Origin: Veillonella parvula
Lineage (GTDB): Bacteria > Bacillota > Negativicutes > Veillonellales > Veillonellaceae
Length of the DNA: 64,000 nt
NCBI RefSeq assembly: GCF_036456085.1
Contig: NZ_CP138632.1
Span: 682,001-746,000, forward strand
Direction: 5' to 3'
In this document: in pieces, positions 1-64,000 of the stretch
Layout: each line of letters begins with the position of its first letter
How positions within the stretch are numbered: position 1 is the first letter of the stretch
Position numbers and translations under genes: made by a program
Notes under the pieces: generated by a model
The model's input: the letters and a program-made list of their open reading frames with translations, nothing else
Told to the model about the DNA's origin: nothing
Database searches by the model: none

Positions 1-1550
1 ACAGTACATACAGCACCACGACCTTTATCAAGTTGAGCCTCGATAACTACGCCATATGCCTTACGGTTAGGGTTCGCTTTCAATTCCATAACCTCTGCTA
101 CAAGCAAAATATTTTCAAGTAAGTCATCAATACCTTGTTTTTGTTTAGCAGATACAGGAACCATGATGACATCGCCGCCCCATTCTTCTGGTAAAAGACC
201 ATGTTCAGACAATTGTTGTTTAACATGGTCTGGGTTAGCACCTGGTTTATCCATTTTGTTGATGGCTACAATAATAGGTACATCTGCAGACTTCGCATGA
301 TTAATGGCCTCGATAGTTTGTGGCATTACTCCATCGTCAGCAGCTACTACGAGAACTGCGATATCTGTAGATTTTGCACCACGTAAACGCATAGCAGTAA
401 ACGCTTCATGACCAGGTGTGTCAAGGAATGTGATTTTATTATCCTTGTAGCGAACTTGGTACGCACCGATATGTTGAGTGATACCACCAGCTTCGCCAGC
501 TGTTACATTAGTTTGACGAATTACGTCCAACAAAGATGTTTTACCATGGTCAACGTGACCCATAATAGTTACTACAGGAGGACGTGGTTTTAACGTTTCT
601 GGTGCATCTTCAATTTCGATAACATCTGTAGGATCTTCTTCTGGTTCTACTTCAGTTACAGTTACACCGAACTCTTCAGCTACAATAGTAGCTGTATCTA
701 CATCAACCTCTTGGTTAATGCTGGCCATAACACCTAAAAGCATCAATTTCTTGATGATTTCAGATACTTCACGACCCATTTTTTCAGCTAATTCTTTAAC
801 AGTTAAAGGACCGCTCAATTCAATTTCTGTAGCAATTGCTGCTTCAGCTTTACGTTCAGCTTCTGCTTTTTGCTGTAAGTACTGCTCGTTACGATGTTTT
901 ACGCGATTCTTCTTTTTTTGCATAGATGTAGATAACAAGGATTGAGGGCGGTTATTGCCACCTTTTTTATTTTTCTTGTTACGGCGATCATTATTAGAAT
1001 TGCGGTTATCGTTATTGCGGTTGTCGTTATTACGATTATCGTTGTTGCGATTATCATTATTACGCGCATCATTAGAACGAACGTTATTACGGTTATCATT
1101 ATTGCGGGTATTATTAGGGCGATTGTTAGCGCGGTCTCCACCATGTTGGTTACCATCGGATTTGCGTGTAGGCTCAGAGATTTGTACATGACGTACATTG
1201 CCTTTTTTATGGTCCTTTTGTTTAGATTGATCGTCTTGTTTTTGACCAGATTGTTTATGTTTATCTTTTTTCTGTTCGTTAGAACGATTTGGATGTTGTT
1301 TATGTGACGCAACTTCTTGTTTATGAGCTGCAGGAGCAGACTTTTGTTCTACCTTTTTTTCTATTTTTTGTGCTACTTTAGGAGCTTCAGATTTTTTACC
1401 TAATTGTTTTTTTACAATTTCATAACCTGAATCATCTACAGAATTAACTGCTTTCGTAACATTGATATTATTTTGTTGCAAGATAGAAATGACCTGCTTA
1501 CTTTCTACGCCGAACTCTTTGGCGATTTCATGAACGCGCTTTTTGGACAT
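1..1550 (-). CDS. infB: Translation initiation factor IF-2 (C-terminal part cut by window edge)
   Basis: IF-2 is the GTPase that brings initiator fMet-tRNA to the 30S subunit and promotes subunit joining. The 516 codons visible give an IF2_N domain at the start ([13 protein letters not shown]), then a long low-complexity linker rich in Lys, Gln, Asn and Arg. A second IF2_N-like segment follows ([21 protein letters not shown]), and then the G domain with G1 [10 protein letters not shown]3 DTPGHEAF, G4 NKMDKP and G5 VSAKQ. The protein continues past base 1, so domains II to IV are not visible. The start at 1548-1550 has a GGGGGT ribosome binding site 7 bases upstream. It is the last gene seen of the rimP-nusA-ylxR-ylxQ-infB operon. 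The linker contains tandem 15-bp repeats (see separate entry). Confidence 0.97.
1002..1061 (-). repeat. 15-bp tandem repeats in infB coding an Arg-Asn-Asn-Asp-Asn unit
   Basis: Four imperfect 15-bp units lie end to end at 1002-1016, 1017-1031, 1032-1046 and 1047-1061. Related but more diverged units follow to about 1115. Each encodes five residues of the type RNNDN in the IF-2 linker. The in-frame unit length means copy number can change without a frameshift. The repeats also create long spurious open frames on both strands here, which I do not regard as genes. Confidence 0.85.
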
Positions 1551-1565
1551 CTACATACCCCCTTA

Positions 1566-1871
1566 TTATCGATCAATCTCTTTAAGTAATGCCTTTGCAA
1601 ATCCATCATCTAGTACGGCAACTACTACCCTAACTTCCTTACCAATGGCCGTTCCTAAAGCCTCTTTATTGGCAATACTGTGAAGTGGAATGTGATGGGT
1701 TTCTGCTAATTGAGTATATTTCTTTTCATTATTGGCTGCACAGTCACCAGCGAGAAGTACCAATTTCGGTTCCTTTCTCTTTATAGCTTTTTCTACGATA
1801 AAATCACCAGAAATAACTTTTCCTGCTCGTTGTGCTAAGCCTAAGAGATTCAAAATTTTATCTTCATTCAT
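1566..1871 (-). CDS. ylxQ: L7Ae-family RNA-binding protein YlxQ
   Basis: This 101-residue protein belongs to the L7Ae/L30e/S12e family of kink-turn RNA binders, by length, by the opening LLGLAQRAGKVISG and by the conserved LVLLAGDCAANN segment. Members in Bacillus (YlxQ, also called RplGA) bind RNA or associate with ribosomes; the precise role is not settled. It lies between ylxR and infB, the standard place in Firmicutes. The ATG at 1869-1871 has no strong ribosome binding site and follows the ylxR stop by 12 bases, so translational coupling is likely. The family call is firm; the function is not. Confidence 0.9.
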   Translation of the reverse strand: MNEDKILNLLGLAQRAGKVISGDFIVEKAIKRKEPKLVLLAGDCAANNEKKYTQLAETHHIPLHSIANKEALGTAIGKEVRVVVAVLDDGFAKALLKEIDR

Positions 1872-1883
1872 GTATATCAGTGA

Positions 1884-2153
1884 TTACTCATTCTCTTGTA
1901 AATCACGTTGTAATGCTTCGTATATCTCTTTAGATACACTATGTTTTAATGATCGTTCTAATCGTTTTGCCTTATAAGCCTGCTCAAAACACGACATAGA
2001 CTCACATAAATAAGCTCCACGTCCTGGTGCTTTACCGCTGCGATCAATAGTGATATTGCCGTCTGGACTCAAGGCTACGCGAATCAACTCTCGTTTTGCC
2101 TTAGGTTCACCACATCCTACGCAAGTACGCATAGGTTGGGATTTTGGTTTCAT
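1884..2153 (-). CDS. ylxR: YlxR (DUF448) RNA-binding protein, RNase P modulator family
   Basis: An 89-residue protein with the YlxR signature: MRTCVGCGEPKAKREL near the N terminus and GKAPGRGAYLC in the middle. The family is a small RNA-binding fold. In Bacillus it has been linked to RNase P (RnpM) and to regulation of transcription; applying that here is inference. The Cys pair CVGCG and a later CESMSC could form a metal site. The start codon lies 2 bases after the nusA stop, so the genes are translationally coupled. It is the third gene of the nusA operon. Confidence 0.92.
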   Translation of the reverse strand: MKPKSQPMRTCVGCGEPKAKRELIRVALSPDGNITIDRSGKAPGRGAYLCESMSCFEQAYKAKRLERSLKHSVSKEIYEALQRDLQENE

Positions 2154-2155
2154 GA

Positions 2156-3232
2156 CTATTCACCATCCTCAGCATTGCCAAAACCTGTGAAAGGTTCTTC
2201 AGCAGCTTGAGTTTCGCTTTTAATATCAATTTTCCAGTTAGTCAACTTAGCAGCTAAACGAGCATTTTGACCAGCCTTACCAATAGCTAAAGATAATTGA
2301 TAATCAGGTACGACTACATAAGAAGCTTTTTCTTCTTCGCTTACATCTACCGATACAACCTTCGCAGGGCTTAAGGAGTTAGCAATATAAATTGCTGGAT
2401 CTTCATCCCATTTAACAATGTCTATTTTTTCATCGTGTAATTCATCAACAATATGTTGTACACGTTGCCCTTTAGGACCTACGCAAGCACCTACAGGATC
2501 AATATTTTCATCACGACTATATACGGCGATTTTAGAACGCATCCCCGGTTCACGAGCTACAGACTTAAGCTCTACTACGCCTTCAAAGATTTCTGGAACC
2601 TCTAATTCAAATAGACGTTTTAATAGACCTGGATGTGTACGAGAAATCATAATTTGAGGGCCTTTCGTAGTTTTCTTAACCTCTACGATATAGCATTTAA
2701 TACGATCCCCTTCACGGTATGTTTCAGTAGCAATTTGCTCTGTTGGAGGTAAAATTGCTTCTGTTTTACCAAGGTCGATAAACACATTTTTACCTTCGAC
2801 ACGTGTAATAACACCAGTGATGATATCACCTTCACGACTGTAGTATTCCTCATATACTACACTGCGCTCAGCCTCTTTCAAACGTTGAATAAGCATTTGT
2901 TTTGCAGTATGGGCAGCACTACGACCAAAGTTAGCAGGAGTTACATCAACTTCTACTACATCACCAATCTCAAAACGCTTATCTTTTTTGCGAGCATCCA
3001 ACAAGCTAATTTCTGTTTCAGGCAATTCAACAGTTTCCACAACTTGTTTTTTGGCCATTACTTTATAAACACCTGTTTCGCGGTCAATCACAACGTACGC
3101 ATCTGGATTAGATGTTGGTTCTTTGCGATATGCTTGCAGTAATGCAGCCTCTAAGGATTCAAAAATAACCTCAGGAGCAAAACCTTTTTGTTTTGTAAGC
3201 ACCATTACCGCTTGAATTAATTCTTGACTCAC
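2156..3232 (-). CDS. nusA: Transcription termination/antitermination protein NusA
   Basis: NusA binds RNA polymerase and nascent RNA and modulates pausing, termination and antitermination. The 358 residues contain the N-terminal polymerase-binding domain (about 1-125), an S1 domain (about 130-200, including GDIITGVITRVEGKNVFIDLG), and two KH domains. The KH region shows VGPKGQRVQ and GKAGQNARLA motifs. The C-terminal acidic repeats of enterobacterial NusA are absent, as is usual in Firmicutes. The GTG/ATG region at 3230-3232 is preceded by GGAGGC. It sits between rimP and ylxR with 17- and 2-base gaps, so it belongs to one operon. Confidence 0.97.
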   Translation of the reverse strand: MSQELIQAVMVLTKQKGFAPEVIFESLEAALLQAYRKEPTSNPDAYVVIDRETGVYKVMAKKQVVETVELPETEISLLDARKKDKRFEIGDVVEVDVTPANFGRSAAHTAKQMLIQRLKEAERSVVYEEYYSREGDIITGVITRVEGKNVFIDLGKTEAILPPTEQIATETYREGDRIKCYIVEVKKTTKGPQIMISRTHPGLLKRLFELEVPEIFEGVVELKSVAREPGMRSKIAVYSRDENIDPVGACVGPKGQRVQHIVDELHDEKIDIVKWDEDPAIYIANSLSPAKVVSVDVSEEEKASYVVVPDYQLSLAIGKAGQNARLAAKLTNWKIDIKSETQAAEEPFTGFGNAEDGE

Positions 3233-3249
3233 TCGTATGCCTCCATATA

Positions 3250-3714
3250 TTAAAAATCAAGATGTAATCGAATTTGTGCAATAGCAGAACGTTCAAATGT
3301 TATGCTTTCACCATTAATAGTAAAGTCGATAGATGTGTCCGTAAAACCTTGTAATGCACCAGTAAATTGTTTACTGCCATTAACAGGCTTAAACAACTGA
3401 ATATCTACATCACGGCCATTATACCGAACTAAATCCTTATCTTTCTTTAGAACTCGATCAAGGCCAGGAGAAGATACCTCCAATAAATAATTTTCCGTAA
3501 TTGGATCCTTTTCGTCGAGGACAGCACTTAATTTTTCGCTCACCAACTGACAGTCATCCAAATCTACACCACCTGGTTTATCAAGGTAGACACGTAAATA
3601 CCAATCCCGTTCACGTACATAGTCTACATCGACGAGTTCCATATCGGTGCCGGCTATAATACCTTCAACTACAGAGGATACAAACTCCTCCACTGCTTCT
3701 CTTTTCATAGCCAT
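3250..3714 (-). CDS. rimP: Ribosome maturation factor RimP
   Basis: RimP assists late assembly of the 30S subunit. The 154-residue frame has the family hallmarks: AGTDMELVDVDYVRERDWYL near the start, VDLDDCQLVSEKLSAVLDE in the middle, and the LLEVSSPGLDRVL segment typical of the family. Two starts are possible. The first ATG (3712-3714) is only about 2 bases from the AAGGAGG ribosome binding site. The second ATG (3706-3708), 8 bases from it, gives MKREAVEEF and is the better start. It is the first gene of the rimP-nusA-ylxR-ylxQ-infB operon, and a terminator-like hairpin upstream separates it from the preceding gene. Confidence 0.95.
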   Translation of the reverse strand: MAMKREAVEEFVSSVVEGIIAGTDMELVDVDYVRERDWYLRVYLDKPGGVDLDDCQLVSEKLSAVLDEKDPITENYLLEVSSPGLDRVLKKDKDLVRYNGRDVDIQLFKPVNGSKQFTGALQGFTDTSIDFTINGESITFERSAIAQIRLHLDF

Positions 3715-3785
3715 CGCCTCCTTACTTACTACATCTTGTATATATCTCTTGATTCTAAATACTCTAAAATTGAGCTAATCATAAA

Positions 3786-3810
3786 TGAAAGAGTGGACAT
3801 AAGCCCACTC
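3786..3810 (-). terminator. Intrinsic terminator downstream of the 235-aa gene
   Basis: The inverted repeat GAGTGG (3791-3796) and CCACTC (3805-3810) has an 8-base loop. Read on the minus strand it is followed by TTTCATTTAT, and it lies between the unknown gene at 3971-4678 and rimP. On the plus strand it is followed by TTTT, but there is no plus-strand gene to terminate. Confidence 0.6.
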
Positions 3811-3970
3811 TTTTAAAAGATTATATAAAAGTCATATATAGTATATCACATTTGCTGTGTATATACAAATTCTACGCTTTTGAATGGGTATTAAAGAAAC
3901 CAATCCCACATAAGTCATTCTATAAAAACAAAAAATGACAAAAAATAGCATAGTTAAATCTATCCAAACT

Positions 3971-4678
3971 TTAATCAATGCGCTCATTCAAGCCTTTTAG
4001 TATAGCACCTAAATGCTCACGCAATAGCACTGCTAAATCATCTAGATTTTTTGCATCTAAATGATGGTCGATTTCTGGATAGCTTTTATAGCGAAGTTCC
4101 GCAAAGTATTCATCACGCAATTCATTATAATACAATAGTAAGCCTGTACACTCATCCATCTTGTGGTATTCGCCGATGATAAAAGACCCATTAATCATGC
4201 GAATCGCATGGGCTGGATCAATATCGCGTACAAAACCTTCTAACTCCTCAGGCATAACTTGTGAGAAGTCCCATTCAGGAATCCCTCGGCGACGATAAGT
4301 AAAAGTAAAATTATTAGCAGGTTCTATTAACATATTGGTTAACCCTTTTACACATCGTTCTTGTAGCCCTGTCCAAAAAGACTCTAAATCGGCTCGCACA
4401 AAGGAAATGTCTACAAACGAAAATAGTGGCATCTCTATATGTACTGTATAGTCCTCTACCTCTTTATCATATAAAGCAGACCAACGCCACCCCAATTCAT
4501 TTTGATAATGGAAAATAGGTACCTTTAATACGTCTTCACCATCACTAATACGATTAGCTAATATTGTATAGTCACTTTCAGTAGATGTAACTAACGTAAA
4601 GCCGTCAACAGTTTGAGGTAACCAAGAATAGTCTAAGGCTTTACAAGCTTCAATAATTGTTTCCATATAACGCCTCAT
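3971..4678 (-). CDS. Protein of unknown function, 235 aa
   Basis: I do not recognise this family. The protein is soluble and acidic, with many aromatic residues (for example YSWLPQTVDG and ELGWRWSALYD), no signal peptide and no membrane segment. A more likely start is the internal Met at 4664-4666 (METIIEACKAL), because the first codons overlap the end of the lytic transglycosylase gene upstream. The overlap of 17 to 29 bases suggests the two are co-transcribed and translationally coupled. A hairpin terminator follows about 160 bases downstream. No function can be assigned. Confidence 0.75.
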   Translation of the reverse strand: MRRYMETIIEACKALDYSWLPQTVDGFTLVTSTESDYTILANRISDGEDVLKVPIFHYQNELGWRWSALYDKEVEDYTVHIEMPLFSFVDISFVRADLESFWTGLQERCVKGLTNMLIEPANNFTFTYRRRGIPEWDFSQVMPEELEGFVRDIDPAHAIRMINGSFIIGEYHKMDECTGLLLYYNELRDEYFAELRYKSYPEIDHHLDAKNLDDLAVLLREHLGAILKGLNERID

Positions 4679-5204
4679 ATCTTTCTTGATACTGTAAGAC
4701 CGCCTTTACATAGCTACGGGTCTCAGGAAACGGAATCGTATCGACCATTCCATTCCAGTTATTTTCACGAAGCCACGATTCCACATGACCACGACCAGCA
4801 TTGTAAGCAGCTAATGCTAACACCTGATCACCATTAAATTCCTTTAACAAGTGACCTAAATACCATGTACCTAACTCAATATTTATAGTAGGCTCTTTAA
4901 GTTGACGATCTGTATAGTTACCATGCCCCACTTGCTGTGCCACCCACCGTGCCGTATCTGGCATGAGTTGCATCAATCCAAGAGCCCCCGTTTCAGACTC
5001 CGCTGTGTTTTTATACTTGCTTTCTGCTAAGATAACACTAGCTACCAAAGATGGAGGTACCTGCTCTTTCTCAGCTGCAGCTATAACTTCCTCTTTATAG
5101 TTAAAGGGATACGCAATCTGACGCGCCAAATGGTCATCTAGATATGTAAAATAAAACCATCCTAGTACGACACAAGATAGTGCTGTTGCCGTTGCACGTT
5201 TCAT
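4650..5204 (-). CDS. Lytic transglycosylase, SLT domain, membrane-anchored or exported
   Basis: This enzyme should cleave peptidoglycan glycan strands to anhydromuropeptides, acting outside the cytoplasmic membrane. Residues 1-22 form a hydrophobic signal or anchor segment after MKR. The remaining ~150 residues are the soluble lytic transglycosylase domain: catalytic Glu in ILAESKY, the GALGLMQLMPDTA motif, ELGTWYLGHLL and ALAAYNAGRG, all family hallmarks. At 184 residues it is the minimal form, like the stand-alone Slt-type enzymes found after coaE in many Firmicutes. The start has an AAGGGGG site about 5 bases upstream. Its 3' end overlaps the next gene. Confidence 0.92.
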   Translation of the reverse strand: MKRATATALSCVVLGWFYFTYLDDHLARQIAYPFNYKEEVIAAAEKEQVPPSLVASVILAESKYKNTAESETGALGLMQLMPDTARWVAQQVGHGNYTDRQLKEPTINIELGTWYLGHLLKEFNGDQVLALAAYNAGRGHVESWLRENNWNGMVDTIPFPETRSYVKAVLQYQERYEALYGNNY

Positions 5205-5275
5205 ATATCCCCCTTTCTATATAGAAACTATACATAGTCACCAAGATATAAAATATAACAAAATACTAGGTTAAT

Positions 5276-5307
5276 ATTATACGAAGTTTTATGGGCTTAT
5301 TATACCA
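5276..5307 (-). promoter_or_regulatory. Candidate promoter for the lytic transglycosylase gene
   Basis: On the minus strand there are two TATAAT boxes, at 5299-5304 and 5276-5281. The first is preceded by TGG, which makes an extended -10. No good -35 is visible at the usual spacing for either. They lie in the 161-base gap between coaE and the transglycosylase gene, in the right orientation to drive it. Confidence 0.4.
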
Positions 5308-5365
5308 TTTAATAGTAATTTTTATATACCAATTTTGACACATAAAATGACTATCATTGAAGTTC

Positions 5366-5968
5366 TTATAAAACTGATTCGATACGCTCATTCCAAATGA
5401 TATCTAATTGTTCCTTTAAATCCAGAGGTGTACCATTATTATCAATGATTACATCCGCGTAAGACCGTTTATCCTCAAGACGCATTTGACTATTAATACG
5501 AGCCAATGCCTCCTCCTCAGTCAATCCATTGCGGCTCATTAAGCGCTCAATTTGAGTCGACTCATTCACATATACGAGCCACACCTCGTCCATCATGGTA
5601 TACCATTCTCCCTCGATAAGTAAGGGGATATCATAGAGTAAAACTGGTGTATGTAGCTCCTCATAATGAGCTGTAAGTTCCATAATTCGATTTTGAATAT
5701 GCTCCTTTAAACAACCATTCAATTGTTGGCGCTTTTTTGCATTGTGAAAGACAATAGCTCCTAATGCTTCTCGGTTTAATGTCCTATCATCGTGCAATAC
5801 ATCGGTTCCAAATGCATCTACAACTGCTTCTAAACCCTTTGTACCAGGTTCAACAACTTCACGAGCCACAATATCAGCATCGATATATGGTATACCTTTA
5901 TCCTTAAAATATGTAAGAACTGTACTTTTGCCCGATGCAATGCCACCAGTTAAGCCAATTTTAAACAT
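5366..5968 (-). CDS. coaE: Dephospho-CoA kinase
   Basis: CoaE phosphorylates the 3'-hydroxyl of dephospho-CoA, the last step of coenzyme A synthesis, in the cytoplasm. The 200-residue protein has the normal length. Its N-terminal P-loop GLTGGIASGKST is characteristic, followed by the conserved YIDADIVAREVVEPG stretch, LLYDIPLLIEG and the lid region with Arg residues (IERLMSRNGLTEEEA). The start codon has an AGAAGG site 5 bases upstream. The gene lies 29 bases after polA in the common Firmicutes order polA-coaE-slt, and is probably co-transcribed with polA. Confidence 0.96.
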   Translation of the reverse strand: MFKIGLTGGIASGKSTVLTYFKDKGIPYIDADIVAREVVEPGTKGLEAVVDAFGTDVLHDDRTLNREALGAIVFHNAKKRQQLNGCLKEHIQNRIMELTAHYEELHTPVLLYDIPLLIEGEWYTMMDEVWLVYVNESTQIERLMSRNGLTEEEALARINSQMRLEDKRSYADVIIDNNGTPLDLKEQLDIIWNERIESVL

Positions 5969-5997
5969 ATATACCTTCTATTAATTATAAATACATA

Positions 5998-8619
5998 TTA
6001 CTTTACTAATGCCCAGTTTTCTGCATGGTGTACGTCTACAATAAGAGGCACTTGTAACTCTACAACAGACTGCATTGTACTACGTAGTAACTCTTCTATA
6101 GCTTCTAATTCAGAGTTCACCACTTCAAGTACTAGTTCGTCATGCACTTGTAATAAGAGTCGAGACGTAAAGTTTTGTTCTTCTAACTTTTGCTCTACTT
6201 GGTTCATAGCTAACTTAATGATGTCTGCGGCGGTACCTTGAATTGGCGTATTCATTGCGGTCCGCTCAGCAAAGGAACGACGGTTAAAGTTACGACTATT
6301 AATATCAGGTAACTCGCGTTGACGACCAAACATAGTGCGAACTTTGCCAGTTTCATGAGCCTCTTGAACCATTCGATCCATATACTCTTTAACCTTAGGA
6401 TAACGGCTAAAATAAAGATCAATATAGTTTTTAGCTTCACCTCGTGTAATACCAAGGTCACGAGATAAACCAAAGTCAGAAATGCCGTAGATAATACCGA
6501 AGTTAATAGCCTTCGCATGGGAACGTTCTTCGCTAGTTACCTCATCTTGAGATTTACCAAGCACCTCTGCCGCCGTAAATCGGTGAATATCCTTACCTTC
6601 CACAAAGGCTTTAATCAACGCTTCGTCGCCAGACAAATGAGCTAAGATGCGCAACTCAATTTGAGAGTAATCGGCACTCACCAATGTATCATATCCAGTA
6701 CCTGGATAAAATAAAGCGCGAATTTCACGGCCTTTTTCGGTGCGAACCGGAATATTTTGCAAGTTCGGATCAGATGAGCTCAAACGACCTGTAGCTGTAA
6801 CCATTTGATTGAAAGTTGTATGAATACGATGTGTCTTATCATTGATAAGAACTGCCAATCCTTCACAATAGGTAGATACCAATTTAGCAACAGAACGGTA
6901 TGCCAAGATTTTTTCAACAATCGGACTTTCATGACGAAGCATATCCAATACTTCCGCATCTGTAGAATAGCCAGTCTTAGTTTTCTTGATGATTGGCAGA
7001 TTCAACTTTTCAAACAAGATTACACCCAATTGTTTAGGTGAATTAATATTGAAAGTTTCTCCGGCTAGTTCATAAATCTCTTCTTGTACTTGAGCTAGTT
7101 CCTCTTTAAAGCGAGCCGTTGTTTCCGCCAACTTCTCTGTATCGATATAGATACCATTTTTCTCCATCACAACTAAGGTATGAATCAAAGGTAACTCAAT
7201 TGTCTCATATAAAGACCATAACTCTTCACGGCGCGCAGACTCACAGGCAACTTCATTCATAGCGAGTAATGCTTTCACCATGGACACGCATTCTACGTCT
7301 ACACTACCGCTAGCAATGCTAGGTACAGAGAAACGCTCAGTTAGATATAGATATCCATAATTAGTACGTGTAGGATCTAATAAATACGCAATGAGCGACA
7401 TATCGTAAACGCGAGCAGTTTTATCAGCATTAAATAAAGAAATTTCAGCGGGCACATCTGCACCAAAGGCTTCGATAATCTCCTTGGTCTGAGTTGTAAC
7501 GATGGCTTTGGCACCTTGTAATACAGCTAAAACAGCTTTAGTATCGTCTGTTTTTACAATAGTATCTCCATTAGATAGATAAGCATTCGTTACCGTTCTA
7601 AATGGAGTTTTACCATCTAATATAACATGTACTGCTACCGTTTTATCTTTATAAAAATCAGCGGTTAATGATTTAGCATCCGCTAAATCATCTAAAGAAA
7701 TCTCTTCTTGTTGTGCAAATAAAGAACCTGGATCACCAAGAGCTACTTCCTCACACCCCATTACTTGTGCAATGCGAGGTGTTAATTTAGTAAAACCTAA
7801 AGTTTCAAATAACGGTTGTACTTCAGAGGCATGAAAGTTTTGTACAAAATCTTCTACTTTATAAGATAACTCCATGTCTGTTTTTATTGTAGCCAACTCA
7901 CGAGACAAGAAGGCTAACTCTTTATTCTCTACAAGGCGCTCTTTTAATTTCTTACCAGAAATATCTTCAATATGATCATATACAGATTCAAGATTGCCGT
8001 ATTCGGTAATTAATTTAAGCGCTGTTTTCTCACCTACGCCTGGTACACCTGGAATATTATCGGAAGAGTCACCCATAAGAGCCTTCATTTCGATAACCTT
8101 ATCAGGACCATAGCCATAAAGTTCTTCCATATTATCTAGAGTAACCTCTAACATATCAGAAATACCTTTTTTAGTTAAGAACACATGGCTATGTTCTGTT
8201 ACAAGCTGTAAATTATCGCGGTCTCCTGTAATAATTTGAACAGCCATATCAGGGGCTCCAAACTTCTTGCTTAAAGATCCGAGAATATCATCCCCTTCAA
8301 AACCTTCTTCTTCGATGACACAAATGCCTAATGCTTTTAATACATCTTGAATTAAACTAAACTGCGGACGTAAATCCTCAGGTGCATCTGGACGATTTCC
8401 TTTATACTCGCTATACATTTCTGTTCGGAATGTTTGACGCCCTTTATCAAAAGCTACGGCAATATAGTCAGGATTAATCTCTTCATACAATTTAATGAGC
8501 ATTGTTAAGAAACCATATACTGCATTCGTTGGCGTTCCCAGAGCGGATTTCAACGGTGGTAATGCAAAAAATGCACGAAATAACAAACTGCTGCCATCTA
8601 TAATCATTAATTTTTTCAT
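5998..8619 (-). CDS. polA: DNA polymerase I
   Basis: PolA processes Okazaki fragments and fills repair gaps. The 873 residues comprise a 5' nuclease domain (about 1-290, with MIIDGSSLLFRAF, GFEGDDILG and the helix-hairpin-helix DNIPGVPGVGEKTA), a middle 3'-5' exonuclease-like domain (about 300-480), and the polymerase domain with motif A DYSQIELR, motif B KAINFGIIYG and motif C QVHDELVLE. The exonuclease-like domain lacks the DxE and later acidic residues seen in E. coli, so proofreading is probably lost, as in Bacillus and Thermus enzymes. I chose the ATG at 8617-8619 because it has GAGGTG 5 bases upstream; an in-frame GTG lies 12 bases earlier. Confidence 0.97.
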   Translation of the reverse strand: MKKLMIIDGSSLLFRAFFALPPLKSALGTPTNAVYGFLTMLIKLYEEINPDYIAVAFDKGRQTFRTEMYSEYKGNRPDAPEDLRPQFSLIQDVLKALGICVIEEEGFEGDDILGSLSKKFGAPDMAVQIITGDRDNLQLVTEHSHVFLTKKGISDMLEVTLDNMEELYGYGPDKVIEMKALMGDSSDNIPGVPGVGEKTALKLITEYGNLESVYDHIEDISGKKLKERLVENKELAFLSRELATIKTDMELSYKVEDFVQNFHASEVQPLFETLGFTKLTPRIAQVMGCEEVALGDPGSLFAQQEEISLDDLADAKSLTADFYKDKTVAVHVILDGKTPFRTVTNAYLSNGDTIVKTDDTKAVLAVLQGAKAIVTTQTKEIIEAFGADVPAEISLFNADKTARVYDMSLIAYLLDPTRTNYGYLYLTERFSVPSIASGSVDVECVSMVKALLAMNEVACESARREELWSLYETIELPLIHTLVVMEKNGIYIDTEKLAETTARFKEELAQVQEEIYELAGETFNINSPKQLGVILFEKLNLPIIKKTKTGYSTDAEVLDMLRHESPIVEKILAYRSVAKLVSTYCEGLAVLINDKTHRIHTTFNQMVTATGRLSSSDPNLQNIPVRTEKGREIRALFYPGTGYDTLVSADYSQIELRILAHLSGDEALIKAFVEGKDIHRFTAAEVLGKSQDEVTSEERSHAKAINFGIIYGISDFGLSRDLGITRGEAKNYIDLYFSRYPKVKEYMDRMVQEAHETGKVRTMFGRQRELPDINSRNFNRRSFAERTAMNTPIQGTAADIIKLAMNQVEQKLEEQNFTSRLLLQVHDELVLEVVNSELEAIEELLRSTMQSVVELQVPLIVDVHHAENWALVK

Positions 8620-8817
8620 AAGACACCTCACTTAATTCTATTCTTCATTATAACATAAGGACCCTTTTAACTTTCATAAATAAAAATTAATATATTGTTA
8701 CACTAGAAAATGAGTAAGTAATTTGATTTTAAAAACCACATATATACTTTTGTTAATAAACAGTAGAAAATGTTTTACAAATCATGTCATTAAGGAAAAT
8801 ATTGGGCTGAAAAGTCC

Positions 8818-8846
8818 TTGCGTATCAATATTTGGTATGATATAAT
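8818..8846 (+). promoter_or_regulatory. Promoter of rpsT
   Basis: The -10 box TATAAT at 8841-8846 is preceded by TG at 8838-8839, making a perfect extended -10. A -35-like TTGCGT lies at 8818-8823 with exactly 17 bases between. It lies about 40 bases upstream of the rpsT start codon, in the polA-rpsT divergent region. Confidence 0.75.
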
Positions 8847-8886
8847 CATTCAGGTATAAGAAACGATTTTTAAGGAGGTGACTCAA

Positions 8887-9147
8887 TTGCCAAATATTAA
8901 ATCCAGTATTAGAAGCGTAAAAACGGATGCTGAACGTCGTGCGAAAAATGCCGCTGTAAAATCTCAAATTCGTACAGCAGCTCGTAAAACCGTTGAAGCT
9001 GTTCAAGCAGGCGCAGTAGAAGAAGCAAAACAAGCACTTGTTCATGCTACTAGCGTAATTGATAAAGCAGCCTCCAAAGGTGTACTTCATAAAAACACTG
9101 CAGCTCGCAAAAAATCTAACCTTGCAGCTAAAGTAAACGCTTTATAA
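8887..9147 (+). CDS. rpsT: 30S ribosomal protein S20, TTG start
   Basis: S20 binds 16S rRNA early in 30S assembly. The protein from the TTG at 8887-8889 is 86 residues and begins (M)PNIKSSIRSVK, the standard S20 N terminus, and ends AARKKSNLAAKVNAL. The very strong AAGGAGGTGA site (8872-8881) is 5-6 bases from the TTG. An in-frame GTG at 8878 forms part of that site and cannot be the start. Weak TTG starts are common for S20 genes and are linked to autoregulation in E. coli; that regulation here is inference. The gene stands alone between its own promoter and terminator. Confidence 0.96.
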   Translation: MPNIKSSIRSVKTDAERRAKNAAVKSQIRTAARKTVEAVQAGAVEEAKQALVHATSVIDKAASKGVLHKNTAARKKSNLAAKVNAL

Positions 9148-9164
9148 TTTTAAAAGCAAGCAAG

Positions 9165-9199
9165 ACAGTCTCTCGGTTATCCGTTGAGACTGTTTTTTT
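9165..9199 (+). terminator. Intrinsic terminator of rpsT
   Basis: The stem ACAGTCTC (9165-9172) pairs with GAGACTGT (9186-9193), with a 13-base loop, and is followed by TTTTTTA. It lies 17 bases after the rpsT stop. Confidence 0.9.
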
Positions 9200-9292
9200 A
9201 TGCCTTTTTTCTATTTAGTCATAAAAAAATTTTTCGTTTGTTATACAGTTATATTTTATTACGCCCTATGGGCAGATTAGAGGACTATTACT

Positions 9293-11497
9293 ATGAGAAC
9301 ACTATTATTAATGCGTGGTGCTCCTGCTAGTGGTAAGTCTCAGTGGATTCGTGACAACAATCTTGAGGCTTACACCCTTGAAGCCGATCATTTCCGTATG
9401 CTTTTACGTAGCCCTTCCCTTGGTGAGAACGGCTGGTATATTTCACAAGAGGATAATGGTCCAACATGGAAGCTCCTACTAGATTGTTTAGAAAAACGAA
9501 TGAGCAATGGCGACTTTGTTGTCTTAGATGCTACTCACACTACCTCTAAAGCTATTAATGCTTACAAAGAATTGCTTAACAAATATAAATATACTGTATA
9601 TTACTATGAACCTAATACATCCTTAGAGGATTGCTTGGCCCGTAATGCGGCACGCACCGATTACAAACGTGTGCCAGAGCAAGTTATTCATTATATGTAC
9701 AAAACGATTAAAACAAGCACATTACCAAACTTTTGCAAAAGAATTAACTCTATTGATGAAATTAACAATTACTTCACGGCTAATCTAACAAATAAATATA
9801 ATCGAGTACGTATTATCGGTGATATTCACGGTTGCTACACCGCATTACAACAAGCTATTACACCATGGGATGAAAAGACATTATACATCTTCTGCGGTGA
9901 CTATTTAGAACGCGGTATTGAAAACAAAGAAATGATGTACGAAATGATGCGTCTCAGCACATTACCTAATACAATTATGTTAGAAGGTAATCACGAGCGA
10001 CATATTGCAAACTTTGCATTCCATACAAATTTAGATCGTTCCAAACGCTTTATGAAAGATGTGGTAGCACCTATCGTAAAAGATATGACGAAAAAAGAAG
10101 TAGAATCACTCCAACGAGAACTACGACTCTTTTATAAATCACTTCGTCAATGTTATCCATTCAGCTTCCATGGCAAAAAATATTTAGTTTCCCATGGTGG
10201 CCTCTCCTATGTGCCTAATATGACCTTCATAGCCACCTCAACATTTATTAATGGTTTTGGAGCTTACGAAACAAATATCGCTAATATTTACGATACTAAT
10301 TACGAACAAGGCATGTGTCAGGACTTCATTCAAATTCACGGTCATCGTGGCGTTCCAGATGGAAAGTACTCCTTCTGTTTAGAAGGAGAAGTTGAGTTTG
10401 GTGGAGAGCTAAAATACATCGATATTACAGCAAATACTTTCATAAAAAATGGAATAAAAAACGATGTATATGATAAAGATTATATGCGCCATGAATTCCA
10501 AAATATGACACAACACATCATCTTCACACAGAACGAAGATATTAATATTATTGGCAATTCAAAATTAGTAAAAGTAAAACAGTGTTCCCCCAACCTATAT
10601 TCCTTGAACTTTACCTCTCGTGTATTTCATAAACGATTATGGAATGAAAGTACAATACAAGCTCGTGGATTATTTGTGGATCGAATTACAGGAGATGTGA
10701 AATTACGTAGTTATAATAAATTCTTTAATCTTGGTGAACGCCCAGAAACAGAGTTAGATAATTTAGCTAATACCCTCTCTTTCCCAGTCGAAATTCGAAC
10801 TAAAGAAAATGGTTACCTTGCCATTCTTGGCGTTATCAACGAAGAATTCGTATTTGCCTCTAAATCTACAACAGAGAGCATACATGTGGATTTATTTAAA
10901 AACCTATTCCATAGATTGCCTGAAGGCTTACAAACAGAAATCAAAGATTTATTAGCACGTAATAATTGTTCTATAATATTTGAAGTCATTAGCCAAGAGG
11001 ATACTCATATCATTAAATACGACCAAGACCATCTCTATGTACTCGATTTAATTCAAAATACGCTAGACGTAAATGGTAAGCATATAGATGTCCCATTCTC
11101 TAGAGAAAAATTAACTGAACTTTATACAATTTTACAAAAATATGACACTGACTTGATTTCCATTGTTAAAACAGTTCAACAAGTTTCTACCATGGAGGAG
11201 CTCCAAGGCATTATAAATGAGGAGCTAAATTCATTCCATAAATCTGAAGGCTTTGTATTAGTCGATAGCAATGGTTTTATGACTAAATTCAAAGGTCCTT
11301 ATTATAATACGTGGAAGCACAGACGAAATCGCATTCTAGAGCCATATCAAAAATTTGGTAAAATTCCATATGGAAACTGTAAAAATGAAGATGACACTAA
11401 ATTTGCAGACTTCCTTGGTTCATTAGATTATGATGTGGTATGTAAGTCTACCATACTTGATATTAAAGATATGATGGAAAATCAAGGCTTGCTATAA
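9293..11497 (+). CDS. RNA repair enzyme: polynucleotide kinase, PPP-type phosphatase and RNA ligase in one chain
   Basis: The 734-residue protein joins three RNA end-processing modules. Residues 1-165 are a P-loop kinase (GAPASGKS at 9-16, VVLDATHTT, and an Arg-rich lid ARNAARTDYKR) resembling 5'-OH polynucleotide kinases. Residues about 170-390 are a metallophosphatase (GDIHGCY, GDYLERG, GNHERH, HGGLSY, IHGHR), the module that removes 2',3'-cyclic phosphate or 3' phosphate in Pnkp. Residues about 430-700 resemble T4 Rnl1-type ligase: QARGLFVD, YNKFFNLGE, nucleotidyl motif I KENG with Lys504, FEVI, EGFVLVD and FKGPYY. Kinase-phosphatase order matches bacterial Pnkp. No Hen1 methyltransferase gene is adjacent. 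It stands alone after rpsT, with AGAGGA 7-8 bases before the ATG. Substrate (tRNA?) is inference. Confidence 0.85.
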   Translation: MRTLLLMRGAPASGKSQWIRDNNLEAYTLEADHFRMLLRSPSLGENGWYISQEDNGPTWKLLLDCLEKRMSNGDFVVLDATHTTSKAINAYKELLNKYKYTVYYYEPNTSLEDCLARNAARTDYKRVPEQVIHYMYKTIKTSTLPNFCKRINSIDEINNYFTANLTNKYNRVRIIGDIHGCYTALQQAITPWDEKTLYIFCGDYLERGIENKEMMYEMMRLSTLPNTIMLEGNHERHIANFAFHTNLDRSKRFMKDVVAPIVKDMTKKEVESLQRELRLFYKSLRQCYPFSFHGKKYLVSHGGLSYVPNMTFIATSTFINGFGAYETNIANIYDTNYEQGMCQDFIQIHGHRGVPDGKYSFCLEGEVEFGGELKYIDITANTFIKNGIKNDVYDKDYMRHEFQNMTQHIIFTQNEDINIIGNSKLVKVKQCSPNLYSLNFTSRVFHKRLWNESTIQARGLFVDRITGDVKLRSYNKFFNLGERPETELDNLANTLSFPVEIRTKENGYLAILGVINEEFVFASKSTTESIHVDLFKNLFHRLPEGLQTEIKDLLARNNCSIIFEVISQEDTHIIKYDQDHLYVLDLIQNTLDVNGKHIDVPFSREKLTELYTILQKYDTDLISIVKTVQQVSTMEELQGIINEELNSFHKSEGFVLVDSNGFMTKFKGPYYNTWKHRRNRILEPYQKFGKIPYGNCKNEDDTKFADFLGSLDYDVVCKSTILDIKDMMENQGLL

Positions 11498-11531
11498 TTA
11501 AATAAACTCATCCTGTTTTAAGGATAAAAGC

Positions 11532-11588
11532 AAAAGGGACTGCAACTAGAATGTAGTAAAACCACATTCTGTTACAGCCCCTTTTTAT
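11532..11588. terminator. Bidirectional intrinsic terminator between the RNA repair gene and ade
   Basis: A long imperfect stem pairs AAAAGGG..CTG..AGAATGT on the left with ACATTCT..CAG..CCCCTTTT on the right. It has a T-run on the plus side and the complementary A-run giving T's on the minus side. It separates two convergent genes. Confidence 0.85.
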
Positions 11589-11612
11589 ATTAGCTTTTCA
11601 TTAAACTTAACA

Positions 11613-13286
11613 CTAGAACTCCATCACACCTGTAGTAGTAATTCTAATTTCTGGAATTACAGTTAATGCAAGGAAACTCAAATTAATAAAAGGATCTAGG
11701 CCTTTCGGCACGCCCATACCGTAAGCAATATCTTTCATCTTAGCCACTTTTGCATCTACTTCTTCGTGAGGTCGATTTGTGATTAAGCCCATTACTTCAA
11801 GAGCTAGTTCCTCTACTACTTTGCCTTCACTAGCAATGACATATCCGCCGCCAATTTCGCGAATACGCTCAATAGCAACCATCATATCTGCATCGTTGTC
11901 GCCAACAACAATCAGATTATGTGAATCATGTGCAAAGGATGACGCAATAGCACCATTTTTTAAATTGAAGCCTTTCAAAATACCGACACCATTTCTACCA
12001 GATGCTTTATACCGCTCGATACAAGTAATTTTATTGTACTCAGCATTAGGCTTGAACAGTCCATTTTCAACAGGAACCTCTTCAACAGTTTTTTGTGTAA
12101 CTATTTGCCCAGGTACGATATTAATAATCGCTTGTGGACCTTCAATAGAAACATCTAATTTTTCCTTTGTGAAAGTACCTATATTAATCGTATGGAGTAA
12201 TTCAGATGGTACAACCTTCTCTTCTCTCATAAGAACGCGTTCAATCGGCTTTCCTTTATAAAACACTTCGTGAATATCTACGCGTTGCTCATCATTGAGG
12301 ATTACAAGATTAGCACTATAGCCGGGAGCAATAGCACCTAAATCTTTTAATCCGTAACATGCTGCCGGATGAGTGGAGGCCATTTTATAAGCTTGGATTG
12401 GTGTCAGTCCCAATTCAATCGAACGACGAATATTATAGCTAATATGGCCTTCTGAACGAATATCCTCAATATGCTTATCATCTGTACAGAAACCATAACG
12501 CTCCGTATTTCCTTGCTCTTCTACAAGCCCTTTCACAATGGAGTCTAGATTATGAGCCGCACTGCCCTCACGAATCCATACATAAATCCCATTTTTAACT
12601 TGCTCTTTTGCTTCTTCGTAGGAAATACATTCGTGATTTGTAGTAATGCCTGCCAAACGATAGCTTGCTATTTGCTCTGGTGAAAGTCCAATAATATGTC
12701 CATCCATAATTGTATCTTTAAAGTAATCTAACTTTTTCATCATGTAAGGATCACTATTGATAACACTATAACAGTCCATGACTTCACCTAATCCTAAGAT
12801 ACGTAGATTAGCTTGTAGCTTATGTAACATATCGCCATCTAAAATAGCGCCATTATCTTCACCTGGTACAGCAGGCACACAGGATGGAGCCATAACATAT
12901 ACATCACCTTGAGCCGACGCAGTTTCATTGATCATGTACTCAACACCGGCAATACCCGCTACATTACCGGCTTCATGAGGGTCTACAATAAATCCTAACG
13001 TTCCCACTTGAGAGGCCTCAAATACGAGTTCTTTCGGATTCACCAAGGTGGATTCCAGATGGAGATGGCTGTCTATAAATCCGGGCACAATATATTTACC
13101 GCTGTAATCATATTCTGTTTCACCTGTATATGTTCCTACACCTATAATCGTGTCATCATGAATCGCAATATCCGCTTTTACCCATTCATCGGTGAATACA
13201 TTTAAAACAGATGCCCCCTTCAATACGACAGGAGCCTTATCCAACCCCTGTGCTTGTCGAGAAATTTTTGCATTAAATTGTATCAT
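11613..13286 (-). CDS. ade: Adenine deaminase
   Basis: Converts adenine to hypoxanthine and ammonia in purine salvage. The 557-residue length and the amidohydrolase landmarks fit the Ade family. These are the metal-binding PGFIDSHLHLESTLV, the DPHEAGNVAG region, TTNHECISYEEA, the CTDDKH segment and a C-terminal domain with FAHDSHNLIVVG and GGGYV. The ATG at 13284-13286 has AGGAGG 8 bases upstream. It follows the NCS2 purine permease gene by 13 bases on the same strand, so import and deamination of adenine are likely co-expressed. No purine riboswitch was found ahead of the pair. Confidence 0.96.
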   Translation of the reverse strand: MIQFNAKISRQAQGLDKAPVVLKGASVLNVFTDEWVKADIAIHDDTIIGVGTYTGETEYDYSGKYIVPGFIDSHLHLESTLVNPKELVFEASQVGTLGFIVDPHEAGNVAGIAGVEYMINETASAQGDVYVMAPSCVPAVPGEDNGAILDGDMLHKLQANLRILGLGEVMDCYSVINSDPYMMKKLDYFKDTIMDGHIIGLSPEQIASYRLAGITTNHECISYEEAKEQVKNGIYVWIREGSAAHNLDSIVKGLVEEQGNTERYGFCTDDKHIEDIRSEGHISYNIRRSIELGLTPIQAYKMASTHPAACYGLKDLGAIAPGYSANLVILNDEQRVDIHEVFYKGKPIERVLMREEKVVPSELLHTINIGTFTKEKLDVSIEGPQAIINIVPGQIVTQKTVEEVPVENGLFKPNAEYNKITCIERYKASGRNGVGILKGFNLKNGAIASSFAHDSHNLIVVGDNDADMMVAIERIREIGGGYVIASEGKVVEELALEVMGLITNRPHEEVDAKVAKMKDIAYGMGVPKGLDPFINLSFLALTVIPEIRITTTGVMEF

Positions 13287-13299
13287 ATAAGGATCCTCC

Positions 13300-14613
13300 T
13301 TACATATAGGTTTCTTTCAAAATGAAAATGAGCGCCAAGAAATACATGACACCGGAAACATCTCGATATTTTCCAGTCAAAACCTTAATCAATACATAAC
13401 TGATGAGACCCCATTCGATCCCCACACCTATGGAGTAAGCAAATGGCATCATGATAATGGTCAAAAATGCCGGTAGTCCTTCCGAAATATCACCGAAATC
13501 GATGTCCTTAACGGATGCCATCATAAATAGACCTACCACGATGAGTACCGGCGCTGTAGCCGCCACAGGAATAACCATGAGTAACGGTGCCAGGAATAAA
13601 GATGCTATAAAGAGTCCCGCAATAGTTAAAGCAGTCAAGCCCGTGCGGCCGCCCTCTGCGATACCCGCTGCCGATTCAACAGCTACGATATGAGGAGATG
13701 TACCTAGTGCGCTACCTATGATAGTGCCTAATGCAGATACTTTCATACAAGAGCTTTGTACACCCAACTGTTTATCTTGAGGCACTTCGGCTTGATTCGT
13801 AAGACCAATCAATACGCCCACTACATTAAATAAATTAACGAACAAGAACGTAAAGGCCACAAATACCATATCTACAGATAAAAGTTCGCTCATATCATAA
13901 TGAAACCAAATCGGTGCCAACGATGGTGGCATAGAAAATATCGTCGACGGCAACTTTGTAATTCCACAGAAGAACCCAACAACCGCAGCAATGATAACGG
14001 CTAGAAATATTCCTCCTTTTACATTGCGTCCCATAAAAACGGCGATTAATATGATTCCCAAAATGGATATCAAGCTAGATGGTGCCTGTAAGTCCCCAAT
14101 GCTCACAATAGTAGCAGGATTGCTGACAATAAGCCCAGCACTACTAAGACCAATGAGAGCGATAAACAAGCCGATACCCGCTGTTACAGCCAATTTAATT
14201 GTATGAGGTATGGCATTAAACAGATATTCTTTTAACGGTGTAACTGCGATTAGTAAAAATGCTAAACCTGCGATTAATTGAGCCGTTAACGCAAAGGCAA
14301 AGCTATGTCCCATTTGGACCACAATAGTGTAAGCAAAAAATGCATTGATACCCATACCGGATAAGCCGGCGAATGGCATATTGCTATACAAAGCTAGCAA
14401 TAATGTCATAATGATAGCACTAACAGCCGTTGCCGTGAATACGGCGCCTACATCCATACCGGCAGCGCCAAGAATAGCAGGATTTACAGCTAATACATAA
14501 GAAACGCAAAGAAATGTAGTGGCCCCCGCAAATAACTCTCTCGATACGGATGAGCCTCGTTCTGATATTTTGAATACTTTGTCCCATACACTACCTTGAA
14601 CTTGTTCTCTCAT
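13300..14613 (-). CDS. NCS2-family purine permease (AzgA/PbuG type)
   Basis: A polytopic membrane protein of 437 residues with about 12-13 hydrophobic segments, expected to bring in adenine, guanine or hypoxanthine by proton symport. Family marks include AGATTFLCVSYVLAVNP near the N terminus and LGTSPHIVAVESAAGIAEGGRTGLT in the middle, both typical of the AzgA/PbuG branch. The following adenine deaminase gene favours adenine as a substrate (inference). The start at 14611-14613 has GAGGAGG 7 bases upstream. An alternative in-frame ATG at 14641-14643 has its own AGGAG site and would add 10 residues, so the start is not certain. Confidence 0.9.
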   Translation of the reverse strand: MREQVQGSVWDKVFKISERGSSVSRELFAGATTFLCVSYVLAVNPAILGAAGMDVGAVFTATAVSAIIMTLLLALYSNMPFAGLSGMGINAFFAYTIVVQMGHSFAFALTAQLIAGLAFLLIAVTPLKEYLFNAIPHTIKLAVTAGIGLFIALIGLSSAGLIVSNPATIVSIGDLQAPSSLISILGIILIAVFMGRNVKGGIFLAVIIAAVVGFFCGITKLPSTIFSMPPSLAPIWFHYDMSELLSVDMVFVAFTFLFVNLFNVVGVLIGLTNQAEVPQDKQLGVQSSCMKVSALGTIIGSALGTSPHIVAVESAAGIAEGGRTGLTALTIAGLFIASLFLAPLLMVIPVAATAPVLIVVGLFMMASVKDIDFGDISEGLPAFLTIIMMPFAYSIGVGIEWGLISYVLIKVLTGKYRDVSGVMYFLALIFILKETYM

Positions 14614-14655
14614 AATAATTCCTCCTCTCGTACTTACAATCATGGGCGTATTCTC

Positions 14656-14684
14656 CTATACTTATATATTTCCACATATAAGTA
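14656..14684 (-). other. Hairpin in the leader of the purine permease gene
   Basis: On the minus strand ACTTATAT and ATATAAGT form an 8-base-pair stem with a short loop, just upstream of the first of two possible ribosome binding sites. There is no T-run, so it is not a terminator, and it does not match the purine riboswitch consensus as I know it. Confidence 0.4.
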
Positions 14685-14717
14685 AGAATTTCCTGTTCTT
14701 TATTAAAATCTACTCTA

Positions 14718-14777
14718 TAAAAAAATACCGCAGTATGTATTTAACTCAATTAAAGTAAATATATACTGCGGTATTTC
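14718..14777 (-). terminator. Intrinsic terminator of deoB
   Basis: The stem AATACCGCAGTAT (about 14724-14736) pairs with ATACTGCGGTATT (about 14763-14775). On the minus strand it is followed by TTTTTTT. It lies 70 bases downstream of the deoB stop. Confidence 0.85.
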
Positions 14778-14846
14778 GCATATGTAATCATTTATAAAAT
14801 CAATAATGTAAATCTATTCAACTCTAAATAAATATAAATTCTAGAT

Positions 14847-16019
14847 TTATCCCTTCAGGGAATCTAAAAATGAAGTCCCAATCCCCCATTGTTTCAATCC
14901 AAAGTTTTGTAATACTGTTTCACCTATGTCCGCAAAACTGTGTCTATCACCCAAAGCTACTGAATGACTCATACTTGGACTATAAGCGAGCAAAGGCACC
15001 ATCTCTCTCGTATGATCTGTACCCTTCCAAGTCGGATCATTCCCATGATCTGCGGTGATGAGAAGTAAATCGTCATCTTTAAGCAAGTCCAACAAACCAC
15101 CTAATTGGTAATCAAAGTCTTCAATAGCACGCTTATACCCTTCTACATTACGCCGATGACCGTACAGACTATCAAATTCAACAAGGTTGACCATCATGAA
15201 CCCCCGTGCAAAGCTTTGGCCCAATAGATAAGGAACTACGTTCATACCATGCGCGTTAGACTTTGTCGGATATGATGCATCCCAGCCAACATGAGCATAA
15301 ATATCGCCGATTTTGCCAACTGCCACTGTTGGAATATTTGCGTCTTGTAACTCTTGTTGCACCATTTTCTTTTCAGGCATACGACTGTAATCATGACGAT
15401 TTGAGGTACGTACAAAATGACCTGGTGTACCAATAAAAGGCCGAGCTATAATACGCCCCACATAATAATCACCGACACATACCTTATCGCGTGTAATTTG
15501 ACACATGCGATACAAATCTTCTAAGGGAATGATATCCTCATGCGCAGCAATTTGAAAAACCGAATCCGCCGATGTATATACGATTGGCTTACCAGTTCTT
15601 ATATGTTCTTCTCCGAGGCGTTCAATAATTTCTGTTCCAGAGGCTACCTCATTACCAAGAAATCCATAACCCGTTTCTTTTGTGAAAGCATCCATCAGTT
15701 CCTTCGGAAATCCATCATAAAATGTCGGAAATGGCACCGTTACAGGATGCCCCATCATCTCCCAATGACCACTTGTCGTGTCTTTGCCAGTACTCGTTTC
15801 AGACATACGACCATAAGCACCAATTACAGGCTCATCAAACGCTGATATATCAGCAATATTAGCTAAACCTAGAGATTTTAAATTTGGACAGCGAATAGGT
15901 CCTACTACAGCTTCGATATGTCCTAATGTATTCGAACCTTCATCGCCAAATTTAATCGCATCGGCTGCATGCCCTACACCGACACTGTCCATTACTAGTA
16001 GAATAATTCGATTATACAT
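14847..16019 (-). CDS. deoB: Phosphopentomutase
   Basis: Interconverts (deoxy)ribose 1-phosphate and 5-phosphate in nucleoside breakdown. The 390-residue length, the opening ILLVMDSVGVGHAADA (metal-binding Asp), the phosphoserine/Thr region STGKDTTSGHWEMMG, and C-terminal ITADHGNDPTWKGTDHTRE with metal-binding Asp and His residues fit the alkaline-phosphatase-superfamily mutases. AGGAG lies 5 bases before the ATG. It is a single gene ended by its own terminator, next to the adenine salvage pair, so this part of the window serves purine and nucleoside salvage. Confidence 0.97.
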   Translation of the reverse strand: MYNRIILLVMDSVGVGHAADAIKFGDEGSNTLGHIEAVVGPIRCPNLKSLGLANIADISAFDEPVIGAYGRMSETSTGKDTTSGHWEMMGHPVTVPFPTFYDGFPKELMDAFTKETGYGFLGNEVASGTEIIERLGEEHIRTGKPIVYTSADSVFQIAAHEDIIPLEDLYRMCQITRDKVCVGDYYVGRIIARPFIGTPGHFVRTSNRHDYSRMPEKKMVQQELQDANIPTVAVGKIGDIYAHVGWDASYPTKSNAHGMNVVPYLLGQSFARGFMMVNLVEFDSLYGHRRNVEGYKRAIEDFDYQLGGLLDLLKDDDLLLITADHGNDPTWKGTDHTREMVPLLAYSPSMSHSVALGDRHSFADIGETVLQNFGLKQWGIGTSFLDSLKG

Positions 16020-16149
16020 ATGTACTCCTAAATCTATATAAGATTAGTTACTCATATAATGTAAAAATACTTTGTAACATATTACAATTAAAATCATCAA
16101 TATGAATTAATAAAATACATAATATATTGAGAGATAATATTTCTAAAAA

Positions 16150-16683
16150 TTACTTAAGATATGGCATAGCAAGCATGAGGGCCGCCAAAGATTTGCTATC
16201 CTTAATAGTCTCATTCTTGATAGCCTCCAATAGTTCTGGCAATGTGTAGTATTCTAACTCTACATATTCATCAGGATCCCAATTAGTTTCCCCCATGGTA
16301 AGGTCCTTCGCAAGATATAAATGTAATACTTCATTGCAGAAACCAGGACTCGTAGCAATTGTCCCTAACGAAATCCATTGAGCTGCACGATAGCCGGTTT
16401 CCTCAGCAAGCTCCCGTTTAGCACAAACAATCGGTTCTTCATTTGGATCCAATTTTCCTGCTGGTACCTCCAGTAGCGTCTGTTGCAAAGCATATCTAAA
16501 TTGACGTTCCATAACAATCTTATTATCCCCTGTGACTGCCACAATCGCTGTAGCACCTGGATGATGCACAACCTCACGCCATGCATCCTTTCCGTTCACA
16601 TCGGCTATATCATAGGTAACTTGAATCAACTTACCATTAAATTTCATTTCGCTGGATTTCTGAATTTCCTTACTAATTGCCAT
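16150..16683 (-). CDS. NUDIX hydrolase, ADP-ribose pyrophosphatase type
   Basis: A 177-residue NUDIX enzyme expected to hydrolyse ADP-ribose or similar nucleoside diphosphate derivatives. The Nudix box is complete (G at the start of GKLDPNEE, then REL.EETGY, matching GX5EX7REUXEEXGU). Upstream ATAIVAVTGDNKIVMERQFR is typical of the NudF/ADP-ribose pyrophosphatase branch. The ATG has AGAGGT 5 bases upstream and lies 8 bases after the stop of the methyltransferase gene, so the two are probably co-transcribed. Substrate specificity cannot be fixed from sequence. Confidence 0.9.
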   Translation of the reverse strand: MAISKEIQKSSEMKFNGKLIQVTYDIADVNGKDAWREVVHHPGATAIVAVTGDNKIVMERQFRYALQQTLLEVPAGKLDPNEEPIVCAKRELAEETGYRAAQWISLGTIATSPGFCNEVLHLYLAKDLTMGETNWDPDEYVELEYYTLPELLEAIKNETIKDSKSLAALMLAMPYLK

Positions 16684-16691
16684 ATATACCT

Positions 16692-18317
16692 CTAATCTTC
16701 TATTCTATGTAAAAACCCGAGCATTCTTATACGTTGTAAAATTTCCTCTAAATACACTTTATTAGGAACAATAAAATCAATATTATCCCGCGTATGACGC
16801 TGAACTGTAATATTGTCATCCATAATAGCAAGAATCTTTTCTCTTGTTGTAGGCTCCACCATTTGCTTTATTACAAAGAGAAATCCATTATCTATATCTT
16901 GTTGTACTTTATTGTACATGTCTCCTATACCAATATAGGAGCTGCCTTCTTTTTCTACTATAGTAGAAATAAAATCTATAAAACGTTGAGGTATATACAC
17001 CTTATTATCTTCGAAAGCAACTCTTTCATATGGTTCGGCGTACATATCGAGATTATCTACAATAATCAAATATAGTAAACGAGAATAAACTCTGTCCATT
17101 TCGATAGTATAACCAGGCAACTTTCTATGTATATGATCTACTATATCCTGAACAGTAAATATATCCCCTCGATCCATAACCTCTTTAATAGCAATATGGA
17201 TACTATCCGTCATATTAGAAGGAATACCAGTATTGACAACGCTGCAATAATATAATTTTGATAATACATCTATACTAACTCGTTCATTACGAACAATTTT
17301 TTTAGTATGTTTATTTTTCGTTAACAGGGACATTCTAAACTGCGTATCATAAATGTAATCATAATATTGCTCTTTTGCAATATAATCATCATTTGCCAAT
17401 TGAGCTATATTATCGTGAATATCCTCCGGTAACCAACTTATGAAAGATCGTGAAAGAAATACATCCCCTATATAGGCACAACCTTGGTCATTGGCACGTT
17501 TTATAAATTCATGTACATATACAGGATCATTAAAAGGTTCTAAATATTCATGGGCCACATAATAATCGTTAGAGCTTAACACATTTTGGATATTATCAAT
17601 TTTATAGCTCGCTTTTTGACTTATCCGATTATCCATCCCCATCGTATCAGCTACAAGTTTCAATATATTCTTCGTATATAAAGTCCTCTCCATCAACGGT
17701 AGCTCTAACTCTTTTTGCTCTGCATATTGCATGATTTCTCGATACTGCTCTAATCGTTTCCATCCAGGATAGGTATTATACGATACATAAGCTACACCGT
17801 TATCGGATAAATTCTTATTACAGATAGATAGAATTTTATCTTTTACCACATCCGGAACCCAGGACCAAATACCATGTACAATAATATAGTCAAAAATACC
17901 GAACGATTCATCAATATCCAGAATATCCTTCTCAATCAAATGTATATTGGTAAGTCCCATCGACGCAATCAGTTCATTTCCCATCTTAATCTGGGAAGAC
18001 GATAAATCAATACCCGTAAAAGACGCTTCAGGATAGTATAAAGCTTGAGAAATAATATTTCCACCAAACGAACATCCAAGCTCAAGGACACGCGCCTTTT
18101 TTAAAGATACAGGATTTAATCCAAATAACAAAGCTCGCGCTGCTAATGTGTTCAACGAGGTTGCCCCAAAAGGTTGAGAAATATATACTACATCTTCATA
18201 ACTCTTTTTAAGAACCTTATTCTCATCCAATACGTGCATAGTATTTTGTGTAGTCTCAATGTCATTCCCCATAACTGATGTACCTACATTCTTTTTTTGT
18301 TTTGACTCCTGTTTCAT
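16692..18317 (-). CDS. Class I SAM-dependent methyltransferase with methyltransferase regulatory domain
   Basis: The 541-residue protein has an N-terminal Rossmann methyltransferase (about 35-190) with motif I VLELGCSFGGN, the acidic end of strand 2 in FTGIDLSS, and FDYIIVHGIWSWVP as motif IV. It is followed by VSYNTYPGWKRLEQYRE, characteristic of proteins carrying the methyltransferase regulatory domain (PF10119). The remaining ~300 residues are alpha-helical with no recognised catalytic motif. Substrate is unknown; relatives occur near surface polysaccharide or secretion genes. GGGAGGC lies 5 bases before the ATG. It heads a two-gene unit with the NUDIX hydrolase. Confidence 0.85.
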   Translation of the reverse strand: MKQESKQKKNVGTSVMGNDIETTQNTMHVLDENKVLKKSYEDVVYISQPFGATSLNTLAARALLFGLNPVSLKKARVLELGCSFGGNIISQALYYPEASFTGIDLSSSQIKMGNELIASMGLTNIHLIEKDILDIDESFGIFDYIIVHGIWSWVPDVVKDKILSICNKNLSDNGVAYVSYNTYPGWKRLEQYREIMQYAEQKELELPLMERTLYTKNILKLVADTMGMDNRISQKASYKIDNIQNVLSSNDYYVAHEYLEPFNDPVYVHEFIKRANDQGCAYIGDVFLSRSFISWLPEDIHDNIAQLANDDYIAKEQYYDYIYDTQFRMSLLTKNKHTKKIVRNERVSIDVLSKLYYCSVVNTGIPSNMTDSIHIAIKEVMDRGDIFTVQDIVDHIHRKLPGYTIEMDRVYSRLLYLIIVDNLDMYAEPYERVAFEDNKVYIPQRFIDFISTIVEKEGSSYIGIGDMYNKVQQDIDNGFLFVIKQMVEPTTREKILAIMDDNITVQRHTRDNIDFIVPNKVYLEEILQRIRMLGFLHRIED

Positions 18318-18405
18318 AAAGCCTCCCGAATTGTTCTACTAACTATAATAAATATTATATAGTATTATTGATAATAATTACAGCTGAGGAGAGAAATAAA
18401 CACAC

Positions 18406-18436
18406 AAAAACCGCCCAACAAAGTTGAGCGGCTTTT
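18406..18436 (-). terminator. Intrinsic terminator of pnp-dut
   Basis: On the minus strand GCCGCTCAAC and GTTGGGCGGT form a 10-base-pair stem (one G-T pair) with a 3-base loop, followed by TTTTTG. It lies about 30 bases after the dut stop. Confidence 0.9.
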
Positions 18437-18463
18437 ACTAATTTATACTAAAGCATAAATTAT

Positions 18464-18913
18464 TTACATAGTCCCGGTGCTTCCAATGCCACCAGTTCTT
18501 ACACCTGTAGCGTCATCATCGTTTGTAATAAGGTATTTAGAGAATATACCTTGAGCAACGCGTTCGCCTTTTTCAAGGGTAACTGGTTCTTTGCCAAAGT
18601 TTAGAAGGGCAATCATAATATGACCTTCGTTGTCCTCATTGTTGTAGTAATCACTATCAATGATACCTGTGCTATTCACAAGTGCTAGATGGCGTTTAAT
18701 AGCCATACTAGAACGAATATGAATGGCAAGGTATTCATCGTATGCCATGAAAGCTTTAATACCTGTCGGAACGAGCACTACTTGGCCTGGTTCTAATGTA
18801 ACAGCTTCAGCACATTCAATATCATAACCTGCGCTTTCAGTTGTTTTACGTGTTGGTAAGTTGATATCTTGTTCTTCAAAAGCAGAAACTACTTCAAAGC
18901 CACGAATATCCAT
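18464..18913 (-). CDS. dut: dUTP diphosphatase
   Basis: Hydrolyses dUTP to dUMP, keeping uracil out of DNA and supplying dTMP synthesis. The 149-residue trimeric-type dUTPase has motif 1 SAGYDIECAE, motif 2 HIRSSMAIKR, motif 3 around NSTGIIDSDY, motif 4 ERVAQGIF and the C-terminal Gly-rich motif 5 RTGGIGSTG. An acidic insertion (NNEDNEG) after motif 3 is common in Firmicutes. The ATG has AGAGGTG 6 bases upstream and lies 10 bases after the pnp stop, so it is the second gene of a pnp-dut unit. Confidence 0.95.
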   Translation of the reverse strand: MDIRGFEVVSAFEEQDINLPTRKTTESAGYDIECAEAVTLEPGQVVLVPTGIKAFMAYDEYLAIHIRSSMAIKRHLALVNSTGIIDSDYYNNEDNEGHIMIALLNFGKEPVTLEKGERVAQGIFSKYLITNDDDATGVRTGGIGSTGTM

Positions 18914-18923
18914 GTAACACCTC

Positions 18924-20993
18924 TTATTTTAAACAATCTTTACGGGACAAGTTTACACGGCCTTGTTTATCGATCTCGATAACTTTTACCATGATTTCAT
19001 CCCCTACACTTACTACGTCTTCTACATTTTCAACGCGTTCTTTTGCAAGTTTGGAAATATGTACAAGACCTTCTTTACCTGGTAATACCTCTACGAATGC
19101 GCCAAAGGCCATTAAACGAGTTACTTTACCAAGGTATACTTCACCTACTTCAACCTCTTTAGTAAGGTTAGTGATGATTTCTTGAGCTTTCGCAGCCCCT
19201 TCTTGTTCTACAGAAGCGATAAATACTGTACCATCATCTTCAATGTCAATTTTAGCGCCTGTTTCTTCGATGATACTGCGGATTACTTTACCGCCAGAAC
19301 CGATTACGTCACGGATCTTATCAGGATCAATTTTCATTGTAATAATACGTGGAGCGTATTGAGACATTTCTTGACGTGGTTCAGCAATTGTATCAAGCAT
19401 GATACCCATGATATGTATGCGGCCTTTGTGAGCTTGTTCTAATGCTTCTTGAAGGATTTCACGGGATAATCCGGAAATCTTGATATCCATTTGAATTGCT
19501 GTTACGCCTTTAGCTGTACCAGCAACTTTAAAGTCCATATCTCCAAGAGCATCTTCCATGCCTTGAATGTCAGTTAAAATTGTATAATGTTCCCCTTGAG
19601 TTACAAGACCCATAGCAATACCTGCTACAGGAGCTTTAATAGGTACACCAGCATCCATCAAAGACAATGTAGAACCACATACGGAAGCCATGGAGCTAGA
19701 ACCATTTGATTCCAATACTTCAGATACTAAACGCAACGCATATGGGAAGTCTGCCTCGCTCGGAATCACAGGCACCAACGCGCGTTCAGCCAATGCACCA
19801 TGACCGATTTCACGACGCCCAGGGCCACGGGAAGAACGAGTCTCCCCTACGGAGAAAGATGGGAAATTATAATGATGAATATAACGTTTTTCAGTTTCAA
19901 CACCAAGGCCATCAATGGTTTGTTTTTCGGATAAAGGCGCTACTGTTGTGACATTCAACACTTGAGTTTGACCACGTGTAAACAAGCCAGAGCCATGTGT
20001 ACGTGGTAATACGCCTGTACGGCAAGAGATTGGACGAACTTCATCAAGTTGACGGCCATCTGGACGGATTTTTTCAACAGTAATCATATGACGCACGATT
20101 TCTTTTGTCATTGCATCAAATGCTTTATTTACATCAGCCAAGTTATCTGGGTAGATCTCTTCAAAGTGAGCTAATACATCTGCACGTACTTCATTTTCTT
20201 GTGCATCACGTTGTTGTTTATCTGCACAACGAACTGCAGCATCAAGTTTATCATGACCATAGGCACGAACTGCATCACTAATTTCAGCAGGAACATCTTT
20301 ACATTCAAATACGCGTTTTTCCTTACCTACTTTTGCAGTCATATCTTCTTGGAATGCTACGATTTTTTTGATTTCTTCGTGAGCTGCCATGATAACTTCA
20401 AGAATGATATCTTCCGGTACTTCTTCAGCGCCACCTTCAACCATGAGGATAGCATCTTTAGTACCAGCTACAACGATATTAAGATCTGTTTCTTCTAATT
20501 GTGCTTTCGTTGGATTTACAACAAATTCACCATTGATACGTCCCATACGAACGCCTGCAATAGGACCATTCCAAGGAACATCAGAAATAGACAATGCCGC
20601 AGAAGCACCAATCATACCACAAATGGCTGGATCACAATCTTGGTCCACAGACATAACTGTTGCTACTACGTGTACTTCGTTACGTACACCTTTATTAAAT
20701 AATGGACGAATAGGACGGTCAATCAAGCGGCTATTCAAAATCGCAGACTCAGGTGGACGTGCTTCACGTTTAATGAACCCCCCTGGTAAACGACCAACAG
20801 CATACATTTTTTCTTCATAGTCTACTGTAAGTGGGAAGAAGTCGATATCCTTCGCCTCTTTAGAACCTGTAGCAGTAACGAGTACACGAGTATCGCCATA
20901 GCCAACCATTACGGCACCGCCAGCTTGTTTTGCAAGTTCCCCAGTCTCAATCGTAAGAGTACGACCAGCTAGGTCCATTTGGAATTGTTCCAT
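18924..20993 (-). CDS. pnp: Polynucleotide phosphorylase
   Basis: PNPase degrades RNA 3' to 5' phosphorolytically and is a core degradosome enzyme. The 689-residue chain has two RNase PH domains (the second includes [32 protein letters not shown] and [15 protein letters not shown]), then a KH domain (about 555-615, [13 protein letters not shown]) and an S1 domain (about 620-688, [20 protein letters not shown]). Length is normal. AGGAGG lies about 7 bases before the ATG. It follows rpsO by about 110 bases with a terminator between, the classic rpsO-pnp order. Confidence 0.98.
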
Positions 20994-21071
20994 TCCTATT
21001 CCTCCTAAAAATCTTCTTATATGTATACCTTCTAATTATATATCAATTAAAGCTAAATAGCCAATTCAAAA

Positions 21072-21098
21072 TAAAAAAGCCGTCCTTTAGGACGGCTA
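21072..21098 (-). terminator. Intrinsic terminator/attenuator between rpsO and pnp
   Basis: The stem AGCCGTCC (21078-21085) pairs with GGACGGCT (21090-21097) around a TTTA loop. Minus-strand readout ends in TTTTTTAT. It begins 8 bases after the rpsO stop and may let some transcription pass into pnp. Confidence 0.92.
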
Positions 21099-21104
21099 AT
21101 TTTA

Positions 21105-21371
21105 TTATTTACGAAGACCAAGGCGTTCGATAAGGGAACGGTAACGTTCGATATCTTTACGACGAAGGTAGTCAAGCATGTTACGGCGTTGACCAACCAA
21201 TTTCAACAAACCACGACGGGAATGATGGTCTTTTTTGTGCTCTTTCAAGTGTTCAGTTAAGTATTGAATGCGACTTGTTAAAATCGCAACTTGTACTTCT
21301 GGAGAACCAGTGTCACCTTCATGAGTAGCGTATTCTTTAATTACTGCTAATTTAGCTTCTGTAGTTAACAT
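21105..21371 (-). CDS. rpsO: 30S ribosomal protein S15
   Basis: S15 binds the central domain of 16S rRNA. The 88-residue sequence has all the family features: [39 protein letters not shown] and [19 protein letters not shown] lies 7-8 bases before the ATG. A consensus promoter sits about 100 bases upstream, leaving a structured leader that may be the S15 autoregulatory site (inference). It is followed by a strong terminator and then pnp. Confidence 0.98.
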
Positions 21372-21389
21372 TAATGTTACCTCCTAAAA

Positions 21390-21460
21390 AATTATAATCC
21401 CGATAAGCTTAAGTAACCGTTGGAGAATCGAATACTTCGCTTACGATATGTCTTACGACC
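21390..21460 (-). promoter_or_regulatory. Structured 5' leader of rpsO (possible S15 autoregulatory RNA)
   Basis: The leader can form a hairpin in which CGTAAGC pairs with GCTTATCG (one bulge), enclosing about 27 bases. S15 leaders in other bacteria fold into different structures bound by S15 to repress translation. The similarity here is positional and structural only; I cannot match it to a named class. Confidence 0.35.
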
Positions 21461-21466
21461 TAATTT

Positions 21467-21495
21467 AGTATACAGTATCTGCCCTATCTTGTAAA
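21467..21495 (-). promoter_or_regulatory. Promoter of rpsO
   Basis: Minus strand: -35 TTTACA (complement of 21490-21495) and -10 TATACT (complement of 21467-21472), with exactly 17 bases between. It lies about 96 bases upstream of the rpsO start, leaving a long leader. Confidence 0.75.
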
Positions 21496-21542
21496 GCAAA
21501 AATACAGTAATTGAACAAAAGATAGATTAGAACTTCCTTCTA

Positions 21543-22340
21543 TTATTTAGCACCTAGCACCATGCGGTCGCTCAGTGCATTTTCACCAGCTACCTCGAAC
21601 TTTTGAAGTAAGTCCGCAACAGTTAATTGTTTCTTTTCTTCCCCTTTTACATCGTAGATGATTCGACCAGCGTCCATCATGATGAGGCGATTACCAAATC
21701 GCAATGCATCACGCATATTATGGGTAATCATAAGAGTTGTTAGATTATGTTCTGCAACGAGTTTATCAGTTAGTTGCAATACATTTTCTGCAGTTTTAGG
21801 GTCAAGTGCCGCCGTATGCTCATCTAGCAATAAGAGTTCTGGACGAAGCATGGTAGCCATTAACAATGTAATAGATTGACGTTGACCACCAGATAGTAGG
21901 CCCATACGAGCAGATAAACGATCTTCAAGGCCTAAGCCTAATAATGCAAGCCGTTCCTTGAAAAATGCTTGTTCACTATCTTTGAAAGCCCATTTAAGAC
22001 CTAAGCTTTTACCACGGCGCATAGCAAGAATCAAGTTTTCCTCGATTTGCATATTACCAGCAGTACCAACCATAGGGTCTTGGAATACACGACCAATGTA
22101 TTTAGCACGTTTGTATTCTGGCATTTTTGTCACATCAATCTCATTAATTGCAATGGATCCTTCATCTACTGGAAATACACCAGCAATGGAGTTTAACAAA
22201 GTACTTTTACCAGCACCATTACCACCAATGACAGTACAAAAATCACCCTCTTCTAGACGAAGATTAATGCCTTGTAATGCAGTCTTTTCATTAATTGTGC
22301 CCTTAAAGAAGGTTTTTACCATATTTTTTACTTCTAACAT
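21543..22340 (-). CDS. ABC transporter ATP-binding protein (TrpXYZ-like importer)
   Basis: The 265-residue ATPase of an importer: Walker A GGNGAGKST, Q-loop region VFQDPMVGT, signature LSGGQRQSI, Walker B LLLLDEHTAAL and a switch His in MITHNMRDAL. It is the last gene of a four-gene unit made of two binding lipoproteins, one permease and this ATPase. The family is the one with PF04392-type binding proteins, some of which take up tryptophan or tyrosine in streptococci; the substrate here is unknown. GGAGG lies 5-6 bases before the ATG, and it is 10 bases from the permease stop. Confidence 0.92.
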   Translation of the reverse strand: MLEVKNMVKTFFKGTINEKTALQGINLRLEEGDFCTVIGGNGAGKSTLLNSIAGVFPVDEGSIAINEIDVTKMPEYKRAKYIGRVFQDPMVGTAGNMQIEENLILAMRRGKSLGLKWAFKDSEQAFFKERLALLGLGLEDRLSARMGLLSGGQRQSITLLMATMLRPELLLLDEHTAALDPKTAENVLQLTDKLVAEHNLTTLMITHNMRDALRFGNRLIMMDAGRIIYDVKGEEKKQLTVADLLQKFEVAGENALSDRMVLGAK

Positions 22341-22350
22341 AGTGTCCTCC

Positions 22351-23223
22351 TTAACGAGCCAACCATTTTGCTTTCAATGTAGGTAAGGAAAGCGCGATGG
22401 CAACAAGAATTGCAGTGAATAATTTCAAATCGTTTGGTGGCATACCCATGTAGAGAACTGCAGCAATAACGATACGATATACAATAGAACCAAGTACTAC
22501 GGCGATGAGACTACGTACGAAGGATTTCGTACCAAACACTACTTCACCGATAATTACAGAAGCCAAACCAATAACGATGGTACCAATCCCCATACCTACA
22601 TCAGCAAAGCCTTGGAATTGACCGATAAGAGCCCCAGACATACCAACAAAACCATTGGAAATCAAAAGGCCAAGAACGATCATATTATCAGTATTTACGC
22701 CTTGAGCGCGAATCATTTGAGGGTTAACACCTGTAGCACGTAAGGCTGTACCAATTTCGGTACCGAAGAACCAAAATAAGAGCAAGCATACTACTACAGC
22801 AACGATAATACCTACGATGGCTGCAGACCACATATTCGGCGTATAGAAAAATCCACCAAGAATCGTATAAATTGTATCCATTCGAAGCAAAGATACATTA
22901 GCTTTGCCCATGATGTGAAGGTTTACAGAGTACAATGCAATCATTGTCAAAATACCGGCCAATAATGCAGGAATTTTTAATTTTGTATGAATCCAACCTG
23001 TTACAGCACCGGCTATCATACCACCCACACCGGCAAGTAAAATGGAAAGGATTGGATTCATACCACTTGTAATTAAAATAGCAGAAATGGCTGCCCCCAT
23101 TGGGAACGTACCTTCCACGGTTAAGTCAGCCACATCTAATACGCGGAAGGTTATGAATACACCGACCGCTAACAAAGACCATAAAAGGCCTGTGGTTATG
23201 GTGCCTACCACTAAATCTAACAT
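22351..23223 (-). CDS. ABC transporter permease (TrpXYZ-like importer)
   Basis: A 290-residue membrane protein with about 8-9 hydrophobic segments, of the branched-chain/sugar-type permease family (PF02653-like). Supporting segments are VFITFRVLDVADLTVEGTFP near the N terminus and ALRATGVNPQMIRAQGV in the cytoplasmic coupling loop. This form pairs with PF04392 binding proteins. The ATG at 23221-23223 has GAGGAG 6 bases upstream; an in-frame TTG just before is unlikely to be used. It is flanked by its binding-protein and ATPase genes. Confidence 0.9.
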   Translation of the reverse strand: MLDLVVGTITTGLLWSLLAVGVFITFRVLDVADLTVEGTFPMGAAISAILITSGMNPILSILLAGVGGMIAGAVTGWIHTKLKIPALLAGILTMIALYSVNLHIMGKANVSLLRMDTIYTILGGFFYTPNMWSAAIVGIIVAVVVCLLLFWFFGTEIGTALRATGVNPQMIRAQGVNTDNMIVLGLLISNGFVGMSGALIGQFQGFADVGMGIGTIVIGLASVIIGEVVFGTKSFVRSLIAVVLGSIVYRIVIAAVLYMGMPPNDLKLFTAILVAIALSLPTLKAKWLAR

Positions 23224-23234
23224 CAAATTCTCCT

Positions 23235-24215
23235 CTATTGTTTCATATCTTTACGAAGAGCTTCAGGAATCGTAATACCTAATTTTTTAGCACGTTCTTC
23301 GTTAACAGTTAACTTAATCTCTTTTTGTGTCTCAATAGCTAAGTCTGCAATTTTTGCTTCTCCTGCAAGAACTTTAGCAGCCATTAAACCTGTTTGATAA
23401 CCCAATTGATAGTAATCAACAGAATAAGTTGCTACACCACCAGTCATTGTCATACCTTCATCGGCAGCAAATACTGGAATTTTAGCAGCATCTGTAATTT
23501 GTGCTAAGTTAGCCATAGCAGATGCCAATACATTATCTGTTGGCGTATAGATAGCTTGTACATCTTGGTTAACAAGATTTGTAGCAGCTTGTTGGATATC
23601 ATTTACATTGGAAACAGTTGCCTCTACAACAGTAATACCTTTTGTAGCAGCATACGCTTTCATTTTTTCAACTTGCAATTGGGAGTTGATCTCAGAGGAT
23701 GTATAAATGGCACCAATACGCTTTACATTCGGTACTAATGCTATGATAAGATCAACCTCTTTTTCAACAGGTGTCATATCAGATGTACCAGATACATTAC
23801 CACCAGGGTGTTCGTTAGATTGAACGAGTTTAGCTGTCACGTAATCTGTAATAGCTGTACCCATGATTGGCATGTCATGAGAAGCATTTGCCATCGTCTG
23901 AGCCGCAGGCGTTGCAATAGCTAATACTAAATCTTTTTTATCAGACACGAAACGTTGTGCAATACTATTTAGATTAGATTGATCGGCCTGTGCATTTTGT
24001 TGGTCAATTTTAATGTTTTGACCATCCTTATATCCTTTAGCTGCTAAACCATCTACGAAACCTTTATTAGCAGCATCAAGAGATGGATGTTCTACTAATT
24101 GAATAATACCAATTTTCTTTTGGTCATTAGTTGCAGTATTGGAACCACAACCAACTACCATTGCCATAACAGCGATGGCACTAAGTGCCACTGCAATACT
24201 TTTTTTCCAGTTCAT
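23235..24215 (-). CDS. ABC transporter substrate-binding lipoprotein (first of two paralogues next to permease)
   Basis: A 326-residue secreted lipoprotein: signal peptide 1-22 and lipobox VVGC with Cys23. The mature part is the PF04392 (TrpX-like) periplasmic-binding fold, with GIIQLVEHPSLDAANKGF, VLAIATPAAQTMAN and SEINSQLQVEKMKAYA. It is close to the neighbouring lipoprotein at 24240-25217 over the whole length, so the pair is a tandem duplication. AGGAG lies about 7 bases before the ATG. Ligand unknown; aromatic amino acids are one possibility from the family. Confidence 0.9.
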   Translation of the reverse strand: MNWKKSIAVALSAIAVMAMVVGCGSNTATNDQKKIGIIQLVEHPSLDAANKGFVDGLAAKGYKDGQNIKIDQQNAQADQSNLNSIAQRFVSDKKDLVLAIATPAAQTMANASHDMPIMGTAITDYVTAKLVQSNEHPGGNVSGTSDMTPVEKEVDLIIALVPNVKRIGAIYTSSEINSQLQVEKMKAYAATKGITVVEATVSNVNDIQQAATNLVNQDVQAIYTPTDNVLASAMANLAQITDAAKIPVFAADEGMTMTGGVATYSVDYYQLGYQTGLMAAKVLAGEAKIADLAIETQKEIKLTVNEERAKKLGITIPEALRKDMKQ

Positions 24216-24239
24216 GTATAACTCCTTACCAGTTATGTA

Positions 24240-25217
24240 TTAAATCATAGTCGCCTTGTTCATCAAATCCTCTGGTAAGGTGATGCCCAATTTTTCTAAT
24301 TTATCTTTTCCCACAACTAATTTAAATTCTTTCTGCATTTCGATAGGCATATCTTCAACTTTAGCTTCGCCAGTTAGAATTTTAGCTGCCATCAAACCAG
24401 TCTGGTAACCAAGTTTGTAGTAATCTACAGACAAGGACATAACTGCCCCACCTTTTACGTGGTTATCTTCACCGCCAAACACAGGAATTTTTGCTGGATC
24501 GGTAATAGCTACAAGATTGCTCATCGCAGAAGCTACCACATTATCTGTTGGCACATAAACTGCATCCACACGTTGAGATACTAGGTTTTGTGCCGCTTGT
24601 TGAATATCGTTTACATTGGAAACTGTAACTTCTTCAACTTTAATACCCTTTGTAGCTGCATAAGCTTTCATCTTCTCCACTTGAATTTGAGAGTTTACTT
24701 CGCTTGAGCTATAGATAGTACCAATTGTTTTCGCATTTGGCATTACTCGTAAAATTAGATCTACTTGTTGCTCTACTGGATTCATGTCAGACGTACCAGA
24801 TACATTACCACCAGGTTTTTGATTGGATTTAACAAGTTTAGCTGCCTCGTAATCAGTAATTGCTGTACCTAAGATTGGAATATCATGAGTTGCATTCGCC
24901 ATGGATTGAGCCGCTGGCGTAGCTATTGCTAAAATCAAGTTTTTCCGATCGGATACGAAACGCTGTGCAATACTATTCAAATTAGATTGATCAGCTTGCG
25001 CATTTTGTTGATCAAAAGTAATCTTTTCTGCCAAACCTTTTTCTTTTAGCGCATCAACAAAGCCCTTATTTGCCGCATCTAGTGCAGGATGTTCTACCAG
25101 CTGTACAACACCAACTTTATATTCACCATTCGATGTAGTTCCATTTGAGCCACAGCCTGTAAACGCCAACAATGCTGCCGCCGTGAGCGCTAGGGCAATA
25201 CCTTTTTTCAAGTTCAT
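24240..25217 (-). CDS. ABC transporter substrate-binding lipoprotein (second paralogue, first in operon)
   Basis: A 325-residue lipoprotein with signal peptide and lipobox FTGC (Cys22), and the same PF04392 fold as its neighbour. Shared blocks include VVQLVEHPALDAANKGFVDAL, ILAIATPAAQSMAN and YSSSEVNSQIQVEKM. It is transcribed first, from a consensus promoter at 25257-25285. The two paralogues diverge most in the C-terminal 60 residues and in the segment YKVG versus QKKIG after the signal peptide. Two binding proteins sharing one permease and ATPase suggests two ligands or affinities (inference). Confidence 0.9.
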   Translation of the reverse strand: MNLKKGIALALTAAALLAFTGCGSNGTTSNGEYKVGVVQLVEHPALDAANKGFVDALKEKGLAEKITFDQQNAQADQSNLNSIAQRFVSDRKNLILAIATPAAQSMANATHDIPILGTAITDYEAAKLVKSNQKPGGNVSGTSDMNPVEQQVDLILRVMPNAKTIGTIYSSSEVNSQIQVEKMKAYAATKGIKVEEVTVSNVNDIQQAAQNLVSQRVDAVYVPTDNVVASAMSNLVAITDPAKIPVFGGEDNHVKGGAVMSLSVDYYKLGYQTGLMAAKILTGEAKVEDMPIEMQKEFKLVVGKDKLEKLGITLPEDLMNKATMI

Positions 25218-25256
25218 GGGGATTTCCTTCCTATCTGCAATGACTATAATACATCT

Positions 25257-25285
25257 ATTATAAACAAATTTCTTTACTACATCAA
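25257..25285 (-). promoter_or_regulatory. Promoter of the lipoprotein-ABC transporter operon
   Basis: Minus strand: -35 TTGATG (complement of 25280-25285), 17-base spacer, -10 TATAAT (complement of 25257-25262). The start codon is about 40 bases downstream. No T-box or riboswitch would fit in the short leader. Confidence 0.8.
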
Positions 25286-25348
25286 TGTAGCAGGTTAAAG
25301 TATTTTACATTTGTCCATTTATAGAACACATTAAGATACGAAATCCTT

Positions 25349-25726
25349 TTACTTTTCAAGAGACGCTAACATGTCTTCTGTTAGATCATTAGCTGCCAAA
25401 ATATAGTCCTTAAGAGTCCCTTTGTCGAGAGCTACCTTCATAACAGGCACTTCAAATGGATCCAATATGACGCACATTAGAATTTCACCCGTTATATAGT
25501 AACCAACCACTGCTTCCCCTTCTTCAGGATCTAAGGTTTCACGTTTTACAGTAACACAGTATGATTTCATAACCTGCGCTGCTGCTTCTGCTACCTCTTC
25601 ACGATTAGAAATATATTCTTCAACCTTCGTTTCAGGGATGTCAAAAATATCTACCTTTACAGTCTTGACCTCTGTAGCCTCTCCTTTCGCAGACTCTATA
25701 GCTGCGCCTAATTCTGTTTGCTTCAT
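25349..25726 (-). CDS. Small acidic protein of unknown function, 125 aa
   Basis: I do not recognise this family. From the ATG at 25724-25726 the protein is 125 residues, strongly acidic, and without signal peptide or membrane segment. It has a probable alpha/beta pattern (KTVKVDIFDIPETKVEEYI, then VVGYYITGEILMCVILDPF). GAGGTG lies 5 bases before this ATG; the in-frame GTG just upstream is part of that site. It follows the M18 aminopeptidase gene by about 50 bases on the same strand and may be co-transcribed. No function can be proposed. Confidence 0.75.
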   Translation of the reverse strand: MKQTELGAAIESAKGEATEVKTVKVDIFDIPETKVEEYISNREEVAEAAAQVMKSYCVTVKRETLDPEEGEAVVGYYITGEILMCVILDPFEVPVMKVALDKGTLKDYILAANDLTEDMLASLEK

Positions 25727-25776
25727 ATACACCTCACAAAGAATGGACTTTTACCATTGGTGAAAGCCCCATTATC

Positions 25777-27168
25777 TTAGATTGATTCATCAGCTGCATT
25801 TAAGAACGCCACATAGCATTGTTTAGCCTCGTAAATATCAGCCTTAGATGTAACCTCCCAAGGAGCATGCATGCTAAGAACGGCTACACCACAGTCGATG
25901 ACATTCATACCATAAAGAGCCATGATGTACGCAATGGTGCCACCACCACCTAAATCAACCTTACCGAGCTCTGCTGTTTGGTATGTTACATTGTTAGATT
26001 CCATGACACGACGGATAAAGCCCATATACTCAGCATTCGCATCATTAGAACCAGCTTTACCACGAGAGCCAGTAAATTTATTAAATACTACACCCATACC
26101 AAGGTAAGAAGCATTTTTCTTTTCATACGCCGATGCATAAAGCGGATCATAGCCTGCACTTACATCGGAGGATAACATACGAGATTTCTCCAACGTACGA
26201 CGTACACTTACAGAATTAGGTTTACCCATAAGTGTTAAAATTTCAGCCACTGCATTTTCAAAGAAGCGTGATTGCATACCTGTAGCACCTACAGAACCAA
26301 TTTCCTCTTTATCTACAAGTAAGCAACAAGTAGTACGCTTTACATTATCCACTTCAAGCATTGCTACCAAGGATGTGTAGGCACACACGCGATCATCTTG
26401 GCCATACGCCATTACCATGGAACGATCAAAGCCCATATCACGTGCTTTACCAGCTGGTACAATTTCTAGTTCTGCAGACAATAAGTCACGTTCAATAAAT
26501 CCATACTCTTTTTCAAGAAGGCTATTAATAAATTTAGTAACCCCTTCTTTTTCTTCGTCTTTAACTGGACGGCTACCGATGAGTAAATCAAGAGCTTCCC
26601 CTTCAATTACTTTAGCTGCATTTTTTTGCATTTGTTCTTGTCCCAAATGAGGCAACAAGTCAGTAATACAGAATACAGGATCGCTTTCCTTATCACCAAT
26701 ATTAATATTGATACGAGTACCATCTGTTTTTACCACAACGCCATGAATAGCAAGAGGCATAGCTACCCAATGATATTTTTTAATACCTCCATAATAATGA
26801 GTATCCCAAAATACTAAATTACTATCCTCATATTGTGGATTTTGCTTTACATCGATGCGTGGAGAATCAATATGAGCACCTAAAATATTCATACCCAATT
26901 CAATATCATCAGTACCAATATTAAATAAAGCAATAGATTTATCCATATGTGTGTAATAAATCTTATCACCAGCTTTAATTGACGTATTGCTTTTAATAAT
27001 GTCATTTAGATTTACATAGCCCTTTGCTTCTGCAAATTCTACAGCTTGCACAACGCATTCACGTTCTGTTTTACCATTATCTAAAAATTGACGATATGTA
27101 TCACTTAAAGCATATACCTTTTCCATAGTGGCATCATCATAATTATGCCATGCATATTTACGTTCCAT
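25777..27168 (-). CDS. M18 family aminopeptidase (ApeA-like)
   Basis: A cytoplasmic zinc aminopeptidase of 463 residues, in the clostridial-type branch of M18. Metal and catalytic residues appear in LGAHIDSPRIDVK (first His and Asp), GQDDRVCAYTSL (bridging Asp), VDKEEIGSVGATG (Glu-Glu) and the C-terminal VLSMHAPWEVTSKAD (last His). AAGGAT lies 6 bases before the ATG. A second, different M18 enzyme is encoded at 39361-40710, so this organism has two. Likely role: removing N-terminal acidic or hydrophobic residues from peptides during amino-acid fermentation or turnover (family knowledge). Confidence 0.93.
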   Translation of the reverse strand: MERKYAWHNYDDATMEKVYALSDTYRQFLDNGKTERECVVQAVEFAEAKGYVNLNDIIKSNTSIKAGDKIYYTHMDKSIALFNIGTDDIELGMNILGAHIDSPRIDVKQNPQYEDSNLVFWDTHYYGGIKKYHWVAMPLAIHGVVVKTDGTRININIGDKESDPVFCITDLLPHLGQEQMQKNAAKVIEGEALDLLIGSRPVKDEEKEGVTKFINSLLEKEYGFIERDLLSAELEIVPAGKARDMGFDRSMVMAYGQDDRVCAYTSLVAMLEVDNVKRTTCCLLVDKEEIGSVGATGMQSRFFENAVAEILTLMGKPNSVSVRRTLEKSRMLSSDVSAGYDPLYASAYEKKNASYLGMGVVFNKFTGSRGKAGSNDANAEYMGFIRRVMESNNVTYQTAELGKVDLGGGGTIAYIMALYGMNVIDCGVAVLSMHAPWEVTSKADIYEAKQCYVAFLNAADESI

Positions 27169-27239
27169 AATCTATCCTTTCTAAAAGTTCATATCCTAAT
27201 ATATAGTACAGTTCAGAAAACGAACTTGAATTTACATAA

Positions 27240-28223
27240 CTATTTTTGGCGGACTTTTTCTTGTTCCGCCTTACGATACTCTAAATATTTTCGCTCTTTT
27301 TCGCGATTGATTTCAGACTTCTGAGTATATAGAGAACGAATTTCATCCGTACAATGGGTCAGTACCTTAGTAACATAGAATTTACTACTGCCGGACTTAA
27401 TCGTATACTTTCCAACTTTAAGTTGCACCGCAAAATCGCCATGTTTAGGACATACTCCAATGGCTAGGTACTTATCCCCTTGTAATCGTTCAGGTCTTGT
27501 CGTTTCTAAACGTGTTTGACAGTACGGACAGAAGGACATACGTACTCTTCTATCATGAACAATACGTTTTTTCTCAGAAAAATTTTCATACATAAAAAAG
27601 GTAAGAATAGGAGGATATAGGAAAGGATTACTACTTTCCTTGCGAATTAGATCATAATGCAGAATTCCTTGTGCAATATCTAAAGTCTGACAAATGTGAG
27701 CTGTAAAAACTGCATCATGCAAGGCATTATGAGCAGATAAATGCTCCGTCGATATATTGAGATCCTCCATAGCATGCGCCACAGAATACTGTTGACTTGT
27801 TCCATAGCGTTGATAAGAATAAATCATTTGCGCATCTACCCATTGATCATAAGATAATGCTTTCATCTTATGAAGCATAAGATTTTCTCGAAGGATAAGA
27901 ATATCGTCTGATCCCCAAGAAAGCAGCATATATTCATCACCACACCATTTTTGAAAGTACTGCATAGCCGTCTTGAATGGCACACCATGATTGAGCTCAT
28001 GGGTGGTTATCCCTGTCAACTCGCGCACATGTTTATGCATCCGTGGCAGATATTGAGGTTTGATGAACATCGTAAAATGATCTATAATGTCCATCTTTTC
28101 ATTCAGTTTTACCGCTCCGATTTGAATGATTTCCCCTGTCAACGGCATTTTTGTGCGCTTCATAAAGCTAATGTCATTGCTATAGGGTTGGTTCCATTCT
28201 AAATCAAATACAATATAGTTCAT
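27240..28223 (-). CDS. 3'-5' exonuclease, DEDDh family, with C-terminal zinc-ribbon-like segment
   Basis: Residues 1-200 form a DnaQ-like exonuclease: FDLEWNQP gives the first Asp and Glu, a later Asp is in LLSWGSDDILIL, and HNALHDAVFTAHI supplies the His and last Asp of DEDDh. It resembles the KapD/ERI-1-type exonucleases of Firmicutes. Residues 230-270 carry CPYCQ and a CPKHGD pair that may bind zinc. The C terminus is highly charged (REKERKYLEYRKAEQEKVR). The start follows the waaF stop by 4 bases with no ribosome binding site of its own, so it is coupled to the LPS operon. Substrate (RNA or DNA) unknown. Confidence 0.85.
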   Translation of the reverse strand: MNYIVFDLEWNQPYSNDISFMKRTKMPLTGEIIQIGAVKLNEKMDIIDHFTMFIKPQYLPRMHKHVRELTGITTHELNHGVPFKTAMQYFQKWCGDEYMLLSWGSDDILILRENLMLHKMKALSYDQWVDAQMIYSYQRYGTSQQYSVAHAMEDLNISTEHLSAHNALHDAVFTAHICQTLDIAQGILHYDLIRKESSNPFLYPPILTFFMYENFSEKKRIVHDRRVRMSFCPYCQTRLETTRPERLQGDKYLAIGVCPKHGDFAVQLKVGKYTIKSGSSKFYVTKVLTHCTDEIRSLYTQKSEINREKERKYLEYRKAEQEKVRQK

Positions 28224-28227
28224 ACGT

Positions 28228-29268
28228 TTATTTCGATTCTAAAAGCAATGTTTCCGCTGCTTTAATAACCTGTTCTTCAGAAATTACAGATAAACCTTTA
28301 TAATTTCCTTCTTTAATAATTTTTTTCATGCTTTTACCAATCTCATAAGAATCCATCGTTTCTAAAACGATAGCATGAGCTTGATAAGGTCCATAAAAGA
28401 ATGGATTTGATGGACCATACAGTGCCACAATTGGCACACCTTGACTGATTCCTACATGCATTGGTCCAGAGTCATTAGTAATTAATAGATTACAACGGCT
28501 CATAGCCGCTGCCAAAGGACCTAACTGGAATTTTCCGGTAGCCACAATAGGCTTTGTTTCCATTTGTTCTACTACAGGCTGCACCATTTCAAGGTCCATA
28601 GGTCCGCCAAAGAAAACCGTCTTATAACCTAAACGACCAAAGTAATCTGCTACATGCGCAAATCGTTCAGCTGGCCAACGTTTCTCAGGAACGGCGCTAC
28701 CGATATTAAATCCAATGAGTATATCAGTATCAGTTAATCCATGACTAGAATAAAACTCTCGAGCCTGACGACGCCATTCTTCACAGATTTCAATATGTAA
28801 ACCAGAGTTAGAAGTATCTGTTACACCTAATTGCTCTAGTACATTAATGTACATATCCGCAGCATGACGAGTTTTACGATCTAAGCGCGTATACTTTGTC
28901 ATGAATGGTCTAAAGAGGAAATGGCTCATACCAGTTGTAATAGGTGCATGAATCTTCCATGCTAAATATGAAGTACGCTCATTAGGATGCAAATTAATGA
29001 CAATGTCAGGTTTTCCCTTAGCATTGATTTCACGAGCCACTTCATTGAGACCTGAGATGCTATTATGGCGCCCTTTTTTATCTACAACAATAAGTTCATC
29101 AATATTTGGATTATATTCCATTACTTGTTGTAATTTTTCATCTATTACATACGTAATATGACTATGAGGAGCCGCTTTGCGAAGCACTTCTAAAAACGGA
29201 GTCGTTAATATAACATCGCCTAAATGCATTAAAAAGGTTACCACAATGCGCTTATAATCTAGTTCCAT
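28228..29268 (-). CDS. waaF: Glycosyltransferase family 9, heptosyltransferase II type
   Basis: Transfers heptose from ADP-heptose to the LPS inner core on the cytoplasmic face of the inner membrane. The 346 residues have the GT9 marks: VVTFLMHLGDVILTTPFLEVLR at the start and NDSGPMHVGISQGVPIVALYGPS near the C terminus, with nucleotide-binding IGFNIGSAVPEKRWP between. The start overlaps the upstream GT9 gene by one base (TAATG). As the second of two adjacent heptosyltransferases with the full heptose pathway it is most likely WaaF; the order of the two could be swapped. Confidence 0.85.
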   Translation of the reverse strand: MELDYKRIVVTFLMHLGDVILTTPFLEVLRKAAPHSHITYVIDEKLQQVMEYNPNIDELIVVDKKGRHNSISGLNEVAREINAKGKPDIVINLHPNERTSYLAWKIHAPITTGMSHFLFRPFMTKYTRLDRKTRHAADMYINVLEQLGVTDTSNSGLHIEICEEWRRQAREFYSSHGLTDTDILIGFNIGSAVPEKRWPAERFAHVADYFGRLGYKTVFFGGPMDLEMVQPVVEQMETKPIVATGKFQLGPLAAAMSRCNLLITNDSGPMHVGISQGVPIVALYGPSNPFFYGPYQAHAIVLETMDSYEIGKSMKKIIKEGNYKGLSVISEEQVIKAAETLLLESK

Positions 29269-30287
29269 TATAGTTCCTTTCCAAGTACTTGTTCATACAC
29301 TGACCATACCGCGTCTACAGGAATTTGTGCCATACAATCTGGATCATCTACTAGTGGTTGCTCAGGTGTAGCCTTAGAAGTAGGTGAAATAATGAGATGT
29401 ACATGACTACCACCATAAGGACCTGTACGCTTAGGTGATGTTGTACCAAACATGGCAATCAAAGGACGCTTCAAAGCATTTGCAATATGCAATGGTCCCG
29501 TATCGGCACTAATAAAAATCTGACAATGACGAATCAACTCAATGAGTTCAGGCATGGTTGTAGATCCCACTAAATTGATGAGATTCTTATGTTTTACATA
29601 ATTTTCTATGAAAGCACCTTTATCTACATCATCAGGAGCACCGGCAATAACAACCTTCTTACCAGATTCACATAAACGAATACAAAGTTCTCCAAAATTT
29701 AGAAGTGGCCACTCCTTAACAATCCATCGTGCCCCTGGTACAACTACAATATATTCATCATCTACACCATGGCATTTCAACTTTTGTTTTATGGATTTCT
29801 CAGCCTCAACGTAAGCTGGCATAGGAAATTCAATCTCCTCTACCTCACCACCAAGTACACGTACAGTATCAAGATACCGTTCGATAACATGGTCGTATTT
29901 ATGCTCACCTACTAATGCTTTATTAACAAGATTACTGCCCTCACGAAGCTCCCAGTAGCCATATTTTTCAGGGGCACCAGATAATAAAGAAACAATAGCA
30001 CTTTTCGCGATGCATTGAAGGTCTAAGGTCATATCAAAATGACGACTATGTAGCTCCTTGCGCAATTGATATAAATACGTAGGCTTCTTTAGTTGTTTTT
30101 TGTCAATGATAATCACGTCATCAACCCATGGTGTACCAGGTAAGAGGCTAGCGAATTGCTCATGAATAGCCCATGTAATACGCGCATTAGGCCAATTCTT
30201 GCGCACAGCGTACAAGGTAGGCAATGCGTGAATTACATCACCTAAGGAACTCATCTTGATGATGAGTATATTCTTGTAATCTTTCAT
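29268..30287 (-). CDS. waaC: Glycosyltransferase family 9, heptosyltransferase I type
   Basis: A 339-residue GT9 enzyme expected to add the first heptose to Kdo2-lipid A. Landmarks: ILIIKMSSLGDVIHALPTLYAVR at the N terminus, close to E. coli WaaC, then VVPGARWIVKEWPLLNFGEL and ADTGPLHIANALKRPLIAMFGTTSPKR. The ATG at 30285-30287 has GGGAGGC 5-6 bases upstream and is preferred over an ATG 33 bases earlier. It precedes waaF with a one-base overlap. The neighbouring gmhA, hldE, hldD and gmhB genes supply its ADP-heptose donor. Confidence 0.87.
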   Translation of the reverse strand: MKDYKNILIIKMSSLGDVIHALPTLYAVRKNWPNARITWAIHEQFASLLPGTPWVDDVIIIDKKQLKKPTYLYQLRKELHSRHFDMTLDLQCIAKSAIVSLLSGAPEKYGYWELREGSNLVNKALVGEHKYDHVIERYLDTVRVLGGEVEEIEFPMPAYVEAEKSIKQKLKCHGVDDEYIVVVPGARWIVKEWPLLNFGELCIRLCESGKKVVIAGAPDDVDKGAFIENYVKHKNLINLVGSTTMPELIELIRHCQIFISADTGPLHIANALKRPLIAMFGTTSPKRTGPYGGSHVHLIISPTSKATPEQPLVDDPDCMAQIPVDAVWSVYEQVLGKEL

Positions 30288-30357
30288 AAAGCCTCCCCAA
30301 ATACAACACAACAAACCCAAATATATTCTTCCGAAATAAACTAAATGGAATAAATGA

Positions 30358-30852
30358 TTAAATTATTGTTTTAATGAAATCCAATAGATTAGAGCCTTTA
30401 AATAGGTACCCCTTAATGCCAGCAGCCTCAGCTGCATCAACATCACGCTGACTATCACCGATAAGAAAACTATCTGATATATTTACATCATAATCCTTAA
30501 TAGCTTGCTTAATCATGCCAGGTTTAGGCTTTCTACATTCACATTCTACTGCATAGAGAGGAACAATACCTTCTTTATGATGTGGGCAATAATAGAAATG
30601 TAAAATCGGTGCTCCACTGCGATCTAGTTCATGAGCCATATAGTCATGTAAAATCTGAACATCAGATTCTTTATAATAACCACGAGCTACACCACTCTGA
30701 TTTGTCACGACAATGAGATCATAGCCCTTACTATGAGCATAAGCAAGGGCCTCTTTTGCACCATCTACCCACTCTAAATCGCTGATTTTGTATAGATAAC
30801 TAACATCCTTATTAATAACACCATCGCGATCTAAAAATAATACCTTGCGCAT
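30358..30852 (-). CDS. gmhB: D-glycero-beta-D-manno-heptose 1,7-bisphosphate 7-phosphatase
   Basis: A HAD-family phosphatase of 164 residues removing the 7-phosphate in ADP-heptose synthesis. HAD motif I FLDRDGVIN, motif II VVTNQSG, Lys in CRKPKPGMI and motif IV IGDSQRDVDAAEAAG are all present. The Cys/His set CPHHKE ... CECRK is the zinc loop typical of GmhB and not of other HAD enzymes. Its start overlaps the hldD stop by one base (TAATG). A 70-base gap with its own ribosome binding site follows before waaC. Confidence 0.94.
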   Translation of the reverse strand: MRKVLFLDRDGVINKDVSYLYKISDLEWVDGAKEALAYAHSKGYDLIVVTNQSGVARGYYKESDVQILHDYMAHELDRSGAPILHFYYCPHHKEGIVPLYAVECECRKPKPGMIKQAIKDYDVNISDSFLIGDSQRDVDAAEAAGIKGYLFKGSNLLDFIKTII

Positions 30853-31817
30853 TAGCGTAAATATCCTTCGTTATTATCTAATAGTTCACAATATTCTTTA
30901 ACGGCATCTTCCATTTTATGGAACCCTTTGTCATAGCCAGCGGCTAACAATTTAGTAGTATCAGCCTCTGTAAAGCTTTGGTATTTACCCTTTAACACCT
31001 CTGGGAATGGCACATATTCAATTTTGCCTTGACCATTGTAGTCGATAACAGCTTGCATGAATTGGTTAAAGCTATGAGCATTACCTGTACCACAGTTAAA
31101 AGTACCAGAGATTTCAGGATGCTCCCAGAAATAGAAGTTTACATTAACTACGTCTTTTACATAAATAAAGTCACGTGTTTGACCACCATCTTCGTAGCCA
31201 TCTGTACCTTCAAAGAGATTAATAATACCTGTTTCTTTATTTTTGTAGAACATTTGACGTACTAAAGAAGCCATTTTATCTTTATGAGCTTCGTTAGGAC
31301 CGTATACGTTAAAGTAACGTAAACCTACAACTTGAGCTGTATATTCACCTTCATATTTACGTACATAACGGTCGAATAACAATTTAGAATACGCATATGG
31401 GTTAAGTGCTTCTTCAGCTTCGGGCTTTTCTACGAAACCATTTGTACCATTACCATATGTGGATGCAGAGGATGCATAGATGAATGGAATACGGCGGTCT
31501 TGGCAATAATGGAATAGATTTTTAGAACCTTCATAGTTGTTCTTCATCATATATTTGCCATTATATTCCATCGTATCTGCACAAGCGCCTTCGTGGAATA
31601 CGACTTCAATCGGGCCTACATCAAATGTACCATCAGCAATAGCACAATCAAAATCATCACAATCGATGTAATCTAGAAATTCTAAATTTTGAATATTGCG
31701 AATCTTACGACCATCTGTAAGATCATCAACGATGAGAATATCTGTACGACCACGATCATTCAGTGCTTTCACAATATTACTGCCAATAAAACCAGCACCA
31801 CCTGTTACGATAATCAT
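30852..31817 (-). CDS. hldD: ADP-L-glycero-D-manno-heptose 6-epimerase
   Basis: Epimerises ADP-D,D-heptose to the L,D form used in the LPS core. The 321-residue short-chain dehydrogenase has the NADP-binding VTGGAGFIGSNIVKAL, and the catalytic YAYSKLLFDRYVR (Tyr-x3-Lys) after SSASTYGNG. Further family marks are LRYFNVYGPNE and DGGQTRDFIYVKDVV. The presence of FHEGACADTMEYNGKYMM is diagnostic for HldD. It overlaps hldE by 4 bases (ATGA) and gmhB by one. Confidence 0.96.
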   Translation of the reverse strand: MIIVTGGAGFIGSNIVKALNDRGRTDILIVDDLTDGRKIRNIQNLEFLDYIDCDDFDCAIADGTFDVGPIEVVFHEGACADTMEYNGKYMMKNNYEGSKNLFHYCQDRRIPFIYASSASTYGNGTNGFVEKPEAEEALNPYAYSKLLFDRYVRKYEGEYTAQVVGLRYFNVYGPNEAHKDKMASLVRQMFYKNKETGIINLFEGTDGYEDGGQTRDFIYVKDVVNVNFYFWEHPEISGTFNCGTGNAHSFNQFMQAVIDYNGQGKIEYVPFPEVLKGKYQSFTEADTTKLLAAGYDKGFHKMEDAVKEYCELLDNNEGYLR

Positions 31818-33292
31818 AATTCGCCCTCCTTAGCCATAGTGGCTATTTTCCCTACAATATCTGATGTAGAGTAACCTTCTTTAAACGAAAGAACCTCTAC
31901 ATTGTCAACGGACTCCCGTCCTATAATATCTTCTATTTTGTAATCTCCGCCCTTAACAAGAATATTGGGACGTAAGTACGCTAGTAATTCAGCCGGCGTA
32001 TTTTCTTCGAATAACACAACCCCATCGATGCATCGCAGCGCACTCAACAAGGCCGCTCTATCCTCTTCACTTACGATGGGCCGTGTTTTCCCTTTTAAGC
32101 GTCGAACAGATGAATCAGAATTTAATCCAATGATTAAATGATCCCCCAGTTGTGCAGCTTCTTGTAAATACGTGATATGTCCACGATGAAGAATGTCAAA
32201 ACAACCATTTGTGAACACTACTGTCTCACCTTTGCTTTGCCATTGTGAAACGAGTTCTTTCATTTCTTCCTTTGTATATAATGGTTTAGATTGAATACTA
32301 TGTTTATAGAAATGCCATAAGTCTAATAGCTCAGAACGATGTATTGGATACGTACCAACCTTAGATACTACAATACCCGCTGCACCATTGGCGATATGCA
32401 AGGCTAAACGCATCGACAAACCACTTGCAAGACAGGTCATCATCATGGATACAACGGTATCTCCTGCACCACTCACATCAAATACTTCTTGTTGAGTAGC
32501 AGGATTATGCCATGTACGACCATCCTTTGCAATAACCGTAATCCCTTTTGCAGAGCGCGTAGCTACAATATAATCTAAATCTACAGTAGCGAGTACAGAC
32601 TTAGCAGCCTCTACGATAGTAGCATCATCATTTTCTAATTTACGGCCTACACATTCACCGAGTTCTTTCACATTCGGTGTAATACATGTAGCACCATTGT
32701 ATTTAGACCAGTCTGCCCCCTTAGGATCTACAATGGTTTGCACACCATATTCCTTGGCCAAACTAAAGATTGTCTTCAAAAAGGTAGGCGTACAAACGCC
32801 TTTACCATAATCGGATACGACAATACCATCAATACCAACTTTACATAGATTTTCAAGCCAACTAGATAGTTGTTGCTCTTCTTGGTACGTTAGATCTGTA
32901 ATCGTTTCAAAATCAAGACGCATCATCTGTTGACGATCACCTAAGATGCGCATCTTAGTAATAGTAGAGCGGTCATCACTAGTGATTAAACCAGTCGTAT
33001 CGATTTTATCAGTATCAAGTAAATGTTGTAATAAACGGCCATGGTCATCATTACCTGCTAATGCACCAAGATACACCTTACAGTCTAAATTAGACAAATT
33101 AGATGCAACATTACCAGCTCCACCAAGGACCTCTTTCATATTGGACACGCGGTTTACAGGAACCGGTGCTTCTGGAGAAATACGACTTACATCACCAAAA
33201 ACATAACGATCTACCATTACATCACCTACAACGGCAATCTTTAAGTTCGGTAGTTGTTTTGTTAAAAATTGATTAATGGTAGTATTTATCAT
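31814..33292 (-). CDS. hldE: Bifunctional heptose 7-phosphate kinase / heptose 1-phosphate adenylyltransferase
   Basis: A two-domain enzyme of the ADP-heptose pathway. Residues 1-320 are the PfkB-type kinase (VVGDVMVDRYVFGDVSRISPEAPVP, GGAGNVASNL, and catalytic DVSGAGDTVVS). Residues about 345-492 are the cytidylyltransferase-like adenylyltransferase (VFTNGCFDILHRGHITYL, GLNSDSSVRRLKG, VKGGDY). Fused HldE is the Gram-negative arrangement. The ATG at 33290-33292 has GGTGG just upstream and is preferred over one 30 bases earlier. Its stop overlaps hldD. Confidence 0.95.
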   Translation of the reverse strand: MINTTINQFLTKQLPNLKIAVVGDVMVDRYVFGDVSRISPEAPVPVNRVSNMKEVLGGAGNVASNLSNLDCKVYLGALAGNDDHGRLLQHLLDTDKIDTTGLITSDDRSTITKMRILGDRQQMMRLDFETITDLTYQEEQQLSSWLENLCKVGIDGIVVSDYGKGVCTPTFLKTIFSLAKEYGVQTIVDPKGADWSKYNGATCITPNVKELGECVGRKLENDDATIVEAAKSVLATVDLDYIVATRSAKGITVIAKDGRTWHNPATQQEVFDVSGAGDTVVSMMMTCLASGLSMRLALHIANGAAGIVVSKVGTYPIHRSELLDLWHFYKHSIQSKPLYTKEEMKELVSQWQSKGETVVFTNGCFDILHRGHITYLQEAAQLGDHLIIGLNSDSSVRRLKGKTRPIVSEEDRAALLSALRCIDGVVLFEENTPAELLAYLRPNILVKGGDYKIEDIIGRESVDNVEVLSFKEGYSTSDIVGKIATMAKEGEL

Positions 33293-33386
33293 AATCCACC
33301 TATTCCTTACCCAAATATACATGTCTTCTTATTTATAAAAAACCTTTGTTTGAAATAGTATGTACCTATATCTAATAACCTAGTGG

Positions 33387-33956
33387 TTAGTAATCTTCTT
33401 CAATGATTTCACACATAATGTGGCCAGCTAAGATATGCATTTCTTGAATGCGTGCCGTCACATTACTGGGAATCGCCAATGTAATATCACATAGTTCAGC
33501 TAATTTGCCACCACCTTCACCGGTGAAAGCAATGGTATGCATACCAATAGAGCGAGCCATTTCAGCCGCTTTCACAACATTCTTGGAATTCCCAGAGGTG
33601 GAAATACCGATAAGAACATCACCTGTACGGCCTAAGCCCTCCACTTGACGAGCAAAAACAGCATCAAAATCATAATCATTGGCAATAGCTGTTAAAGCGG
33701 ATGTATCTGTCGTTAATGCAACAGCCGCAAAAGAACGGCGTTCTTTTTTGAAACGACCGATTAATTCTGCCGCTAAATGTTGAGAGTCCGCAGCAGAACC
33801 ACCATTACCACAGAATAAAATTTTATTACCATTATCGATCGCTGTCTTACAGCGATATCCGATTTCTTGAATGGTATCCATATGTTCCATCGTCTTACCA
33901 AACACTTCGAGATGCTCAGTAAAACGATCAGCAATGATTGGATTTAAATCAGTCAT
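33387..33956 (-). CDS. gmhA: Phosphoheptose isomerase
   Basis: Converts sedoheptulose 7-phosphate to D-glycero-D-manno-heptose 7-phosphate, the first step to ADP-heptose. The 189-residue SIS-domain protein shows [22 protein letters not shown] (substrate-binding Ser/Asp/His), [27 protein letters not shown] and the C-terminal [16 protein letters not shown], all GmhA signatures. The start overlaps the stop of the dipeptidase gene by one base. It is the first heptose gene of the operon. Confidence 0.96.
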
Positions 33957-34882
33957 TATAAAATCTCCTTTAGTAGTCTATCTGCATTTTTCCAGAACAA
34001 CTTTTCACACTGTTCCACAGATAAGCCTGCCTCTATAAATGCATCATAAAGACGACTTATTTGGGACATATCTGCAATCTCTGTATCTGGTGGAATCCCA
34101 TCAAAATCAGTTCCCAACGCCACTACCTCTTCACCGCCCTTGTCGATGAGATATAGACCGTGCTTTACAATATCTTCAATGCGACTAATTGGCGATGTAC
34201 CGAGAAAATTCTGTGCAAAATTAAGTCCTATAATACCGCCCTTATTAGCGATAAGTCTAATAAGATTATCCGGCAAATTTCGCGTATGAGCCCTAACTTC
34301 CCGTGCATTTGAATGGGAAGCTATAAAAGGAACATCTAGAATATCTCCTAGTTGCTCTGTACCAGCATCATTGAGATGTGAGCAGTCAACGATCATCCCT
34401 AAATCTTGCATAGCCTCAACGAATTCAACACCTTTAGATGTTAATTGTTTATGCTGCTCACCACAATGTGGCTCGCCAAGACCATTCGGATAATTCCACG
34501 TTAGTGTTATAAGTCTAACCCCATCTTGGTAAGCTTGGTTAAGTTTATTCAAATCGCCACGTAGTACGCCACCTTCTTCAATAGACATGAGCGCCCCAAT
34601 CTTACCAGACTTGTATACAGACTCTATATCTTGATAAGAGAGCACATGCTGTATGTGCTCTCCATAGTGATGAATTTGTGATACACACAAATTACGCATC
34701 TCTTCATAGCGACCATAAGGATCATTCGTTTCACCAATATTAATAAAGAGCGCAAAGTCTTGTATCTTGCTATGAGCCTTTTGTAATTTTTCTATATCTA
34801 TTTTCCAAGTATTACGATATAAATCACCACTATCAGGATGATCTAGCAGTTGCATCATCGTATCGCAATGTAAATCTATCAT
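33956..34882 (-). CDS. Membrane dipeptidase (peptidase family M19)
   Basis: A 308-residue renal-dipeptidase-type zinc enzyme, probably cleaving dipeptides, including D-amino-acid containing ones. The metal ligands are visible in MIDLHCDTM (His-x-Asp), [11 protein letters not shown] (Glu), VDCSHLND (His) and [12 protein letters not shown] (His), and the C-terminal GTDFDGIPP completes the family pattern. No signal peptide is present, so it is probably cytoplasmic. It overlaps gmhA by one base and follows nrdR by 60 bases, tying a peptide-turnover gene to the LPS operon. A peptidoglycan-recycling role is speculation. Confidence 0.92.
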
Positions 34883-34942
34883 AAAGCCTCACGCATCGCT
34901 AATTTCAAAACCATGTATAACCAATCAGTAATACAAAATCCA

Positions 34943-35434
34943 TTATTCTTCTACGACAGGTTTGCGTTTCGGCTTTTTAGCATCTAACTTCTTCAGAGCC
35001 TTTAACTCTTCCATAAAGCTATCAATATTATCAAACTTACGATATACACTGGCAAAACGAACATATGCAACTTGATCTATGTCTTTCAGTTGTTGTAACA
35101 CGAGCTCACCAATGCGATCAGTTGTAACCTCTTGGTTAATTTCATTCCGAATATCGCGCTCTACATCATTAACTACTTGCTCCATCACGGACATAGGAAC
35201 TGTACGCTTGTCACAAGAGCGCAATAGACCATTCAATAATTTACCACGGTCAAATAATTCACGTCGTCCATTTTTCTTCAATACCATGAGTGGTACTTCT
35301 TCTATAATTTCATAGGTAGTAAAGCGACGGCCACAATTAATACATTCACGGCGACGGCGAATACTATTTCCTTCATCAGTCGTTCTAGAGTCTGTTACCT
35401 TCGTGTCTGTGTGTTGGCAATAAGGACATCTCAT
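34943..35434 (-). CDS. nrdR: Transcriptional repressor NrdR
   Basis: Regulates ribonucleotide reductase genes in response to dATP/ATP. The 163-residue protein has an N-terminal zinc ribbon (MRCPYCQHTDTKV ... CINCGRRF) and an ATP-cone (VLKKNGRRELFDRGKLLNGLLRSC to VYRKFD). Length and the RRRRECINCGRRFTTYE signature are canonical. The C-terminal KKPKRKP tail is basic. The ATG has a GGAG-containing site (AAAGGAGTAG) upstream. It appears to lead the operon that runs into the dipeptidase and heptose genes. Confidence 0.97.
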   Translation of the reverse strand: MRCPYCQHTDTKVTDSRTTDEGNSIRRRRECINCGRRFTTYEIIEEVPLMVLKKNGRRELFDRGKLLNGLLRSCDKRTVPMSVMEQVVNDVERDIRNEINQEVTTDRIGELVLQQLKDIDQVAYVRFASVYRKFDNIDSFMEELKALKKLDAKKPKRKPVVEE

Positions 35435-35530
35435 CTGTTACTACTCCTTTTCTACTAATCATTCTGAAATAACGTATAATACGCCCATTTTCTCTACTAT
35501 ATATAGTACCATGAAACCCTTGAAAATACA

Positions 35531-35562
35531 AAGAATCCCTAGGATTTCCTAGGGATTCTTCC
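35531..35562 (-). terminator. Terminator of pyc
   Basis: AAGAATCCCTAGG (35531-35543) pairs perfectly with CCTAGGGATTCTT (35548-35560) around a 4-base loop. The minus-strand tail TTTGTATTTT is a weak T tract. It lies 70 bases after the pyc stop and upstream of nrdR. Confidence 0.75.
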
Positions 35563-35632
35563 ATTATTCTTCAATTTTTCATTTTATGAAATATTTGAGA
35601 AATAATATTTTTAATTTTAAATGATTGTTAGC

Positions 35633-38600
35633 TTATCGTTTTAAAGCATCTTCAATACGAAGCAAGCAGTCACCAGATTCGATACGGCTACCTTCACGTA
35701 CAAGGATTTCTTCTACGATACCGTCGATAGGAGCTGTAATTGTTGTTTCCATTTTCATTGCTTCTGTAACGATCAATGGTTCACCTTTAGTTACAGATTG
35801 ACCATTCTTAATAAGGATCTTAACAACGGAACCAGACAATGTAGCACCAATTTCACCAGGGTTAGATTCATCCGCTTTGCGACGAACAACACCAGTTGTC
35901 TTAGCATGTTTATCATGAACCTTAATGCTACGAGGTTGACCATTAAACTCGAACAATACGATGCGATTACCATCTTCATCAGGTTCAGAGAAACCATTCA
36001 TCTTGATAATCAGTGTTTTACCTTTTTCAATGGTTACTTGAATTTCTTCGCCCCGTTTCATACCAAAGAAGAATGTTGGAGTATCTAATACAGATACATC
36101 ACCAAAGTCTTTTACAAATTTATTGTAATCTTGGTAAACCTTAGGATACAAGCAATATGCACTAATATCTTCATCAGTTGTTTGGGCTCCCATTTCGCTT
36201 AATTCATGACGAATATGTTCAAAATCTGTTGGAGGTAATACAGCACCAGGGCGAACTGTGATTGGGCGAGCACCTTTCAAGATGATTTTTTGTAATTTTT
36301 CAGGGAAGCCTTGATATGGAGTACCAAGACGTCCTTCAAAGAATTCAACTACGGATTGAGGGAAATCCAATACATCGCCTTTTTCGTAGATATCTTTTTC
36401 AGTTAAGTTGTTTTGTACCATGTACAATGTCATATCCCCTACCACTTTAGAGGATGGTGTAACTTTAATGATATCACCAAACATCATGTTTACTTGGTGG
36501 TACATTTTCTTAATATCTGTCCAACGATCACCAAGCCCTACCATTTTAGCTTGTTGTTGCAAGTTAGAGTATTGTCCACCTGGCATTTCATGTTGATATA
36601 CTTCAGTATTAGGATATGCTTCTGCTTTATCTACACCTTTGTAATATGGTCTGATACTACCAAAATAATGAGACATTTCTTCCATGTAATCAATGTTCAT
36701 TTCTGGTTGACGTTCATGACCAGACAATGCATAGTACATGGAATTCATGCTAGGTTGAGAAGTACCATTAGCAAATGCTGAGTATGCTAAGTCGATTACA
36801 TCAACACCAGCATCTACAGCGCGGCCATATGTATAGATAGAGTTACCGGAGCCTTCATGAGTATGCAAGTGAATTGGAACAGAGACAGCATCTTTCAAGG
36901 CAGATACCAAGTTATAAGAAGCTTGTGGTTTTAAAAGGCCGGCCATATCTTTAATGGCAATAATATTGGCACCAGCTTTTTCAAGCTCTTTTGCCATATT
37001 TACATAATAGACCAAGTTGTATTTTGTACGAGCACCATCAAGGATATCGCCAGTATAGCACAATGCAACTTCAGCTATTTTATTTTGTGCACGCACTTCA
37101 TCGATAGCAACATGCATATTATCAAGACTATTCAAGCTATCAAATACGCGGAATACATCAATACCATTAGCAGCAGCCCGTTGAATGAATTGACGAACTA
37201 CGTTGTCTGGATACGATGTGTAACCTACGGCATTTGCACCACGAAGAAGCATTTGAAGCAATGTATTTGGCACTTCACGACGGAACATGCGCAAACGCTC
37301 CCACGGATCTTCATGTAAGAATCGGTATGATACGTCAAAAGTAGCACCCCCCCAACATTCTAAGGAGAATAAGTTAGGTACACCTTTTGCAGCATGACCA
37401 GCTACGCGAGCCATATCGATTGTACGAAGACGTGTAGCAAACAAGGATTGATGGGCATCACGCCAAGTGGTATCAGTGAAGAATACTTGTTTTTGTTCCG
37501 ATAACCATTTACTGAATTTATCTGGTCCAAGTTCATCAAATTTTTGTTTTGTACCAGATGCTGGACTTACATCCAAAGTAGATGGCATTTGAATCGGTTC
37601 AAAGTCAGGAACCTCTTGAGCCCCTGCACCAGAATAGCCATTAATTGTAACATCAGCAATGTAACGTAATAATTTAGTACCACGGTCACGATCTGGTTTC
37701 AATTCGAATAATTCAGGATGTTCTTCAATGAAGTTTACATTGTAAGAACCACTTTGGAATTCAGGATGTTCCAATACATTAATCAAGAAGTGAATATTTG
37801 TTTTTACACCGCGAATACGGAACTCTTTTAAGCAACGAAGCATTTTACGAATAGTTTCTTCGTTGTTAGGACCAAATGCTGTCGCTTTCACAAGCAAGGA
37901 GTCATAGTAAGGTGTTACAACGGCACCTGTAAAAGCATTACCAGAATCAAGACGGATACCAAAACCACCAGAGCTACGGTACGCTAAGATTTTACCGGTA
38001 TCAGGCATAAAGTTGTTTTTAGGATCTTCTGTGGTAATACGACATTGGATAGCAGTGCCTTTACAAGGAATTTTATCCTGCTCAGGAATACCTACTTCAG
38101 GGCTATGTAAACTAAAGCCTTCAGCGATTCTAATTTGAGCATGAACAATGTCAATATCTGTAATCATTTCTGTTACAGTATGCTCTACTTGAATACGTGG
38201 ATTAACTTCGATAAAGTAGAAGCTACCATCAGCAGTTACCAAAAATTCTACAGTACCTGCATTCACGTAGCCAACATTTTTCATGATTTTAACGGCAGCA
38301 TCACATACAGCTTTACGAGTTTCTAATGATAACGCAAAGGCTGGCGCCATTTCAACTACTTTTTGGTGACGACGTTGAACAGAGCAATCACGTTCATGCA
38401 AATGAACTACATTACCATGTTCATCACCTAAGATTTGAACTTCAATATGTTTAGGCTCTACAATAAGTTTTTCTACATATACATCATCATCACCAAACGC
38501 AGCTTTTGCTTCAGACTTAGCACGATCATATGCATCTCTAAGATCTTCTTTATGATGAACTTCACGCATACCACGACCGCCGCCGCCATTAACGGCTTTA

Positions 38601-39079
38601 ATCATCAATGGAAACCCATGTGTATCAGCAAATTCTTCTAGTTGAGTATAATCTTTTAAAGCTCCATCAGAACCTGGGATCATCGGAATTTTTGCTAATT
38701 TAGCTTGCTCACGAGCATTTACTTTATCACCAAACATATTCAAATGCTTGATTTTAGGCCCGATAAAGATAATTCCTTCTTCTTCACAACGACGAGCAAA
38801 GCCTTCATTTTCAGATAAAAAGCCATAACCTGGATGGATAGCATCGATGTCATGTTCTTTTGCAATACGGATGATATCTTCAATATCAAGATATGCGTCA
38901 ACTGGTTTTTTACCGTCCCCTACGAGATAGGCTTCATCGGCTTGGTTACGGTGTAAGGATAATGTATCCTCTTTAGAGTAAATGGCTACAGTTTTAATCC
39001 CCATTTCATTACATGCACGGAACACGCGGATCGCAATTTCTCCACGGTTGGCAACCAATACGGATTTAATTTTTCTCAT
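35633..39079 (-). CDS. pyc: Pyruvate carboxylase
   Basis: Makes oxaloacetate from pyruvate and bicarbonate using ATP and biotin, feeding the C4-dicarboxylate (succinate/propionate) branch. The 1148-residue single chain has the biotin carboxylase domain (about 1-450; VLVANRGEIAIRVFRA, NGGGGRGMREV, EVNPRIQVEHTVTE), the carboxyltransferase domain (about 530-810; DTTWRDAHQSL, FSLECWGGATFDV, and metal-binding HLHTHEGSG), the PC tetramerization segment, and the biotinyl domain with biotin Lys in EAMKMET about 39 residues from the end. The ATG at 39077-39079 has GGAGGC upstream; the longer frame adds an unlikely 8 residues. Confidence 0.97.
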   Translation of the reverse strand: MRKIKSVLVANRGEIAIRVFRACNEMGIKTVAIYSKEDTLSLHRNQADEAYLVGDGKKPVDAYLDIEDIIRIAKEHDIDAIHPGYGFLSENEGFARRCEEEGIIFIGPKIKHLNMFGDKVNAREQAKLAKIPMIPGSDGALKDYTQLEEFADTHGFPLMIKAVNGGGGRGMREVHHKEDLRDAYDRAKSEAKAAFGDDDVYVEKLIVEPKHIEVQILGDEHGNVVHLHERDCSVQRRHQKVVEMAPAFALSLETRKAVCDAAVKIMKNVGYVNAGTVEFLVTADGSFYFIEVNPRIQVEHTVTEMITDIDIVHAQIRIAEGFSLHSPEVGIPEQDKIPCKGTAIQCRITTEDPKNNFMPDTGKILAYRSSGGFGIRLDSGNAFTGAVVTPYYDSLLVKATAFGPNNEETIRKMLRCLKEFRIRGVKTNIHFLINVLEHPEFQSGSYNVNFIEEHPELFELKPDRDRGTKLLRYIADVTINGYSGAGAQEVPDFEPIQMPSTLDVSPASGTKQKFDELGPDKFSKWLSEQKQVFFTDTTWRDAHQSLFATRLRTIDMARVAGHAAKGVPNLFSLECWGGATFDVSYRFLHEDPWERLRMFRREVPNTLLQMLLRGANAVGYTSYPDNVVRQFIQRAAANGIDVFRVFDSLNSLDNMHVAIDEVRAQNKIAEVALCYTGDILDGARTKYNLVYYVNMAKELEKAGANIIAIKDMAGLLKPQASYNLVSALKDAVSVPIHLHTHEGSGNSIYTYGRAVDAGVDVIDLAYSAFANGTSQPSMNSMYYALSGHERQPEMNIDYMEEMSHYFGSIRPYYKGVDKAEAYPNTEVYQHEMPGGQYSNLQQQAKMVGLGDRWTDIKKMYHQVNMMFGDIIKVTPSSKVVGDMTLYMVQNNLTEKDIYEKGDVLDFPQSVVEFFEGRLGTPYQGFPEKLQKIILKGARPITVRPGAVLPPTDFEHIRHELSEMGAQTTDEDISAYCLYPKVYQDYNKFVKDFGDVSVLDTPTFFFGMKRGEEIQVTIEKGKTLIIKMNGFSEPDEDGNRIVLFEFNGQPRSIKVHDKHAKTTGVVRRKADESNPGEIGATLSGSVVKILIKNGQSVTKGEPLIVTEAMKMETTITAPIDGIVEEILVREGSRIESGDCLLRIEDALKR

Positions 39080-39182
39080 GTATTGCCTCCTACTAGCTTC
39101 CACAAATGTGAACTATCAGCTTTCATTTTTATTAATATATGAATATTTCCTATACTTATAGATAAATCAATATTGAGGAAAG

Positions 39183-39208
39183 CCTCATCAAAATTTATGA
39201 TGAGGTTT
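39183..39208. terminator. Hairpin with short T-run between the second M18 gene and pyc
   Basis: CCTCATCA (39183-39190) pairs with TGATGAGG (39198-39205). The plus strand continues TTTTAT; the minus strand continues CTTTCC. It may be a weak terminator for the aminopeptidase gene at 39361-40710, or a leader structure of pyc; the direction is uncertain. Confidence 0.5.
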
Positions 39209-39360
39209 TATATTCATAATAATATATACTTATTATACAATATTTTCATTATATTTAAAGGATTATACCAATTATGAAAGTATAAAATATATTTTTTACT
39301 GTTCATTACAAAAAATCATATGTCTTTCAATAATGCACATCGAATAAATTCCATTTTATA

Positions 39361-40710
39361 TTACTTACCACCTAGAAAATGATTCATTAATCGATTTAAT
39401 TGCTCTTGATCAGCTGCCCCCATCAATTCTCTAGCTGAATGCATTGCTAAAAGAGGCAAGCCTACATCAATAGTACGCATTGGTAACATAGCTGATGAAA
39501 TGGAACCTACTGTAGATCCACCTGGAATATCCGAACGATTTACATAAATCTGATACTGTGCATCCGCTTCTTCACAAAGGCCTTTAACGATAGCAATGGC
39601 CTTAGCATCCCCAGCGTAAGATTGGCTACATGCAATCTTAAGGGATAGCCCTTTATTAAGTACAGGAATATTCGTAATGTCATTTTTCTCTGGATAGTTT
39701 GGGTGTAATCCGTGTGCTACATCGGAGGAAATCATAAAGCCTTTAGAGATAAAGCTGTCCATCTCTTGATTAGAATATCCTAATGCGTCATACACGCGTT
39801 TAACGAGATTTGGTAATATCATGCCAGCCCCACCTTGTTTCGTACGACTGCCCACCTCTTCGTTATCAAAGAGTATAGCACAGCGAACACCATTAACATT
39901 CATTTTTTTGGCTTGAATAATACCAGATAATACACTAAAGCAAGATGTTAAATTATCTAAACGAGGTGAGCTAATGAAATCACCTTCCGTACCGAGTACA
40001 CAGCCTTGTTCCGTAGGATATAAAGTCATTTCATAAGATAATATTTCGGAAGGATCGCAATCTACTTCATCAGCTAAAAACTTTGTCCACTCATCGTATT
40101 GAGTATCTGATTCTGAAAATAAACTTGGATTATTTCTATTATTTAAAGGTTTTGTAGGATTATCTTCATTATTACGTTCCATCATCAATATAGGAAGCAT
40201 TTCTTTTTGACGATTTAGTTTAACCCCATCATTAACAGAGCGATTCATATGAATAGCTAGGTTTGGAACAATAGCGATAGGCCGTTTTGTATCGACTAGA
40301 ACAGAATCTACGTCAAAGGCATTTTTTCCTTTTAACACAACCGTACCTGCTGCACCTAATGGACGATCAAGCCATGTATTTTCTATAAGACCGCCATACA
40401 TTTCTACATTTAACTTTGTGTATCCTTTCATAGAGGTTATAGGGTTTGGTTTAACACGAATAGCAGGAAAATCTGTATGAGCCGACGCAATACGTAATGT
40501 ATGTTCTGGTTTCTTCCCTATATGAAAGGCAAATAAGGTGGTGCCGAACACGTTAACTACATAAGAACCAGAGTCTAACTGCCACTCATCTTCTAAACTG
40601 AGCTCTGTAAATCCTGAGTCCAATAGCATTTGTAAACTTGTATCTACTGTGTGATACGGAGATGTACAAGCGCCAATATACTTTAATAATTGTTCATTAT
40701 CAAACTTCAT
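39361..40710 (-). CDS. M18 family aminopeptidase (ApeB-like)
   Basis: A 449-residue zinc aminopeptidase of the aspartyl-aminopeptidase branch of M18. Visible active-site blocks: IASAHTDFPAIRVKPNP (His and Asp), SSPRLDNLTSC (bridging Asp), LFDNEEVGSRTKQGG (Glu-Glu), SSDVAHGLHPNYPEKND, and the C-terminal GLPLLAMHSARELMG (last His). The N-terminal YIGACTSPYHTVD is typical of this branch. It differs clearly from the ApeA-like enzyme at 25777-27168. A GGAGGGATCT site precedes the ATG. It is a single gene between terminators. Confidence 0.94.
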   Translation of the reverse strand: MKFDNEQLLKYIGACTSPYHTVDTSLQMLLDSGFTELSLEDEWQLDSGSYVVNVFGTTLFAFHIGKKPEHTLRIASAHTDFPAIRVKPNPITSMKGYTKLNVEMYGGLIENTWLDRPLGAAGTVVLKGKNAFDVDSVLVDTKRPIAIVPNLAIHMNRSVNDGVKLNRQKEMLPILMMERNNEDNPTKPLNNRNNPSLFSESDTQYDEWTKFLADEVDCDPSEILSYEMTLYPTEQGCVLGTEGDFISSPRLDNLTSCFSVLSGIIQAKKMNVNGVRCAILFDNEEVGSRTKQGGAGMILPNLVKRVYDALGYSNQEMDSFISKGFMISSDVAHGLHPNYPEKNDITNIPVLNKGLSLKIACSQSYAGDAKAIAIVKGLCEEADAQYQIYVNRSDIPGGSTVGSISSAMLPMRTIDVGLPLLAMHSARELMGAADQEQLNRLMNHFLGGK

Positions 40711-40825
40711 AGATCCCTCCTATGCACAAATCATATAAAATTTGTACAATTAGCTTGAATAATTTATTATGTATATTATTTTACAATATTTACATTAATT
40801 ATCTATTAACTACTCATATTTTATC

Positions 40826-40858
40826 ACAAAAAGCCGCCCCTATCGGGACGGCTTTTTA
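40826..40858 (-). terminator. Intrinsic terminator of the DASS transporter gene
   Basis: AAAAAGCCG.CCC pairs with GGG.CGGCTTTTT around a short ATC loop. Minus-strand tail is TTTTTGTG. It lies about 90 bases downstream of the transporter stop. Confidence 0.85.
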
Positions 40859-40944
40859 TATACGATGTAAATGCATAGTACACTAAGTCTAATAGGTTTA
40901 AAGTACATGCCATTACAATCCTATAAAATTGTCAGTACTAAATT

Positions 40945-42345
40945 TTACCACATACCAATCAACTTCATCCATACAGAGCCAAGACCCATGAAGATAATTA
41001 AGTTGATTACAGATGTGAAGAAACCAAGTTTCCACCATATATTTTGAGGAACATAACCAGTATTAAAGATTACTGGAGATGGACCTGCTGCATAGTGAGT
41101 CAAAGACATACACAAGTTAGATGTGAATGCAATCATCAACAATGTCAACATAGGTGGGGCACCTGCAGAAATAGCGATTGCAGAGAATGCTACGAACATC
41201 GCAGAAATATGCGCTGTTAAGGATGCAAATACATAGTGAGCATATGTATTAACAAGAACAGCTACAACAAAGGCAATTACCCAAGAGCCTTCTGGAATAT
41301 AACCACCCACTTGAACTGTAGCCCATTTGATAAAGCCCAATTTGGAAAGGAATCCGGCAAAGCCCATCAATGTACCCATCCAAACCAATGTATCCCAAGC
41401 ACCCTTTTCACTCTTAACATCGTCCCAAATTAGAACGCCTGTAGCAAGTAAAATAGAAATACCTAAGAATGCAACAGTTGTAGCATCAAGTTTTGTAAAT
41501 TGAGACGTAGCCCACAATACTAATGCTAAAATAAATACGCCAAGCATTACCCATTCTTGGAAAGAAATCTTGCCAAGACCTTTTAACTCTTCACGAATCA
41601 TTTGTTGAGCTTCACGAGCATCTTTGATTTCCGGTGGATATACTTTATAAATGAAATACGGCATAATAATCAATGCAATAATACCAGGTACGATAGCTGC
41701 CATAGCCCAGTCGCCCCATGTAATACCAATACCAAAAGATTGAAGCGCTAATGCTGCAACCAATGTATTACCAGCCATGGATGTTTGGAACATCGCAGAT
41801 GTAATCGTATTTACTTGGTAAATTGATTGCATCAAGAAAGAACCAATTTTACGAGGTCCATCTTGTGGTTCAGAACCGAAAGCTTTTGCTAAGCTAGTTG
41901 TAATTGGCATGATTACACCGCCTACACGAGCTGTGTTAGATGGTGTTGCGGGAGCTAAAATCAAATCAGACAAAGCCAATGCATAGGCCAAACGCAAGGA
42001 GCTACTACCAAAAGCAGAAATCAAATTATAAGCAATACGTTTCCCCAAACCAGTTTTAATAAAGCCACGAGAGAATAAGAAAGCACCTACAATTAGCCAG
42101 ATTGCAGAGTTAGCAAAACCTGAAATACCTTCACTAATCTTTAATGTGCCTGTCAATGCAGCAACAGTAATAACAACGATAGATACGCCACCAATCGGTA
42201 ACGGCTGAGTAATGAAGCCTACGATAGTAGCTACAAAGATTGCAAATAAATGCCATGACTGAGGAGTTAATCCCTCTGGAGTTGGAACAAACCACAGACC
42301 TAAACCAAAGGCTGCTGGAATGATCCAGTTCAATAGTTTTTTCAT
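40945..42345 (-). CDS. DASS-family anion (di/tricarboxylate) transporter
   Basis: A 466-residue polytopic membrane protein with about 11-13 hydrophobic segments, of the divalent anion:Na+ symporter family (SLC13/CitT). Diagnostic segments are LILAPATPSNTARVGGVIMPI, the SNT motif that binds carboxylate, and the second repeat LMIAFTSNLCMSLTHYAAGPSPVIF. Substrates in the family are succinate, malate, citrate, tartrate or 2-oxoglutarate; none can be chosen. The ATG at 42343-42345 (MKKLLNW) is preferred; upstream in-frame ATGs lack support. With pyc nearby it fits C4-acid metabolism. Confidence 0.92.
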   Translation of the reverse strand: MKKLLNWIIPAAFGLGLWFVPTPEGLTPQSWHLFAIFVATIVGFITQPLPIGGVSIVVITVAALTGTLKISEGISGFANSAIWLIVGAFLFSRGFIKTGLGKRIAYNLISAFGSSSLRLAYALALSDLILAPATPSNTARVGGVIMPITTSLAKAFGSEPQDGPRKIGSFLMQSIYQVNTITSAMFQTSMAGNTLVAALALQSFGIGITWGDWAMAAIVPGIIALIIMPYFIYKVYPPEIKDAREAQQMIREELKGLGKISFQEWVMLGVFILALVLWATSQFTKLDATTVAFLGISILLATGVLIWDDVKSEKGAWDTLVWMGTLMGFAGFLSKLGFIKWATVQVGGYIPEGSWVIAFVVAVLVNTYAHYVFASLTAHISAMFVAFSAIAISAGAPPMLTLLMIAFTSNLCMSLTHYAAGPSPVIFNTGYVPQNIWWKLGFFTSVINLIIFMGLGSVWMKLIGMW

Positions 42346-42532
42346 ACACATACATCCTACATAGGAAAACATTAAAATTAAACCAATATATGCCAATACA
42401 CCCTATAGTATCATGTTAAGAAAAATAAAAATCTATACTAACTATGTTCAGCATATCTGTAGTAAGAGAATTAAAGATATAATTCTATCTTCCTACCATA
42501 AATATAACATAATTCACCATAAAAAGATGTGA

Positions 42533-42568
42533 TAAAAAGCTGTGCATTTATAAATACACAGCTTTCAT
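42533..42568 (-). terminator. Intrinsic terminator of the Mrp ATPase gene
   Basis: AAAGCTGTG pairs with CACAGCTTT around a 12-base loop that is itself palindromic (ATTTATAAAT). Minus-strand tail is TTTTTATC. It starts 14 bases after the gene's stop. Confidence 0.85.
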
Positions 42569-42581
42569 CATCATATGAATC

Positions 42582-43415
42582 CTATTCAGGTAGAGATACG
42601 TCCTCTAAATTTGTTTTTTCGATAGACTCAATATCACCTTTATCGCAAAGGTTTGCAATAGTTGGGTCAATTGGTAAACGGTTCAACAATAATAGACCGT
42701 ATTTTTGAAGGATTTCTTCGATGTGGCTTTCACCAAAAATTTGATAATCCTTACCGTTATCTGGGCAATGGAAGTAAGAGTAGTTTTCCACCACACCAAT
42801 AATAGGCACTTGCATTAAATCAGCCATTTTAACTGCTTTTTCAACAATCATGGATACCAAGTCTTGAGGAGATGTAACGATAATAATACCGTCCAATTTC
42901 AAGGATTGATATACAGTAATCGCTACGTCACCTGTTCCCGGTGGCATATCAACAAATAAATAATCGATGTCTTTCCAAATAACATCTGTATAAAATTGTT
43001 TTACTACATTACCTAAAATAGGACCACGCCATAAAACAGGATCTGTATCGTTTTCCAAAAGGAGGTTAACAGACATAACGTCAATACCGCCTTTAGATTT
43101 TACAGGATACATACCGATTTCGTCAGCATATGCCTTTTCCTTAATGCCAAACATCTTAGGAATAGAAGGACCTGTAATATCCGCATCGAGGATACCTACT
43201 TTGTAACCTTTACGCGCCATTGTAATGGCCATCAAGCTGGTAACGGAGGATTTACCTACGCCACCTTTGCCAGATACTACACCAATTACATGTTTAACAG
43301 AACTAAGCTCGTGTAATTGAGCTGTAAGATCTTGAGGTTGTTGAGACGCGCCACCACCGCAACCAGAAGATTGAGATGGGCATCCGCCACAATCACTGCT
43401 GCTACCACAACCCAT
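42582..43415 (-). CDS. Mrp/NBP35-family iron-sulfur carrier ATPase
   Basis: A P-loop ATPase thought to carry or insert Fe-S clusters. The 277 residues begin with a Cys-rich segment (MGCGSSSDCGGCPSQSSGCGGG) like eukaryotic Nbp35. The deviant Walker A GKGGVGKSSVT and the family motifs DADITGPS, VDMPPGTGDVAITVYQ and IIVTSPQDLVS follow. The usual C-terminal CPxCG is reduced to CPDNGK, so one cluster ligand is missing (see findings). The ATG at 43413-43415 has AGGTG 6-7 bases upstream. It follows a PLP aminotransferase gene on the same strand. Confidence 0.93.
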   Translation of the reverse strand: MGCGSSSDCGGCPSQSSGCGGGASQQPQDLTAQLHELSSVKHVIGVVSGKGGVGKSSVTSLMAITMARKGYKVGILDADITGPSIPKMFGIKEKAYADEIGMYPVKSKGGIDVMSVNLLLENDTDPVLWRGPILGNVVKQFYTDVIWKDIDYLFVDMPPGTGDVAITVYQSLKLDGIIIVTSPQDLVSMIVEKAVKMADLMQVPIIGVVENYSYFHCPDNGKDYQIFGESHIEEILQKYGLLLLNRLPIDPTIANLCDKGDIESIEKTNLEDVSLPE

Positions 43416-43535
43416 AGTAAACACCTACTTTCTTTGAGGCTATACCTCACATCTATATTAAAAACTTTTTTATATGGTAAACACAATGTATCTACGCCTA
43501 CATTGTATCACGTTATATCAAAAATTATCAATATA

Positions 43536-44729
43536 TTACTCACCACAAAATTCTTTAGTTAACCCGCCGAGAATTTCCATCCCCTTTGTAATTTCCTCTA
43601 CTGTTGGTACCGTATAGCTCAAACGAAATGCATGACCTGCTCCTGCTCCATCTGCTGCAAAGGCACCACATTTAATAATCCCAACATTGCGGTCCATACA
43701 AGTTTCAAAGAATACATCACAATCTACATCCTCAGGCATCGTCATCCATGCAAACATACCACCTGTAGGTTGTGTCAAATGAACTTTAGAACTCGCATAC
43801 TTTTTAAAAGCGTTAAGTAAAGCTTCACATTTCATTTTATATACTTTTCGTACATTATCTAAATGAGCATCGTAATCAATGGTATCAAGAACCTTCGCTA
43901 CCACCTTTTGAGTTACTAATGGCATTTGACCGGCCGTATTATTTTTTAATGCTTGGATAGCTTCAATAACTTTAGTTGGGCCAAATAAGAAGCCTACACG
44001 CAAGCCTGCAGATAATGTTTTAGAATAAGAACCTGCATACAGAACACGATCTTCTGTGTCGAAGGATTTGAACGTTGGAATATATTCTCCGGCGAAACGA
44101 ATTTCACCATATGGATCATCTTCATAGATAAATAAATCATATTTAGATGCAATAGCATAAATCTCCTTACGGCGCTCTAAAGGCATAGTAATGCCTGTTG
44201 GATTCTGGAAGTTGGGAATTAGATAAATATATTTACCTTTACCAGATTGAGCCGCTTTTTCTAACTCACCCGGAATCATACCGTACTCGTCAGTTTTAAT
44301 ACCTATTGCTTTACCGCCCATGTTGCGCACAGAGTTAATAGCACTGGTGAAAGTAAATTCATCCATATACACTTCATCGCCTGGTTCTAAAACTGTAATT
44401 GGTACAAGACCTAATAATTGACCTGCACCATTGGAAATAATGAGACCTTGTCCTTCCGAATTCATCTTATGAGTTTGTACTAAACGTTCTAACGTAAGTT
44501 CTGCTAAATGTGCATCACCTTGCATTGGACCATATTGTAAAAGGCTCATAGGATTAGAATGCACAACTTCATCAAAAGCCCTTTCGATGACCTCTACCGG
44601 TATCGCTTCTGGCGCAGGATTACCAATACCAAAGCTAATAAAGCCTTCCACGCCTACACCACGTTCAAATACTTCACGAATAAAATTAGGACCTTTTAAG
44701 GTTACACGTTCAGGAAGAGAAAAGCTCAT
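43536..44729 (-). CDS. PLP-dependent aminotransferase, LysN/2-aminoadipate type (class I/II fold)
   Basis: A 397-residue fold-type I aminotransferase. The PLP Lys is in AGSYSKTLSAGLRVGF; other landmarks are ISNGAGQLLGLVP, YLIPNFQNPTGITMPLERR and YEDDPYGEIRF, the pattern of the MocR-like/LysN group without the DNA-binding domain. Substrate is not determined; relatives act on 2-aminoadipate, aromatic or branched amino acids. AGAGGCG lies 6 bases before the ATG. It may be co-transcribed with the Mrp gene downstream (gap about 120 bases). Confidence 0.9.
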   Translation of the reverse strand: MSFSLPERVTLKGPNFIREVFERGVGVEGFISFGIGNPAPEAIPVEVIERAFDEVVHSNPMSLLQYGPMQGDAHLAELTLERLVQTHKMNSEGQGLIISNGAGQLLGLVPITVLEPGDEVYMDEFTFTSAINSVRNMGGKAIGIKTDEYGMIPGELEKAAQSGKGKYIYLIPNFQNPTGITMPLERRKEIYAIASKYDLFIYEDDPYGEIRFAGEYIPTFKSFDTEDRVLYAGSYSKTLSAGLRVGFLFGPTKVIEAIQALKNNTAGQMPLVTQKVVAKVLDTIDYDAHLDNVRKVYKMKCEALLNAFKKYASSKVHLTQPTGGMFAWMTMPEDVDCDVFFETCMDRNVGIIKCGAFAADGAGAGHAFRLSYTVPTVEEITKGMEILGGLTKEFCGE

Positions 44730-44880
44730 ACTATCGCCTCTTTCATATATACTATGTAGAAAACACTTCTAAGTAGAAAATATTACTAACATCAAGAATT
44801 AAGAATATTACATTATTAAAACGTAAGCAGCCTATAGTTAATTAGTTATTTTGTAATGGCTTACCTAATTAGACTTTATA

Positions 44881-45618
44881 TTACGCATTAGGATCATGCT
44901 CTTGTTCCGCATTTTTCTTATTAATATAGTTCTTATATACTTTCCAAAGAATGAAGTATACAACACCTGCAACAAGAACAATAATTCCTAATCGTCCCAT
45001 ATTTTCTTGGAAATTTACAATATCTGTACCAATAGCTACTTCTAAAGCCGTAGATGGAAATTTACCAATCAAGTTTGCCAATATATAATCTCTAGGTTTG
45101 ATTTTACTAATGGCCCCTAAGGCGGTAATGACTCCAGATGGAAAATACGGTAAGGATCGTGCAAATAACATGACCACAAAACCATTTTTACCGGAAAAAT
45201 CATCTACTTTCATCAATACCGTACTCTTAGCAATCAACTTGTCCGCTGTATCACGTAAGAAGTAACGCATAATATAAAAGCTAATGACTACACCAATTGT
45301 TTCAGCCAACCAAGAAATAATAATCCCTGGCCACATACCAAATACTAAACCATTAGCTGTAGATATGAAAATTGACGGTAAAAAGCCTACGGCGTTAACA
45401 AAAATATCGAGGACCATACTCACCAACATGGCCATAGGGCCAAAACTTTGAATATACTCCGCTACCTCTTCCATAGAGCCACTTGTTGCTAAGTGCCACA
45501 TGGTCGGATAAAATGTAGGATCTACAATATTTATAATAATTAATAAAACAATAAAACCTATGCCTGCTATTAACTGTACCCAACCTTCACCAGAAGGTTT
45601 TAAATTTCTTTTACTCAT
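44881..45618 (-). CDS. TVP38/TMEM64-family membrane protein
   Basis: A 245-residue integral membrane protein with about 5-6 hydrophobic segments and the SNARE-associated (DedA-like) core: SIFISTANGLVFGMWPGIIISWLAE followed by FARSLPYFPSGVITALGAISKIKPRDY. These proteins are proposed lipid scramblases or flippases. The C-terminal tail is charged (KNYINKKNAEQEHDPNA). AGGT lies close before the ATG. It stands alone on the minus strand, divergent from the thioesterase gene. Confidence 0.88.
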   Translation of the reverse strand: MSKRNLKPSGEGWVQLIAGIGFIVLLIIINIVDPTFYPTMWHLATSGSMEEVAEYIQSFGPMAMLVSMVLDIFVNAVGFLPSIFISTANGLVFGMWPGIIISWLAETIGVVISFYIMRYFLRDTADKLIAKSTVLMKVDDFSGKNGFVVMLFARSLPYFPSGVITALGAISKIKPRDYILANLIGKFPSTALEVAIGTDIVNFQENMGRLGIIVLVAGVVYFILWKVYKNYINKKNAEQEHDPNA

Positions 45619-45858
45619 ATATACCTCGTATAAAAAAGACTAGCTTCATTATATCACGTATTCTATAGAACAGTTATAACTAGTTACATTTCTTTAATTT
45701 GAATAGCTTTTTTAATATATTTAAAATTGATAACCGATATAGCATTAGAGGTGTATACATATATCTATAAAATATGTATCATTACATTAGCATAAAAATT
45801 ATCGAAAGATGTATAATACTATTATAACGAGAATTTTCTTAATGAAAGAAGGTATAAT

Positions 45859-46251
45859 ATGGTATCAGCAGGTCAAACAGCTACGGCTACTGTAACAGTT
45901 ACAGAATCTAATATTGCTAAAACAATGAAATCTGGTTCTTTAGATGTCTTTGCCACACCAGCCATGTGCGCTTTAATGGAAGAAGCGGCTCAAGCAGCAG
46001 TACAACCATACTTAGAAGAAGGTGAAGGCACTGTAGGTATTGCTTTATCCATCACCCATGAAGCCCCTACTCCACTTGGTGCAACAGTAACAGCAAAAGC
46101 TATTGTAAGCGCCGTAGAAGGTCGCAAAATCACATTCGATATCGAAGCTTCTGATGGCATTGGTATTATCGGTCGTGGTACACATGAACGCTTTGTCATT
46201 AACAACGAAAAATTTATGGCTAAAGTGCATAGTAGAGCAAACGCTAACTAA
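45859..46251 (+). CDS. Hot-dog fold thioesterase, FlK-like
   Basis: A 130-residue single-domain hot-dog protein resembling fluoroacetyl-CoA thioesterase FlK and related acyl-CoA thioesterases. Supporting features are the length, VFATPAMCALMEEAAQAAV early (the Thr/Glu-containing helix), SITHEAPTPLGATVTAKA and a central GRKITFDIEASDGIGIIGRGTHERFVI. It lies divergently from the TVP38 gene, with GAAGG about 8 bases before the ATG, and ends at a bidirectional terminator. The natural substrate is unknown; fluoroacetate chemistry is not implied. Confidence 0.87.
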   Translation: MVSAGQTATATVTVTESNIAKTMKSGSLDVFATPAMCALMEEAAQAAVQPYLEEGEGTVGIALSITHEAPTPLGATVTAKAIVSAVEGRKITFDIEASDGIGIIGRGTHERFVINNEKFMAKVHSRANAN

Positions 46252-46310
46252 ATATAGCTAGAATATTTATCAATCAAAATCATTAGTTTACTAATATCTT
46301 TAGCAGAATA

Positions 46311-46348
46311 AAAAACGGCATCTATCATACGGTAGATGCCGTTTTTAT
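46311..46348. terminator. Bidirectional intrinsic terminator between the thioesterase and ilvE
   Basis: AAAAACGGCATCTA pairs with TAGATGCCGTTTTT around an 8-base loop, with T-runs in both directions. It separates two convergent genes. Confidence 0.92.
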
Positions 46349-46395
46349 ATACTTTCATGTTTGCATAATTAAATCATATTTGCATAGTTAAATAA

Positions 46396-47418
46396 TTAGC
46401 AAATTTTAACTACCCAGCCTTCAGGAGCTTCGATTTCACCATGTTGAATGCCAAGTAATGTGTCATATAATTTTTTAGTGATAGGACCCATATCATCCAT
46501 GCCAGCAGGAACATTAATAGTGCCTTCTGGAGTATCGATTTGACCTACTGGAGAAATAACAGCCGCTGTACCACAAAGACCAATTTCAGCAAAGTCTTTT
46601 AATTCATCTTTATGAACAGGACGATGTTCTACAGTCATACCAAGGTAGTGTTCTGCTACATACATCAAAGAACGACGTGTAATGGATGGCAAGATACTAT
46701 CAGATTTAGGTGTAACTAATTTACCATCTTTAGTAATAAAGATGAAGTTAGCACCACCAGTTTCTTCTACATGTGTACGAGTAGCCGCATCAAGATACAT
46801 ATTTTCTGCATAGCCTTCATTATGAGCATCAGTGATAGCATACAAACTCATAGCATAATTCAAACCAGCTTTAATATGGCCAGTACCATGAGGAGCTGCA
46901 CGATCAAAATCAGTAATACGAATTTTGATTGGTTTAGCACCACCTTTAAAGTAAGGGCCTACTGGTGTTGTAAACACACGGAATTGATATTCATCAGCAG
47001 GTTTTACACCGATAACGGAGTTTGTACCCATCATGTAAGGACGAATATAAAGGCTTGCACCATGACCATATGGAGGAACAAAGTCTTTATTTGCTTTTAC
47101 AACTTCTTTTACAGCTTCGAGGAAACGACCTTCAGGTAATGTAGGCATTACAAGGCGTTCACAGGATTGATTCAAACGTTCTGCATTCAAATCTGGACGG
47201 AAGCATACGATGTGACCATCTTTTGTATAGTATGCTTTCAAACCTTCAAAAACAGTTTGAGCGTATTGGAATACACCAGCACATTCATTAAGGACAACGT
47301 TAGCATCAGTAATTAGACCACCTTCGTCCCATTTACCATCTTTATATGTAGTCAAATAACGGTAGTCGGTTTCTACATAACCAAAACCGAGATTATCCCA
47401 ATCGATATTCTTGCTCAT
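46396..47418 (-). CDS. ilvE: Branched-chain amino acid aminotransferase
   Basis: Transfers amino groups between glutamate and branched-chain keto acids. The 340-residue fold-type IV PLP enzyme has QTVFEGLKAYYTKDGHIVCFRPDLNAERL, the PLP Lys in IKAGLNYAMSL, and the VEETGGANFIFI and CGTAAVISPVGQI segments, matching class II IlvE. The ATG at 47416-47418 has GGAGGT 7 bases upstream and is preferred over an ATG 15 bases earlier that overlaps that site. No T-box leader is visible. Confidence 0.95.
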   Translation of the reverse strand: MSKNIDWDNLGFGYVETDYRYLTTYKDGKWDEGGLITDANVVLNECAGVFQYAQTVFEGLKAYYTKDGHIVCFRPDLNAERLNQSCERLVMPTLPEGRFLEAVKEVVKANKDFVPPYGHGASLYIRPYMMGTNSVIGVKPADEYQFRVFTTPVGPYFKGGAKPIKIRITDFDRAAPHGTGHIKAGLNYAMSLYAITDAHNEGYAENMYLDAATRTHVEETGGANFIFITKDGKLVTPKSDSILPSITRRSLMYVAEHYLGMTVEHRPVHKDELKDFAEIGLCGTAAVISPVGQIDTPEGTINVPAGMDDMGPITKKLYDTLLGIQHGEIEAPEGWVVKIC

Positions 47419-47580
47419 AACAATAACCTCCATTTATATTGATATACACTTAATCTTATCACTATCATCTTGTATTTTCAATAGATTCTATAGAGATGAT
47501 AAATTATATATACAGATATAGTATCTATTAAGATATATCATCTATATATAGGTAACATATTAATAGATATGTATATTATC

Positions 47581-47650
47581 AAATAGGCCCCTAGCTATAC
47601 TATCGTTGAATATAAAAATTGTTTTTTACAGTATAGCTACCGCCCTATTT
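47581..47650. promoter_or_regulatory. Nested inverted repeat in the ilvE / FAH-hydrolase divergent region
   Basis: Outer arms AAATAGG (47581-47587) and CCTATTT (47644-47650) enclose inner arms AGCTATACT (47593-47601) and AGTATAGCT (47630-47638), both perfect, around a 28-base AT-rich loop. A TATAAT follows at 47655-47660. It lies between divergent genes, so it is not a simple terminator and may be an operator or a leader RNA structure. Confidence 0.5.
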
Positions 47651-47703
47651 ATATTATAATAATTTCAGATATACATTATCTTATTTTACTAGAGGTCCCT
47701 ATT

Positions 47704-48366
47704 ATGAACGAAAATAAAAATTTTTTAATTCCTAATCCTAAAAGTATCATTTGTATCGGCCTTAACTATGCTGATCATATTGCTGAAACTAGTCTAGCTA
47801 CACATGATTTTCCAGAAATCTTTATGAAAACATCAAATGCTCTTGCAGGTAATCATGATACAATTACTATTGAAGACGAAACTTTCCATTACGATTATGA
47901 AGGAGAATTAGTTATCATCATCGGTAAATCTGGTAAAAACATATCTCCTGAAAAGGCAATGGAACATATCTTAGGCTATACCATTGGTAACGACGTATGT
48001 GCCCGTACATTACAGTTTAGAGGTTCTCAATGGATCCTTGGCAAATCGCTTGATCACTTTGCTCCTATTGGTCCTAATATTGTATCTCCTGATGATTTTG
48101 ACTTTGAAAGTGCTACTATTACGACAACAGTAAATGGTGAAATACGTCAACAAGCAAAGCTAGAACAAATGATTTTTAAGCCTTATAACATTATTGCCTT
48201 CTTATCAACATATATGACACTCCAAGAAGGTGACATTATCTTTACAGGTACGCCTAGTGGTGTAGTATTAGGTAAAAATGAAAGTAAGTATTCTTGGTTA
48301 AAACCAGGAGATATTGTTACAGTTTCCATAAGCGGTATTGGTACCTTAGAAAACAAATTTATTTAA
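47704..48366 (+). CDS. Fumarylacetoacetate hydrolase family protein
   Basis: A 220-residue FAH-fold metal enzyme. The metal-binding Glu set and core are in FHYDYEGELVIIIGKSG, the family block TIGNDVCARTLQF and GKSLDHFAPIGP follow, and FTGTPSGVVLGK is near the end. Members include acylpyruvases, oxaloacetate decarboxylases and hydratases; the sequence does not choose between them. AGAGG lies 8 bases before the ATG. It is a single plus-strand gene, closed by a bidirectional terminator. Confidence 0.92.
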   Translation: MNENKNFLIPNPKSIICIGLNYADHIAETSLATHDFPEIFMKTSNALAGNHDTITIEDETFHYDYEGELVIIIGKSGKNISPEKAMEHILGYTIGNDVCARTLQFRGSQWILGKSLDHFAPIGPNIVSPDDFDFESATITTTVNGEIRQQAKLEQMIFKPYNIIAFLSTYMTLQEGDIIFTGTPSGVVLGKNESKYSWLKPGDIVTVSISGIGTLENKFI

Positions 48367-48454
48367 AATAAGTACATTGTAAAAGTATTGTATTTGCTCA
48401 TATTCTAATTATTACGATATCTATTTACATTACAACTAAATATATCTAAACACA

Positions 48455-48513
48455 AAAAAAGATTACTTCTATATATGTCTAACTATACATAGAAGTAATC
48501 TCTTTTATTATTA
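48455..48513. terminator. Bidirectional intrinsic terminator between the FAH hydrolase and ogt
   Basis: AGATTACTTCTAT at about 48460-48472 pairs with ATAGAAGTAATCT at about 48490-48502. T-runs follow on both strands (TTTTTTT on the minus side). Confidence 0.88.
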
Positions 48514-48538
48514 TCTATGTTTTATATTTACTATTACT

Positions 48539-49036
48539 TTATTTATGCTCCGACTCTAGGTCTAGCATATATTTCTTGCGTTCAATGCCCCCTGCATATC
48601 CTGTTAACTGGCCATTACTACCAATAACACGGTGACAAGGAACGATGATAGAAATTGGATTATGCCCTACAGCCCCTCCTACGGCTTGAGCAGAAAATTT
48701 CTCTTTACCTTGTTGCTGTGCAATTTGTTTACCAATATCTCCATATGTTGTAGTTTCACCATAAGGAATTGTCTGTAATATAGACCATACGGATTTACGG
48801 AACTCAGTACCTTCTAACTGGATAGGAGGTGTAATAAAGGGATTTTTACCATTAAAGTATTGATTTAGCCACATAATTGTTACTTCAAATGGACCTGTTA
48901 GTTGCTCTATATACTCCGCATCATCATAACTAGGTGCATGAGCTTCATCAATAAAAAATAAATCTGTTAAGTATGATAATGTACCAAGCATAACCATAGT
49001 TCCTAATGGGCTTTCATAGGTGTATTTATAATTCAT
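48539..49036 (-). CDS. ogt: Methylated-DNA-protein-cysteine S-methyltransferase
   Basis: Removes alkyl groups from O6-alkylguanine (and O4-alkylthymine) by suicide transfer to its active-site Cys. The 165 residues include the helix-turn-helix segment VGGAVGHNPISIIVPCHRVIG with the PCHRV active-site motif, and upstream VWSILQTIPYGETTTYGDIG. C-terminal GYAGGIERKKYMLDLE is canonical. GGAG lies about 10 bases before the ATG. The start is 17 bases after the sirtuin stop, making it the third gene of a macrodomain-SirTM-ogt operon. Confidence 0.95.
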   Translation of the reverse strand: MNYKYTYESPLGTMVMLGTLSYLTDLFFIDEAHAPSYDDAEYIEQLTGPFEVTIMWLNQYFNGKNPFITPPIQLEGTEFRKSVWSILQTIPYGETTTYGDIGKQIAQQQGKEKFSAQAVGGAVGHNPISIIVPCHRVIGSNGQLTGYAGGIERKKYMLDLESEHK

Positions 49037-49053
49037 AGTACATTAACTCCTTC

Positions 49054-49905
49054 TTAAGATAACAAATCATTCAATACCTTTTGTATGTCATTATTAAATG
49101 ATACTGTATTTTGCTGAATATCAAATGGAATCGATTGTTTTTCAATATTAACTGGTACATATAGTGTGTCTATATTGTCATGTGCCATCCGCATAAATGG
49201 ATATTTGATAATCATCGGCGTATTATAGCCAACACCAAGTTCTAACAATACAGTTTTCTTATCTTTATAATTCTCTATAAAACTTGCATATCGTTTTTGA
49301 GCCGCATACCAACCTTCGTCTTGCACAAAGGCACCGTCGACCCGTAAATTCATCGTCATTAGTTCGCCACATCTAGGACAGTGAGGAATTAATTCTGTGG
49401 GAATTTTCATATCCTTTTGTTCTTTCACCATACGACGCACTTGTTCTTCATTATCATAAGTCTTTTGATGACATGGCTTAGAGCATTGCCACAAGCCATA
49501 ATCACCTTGCATGTAATAAAATCTATTTTTATCCACTCCAGCAAATTGCATTTGATGATCTACATTAGTGGTAATCACAAAGTAATTCTTATTTTGTAAC
49601 AACTCCATCAACCGAATATAAGGTTCACCTGCTGAAATATCATAGCGATTATAGTAGATATGACGGCTCCACCATGCCCAATATTCTTCCATGCTTTCAA
49701 ATGAATAGAATCCACCAGAATACATATCTGTAATACCATACTTTTTGTGAAAGTCATCAAAGTATTTATGAAAACGCTCACCACTATAGGTCAGACCCGC
49801 TGCAGTAGACATACCTGCCCCGATACCAACGAGTACCGCATCAGCAGTATTCAAAAATTCTTTTACACGTTCTATATTATCCCAATAATTTGTTGTAGAT
49901 GTCAT
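49054..49905 (-). CDS. Class M sirtuin (SirTM), probable protein ADP-ribosyltransferase
   Basis: A 283-residue Sir2-fold protein. The NAD-binding Rossmann part shows VLVGIGAGMSTAAGLTYSG and ITTNVDHQMQFAG (Asn114, Asp116). The zinc Cys are C141/C145 and C176/C179. The catalytic His of deacetylase sirtuins (in an HG motif) is replaced by Gln133 in YYMQGDYG, the feature of SirTM enzymes, which ADP-ribosylate proteins rather than deacetylate. Its start overlaps the macrodomain gene by 29 bases, with AAGGA about 8 bases before the ATG. In staphylococci and streptococci SirTM sits with a Zn-macrodomain, a GcvH-like carrier and a lipoate ligase; only the macrodomain is here. Confidence 0.88.
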   Translation of the reverse strand: MTSTTNYWDNIERVKEFLNTADAVLVGIGAGMSTAAGLTYSGERFHKYFDDFHKKYGITDMYSGGFYSFESMEEYWAWWSRHIYYNRYDISAGEPYIRLMELLQNKNYFVITTNVDHQMQFAGVDKNRFYYMQGDYGLWQCSKPCHQKTYDNEEQVRRMVKEQKDMKIPTELIPHCPRCGELMTMNLRVDGAFVQDEGWYAAQKRYASFIENYKDKKTVLLELGVGYNTPMIIKYPFMRMAHDNIDTLYVPVNIEKQSIPFDIQQNTVSFNNDIQKVLNDLLS

Positions 49906-50656
49906 AATCTATATCCTTAAATACGTTAAATACCACTTGGATTTTACTATTTGTTTCTTTTAAATACCTACGTACCGTATCGATAGCAATTTGGGCCGCC
50001 AATTCATTAGGAAATCTAAACTCACCTGTAGAAATGCAGCAAAATGCAATGGACTTCAAACTATAAGCATTAGCTAGCTCCAAGCAAGATCTATAGCACG
50101 ATGACAATTGTTCTTTTTCTAAGTCTGTAACAGTATCATAAACAATAGGCCCTACCGTATGGATAACATGACTGGCAGGTAAATTAAAACCATAGGTCAT
50201 ACGAGCTACACCTGTCTTTTCAGGCATATCCATATACTCAGTCATCCTAGCACAGGCCATACGTAACTCAATACCAGCAAAAGTATGAATGGCATTATCA
50301 ATACATTTGTGATTCGGTAGAAAACAACCGAGAAACTGCTCATTAGCTGCATTGACTATAGCCTTTACCGCTAGACGCGTTATATCACCTTGCCACAAAT
50401 AAATTTGTGGTTCTCGTTCTTCCATATCATTAATCGTAACGATGCCTTTTTCATGAGCCAATGTATTTAAATATTCATCCTCTACCTTCATCCACTCAGC
50501 GGGCATGGCTCCTGCAGGACGAATATTACATAGTGCTCTAAATAGAGTAAATTGTTCTTCTTCATTTACTGGAATATCTATATGTTCGTTATGTTTCTCT
50601 TTATATTCTGCTACTAATCCCTCTAAAATATAACGTAATCGTTCTTGCTGTGTCAT
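49877..50656 (-). CDS. Zn-dependent macrodomain protein (probable ADP-ribosyl hydrolase)
   Basis: A 259-residue protein with an N-terminal helical extension (1-80) and a macrodomain (about 85-255). The ADP-ribose-binding blocks are WQGDITRLAVKAIVNAANEQF and ISTGEFRFPNELAA. The insertion GCFLPNHKCIDNAIH carries Cys111, His116 and Cys118, the zinc site that defines the SirTM-linked Zn-macrodomains. By family knowledge these remove the ADP-ribose that SirTM adds. The ATG at 50654-50656 has AGGAG 6 bases upstream and is preferred over one 63 bases earlier. It is the first gene of the macrodomain-SirTM-ogt operon. Confidence 0.9.
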   Translation of the reverse strand: MTQQERLRYILEGLVAEYKEKHNEHIDIPVNEEEQFTLFRALCNIRPAGAMPAEWMKVEDEYLNTLAHEKGIVTINDMEEREPQIYLWQGDITRLAVKAIVNAANEQFLGCFLPNHKCIDNAIHTFAGIELRMACARMTEYMDMPEKTGVARMTYGFNLPASHVIHTVGPIVYDTVTDLEKEQLSSCYRSCLELANAYSLKSIAFCCISTGEFRFPNELAAQIAIDTVRRYLKETNSKIQVVFNVFKDIDYDIYNKLLG

Positions 50657-50702
50657 ATATAACTCCTGAATAGAATTAACTAGATTATAACCTATTATAT
50701 AG

Positions 50703-50735
50703 CAAAAAACTGCTAGCACTTAATATGCTAGCAGT
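50703..50735 (-). terminator. Intrinsic terminator of the radical SAM - ABM operon
   Basis: Minus strand CTGCTAGCA and TGCTAGCAG form a perfect 9-base-pair stem around a 7-base loop, followed by TTTTTTG. It lies about 30 bases after the ABM-protein stop. Confidence 0.9.
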
Positions 50736-50764
50736 AACTTTACTGATTAGTATTGTATCAAAAA

Positions 50765-51532
50765 CTAAGGTCTTACAAAAGCTTGTCCACCATGGTTAAC
50801 GAGGATATCCCCATCTAATACTTTAGTAGTAACCCCTTGTAGACTGCCTTGGATTTGGCTCATCATAAAGCGATAGCCTGGACTGTTCAAGTGTTTAGTA
50901 AGGGCTTCCTGATCGCTATAGATCTGAATGACGTACCAGCGATTTTTTGCGTTTCTTTCACGAAGCACATAACCAGCTTTATAACCCGCATCATCTCGAA
51001 CGGCACGTTCCATATCTAGTTGATATTGTCGTTGTACCGTATCGATTTCATTGCTATCAACAGTAAACTCAGTTAAGGTCACTACTGCCTTACCATCATT
51101 TACAATGGATAATGCTTCTTTCTTTTCAAATAAAAGTACAGACTGCACATCGTACATCTTACGATTTGTTAATTTAGAACCGACTTCATTAACAAATGTT
51201 TGATAATGGTCAGATTTGCGATGTGTTTCAATAGCAGCTAAATCTTTATAGATTTCAACTACATAAGACTCCGAAGGATTACCTTTTACATGCGCCACAT
51301 TCATGGACAATGTATTAGGTTCTTTTTCCATAGATGCTGTCAGATTAGCTACACCTGCACTATTATAAGTGCCTTGTAACTCTACAGGTACTTCGAAACG
51401 ATACATACCTACGCTAGGTGCTGTATCTACAGATTGATCCCGTTCCATAACAAGAGCTGCAAAAGATGTACTTACACCTAATACGGCAATAGCAGATGTT
51501 AGTACAATACGTTTTAATAAATTTTTATTCAT
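50765..51532 (-). CDS. Exported protein with two antibiotic-biosynthesis-monooxygenase-like (ABM) domains
   Basis: From the ATG at 51530-51532 (MNKNLLKRIVLTS) the 255-residue protein has a Sec signal peptide ending at about SFAA. Two ferredoxin-like ABM repeats follow. The first (about 40-140) includes SYVVEIYKDLAAIETHRKSDHYQTFV; the second (about 150-245) includes RWYVIQIYSDQEALTKHLNSPGYRFM. These share the pattern YxxxIYxDxxAxxxHxxSxxYxxF, typical of ABM/IsdG-fold proteins. The strong AAAGGAG site precedes the ATG; it lies 10 bases after the radical SAM stop. Whether it binds heme or is an enzyme is unknown. Confidence 0.82.
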   Translation of the reverse strand: MNKNLLKRIVLTSAIAVLGVSTSFAALVMERDQSVDTAPSVGMYRFEVPVELQGTYNSAGVANLTASMEKEPNTLSMNVAHVKGNPSESYVVEIYKDLAAIETHRKSDHYQTFVNEVGSKLTNRKMYDVQSVLLFEKKEALSIVNDGKAVVTLTEFTVDSNEIDTVQRQYQLDMERAVRDDAGYKAGYVLRERNAKNRWYVIQIYSDQEALTKHLNSPGYRFMMSQIQGSLQGVTTKVLDGDILVNHGGQAFVRP

Positions 51533-51542
51533 ATATACTCCT

Positions 51543-52883
51543 TTACATATATCTTGATAACTTCTCGGCAAACAAACCAATACGCTTATAAGTTAACAAC
51601 TCACATACTCTTGATGTAAATTGTCCAAATCTACGGTAAAAGAAATTAAAAGTTAGATATGCTGGTATTGTACTGATAGTTTTAGGCAAGCGACGAAATA
51701 TATTTTTTATGGAATATAACTCTTTATAGATCCAAAGATAGCCTTTTTCTAATTCTTCTTTAGACATACCTAACGGTGATACAACTACGTGAGACGTATT
51801 ATATTTTGATAAATCATAATCAAAAATTCTATTTTGAGCTTCCATTCTCTTGTAGAATTCAGTACCTGGGTATGGTGTGACAATATGTGATGTAATTGTA
51901 TCAATTTTCTGGCTAATAATCCAATCTAACGTATTTTTAAAAGTCTCTGGTGTATCTCCATCTAAGCCAAATACAAAGCTAGCATTAACCATAATACCAC
52001 GCTTATGTAATTCGTTAATAAGTCGTTCAAACTCTTCACGATTATTCTGCATTTTATGAACGCTAGATAAAGATTGAGGGCTGATACTTTCAAAACCAAT
52101 AAATAAACTCTGACAACCAGTTTCTTTCATTAAATCCATCAATTCAGGGTGTTGCCCTATTTTCATAGTAACCGCTGCATTCCAGTTTAACTTCAAAGGT
52201 TTAATACGTTCTAAAAACTGTTTAGTCCAAGAAATATTACCAATAAAATTATCATCAATAAACATAATATGTTTTGTACCTAATCGTTTGATATCTCCCA
52301 ACACATCCTCTATATTGCGATTAATATATTGGTGTGTTCCAGAGCTATTATAGCAAAAATCGCACTTATGAGGACAACTTCTACTAGTAGAAACAACGTT
52401 ATACCATAAGTAATCGGTCTTATCTATCAAGTCATATGCAGGTGATGCAATATCATCTCCAGATTCTAAAGGCGCAGAAACATATTGAGATTGCAACCGA
52501 CCATGTTTAGCATCTTCTATAATTTGAGGCCATGTATTTTCTGCGAAACCTATACAAAGACTATCAAATGCCTCCTTAGGTACGGTATCGAATGCTGTCG
52601 TAATATGTATACCACCAGCAATCACCTTAGCCCCTTTCTTTCTATATATAGCTGCAATTTCAATTGCTCTAGGCAATACATCAACAGTCACCGCAATACC
52701 TACTAAATCAGGTACATCATTAAAATCTAGTTCTCTAATATTTTCATTTTCAATTGTGACCTCACACTCATGCCGAATAATATTAGCCACAGTTAATAAC
52801 CCTAAATGTGGGGACATACGTATTTTTAAATCTGTATCCATAGGACGCTTCAACATACGTGGTTGAATCAATTTAACTTTCAT
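51543..52883 (-). CDS. B12-binding-domain radical SAM protein
   Basis: A 446-residue protein with an N-terminal cobalamin-binding-like Rossmann domain (about 1-140: MSPHLGLLTVANIIRHE, DLVGIAVTVDVLPRA, VIAGGIHIT) and a radical SAM barrel (about 155-350). CPHKCDFC supplies the three cluster Cys, SAM-binding is in FIDDNFIGN and IGFESISPQSL, and TPYPGTEFYKRME ends the barrel. The C-terminal 80 residues are helical and basic. The DxHxxG B12 ligand is not evident, so cobalamin binding is uncertain. Substrate unknown. It is the first gene of a pair with the exported ABM protein. Confidence 0.88.
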   Translation of the reverse strand: MKVKLIQPRMLKRPMDTDLKIRMSPHLGLLTVANIIRHECEVTIENENIRELDFNDVPDLVGIAVTVDVLPRAIEIAAIYRKKGAKVIAGGIHITTAFDTVPKEAFDSLCIGFAENTWPQIIEDAKHGRLQSQYVSAPLESGDDIASPAYDLIDKTDYLWYNVVSTSRSCPHKCDFCYNSSGTHQYINRNIEDVLGDIKRLGTKHIMFIDDNFIGNISWTKQFLERIKPLKLNWNAAVTMKIGQHPELMDLMKETGCQSLFIGFESISPQSLSSVHKMQNNREEFERLINELHKRGIMVNASFVFGLDGDTPETFKNTLDWIISQKIDTITSHIVTPYPGTEFYKRMEAQNRIFDYDLSKYNTSHVVVSPLGMSKEELEKGYLWIYKELYSIKNIFRRLPKTISTIPAYLTFNFFYRRFGQFTSRVCELLTYKRIGLFAEKLSRYM

Positions 52884-52948
52884 ATAAAACCTCTTATATA
52901 ACAAATGCTTTTACATTATTATAAAAGATTATGAGTCCTTTTGCATAT

Positions 52949-53009
52949 AAAAACATCCTATCTATTAAAACTATATTGAGTAATATTAGTTCCAACAAAT
53001 AGGATGTTA
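52949..53009 (-). terminator. Terminator of the prolyl-tRNA deacylase gene
   Basis: Minus strand ACATCCTAT and ATAGGATGT form a perfect 9-base-pair stem with a long (about 32-base) loop, followed by TTTTTATA. It begins 4 bases after the stop. Confidence 0.75.
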
Positions 53010-53012
53010 AGC

Positions 53013-53498
53013 TTATATTGTTATATATTCAATAGTTGTACCATGCTCTTCAATAAGTTTAACTAGTTCTTTGCCTTGAAGCCACACAGTCGCATCATTT
53101 TGGTTCGGATGTATGCCGATTACATTATTTTCGTAGTCCGCATCAATATAATAATGGACCTTACGGTCCTCATCATGGAGCAAGCAAAATGGAGATACGT
53201 GACCTGGTTTAATCTTCAATATATCCCATAGTTCTTCTTCAGAACCAAAGGAAATTTTTTTAAGTTTGTGGTCCTTACGAAATTGTTTTAAATCTACACG
53301 CTTTGATCCACGAACAGTAATTAAATAGTAATGCTCTCGTTTATGATCTCGTATAAATAAATTCTTCGCATCCCAATCAGGATATGGCAACTGCACATTT
53401 GGCTTATCGTCCATACTAAATAATGGTGCGTGATCTGTAATTTCAAAATCGATATGATGGTCACGCAAACAATCATATACGCCTTGTTTATCTAACAT
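53013..53498 (-). CDS. Prolyl-tRNA deacylase (PrdX/ProXp family)
   Basis: A 161-residue YbaK-fold trans-editing protein that clears mischarged tRNA-Pro (Ala or Cys). Family features: ITDHAPLFSMDD, AKNLFIRDHKREHYYLITVRG with the conserved Lys, KKISFGSEEELWDILKIKPGHVSPF, and the terminal WLQGKELVKLIEEHG. AGAGGT lies 6 bases before the ATG. It is a single gene closed by a terminator. The PrdX subfamily call is confident; whether it edits Ala or another residue cannot be read from sequence. Confidence 0.92.
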   Translation of the reverse strand: MLDKQGVYDCLRDHHIDFEITDHAPLFSMDDKPNVQLPYPDWDAKNLFIRDHKREHYYLITVRGSKRVDLKQFRKDHKLKKISFGSEEELWDILKIKPGHVSPFCLLHDEDRKVHYYIDADYENNVIGIHPNQNDATVWLQGKELVKLIEEHGTTIEYITI

Positions 53499-53587
53499 GT
53501 AATACCTCTAATACATCGGTTATTCTTTGTGAAAGTAACTAGCATAATGAAAGTATCTATTATATCTAGCTAAATATATCTCCAAAA

Positions 53588-54610
53588 TTAGTTTGGAATC
53601 GTATAGGTTCCATCAAATACAAATAAATGAGGGTTCTCATGTACAAATACATCTTCAAAGATACCATCATATGTATATACTGCATCATCTTTTTCATCGA
53701 GAAAATCAAAGAATTCTGGATTATTCTCAGATTGTTGTAATAAGTACCATCGTTCCGCTCTATCAAATGGTACAGTACCACCAAAGAAATCTAGTACTGA
53801 TTGGAAATTATCTGCCAACTCTTTCATATTGAATAGACGCAACCCCACTAAAGTATCTTCCCATACGATACCTGTAGAGTTATAGAAAAACTGGTGATGA
53901 CCACCATTATTGACCTCAGCAAAATACCAACATATTGCATTAAGATATCGTTGCTCTAATGTAAACTCTTTAGATGTTTCTATATAATCATCATAAGAGC
54001 CATAAATATTTATGGTCCAATATGCAGGTTCATTAATAGTCCACATATCATCAGTTTCTTTAATTTCTTCAACAGTTATAGTCCGATGCTGAGATACACC
54101 TCTCCTATTCTTCTGTTTTTCGGCTACGTATTTACTATAAGCAGAACACAATTCTGGGTAATCAGACTCACACCTTTCAAAATCTATCTGCATATAACAC
54201 ATATCAATAATCTCAAAAAAATATCCTGTTATATTATTTCGATTCTCACTAACAGCTAGGCGTATACCATTATCTACAAGTGCTAGCATATGTTGCATAT
54301 TATTGGATGTATAAACCTCATGATTATTAGAAACAATAGCGCCATAGGAGTAAGCACAGCGATAATACCACACAGCATCTCTATACTCTTCATCTATAGA
54401 GTTTAATACCTTGATAGCTTCTTCCGGTTTATCATTATTGTTATACGCTCTACCAAGCTCACCTAATAAAGGTACAGGTAGATTCTCGATGCCCACACCA
54501 GTTAATGTCTCAATAATCAGCTCCTCTTGTCCTATATCATTAAGATCTTTAATAGTTTGTAATTGCGCCTCTTCAGAAAAAGATAAAAAACGTTCAACAC
54601 TTAACGACAT
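53588..54610 (-). CDS. DUF4375 (DMP19-like) protein with N-terminal TPR-like module
   Basis: A 340-residue soluble acidic protein. The N-terminal half (about 1-170) has helical repeats with LTGVGIENLPVPLLGELG, AYNNNDKPEEAIKVL and EYRDAVWYYRCAYSYG, nearly the same module as in the next gene. The C-terminal half (about 210-310) matches the DUF4375/DMP19 pattern, including NAICWYFAEVNNGGHHQFFYNS and VGLRLFNMKELADNFQ. DMP19 of Neisseria is a DNA-mimic protein that binds a repressor; related domains act as immunity proteins. Function here is unknown. A weak GGGATG site precedes the ATG. Confidence 0.75.
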   Translation of the reverse strand: MSLSVERFLSFSEEAQLQTIKDLNDIGQEELIIETLTGVGIENLPVPLLGELGRAYNNNDKPEEAIKVLNSIDEEYRDAVWYYRCAYSYGAIVSNNHEVYTSNNMQHMLALVDNGIRLAVSENRNNITGYFFEIIDMCYMQIDFERCESDYPELCSAYSKYVAEKQKNRRGVSQHRTITVEEIKETDDMWTINEPAYWTINIYGSYDDYIETSKEFTLEQRYLNAICWYFAEVNNGGHHQFFYNSTGIVWEDTLVGLRLFNMKELADNFQSVLDFFGGTVPFDRAERWYLLQQSENNPEFFDFLDEKDDAVYTYDGIFEDVFVHENPHLFVFDGTYTIPN

Positions 54611-54735
54611 ACAATACGCATCCCTTCATCCCAATTAATATGTATATGAAATCATTCTAAAGTAGTAATATTAACCAACACACAAAACAATAAACTTTAC
54701 TTAATGGTGATTGATTTATAAGATGGGTTATTTAC

Positions 54736-56247
54736 TTAGCTGCCACAACATACATAAAAGACAGGGATACCATCTTCATTATCGATGAGGCCATGTCCCT
54801 CGCACTCATGTCCCTCGTATTCTATGCCTTCATAGAATATATGATCGCCTAATTCTTTATTGGCCATTAAATTTTGTAACTTAAAGGTAAGTTCTTCTCC
54901 CGTAAAATATTTACCATTATCAGCAGTAATATGGGCCATGATTTCTACTTGCCACATGTTATCTTCTTTTTCTTCTTCTAGTAACTCTTCACCGTTTAAA
55001 CGTTCATTATTATGAAGCTGATTTTCACTTTCTATCCATGCTTCATAAGTCACTAAAATTTCAGGCTCTTCTAATAGCGCTAATGCACTTTCCTTAGCGC
55101 CATACTCAGCATACTCCTCTAATATTTGATTAAACTCTTTAGAAAAATTCTCTTTAGTATATGATTTTTTATTGAATACCCAATGCACTGCACTGTAAGA
55201 AGGATAGTTATCCTCTGATATTTCAAGTTGCTCTGCGTCAAGTTTATTAATTTCAGCATTTTGGCTCTTATTAACGAACGTTTTAATCGTTTCAAAAATC
55301 ATAGGATAATCCTTTTCATACTCACTTGGCTTTATAAAAGATAAAATATATTCTACCACTTCACAGCACCAGCTCAATTGTTTTTCTAAGTGTGCTTCTT
55401 TTGTCTTTTTCATAGCAGTTTCAATTAACTGTAAAGCTTGCTGCACATGTTCAGAATGATAACTTTCACCATGTGCTAAAGAGGCATGCGCATAACCCTT
55501 ACGATAATACCAAGACCAATCACGGTAAGACTCATCAATACGTTCAAATAACTCAACAGCCTCTGCTGCACGGTCATTATTGTTGTAGATACGTCCTAAG
55601 GTACTTAACAATATAGGAGATAAATTATCGATGCCTATATTAGTTAAAAGTTCCATAGCACGATCAATATCTAGGTCCTCTTGTTCATTAATAAGTTTTA
55701 CCTTATCCTCATCACTTAACGCTTGAAACTCTTCATCCGTAATGTCTTCTATGCTTATATATAATTGCTTAATAAAATCCCCAAAACTATCTGCTAAAAG
55801 AGTGATAGAGTAATCCCCTTCTTGGTCTACTCGGACTACCTTAGGCTCATCTGTAGGACCACACTCACGATAATCGAGAAAAATCATATCGTGACCGCCA
55901 GAAATCGTATCCGCCACCACGACACCAATAGGAGGATATTCCCATTTAGACATCCAAAATTCGTTGCCAAATTCTCCAAAAATAGATTTCTTTTTATCTC
56001 TATCAATGCCATATATGCCTGTCACATATACACACTCACCATCATTATTAATAAAGCAGTTCTTATTCAATACACCGCCATTATGATTGTTAAGTAATTC
56101 AATATATGCTGCAGGTAATGTATAGCCTAGCTCAGTTTCAGCATCTTTAATATCCTTATCGGTAACAGGTTTACCTATATAGGATTCAAATGCATAATCA
56201 ACATCGTTCCAAAATCCGGTCCAATCAAAGTCTTTTAGATTACTCAT
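54736..56247 (-). CDS. SUKH (SMI1/KNR4) domain protein with TPR-like module
   Basis: A 503-residue acidic protein in three parts. Residues 1-165 are a SMI1/KNR4 domain (VTDKDIKDAETELGYTLPAAYIELLNNHNGG, VADTISGGHDMIFLDYR). Residues 185-370 are the TPR-like module shared with the 53588-54610 gene (LTNIGIDNLSPILLSTLG, IYNNNDRAAEAVELF, SYRDWSWYYRKGYAHA). Residues 430-503 are a small unrecognised domain rich in Glu/Gly ending FYVCCGS. SUKH domains are common immunity proteins against polymorphic toxins and CDI effectors (family knowledge). No toxin gene is adjacent. AGGAG lies 8 bases before the ATG. Confidence 0.8.
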   Translation of the reverse strand: MSNLKDFDWTGFWNDVDYAFESYIGKPVTDKDIKDAETELGYTLPAAYIELLNNHNGGVLNKNCFINNDGECVYVTGIYGIDRDKKKSIFGEFGNEFWMSKWEYPPIGVVVADTISGGHDMIFLDYRECGPTDEPKVVRVDQEGDYSITLLADSFGDFIKQLYISIEDITDEEFQALSDEDKVKLINEQEDLDIDRAMELLTNIGIDNLSPILLSTLGRIYNNNDRAAEAVELFERIDESYRDWSWYYRKGYAHASLAHGESYHSEHVQQALQLIETAMKKTKEAHLEKQLSWCCEVVEYILSFIKPSEYEKDYPMIFETIKTFVNKSQNAEINKLDAEQLEISEDNYPSYSAVHWVFNKKSYTKENFSKEFNQILEEYAEYGAKESALALLEEPEILVTYEAWIESENQLHNNERLNGEELLEEEKEDNMWQVEIMAHITADNGKYFTGEELTFKLQNLMANKELGDHIFYEGIEYEGHECEGHGLIDNEDGIPVFYVCCGS

Positions 56248-56275
56248 AATACTCGCTCCTAGTTAATAGATTATT

Positions 56276-56746
56276 TTAACCAAATGGTTTCTCATCACTG
56301 TAATATTCTTTAATTAAAGCTTTTACCCTGCGTCGTATCAAAATGGTATCAACCATATAGGAAAAAATGATATAAGGAGATACATTTATAATCGCTATAG
56401 GGGCTAAAATAAGTGCTACTCTCAATAAGTCAAGGGAATATGCATACCATTTAAAATCAATGGTATTTAAAATTGGTGTGACATAGTCAAAGACTTTTAT
56501 CTCCCATTGCATTAAGGAGTTTAATTCTTCACTAGTTCCTAATAGCCAAACAAAACTTACAGCAAAGATCAGACAATATAATATACCAACTGGAATCAAT
56601 ATCTTCGCTCTCTTTTTTAATAGCTCACGGCAAATCGCATCTTCTTCCTCTGGTGTTACATCATATACCATATTGTATTGAATCTGAATCCGTCTAAATC
56701 GATAGCGAATATACTTATATAAGAGGTTATTCGGTCTGTATAACAT
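56276..56746 (-). CDS. Small membrane protein of unknown function
   Basis: From the ATG at 56744-56746 (GGAG 6 bases upstream) it is 156 residues with two hydrophobic segments, ILIPVGILYCLIFAVSFVWLL and the stretch LLRVALILAPIAIINVSPYI, separated by a ~35-residue loop. The ends are basic (YIRYRFRRIQIQYN, RRRVKALIKEYY). No domain recognised. It lies in a same-strand run with the ankyrin, unknown, SUKH and DUF4375 genes, 29 bases upstream of the SUKH gene, and may belong to that cluster. Confidence 0.65.
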   Translation of the reverse strand: MLYRPNNLLYKYIRYRFRRIQIQYNMVYDVTPEEEDAICRELLKKRAKILIPVGILYCLIFAVSFVWLLGTSEELNSLMQWEIKVFDYVTPILNTIDFKWYAYSLDLLRVALILAPIAIINVSPYIIFSYMVDTILIRRRVKALIKEYYSDEKPFG

Positions 56747-56851
56747 GATATGCTCCACATATACGTCATAATGGGGAAAACATTAAGAATATATCAGCCA
56801 TCTACGGCAAAATAATACAAATCTTGGATTAGTCATTTTCAATATCCTTTA

Positions 56852-57250
56852 CTAGCTTTCCGTATTATGTCTTAAATCTAACACGATTTCCCAGCTATCT
56901 AATGCTGGAACCTTATGATGTGCAATAAAATCTTCTATTATCTGTAATACCTCTTGATGGCCCAATTCATTTTTACCATATATGATAGCGCCCTGCTCGC
57001 CATCATTAGTTACACTAAGTTCTATATGTAATAAATCAGTATCTTCATCACAGCAAACTTGTACAAAGTTATACTGTTTATTATCTATTGAGATTTTATT
57101 TGATGGGGATACAATCACAAAATCTTGCTCTTGATCCTGAATAGCATATAGATTTTGCTCAACTTCATTCAGTGTAATACCTTCATATTTATAGGTACCT
57201 ATATCAATTGACCAATTTGTATATGTTTTCTCAAATGAATCTGTCGTCAT
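56852..57250 (-). CDS. Small acidic protein of unknown function, 132 aa
   Basis: A 132-residue acidic soluble protein with probable alpha/beta fold (NWSIDIGTYKYEGITLNE, LLHIELSVTNDGEQ, EVLQIIEDFIAHH, WEIVLDLRHN). I do not recognise a family; length and charge resemble small immunity proteins, which is only an impression. Strong AAGGAGAGG upstream of the ATG. It follows the ankyrin gene by about 28 bases and precedes the membrane protein, all on the minus strand. Confidence 0.65.
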   Translation of the reverse strand: MTTDSFEKTYTNWSIDIGTYKYEGITLNEVEQNLYAIQDQEQDFVIVSPSNKISIDNKQYNFVQVCCDEDTDLLHIELSVTNDGEQGAIIYGKNELGHQEVLQIIEDFIAHHKVPALDSWEIVLDLRHNTES

Positions 57251-57278
57251 ATGTATCGCCTCTCCTTTACAATATAGA

Positions 57279-58340
57279 CTAAAATAAGGTTTCTAATTGA
57301 CCTGACATATCCGCCATAAATTCATCAAATTTACAAAGTTCTCGTAACTCTTGATGTTCTATATCATAGCAACTTATCTTCTTAGTTTTAGTGTCCCATA
57401 CAATTTGCCAATCGTTATACTCGCCTAGTTCTTTAGATAAACGCAATAGATTACGGCGACCTAATTTAAATGGAATTGTATCAATAAGTGGGAAGAACTC
57501 TATAGATATAAAATCGGAGTCTGGTAATTCAAAGTAAAGATGTTCACCTTCTAAAAAATTCACTAATGCTTTTGGTAATTTAAATGGCTTTAACTGATCT
57601 ATTTTATTCTGTATATCATGGAACTCCGTAGGCTCTAAGGATTTAAAATACTCTGCCATTTCCATATCGCCTTTTTCAACGGCAATGCTATAGGGACGCA
57701 TACCATCCTTTTCTGTGATGGTAACGTCAGCATTATGTTCTACCAAGTATTTGCACATCTGTAAATCCACATAACGAGCCGCAACGCACAATGGGGTTGG
57801 CTTAAAGGGATATACAGAATCAGGCTTATTGTAATTAATATCTACACCATTATGAATAAAGAAATCTAGAACCTCATAATTTCTATCTGTAATGATATTT
57901 CTGAAAGCTTTACCGCCATACTTCTGTACCGTATGACCTAAGTCATGAATAATTTGTAGGTTCTCATATTTCTTGCCATATAAAGCAGCTTGAAAAGCAT
58001 CTACTTTCACACGGTTCAAAGCGTGAATATTAGCACCATGAGCCACAACATAGTCTATACTCTCTTTATTACCATACTGTACCGCTAATAAGAAACTTGG
58101 ATTTTCTTCATCATTAAGATTAGCACCATGTTCTACTAACCATTGAATACTTGGCAAGCAACACATGACAAGAGCTAATTCTAAAGGTGTATGCTCACTA
58201 TATTCATCAATTTCTATGACTTCATGAATATCCCAACCAGCCGCTAACGCCGACACAAGTGCAGGTAGATTACCCTCAATAATATCCGTCACTATTTTAG
58301 GCACAGATTCAAACGTACCTAAATCTTTTAACTGTATCAT
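57279..58340 (-). CDS. Ankyrin-repeat protein
   Basis: A 353-residue protein whose residues about 20-240 contain five to six ankyrin repeats (for example TPLELALVMCCLPSIQWLVEHG, SFLLAVQYGNKESIDYVVAHGA, PLCVAARYVDLQMCKYLVEHNA and SIAVEKGDMEMAEYF). The C-terminal 110 residues are a separate, unrecognised domain (PKALVNFLEGEHLYFELP ... KFDEFMADMSGQ). Ankyrin repeats bind proteins; bacterial ones are often secreted effectors or immunity/scaffold proteins, but no signal is seen. GGGAGAG lies 5 bases before the ATG. It is first in the minus-strand run of accessory genes. Confidence 0.8.
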   Translation of the reverse strand: MIQLKDLGTFESVPKIVTDIIEGNLPALVSALAAGWDIHEVIEIDEYSEHTPLELALVMCCLPSIQWLVEHGANLNDEENPSFLLAVQYGNKESIDYVVAHGANIHALNRVKVDAFQAALYGKKYENLQIIHDLGHTVQKYGGKAFRNIITDRNYEVLDFFIHNGVDINYNKPDSVYPFKPTPLCVAARYVDLQMCKYLVEHNADVTITEKDGMRPYSIAVEKGDMEMAEYFKSLEPTEFHDIQNKIDQLKPFKLPKALVNFLEGEHLYFELPDSDFISIEFFPLIDTIPFKLGRRNLLRLSKELGEYNDWQIVWDTKTKKISCYDIEHQELRELCKFDEFMADMSGQLETLF

Positions 58341-58708
58341 ATATCTCTCCCATGAACTATATTTTTTAAATGATTATCACTAATTACATTATATTATATT
58401 TATAAGTATGAGTGTATAGTAAAAGCCCCTCGTATAAGCGAAAGGCTATCATATACCAAATACAATTCTAAAATCTCAATTTATCTTTTTCATAACGAAA
58501 TAACAAGAACATTAATAAATTTTAATCCATGCACATTTAAAAATTGCATTCCACAGATAGTCTATTTACCATGACGCTTAGAAAATAGACAGATAGTCTC
58601 TTTATCACTTTTCTATCATGCTCTTTAATAGCTTTCGAAGATTTTCAAATCTAATCTCAGCCACAAAACGCACCACCTTCTATTTTGATAAAACTAATCT
58701 TATAAATA
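58341..58708. other. Gene-free spacer with repeats and an imperfect terminator-like hairpin
   Basis: AT-rich spacer between the ankyrin and START-fold genes. It contains a terminator-like hairpin at about 58421-58447 (AGCC..TCG with CGA..GGCT, TTTT on the minus side). An inverted repeat GTCTATTT/AAATAGAC spans about 58560-58590, and ACAGATAGTCT is present twice, at 58553-58563 and 58589-58599. A 22-codon minus-strand frame (58605-58673, GTG start after AGAAGGTGG) is possible but not convincing. Confidence 0.5.
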
Positions 58709-59125
58709 TTATCTAACAGCTTCAAACTCTTCACAATTCAGTTTTGCTTTTAAATCTCTAAAATATATTTTTTGTTGTCGTTTCAAATACAAACTTATAA
58801 ATGGCTTAAATATTAGTTTTTTAGAGACAACAGTTTCTGTAAAATCTAGAATCGTTTTATCATCCTCCACATAGAACTTTCCGACCCAAGCCCCCTTAAT
58901 ATTTTTATTTTCTATCTCAAATATCCATGACTGGTATTTAATACATTCTGTAATTCTAAAATAAGTTTCAACTCCATTCTTGGTAATCTCTATAAAGTTA
59001 TTCTCATCTATAATTCTTACATCTTTTAAATCACTTCTCCAGGAAAAATCCTTTAGATTCGTCACTGTATCCCACACTACTTCTATTGGATATAGTAATG
59101 TAGCTCTCATATTAGACACTGCCAT
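58709..59125 (-). CDS. SRPBCC (START-like) domain protein
   Basis: A 138-residue protein with the START/polyketide-cyclase fold pattern: LYPIEVVWDTVTNLKDFSWRSDLKDV at the N terminus, a central ITECIKYQSWIFEIENKNIKGAWVG strand region and FTETVVSKKLIFKPFISLYL before the C-terminal helix. Such proteins bind hydrophobic ligands or act in lipid and small-molecule chemistry; nothing shows a ligand. The ATG at 59123-59125 has GAGGTG about 7 bases upstream. It lies between a repeat-rich spacer and an IS30 element, in the accessory part of the window. Confidence 0.8.
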   Translation of the reverse strand: MAVSNMRATLLYPIEVVWDTVTNLKDFSWRSDLKDVRIIDENNFIEITKNGVETYFRITECIKYQSWIFEIENKNIKGAWVGKFYVEDDKTILDFTETVVSKKLIFKPFISLYLKRQQKIYFRDLKAKLNCEEFEAVR

Positions 59126-59312
59126 AGTAATCACCTCAAATATATTAGAAAAACACATAATCAATAAAAGATGAATTAAACTCTTTAACCTACTTACATA
59201 TCACTCCATACCCATTAGTAAAATTCATATTAATATAAGTAGCATTCATAACATGATAATATTCAGATACATATTCCAATGCTATACTTAAAATAGTGTA
59301 TTTTTATTTATT

Positions 59313-60382
59313 TGATGAATTGTAAAATATATTGCGACAAATAAAAAGACTCATATTGGAGATCTCGTGTAAAATGTAAATAACCACAACTACATGACAC
59401 GGAGGTCTCTAATATGAGCTATATACATCTTACCATAGAAAAACGAAGTCAAATAGAAGTTTTACGAAGAGAAGGATACTCTGTTCGTAGGATTGCTAGC
59501 TTAATCGGGGTTCACCATTCTACTGTAGCAAGAGAATTAAATCGCGTTGAAGGTGAATATTCTGCGATTAAAGCACAACAATTAGCAATTAGTGAGTCTG
59601 CTAATAAAGGCAGACCAACAAAGTTAACACCTCAATTAGCGGCTTTAATTGAATCCAGGTTACAACAAACTTGGTCTCCAGAAGAAATAGTTGGTGCTGA
59701 ATTAGTTGGAGTTCTAAGCTTTAAAACAATTTATTCTTGGATCCATCGTGGTTTTCTTGCTGTAACAGAAACAGTACTTCGCCGGAAAGGCAAAAAGCCT
59801 GGTACACAAGAAAAACGTGGACGGTTCAATGTGAAAAAGACCATTAAGGACCGACCTCAAGAAGTTGAAAACCGTAAGACTTTTGGTCATTGGGAACTAG
59901 ATACAATGGTGTCTTCTAGAGGTCAAAGTAAAGGTTGTTTAGCTACATTTGTTGAACGTAAAACTCGATTTTATGTAGCAATAAAAATGGATGACCGAAC
60001 TAAGGATTCTATGTTTTTAGCTATTAGTTCCCTATACAACACATTAACAAGTAAATTACTTAAAACCTTTACAGTGGACCGTGGTAAAGAATTTGCGTGC
60101 TTTGAACAGGTTGAAAACGAGTTTGGGATACCAATGTATTTTGCTGATGCCTATGCAGCATGGCAACGTGGCTCTAATGAAAATAGTAATGGTTTACTTC
60201 GAGAGCTTTTTCCTAAGAAAACCGATTTAGCTAAAGTAACACTAGATAAACTAACAGAAGCACTAGTGCTGATTAATAATCGACCTAGAAAATGCCTTAG
60301 GTTTAAAACACCATTTGACATGTTTAAACATGAGATTAAAAAATTGATTTAATTTTGTCGCATTACTTATTGCAATTCATCA
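59313..60382 (+). mobile_element. IS30-family insertion sequence, complete
   Basis: A 1070-bp element bounded by 29-bp imperfect inverted repeats at 59313-59341 and 60354-60382, identical at 24 of 29 positions (both begin TGATGAATTG from the outside and end TGCGACAAA inside). The right repeat starts 2 bases after the transposase stop. No clear target duplication is visible; IS30 elements make only 2-3 bp. It inserted next to the START-fold gene without interrupting a recognisable gene. Confidence 0.88.
59414..60352 (+). CDS. IS30-family transposase
   Basis: A 312-residue full-length DDE transposase. The N terminus has a helix-turn-helix (SVRRIASLIGVHHSTVARELNR). The DDE residues are in FGHWELDTM (Asp), TVDRGKEF (Asp) and GSNENSNGLLRELFP (Glu), all in the IS30 pattern. 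GGAGG lies 5-6 bases before the ATG. The frame is intact, so the element may be active. It is distantly related to the broken IS30 transposase at 63340-64000 but clearly not the same element. Confidence 0.95.
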   Translation: MSYIHLTIEKRSQIEVLRREGYSVRRIASLIGVHHSTVARELNRVEGEYSAIKAQQLAISESANKGRPTKLTPQLAALIESRLQQTWSPEEIVGAELVGVLSFKTIYSWIHRGFLAVTETVLRRKGKKPGTQEKRGRFNVKKTIKDRPQEVENRKTFGHWELDTMVSSRGQSKGCLATFVERKTRFYVAIKMDDRTKDSMFLAISSLYNTLTSKLLKTFTVDRGKEFACFEQVENEFGIPMYFADAYAAWQRGSNENSNGLLRELFPKKTDLAKVTLDKLTEALVLINNRPRKCLRFKTPFDMFKHEIKKLI

Positions 60383-60411
60383 TATACAAAAGGAATTTCC
60401 AACACAATCAT

Positions 60412-60538
60412 AACCACCCGTAGAACGGGTGGTTTGCTCTGACCCTATAAGGGTCTTTCTCTAATGGTGGCCCTCTAAAGAGGGCATAGAATGATCTGAC
60501 AACCACTCTATTACCACTGGCTACCCCCTACTCGGGGG
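60412..60538. repeat. Ladder of four short perfect hairpins
   Basis: Four hairpins with 5-9 base-pair GC-rich stems and 4-5 base loops lie within 127 bases, at 60412-60434, 60441-60455, 60470-60485 and 60524-60538. They lie at the 3' end of the IS200-type transposase remnant. Single-strand hairpins are the recognition signals of Y1 transposases, but four in a row is more than the one expected at an end. Confidence 0.75.
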
Positions 60539-60550
60539 CTTTTATTTTGC

Positions 60551-61014
60551 CTATTTTACTGGCTCACCCGTAAACGGGTCGGTATATTCTTTAAAGTTTA
60601 ATGTATCTTGTGCTATATCCTCTTGTAGTTGATTGCGAACATACTTTTTATCGCTCCTTCATATCGTCCCACCGTATCCACATAATATCCTCTACACCAG
60701 AAATGTCTATTTCCATACGTATATTTTAAATTTGCGTGTCTATCGAATATCATGAGGCTACTTTTGCTTTTTAAATATCCCATAAAACTCGATATACTTA
60801 AATGTGGTGGAATCGTTACTAGCATATGGATATGATCTGGACAGCATTCTGCCTCGATAATTTCTACATTTTTTCTCTTACATAAATCTCTTAGAATTTT
60901 ACCTACATCAGCTTTTATCCGACCATAAATTATTTATCTTCTATATTTTGGAGCAAAAACAATATGATATTTACATCTCCATTTACTATGTGATAAGCTT
61001 TTTACGTCATTCAT
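60551..61014 (-). pseudogene. tnpA: IS200/IS605 transposase TnpA, inactivated
   Basis: Reading from ATG 61012-61014 gives MNDVKSLSHSKWRCKYHIVFAPKYRR, typical of Y1 transposases, then an in-frame TAA where a Gln codon (CAA) is expected. It continues IIYGRIKADVGKILRDLC and CCPDHIHMLVTIPP (the HxH metal motif) and WCRGYYVDTVG (catalytic Tyr). After the codons for GAIK the frame shifts by one: restoring one A in an A5 run near 60645-60650 gives KYVRNQLQEDIAQ to a TAG at 60551. One nonsense and one single-base deletion make it a pseudogene; repaired length would be 154 residues. Confidence 0.85.
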
Positions 61015-61155
61015 TGACAGTGAACCTCCTATGTTGAAATGTTGTGGTTGCCAGACCAACTCCATTCTAGCACTAGGAGGTTCTTTCCTTTTCTCTAAGA
61101 ATTTTTACTGACCCCAGTTTAACTGGGGATTTAGTTATGCCTATTCGGCGTACAA

Positions 61156-61192
61156 GTAAAAACAGCTCTTTTTATACGAAAAGAGCTGTTCT
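61156..61192 (-). terminator. Intrinsic terminator of yjdF
   Basis: AACAGCTCTTTT and AAAAGAGCTGTT form a 12-base-pair stem around a 6-base loop. The minus-strand tail is TTTACTTG directly after the stem, giving a run of five T's. Confidence 0.85.
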
Positions 61193-61213
61193 ATTTTATG
61201 AAAGAGAAAGTCA

Positions 61214-61627
61214 CTAGTGACCTTTGTGCTTCTCTCTACGTTTTTGCTGCTTGCGTTCAAATTTCTCTTGTTTGAGGAATTGCTTTTGGACACTAGATTG
61301 ATGTTTTGAAATCTTTTTCCTTTCCTCATACTGCAACTGCAATAGTTCTTTCGACTTAGAAGAAACTTTCTGCTTTACCTGCTTCTTTACAACACGTTGT
61401 AGGCGTTTCGGATTCTTAATCTTCACATACTGTTTGACTGTTGACTCTGAACTAAAAGATAAGCGAGCAAACTGAGTTTGTAAAATCTCAAGAATTTCAT
61501 CATCTTTCGGTTCCTGACCAAATGTCACACGACAAACTTGATAAGTTTCCTGATACGCTTGTTCAAACAATCCATGCCAAAATCCATCTTCAAAATAAAC
61601 TGTCAATCTAATTGAAATTGTTTCCAC
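61214..61627 (-). CDS. yjdF: YjdF-family protein (DUF2992)
   Basis: A 137-residue basic protein opening ISIRLTVYFEDGFWHGLFEQ, a YjdF signature, and ending in a very basic helix (KFERKQQKRREKHKGH) that suggests RNA binding. In Bacillus and relatives yjdF genes follow a riboswitch responding to aza-aromatic compounds. The function of the protein is not known. The start is a GTG at 61625-61627, 5-6 bases after AAGGAGG. The leader has a sequence complementary to that site (separate entry). Its neighbours are mobile elements and a BAAT hydrolase, consistent with acquisition by transfer, probably from another oral Firmicute (inference). Confidence 0.88.
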   Translation of the reverse strand: METISIRLTVYFEDGFWHGLFEQAYQETYQVCRVTFGQEPKDDEILEILQTQFARLSFSSESTVKQYVKIKNPKRLQRVVKKQVKQKVSSKSKELLQLQYEERKKISKHQSSVQKQFLKQEKFERKQQKRREKHKGH

Positions 61628-61633
61628 GACAGC

Positions 61634-61740
61634 ACCTCCTTAAATCTATCCCTAAGAATGGACAACCAAGGAGGAAGGTTACTGATAGGCTTGCCTACGT
61701 CTGGACTACCAACCAGAACTGTGTTTTTATCTTAGTTAGG
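61634..61740 (-). promoter_or_regulatory. Structured yjdF leader, candidate yjdF riboswitch
   Basis: The ~105-base minus-strand leader begins just after a TATAAT (complement of 61744-61749). Visible pairings: CTAAGA with TCTTAG as a closing stem, TAGGC with GCCTA as an inner hairpin, and GGTT with AACC between. A CCTCCTT block (complement of 61668-61674) is exactly complementary to the AAGGAGG ribosome binding site (complement of 61635-61641). This suggests translational control by masking. Position and gene identity point to the yjdF riboswitch class; I could not check a covariance model. Confidence 0.6.
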
Positions 61741-61768
61741 ACTATTATAGCATATTTATAATCTATTT

Positions 61769-63001
61769 TTATTGCTTCTTCAAATGCCTATCAAAAAAAT
61801 GAATCGTAGCCAACCAAGAATCCTTGCTCTCTTTCATCAGTAAACGCCAATCTTTTCGATAACGATGATTTGGTTGATAGGCCACCGTCAACATGTGACC
61901 TGTTTCATGATATTTTTTAAATATAATGTAGTGTCCTTTATAATGGGAGACAATATCATCAATTGCTGACGAAGCATCCCATATTTCATCAACAGTACTT
62001 CCGAGCAATAAGATTGGTGAATGAATTTGACCAACATCTATTCTAGCAGAGCAATCTTTAGGGAAGGTTTTTCTAAAAAGTTTACTGAACAGATAATCTC
62101 TAAGTCGAAACTTTTGATAGGAAAGTTCTTTTTGCAAATGCGTCCAAGAGGAAGTATGAGAGTTCCATTTTCCTTTTATTCCTTCATACACCACATCAGA
62201 GGGGGAATTTAGTACCAAGCATTGAACGTCATTAAAAAGGCTCTCCTCAGCTAAAACGAATTCTGCTCCCTTAGACCGTCCATAGATTCCAATGCTTTCA
62301 CTATCTACTTGAGGATGCTGACGTAGATAATCCTTTGCTCCCACAAGGCACTCTAAAGGAATACGTTCCAAATGTTTTGGTAACCCCTCTAAACCAAAGT
62401 AGGCAACTGCTAAGCAAATATAACCTCTGGAAGATAGAAGCTGAGCCATATTCTGTGCCTTTTCAATTCTTCCTTCACTACCGCTCACAATAATCAATGC
62501 CGGTGCTTTTAGTGACTTTTTATCATAAAATAGTCTCCCTTGAAAATGTTCCCCGTAAATATCTTGATGACTAATTTGCGAACTCATGTAACGTCTTGAG
62601 AAGGTTCTCTCTGCAATAACAGTATTTCCTTGCATAATTTTGATTTTCACAAAAAATTGATCCAGTAAAGGAATTTTAGAAAGAGAACTTGGGAGTTTCT
62701 TTTTCTTATTGGTCAAGGGCTTAGCATTAAAAAATAGTCCCATTGTTGAAATGCCTTCATAAGAGCCAGAACAAGATGGAGTTTGTGAAATATCAATAAT
62801 GCCATTCTTATCTGATACAAAAGTCCCTGTTGATCTCCATAAAACATCATGAGCTAAAAGCATGGGAGCATTGATACAATAATAATCAGTTAGGTACATC
62901 TCGACTCGATATGTTTCTCTTGGTTTTAAGCCATTGATGACAATATTGAAAGATTCGTCTGCTAACTCAGACTCTGAGATAAGTTCAATTTGTATAGTCA
63001 T
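61769..63001 (-). CDS. Acyl-CoA thioesterase/BAAT-family alpha/beta hydrolase
   Basis: A 410-residue protein with the two-domain layout of the acyl-CoA thioesterase / bile acid-CoA:amino acid N-acyltransferase family. Residues 1-140 are an immunoglobulin-like N domain; residues 150-410 are an alpha/beta hydrolase. The catalytic triad can be seen as Ser in IGIYGRSKGAEFVL (nucleophile elbow G-R-S-K-G), Asp in TVDEIWDASSA and His in YHETGHMLT. The nucleophile is Ser rather than Cys, favouring thioesterase over acyltransferase. AGAGGAAG lies just before the ATG. A MarR remnant lies 57 bases upstream on the same strand. Acyl substrate unknown. Confidence 0.85.
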   Translation of the reverse strand: MTIQIELISESELADESFNIVINGLKPRETYRVEMYLTDYYCINAPMLLAHDVLWRSTGTFVSDKNGIIDISQTPSCSGSYEGISTMGLFFNAKPLTNKKKKLPSSLSKIPLLDQFFVKIKIMQGNTVIAERTFSRRYMSSQISHQDIYGEHFQGRLFYDKKSLKAPALIIVSGSEGRIEKAQNMAQLLSSRGYICLAVAYFGLEGLPKHLERIPLECLVGAKDYLRQHPQVDSESIGIYGRSKGAEFVLAEESLFNDVQCLVLNSPSDVVYEGIKGKWNSHTSSWTHLQKELSYQKFRLRDYLFSKLFRKTFPKDCSARIDVGQIHSPILLLGSTVDEIWDASSAIDDIVSHYKGHYIIFKKYHETGHMLTVAYQPNHRYRKDWRLLMKESKDSWLATIHFFDRHLKKQ

Positions 63002-63057
63002 ATCTTCCTCTTTTTGTTAATGCTATTAACAATGTGTTTTTAAAATTACCGTGATTT

Positions 63058-63282
63058 TTACCACGGTAATTCTCGCCATACCTGTTCAACATCATCCGTC
63101 AGTTTCATAACCATTTGAAGGTCCTCCTCACTATAGTTTCTTAAAACTGAAAAAATGGCTTTTTCAATATGCTCCTGTTGCTCTTTATGGATATTAAAAA
63201 CTTCAACCACTTTTTTGGATAATATCAGATATTTATTTTTTTGCTTAATTGTAGAATGAAATTGAACACATAAAAAATCCAT
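63058..63282 (-). pseudogene. C-terminal fragment of a MarR-family regulator, truncated by an IS
   Basis: The readable part (KNKYLILSKKVVEVFNIHKE ... YSEEDLQMVMKLTDDVEQVW) matches the C-terminal wing end and dimerisation helices of MarR regulators. The DNA-binding N-terminal part is missing; upstream of about 63282 the sequence belongs to the IS30-type element. The original gene would have preceded the BAAT hydrolase in an operon, a usual regulator-target arrangement. The longer open frame into the IS (to 63357) is not a real start. The family call rests on pattern only. Confidence 0.6.
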
Positions 63283-63284
63283 AG

Positions 63285-64000
63285 TGAACCTTGTGTTATG
63301 ATTTAGGTGACTAATCAAAATATAACCGAGGTAATCACTATGGACTACAATAATCATAACACGACATTACACACAAACAAACACTTAAACTTCGAAGAAC
63401 GATTTTATTTAGAAAAGAGAATCGTTCTAGGAGATAGTATTGCTGCAATTTCACGTGCACTGGGCCGTTCTAGAACAACTATTTATACAGAATTAAAACG
63501 TGGTACTGTAATTCAAATTCGACATGGTAAATCTCAACTTGTATATTTAGCTGATTCTGGACAAGCAACATATGAATGACAACGTGTTGGCTCCTTTAAT
63601 ACCATGAGAATTGGTGCTATAGAATCTTTTATAAATTAGATTGAAAGCAAGACTCTAGCTGATCGTTGGTCATTTGATGCTGCTGTTGGATATGCTAAAC
63701 ATAAGGGGTTGTTTGTGCGTAATGAAATGGTTTGTACTAAAACTTTATATAACTATCTTCACAAAGGTGTATTAGGTATAAAAGCAATTGATTTACCATT
63801 GGTAGTACGGCGTTCCCAACGAAAATCTATTTCTAGAAAACATAAGCGAGAACTTGGTAAATCCATAGAACTTCGCGATCCTACTATTGAAACGCGCGAG
63901 GAATTCGGACATTGGGAATTAGATACCGTCCGTGGAACAAAAGATAAGACAGACCATATTTTAATCTCTTTACTTGAGCGTAAAAGCAGATTGTATGTGG
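63285..64000 (+). mobile_element. Second IS30-family element, left part (runs off the window)
   Basis: The element begins near 63285, where the MarR reading frame loses sense, and its transposase starts at 63340. The left inverted repeat cannot be confirmed because the right end is outside the window. The transposase carries two in-frame stops. Confidence 0.65.
63340..64000 (+). pseudogene. IS30-family transposase with two nonsense codons, partial
   Basis: From ATG 63340 the frame reads NFEERFYLEKRIVLGDSIAAI, then a helix-turn-helix (SRALGRSRTTIYTELKRG). It stops at TGA 63577-63579, where an Arg codon (CGA) is expected (YE-stop-QRVGS). It continues in the same frame to a TAG at 63637-63639. 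From there it is open through TKTLYNYLHKGVLGI and the first DDE block EFGHWELDTV to the window end. Two point nonsense mutations make it inactive. It is a different IS30 subgroup from the intact copy at 59414. Confidence 0.85.

Follow-up and report, generated by a model that had tools for sequence, protein, structure and literature searches.

Can one polypeptide both heal and seal cleaved RNA, with no Hen1 partner? This is the question raised by a gene of Veillonella parvula at 9293..11497 (+ strand) of the window, by which we mean the whole 64,000-nucleotide stretch of chromosome analysed here. A sequence-only reading had described its product as a 734-residue single protein in which a kinase, a PPP-type phosphatase and a ligase are fused, and this is borne out by an intact ORF with an ATG start, by Pfam and by residue conservation, with PHROG and an AlphaFold2 model in agreement. 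We think it probable that the protein is an RNA repair enzyme of phage origin which carries out both healing and sealing by itself, and whose gene has become chromosomal in some Veillonella species; its most likely task is to mend cleaved RNA, probably tRNA, with no partner. We infer three activities (5′-OH kinase, 3′-end phosphatase and RNA ligase), as well as the autonomy and the tRNA substrate.

Three domains with conserved catalytic residues

The N-terminal polynucleotide kinase domain (residues 1-150; 9293..9742, + strand) matches Pfam AAA_33 over residues 4-136 (E 5.5e-19) and the kinase fold of Clostridium thermocellum Pnkp (CthPnkp; Foldseek TM 0.71-0.73), and carries a P-loop at G9-S16 together with D32, R35 and R121. 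It is followed by a binuclear metallophosphoesterase domain (residues 168-392; 9794..10468, + strand), which matches Pfam Metallophos over residues 171-357 (E 5.8e-11), and whose fold and metal ligands are those of lambda/CthPnkp-type metallophosphatases (Foldseek TM 0.69 to lambda phosphatase and 0.59-0.62 to the CthPnkp phosphatase). The ligase consists of an adenylyltransferase part (residues 430-668; 10580..11296, + strand), with an RNA_lig_T4_1 (PF09511) match over residues 456-671 (E 2.1e-31), and a helical C-terminal subdomain (residues 669-730; 11297..11482, + strand). All three Pfam matches lie over the gathering cut-off; Pfam found no 2H domain in the protein.

The motifs listed by the sequence-only reading (GAPASGKS; GDIHGCY and GNHERH; KENG, FEVI, EGFVL and FKGPYY) were all found, and, over an alignment of 106 homologs, catalytic residues are kept in 98-106, an argument for functional active sites in all three domains throughout the family. 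Kinase residues are kept in 104-106 homologs (K15 and R35 in 106, D32 in 105; S16 is S or T). Among the phosphatase metal ligands, D177, D203, N233, H234 and H351 are present in all 106, H301 in 105 and H179 in 98. The ligase site includes F478 and the nucleotidyl lysine K504 of motif I (KENG; codon at 10802..10804, + strand); K504 and G507 are invariant, R458, K476, E564, E652, K665 and K667 are kept in 105 homologs, and K524 in 104. The AlphaFold2 model of the 734-residue protein has a mean pLDDT of 93.0 and a pTM of 0.62, so that how the three domains sit with respect to one another is uncertain; a model of the ligase part made without an alignment (pLDDT 33.5) was discarded.

The ligase is nearest to that of fungal Trl1

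The ligase had been called Rnl1-like, with the proposal that the C-terminal part be compared with the Rnl1, Trl1 and Pnkp ligases; in this comparison Trl1 is nearest and the Pnkp ligase domain is absent. In a search with a query profile built from 46 homologs, fungal tRNA ligases rank first, with E values of 1e-37 for 9qw7 (Candida glabrata) and ~1e-28 for 6n0v/6n67. The Trl1 matches as a whole (1e-37 to 3e-27) span profile positions 431-728, the alignment reaching 726-728, whereas the T4 Rnl1 match (3e-14) is aligned just to position 677. The fold comparison (AlphaFold2/Foldseek) agrees: the Trl1 ligase domain gives a target TM of 0.61-0.67 for most entries, mostly at 4.0-4.6 Å, against 0.50-0.55 at 10-12 Å for T4 Rnl1. 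In Pfam searches the T4_Rnl1_C domain (PF20819) is absent from the repair protein, though T4 Rnl1 itself scores 1.8e-39, and PNKP_ligase (PF16542) is absent at E 1, Rhodococcus Pnkp scoring 1.2e-161 as a positive control. The label ‘Rnl1-like’ thus holds for the superfamily only.

Profile comparison, AlphaFold2/Foldseek and conserved residues all put the ligase closest to fungal Trl1, a likeness that takes in the helical C-terminal subdomain and a phosphate pocket. The subdomain, modelled as helices at 669-688, 699-710, 713-718 and 721-730, aligns by profile with Trl1 LIG-C, which a 2019 paper described as showing no relationship to the superfamily's other PDB structures (PMC6592678). Near the active site of Chaetomium thermophilum Trl1, a sulfate is bound by Asn150, His227, Arg334 and Arg337; alanine scanning showed His227 and Arg337 to be essential, and the authors surmised that the sulfate mimics an RNA phosphate (PMC6592678). 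In the profile alignment the counterparts of these residues are N506 (104 of the 106 homologs), H572 (105; codon at 11006..11008, + strand), which corresponds to His227, and K675 (103) and R678 (105), which correspond to Arg334 and Arg337 (codons within 11315..11326, + strand). The aligned segment of T4 Rnl1 is without the histidine and the arginines of this pocket.

A further and rather doubtful step would be to see the whole phage family as a Pnkp-type healing module joined to a Trl1-type ligase with the Trl1 phosphate pocket, and hence as prokaryotic kin of the domain with which fungal tRNA ligases seal. If this were true, some bacterial repair would be dependent on, or tolerant of, a 2′-phosphate, and the LIG-C fold would gain a phage counterpart.

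Predicted repair pathway and the chemistry of the 3′ end

We propose that the substrate is RNA cut so as to leave a 2′,3′-cyclic phosphate (or 3′-phosphate) and a 5′-OH. The N-terminal kinase would add phosphate to the 5′ end; the middle metallophosphatase would open the cyclic phosphate and strip the 3′ phosphate; and the C-terminal Trl1/Rnl1-type ligase would form lysyl-AMP on K504, pass the AMP onto the 5′ phosphate and join the ends, with no need of Hen1. The substrate is likely to be tRNA, whose anticodon loop may be nicked by neighbours' ribotoxins, by toxin-antitoxin RNases or by phage-defence nucleases. Phage enzymes of this type are thought to reverse host tRNA cleavage (PMC7824862). 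By analogy with that use, the role in the bacterium could be that of a shield against the ribotoxins of neighbours or against its own RNase toxins.

The alternative that survives best, unlikely as we judge it to be, is a Trl1-like pathway, in which the ligase needs a 2′-PO4, 3′-OH end and the metallophosphatase acts mainly as a 2′,3′-cyclic phosphodiesterase that leaves a 2′-PO4. Fungal Trl1 requires just such an end, and KptA/Tpt1 clears the 2′-phosphate from the joint. Retention of the four sulfate-holding residues of Trl1 in 103-105 homologs, and their partial lack in T4 Rnl1, argue for this pathway, as does the H189D mutant of CthPnkp, by which 2′,3′-cyclic phosphates are reportedly opened to 2′-NMP only. 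However, at the equivalent position in the family, H179, 98 of 106 homologs have the His of wild-type CthPnkp and not Asp; that the Trl1 sulfate mimics an RNA phosphate is itself a surmise; and KptA/Tpt1 is absent from all 15 Veillonella species genomes searched and was found in only one of 29 phage and plasmid records with a family member. Because of this scarcity of KptA/Tpt1 we clearly favour the sealing of ordinary 2′-OH/3′-OH ends as the predicted activity. The one record with both genes is a 394-kb viral contig (G171), which encodes the repair enzyme (L205) and a KptA/Tpt1 2′-phosphotransferase (L231).

Membership of a mostly phage-borne family

Almost the entire chain matches PHROG 8238 ‘RNA ligase’ (phrog_8238; E 2.3e-175, residues 1-730 on positions 1-731 of 737). 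This family had gone unrecognised in the sequence-only reading, whose fused modules and predicted independence of Hen1 stand, but whose ligase type was imprecise. Matching phage records number 280, with coverage of at least 80% in 112 of them, and the best are Fusobacterium phages (44-45%); eight plasmid records also reach at least 80% coverage, one of which is catalogued as a 2.1-Mb plasmid of Fusobacterium vincentii. Viral and bacterial collections yielded more than 100 further loci, a lower bound since the search patterns sat in the phosphatase domain; in a scan of viral contigs a single-protein query returned 0 loci and an alignment query at least 80. The gene is therefore a member of a widespread, mostly phage-borne family, and is not unique to Veillonella. 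Among the matches listed, the closest that bears a name is the protein of Veillonella parvula SKV38, at 95% identity.

Members of PHROG 8238 from Fusobacterium phages Fnu1 and phiKSUM, staphylococcal Twort-type phages, SPbeta-like phages and Lactobacillus phage Bromius have the identical three-domain layout and share the catalytic residues, at 27-46% identity; they sit in phage or plasmid genomes, whereas the Veillonella gene is lone, conserved and chromosomal. In a tree of 89 proteins the Veillonella sequences nest with those of Fusobacterium phages, the F. vincentii record, one viral contig and Leptotrichia (SH-aLRT 100), and this grouping makes capture from a phage the likeliest origin. The family gene also stands alone amid housekeeping genes in Leptotrichia.

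Two proteobacterial contigs (L077 and L092) have ORFs that encode the phosphatase and ligase only, from residue 167, while tblastn similarity runs from residue 1; a frameshift, a split gene or an assembly error could account for such a shortened ORF. In a viral structure library, most of the AlphaFold2 model can be aligned with proteins of Hokovirus (A0A1V0SF21) and Terrestrivirus (A0A3G4ZLK8), both annotated as phosphoesterases, a hint that giant viruses have a multi-domain repair architecture of a related kind.

A resident gene of Veillonella chromosomes

The genome is a single 2.21-Mb contig, 100% complete, and in it the repair gene lies between rpsT (ribosomal protein S20; 8878..9147, + strand) and the adenine deaminase gene (11613..13286, - strand), which comparison across the genus identifies as the left and right boundaries of the insertion site. 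It is monocistronic, with its own ribosome-binding site (GAGGA at 9280..9284, + strand, within AGAGGA at 9279-9284) and terminators on both sides: the Rho-independent terminator of rpsT at 9162..9196 (+ strand; fold -21 kcal/mol, z -6.2, with a T run), and a terminator-like hairpin 3′ of the gene at 11532..11585 (+ strand; fold -21.3 kcal/mol, z -5.2), in the gap where this gene and that for adenine deaminase converge. Its neighbours are housekeeping genes (polA, coaE, rpsT, adenine deaminase, permease and deoB), no phage genes adjoin it among the window ORFs, and PADLOC gave no match for the protein; a prophage or defence island at this locus was accordingly rejected.

Seven of the 15 Veillonella species genomes carry the gene, every copy directly after rpsT, and all seven copies are intact, with proteins 72-95% identical to that of the window. 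In three non-carriers (G005, G006 and G009) rpsT adjoins the adenine deaminase gene (adeC), with the repair gene missing from between them. On a polA tree the carrier state needs three changes, of which at least two are forced by well-supported branches, and sister species differ (G010 carries the gene and G009 does not); this requirement for multiple changes indicates that loss or exchange at the rpsT site has occurred.

Could the gene then be a counter-defence gene captured from a phage, of no use to the bacterium and in the course of decay? The mostly phage-borne family and the presence in just seven of 15 species would fit with this, but we find it improbable: intactness in all carriers, dN/dS of 0.07-0.14 against the window copy (full-length, for pairs with unsaturated dS), the fixed site, the gene's own ribosome-binding site and terminators, and the lack of adjoining phage genes all stand against it. 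By the dN/dS measure, the protein is under purifying selection in the bacterium.

Hen1 and other possible partners

The earlier remark that no hen1 gene is adjacent is true, and extends to the whole complete genome, in which a search for Hen1 (TIGR04074) gave 0 matches; among the 29 phage and plasmid records bearing homologs none was over the family cut-off, with one sub-threshold match. That the protein is nonetheless a Hen1-dependent Pnkp, with Hen1 encoded elsewhere, is very improbable and largely refuted: its kinase-phosphatase half does match bacterial Pnkp (TIGR04075; residues 3-305 only, E 1.9e-14), with the same domain order, but scores 52.8 bits where the cut-off is 750, and the protein has neither a PNKP_ligase domain nor a Hen1 to depend on. 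The bacterial Pnkp-Hen1 system, as in C. thermocellum, has the order of kinase and metallophosphatase in common with the Veillonella protein and differs in its C-terminal PNKP_ligase domain, which requires Hen1. The ligase is not of the Hen1-dependent Pnkp type, and the earlier claim of independence from Hen1 is right as a prediction.

RtcB, like KptA/Tpt1, is absent from the 15 Veillonella species genomes, so that the repair enzyme would be the sole RNA-sealing system among the types searched. No RNA-cleaving partner gene was found adjoining the repair gene. A search of the AAA_13 family for PrrC/RloC-type ATPases gave weak partial matches only, and no full-length protein, in the carriers; a nuclease of this type was rejected as a partner, the single full-length match in the genus being in the non-carrier G009 (G009:C6:568200-570215, L225), where PADLOC assigns it to the candidate defence family PDC-S06 (E 1e-205) and to neither PrrC nor RloC, a single case with no evidence for a link. 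Our literature search, which did not extend to most subscription journals, turned up no experimental work on any member of the family.

Comparison with known repair systems

Heal-and-seal RNA repair is a known kind of process; this variant of it unites Pnkp-type healing and Trl1-type sealing halves in one chain. Fungal Trl1 (C. glabrata, C. thermophilum) has the closest ligase domain, with LIG-C and the phosphate pocket in common, but its order is ligase-kinase-2H cyclic phosphodiesterase, in contrast to kinase-phosphatase-ligase in Veillonella, where the phosphatase is of calcineurin type and there is no 2H domain. The Veillonella protein could offer a simple way to test how fungal tRNA ligase came by the 2′-phosphate requirement of its sealing domain, being a relative with the same pocket and a different 3′-end healing domain.

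The chemistry predicted for the Veillonella protein is that of T4 Pnkp plus Rnl1, and both ligases have the RNA_lig_T4_1 nucleotidyltransferase domain; in T4, however, these are two separate proteins and T4_Rnl1_C is present, whereas in Veillonella there is a single chain without it. The T4 Pnkp phosphatase is of the aspartate-based DxDxT type (PMC3400036). The Capnocytophaga Pnkp1-Rnl-Hen1 system is likewise a bacterial RNA repair system with the kinase, phosphatase and ligase activities that we predict for the Veillonella protein, but it consists of three separate proteins in a heterohexamer, all of which are required (PMC4411300). If active, the Veillonella enzyme would be a one-protein, partner-free RNA repair kit, directly assayable and usable as a reagent. 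It would also represent the passage of phage RNA repair, a counter-defence tool, into a stable bacterial gene, within a genus without RtcB or KptA and in a genome without Hen1.

Two minor observations concern the window. Of its 34 ORFs of at least 250 residues (window 1-64000), the repair gene and the ORF at 59414-60352 alone lie on the + strand, the rest being on the - strand. The polA ORF (window 5998-8631) has a listed start at a GTG a few codons ahead of MKKLMII, and its likelier start is the ATG of MKKLMII, which matches that of its relatives.
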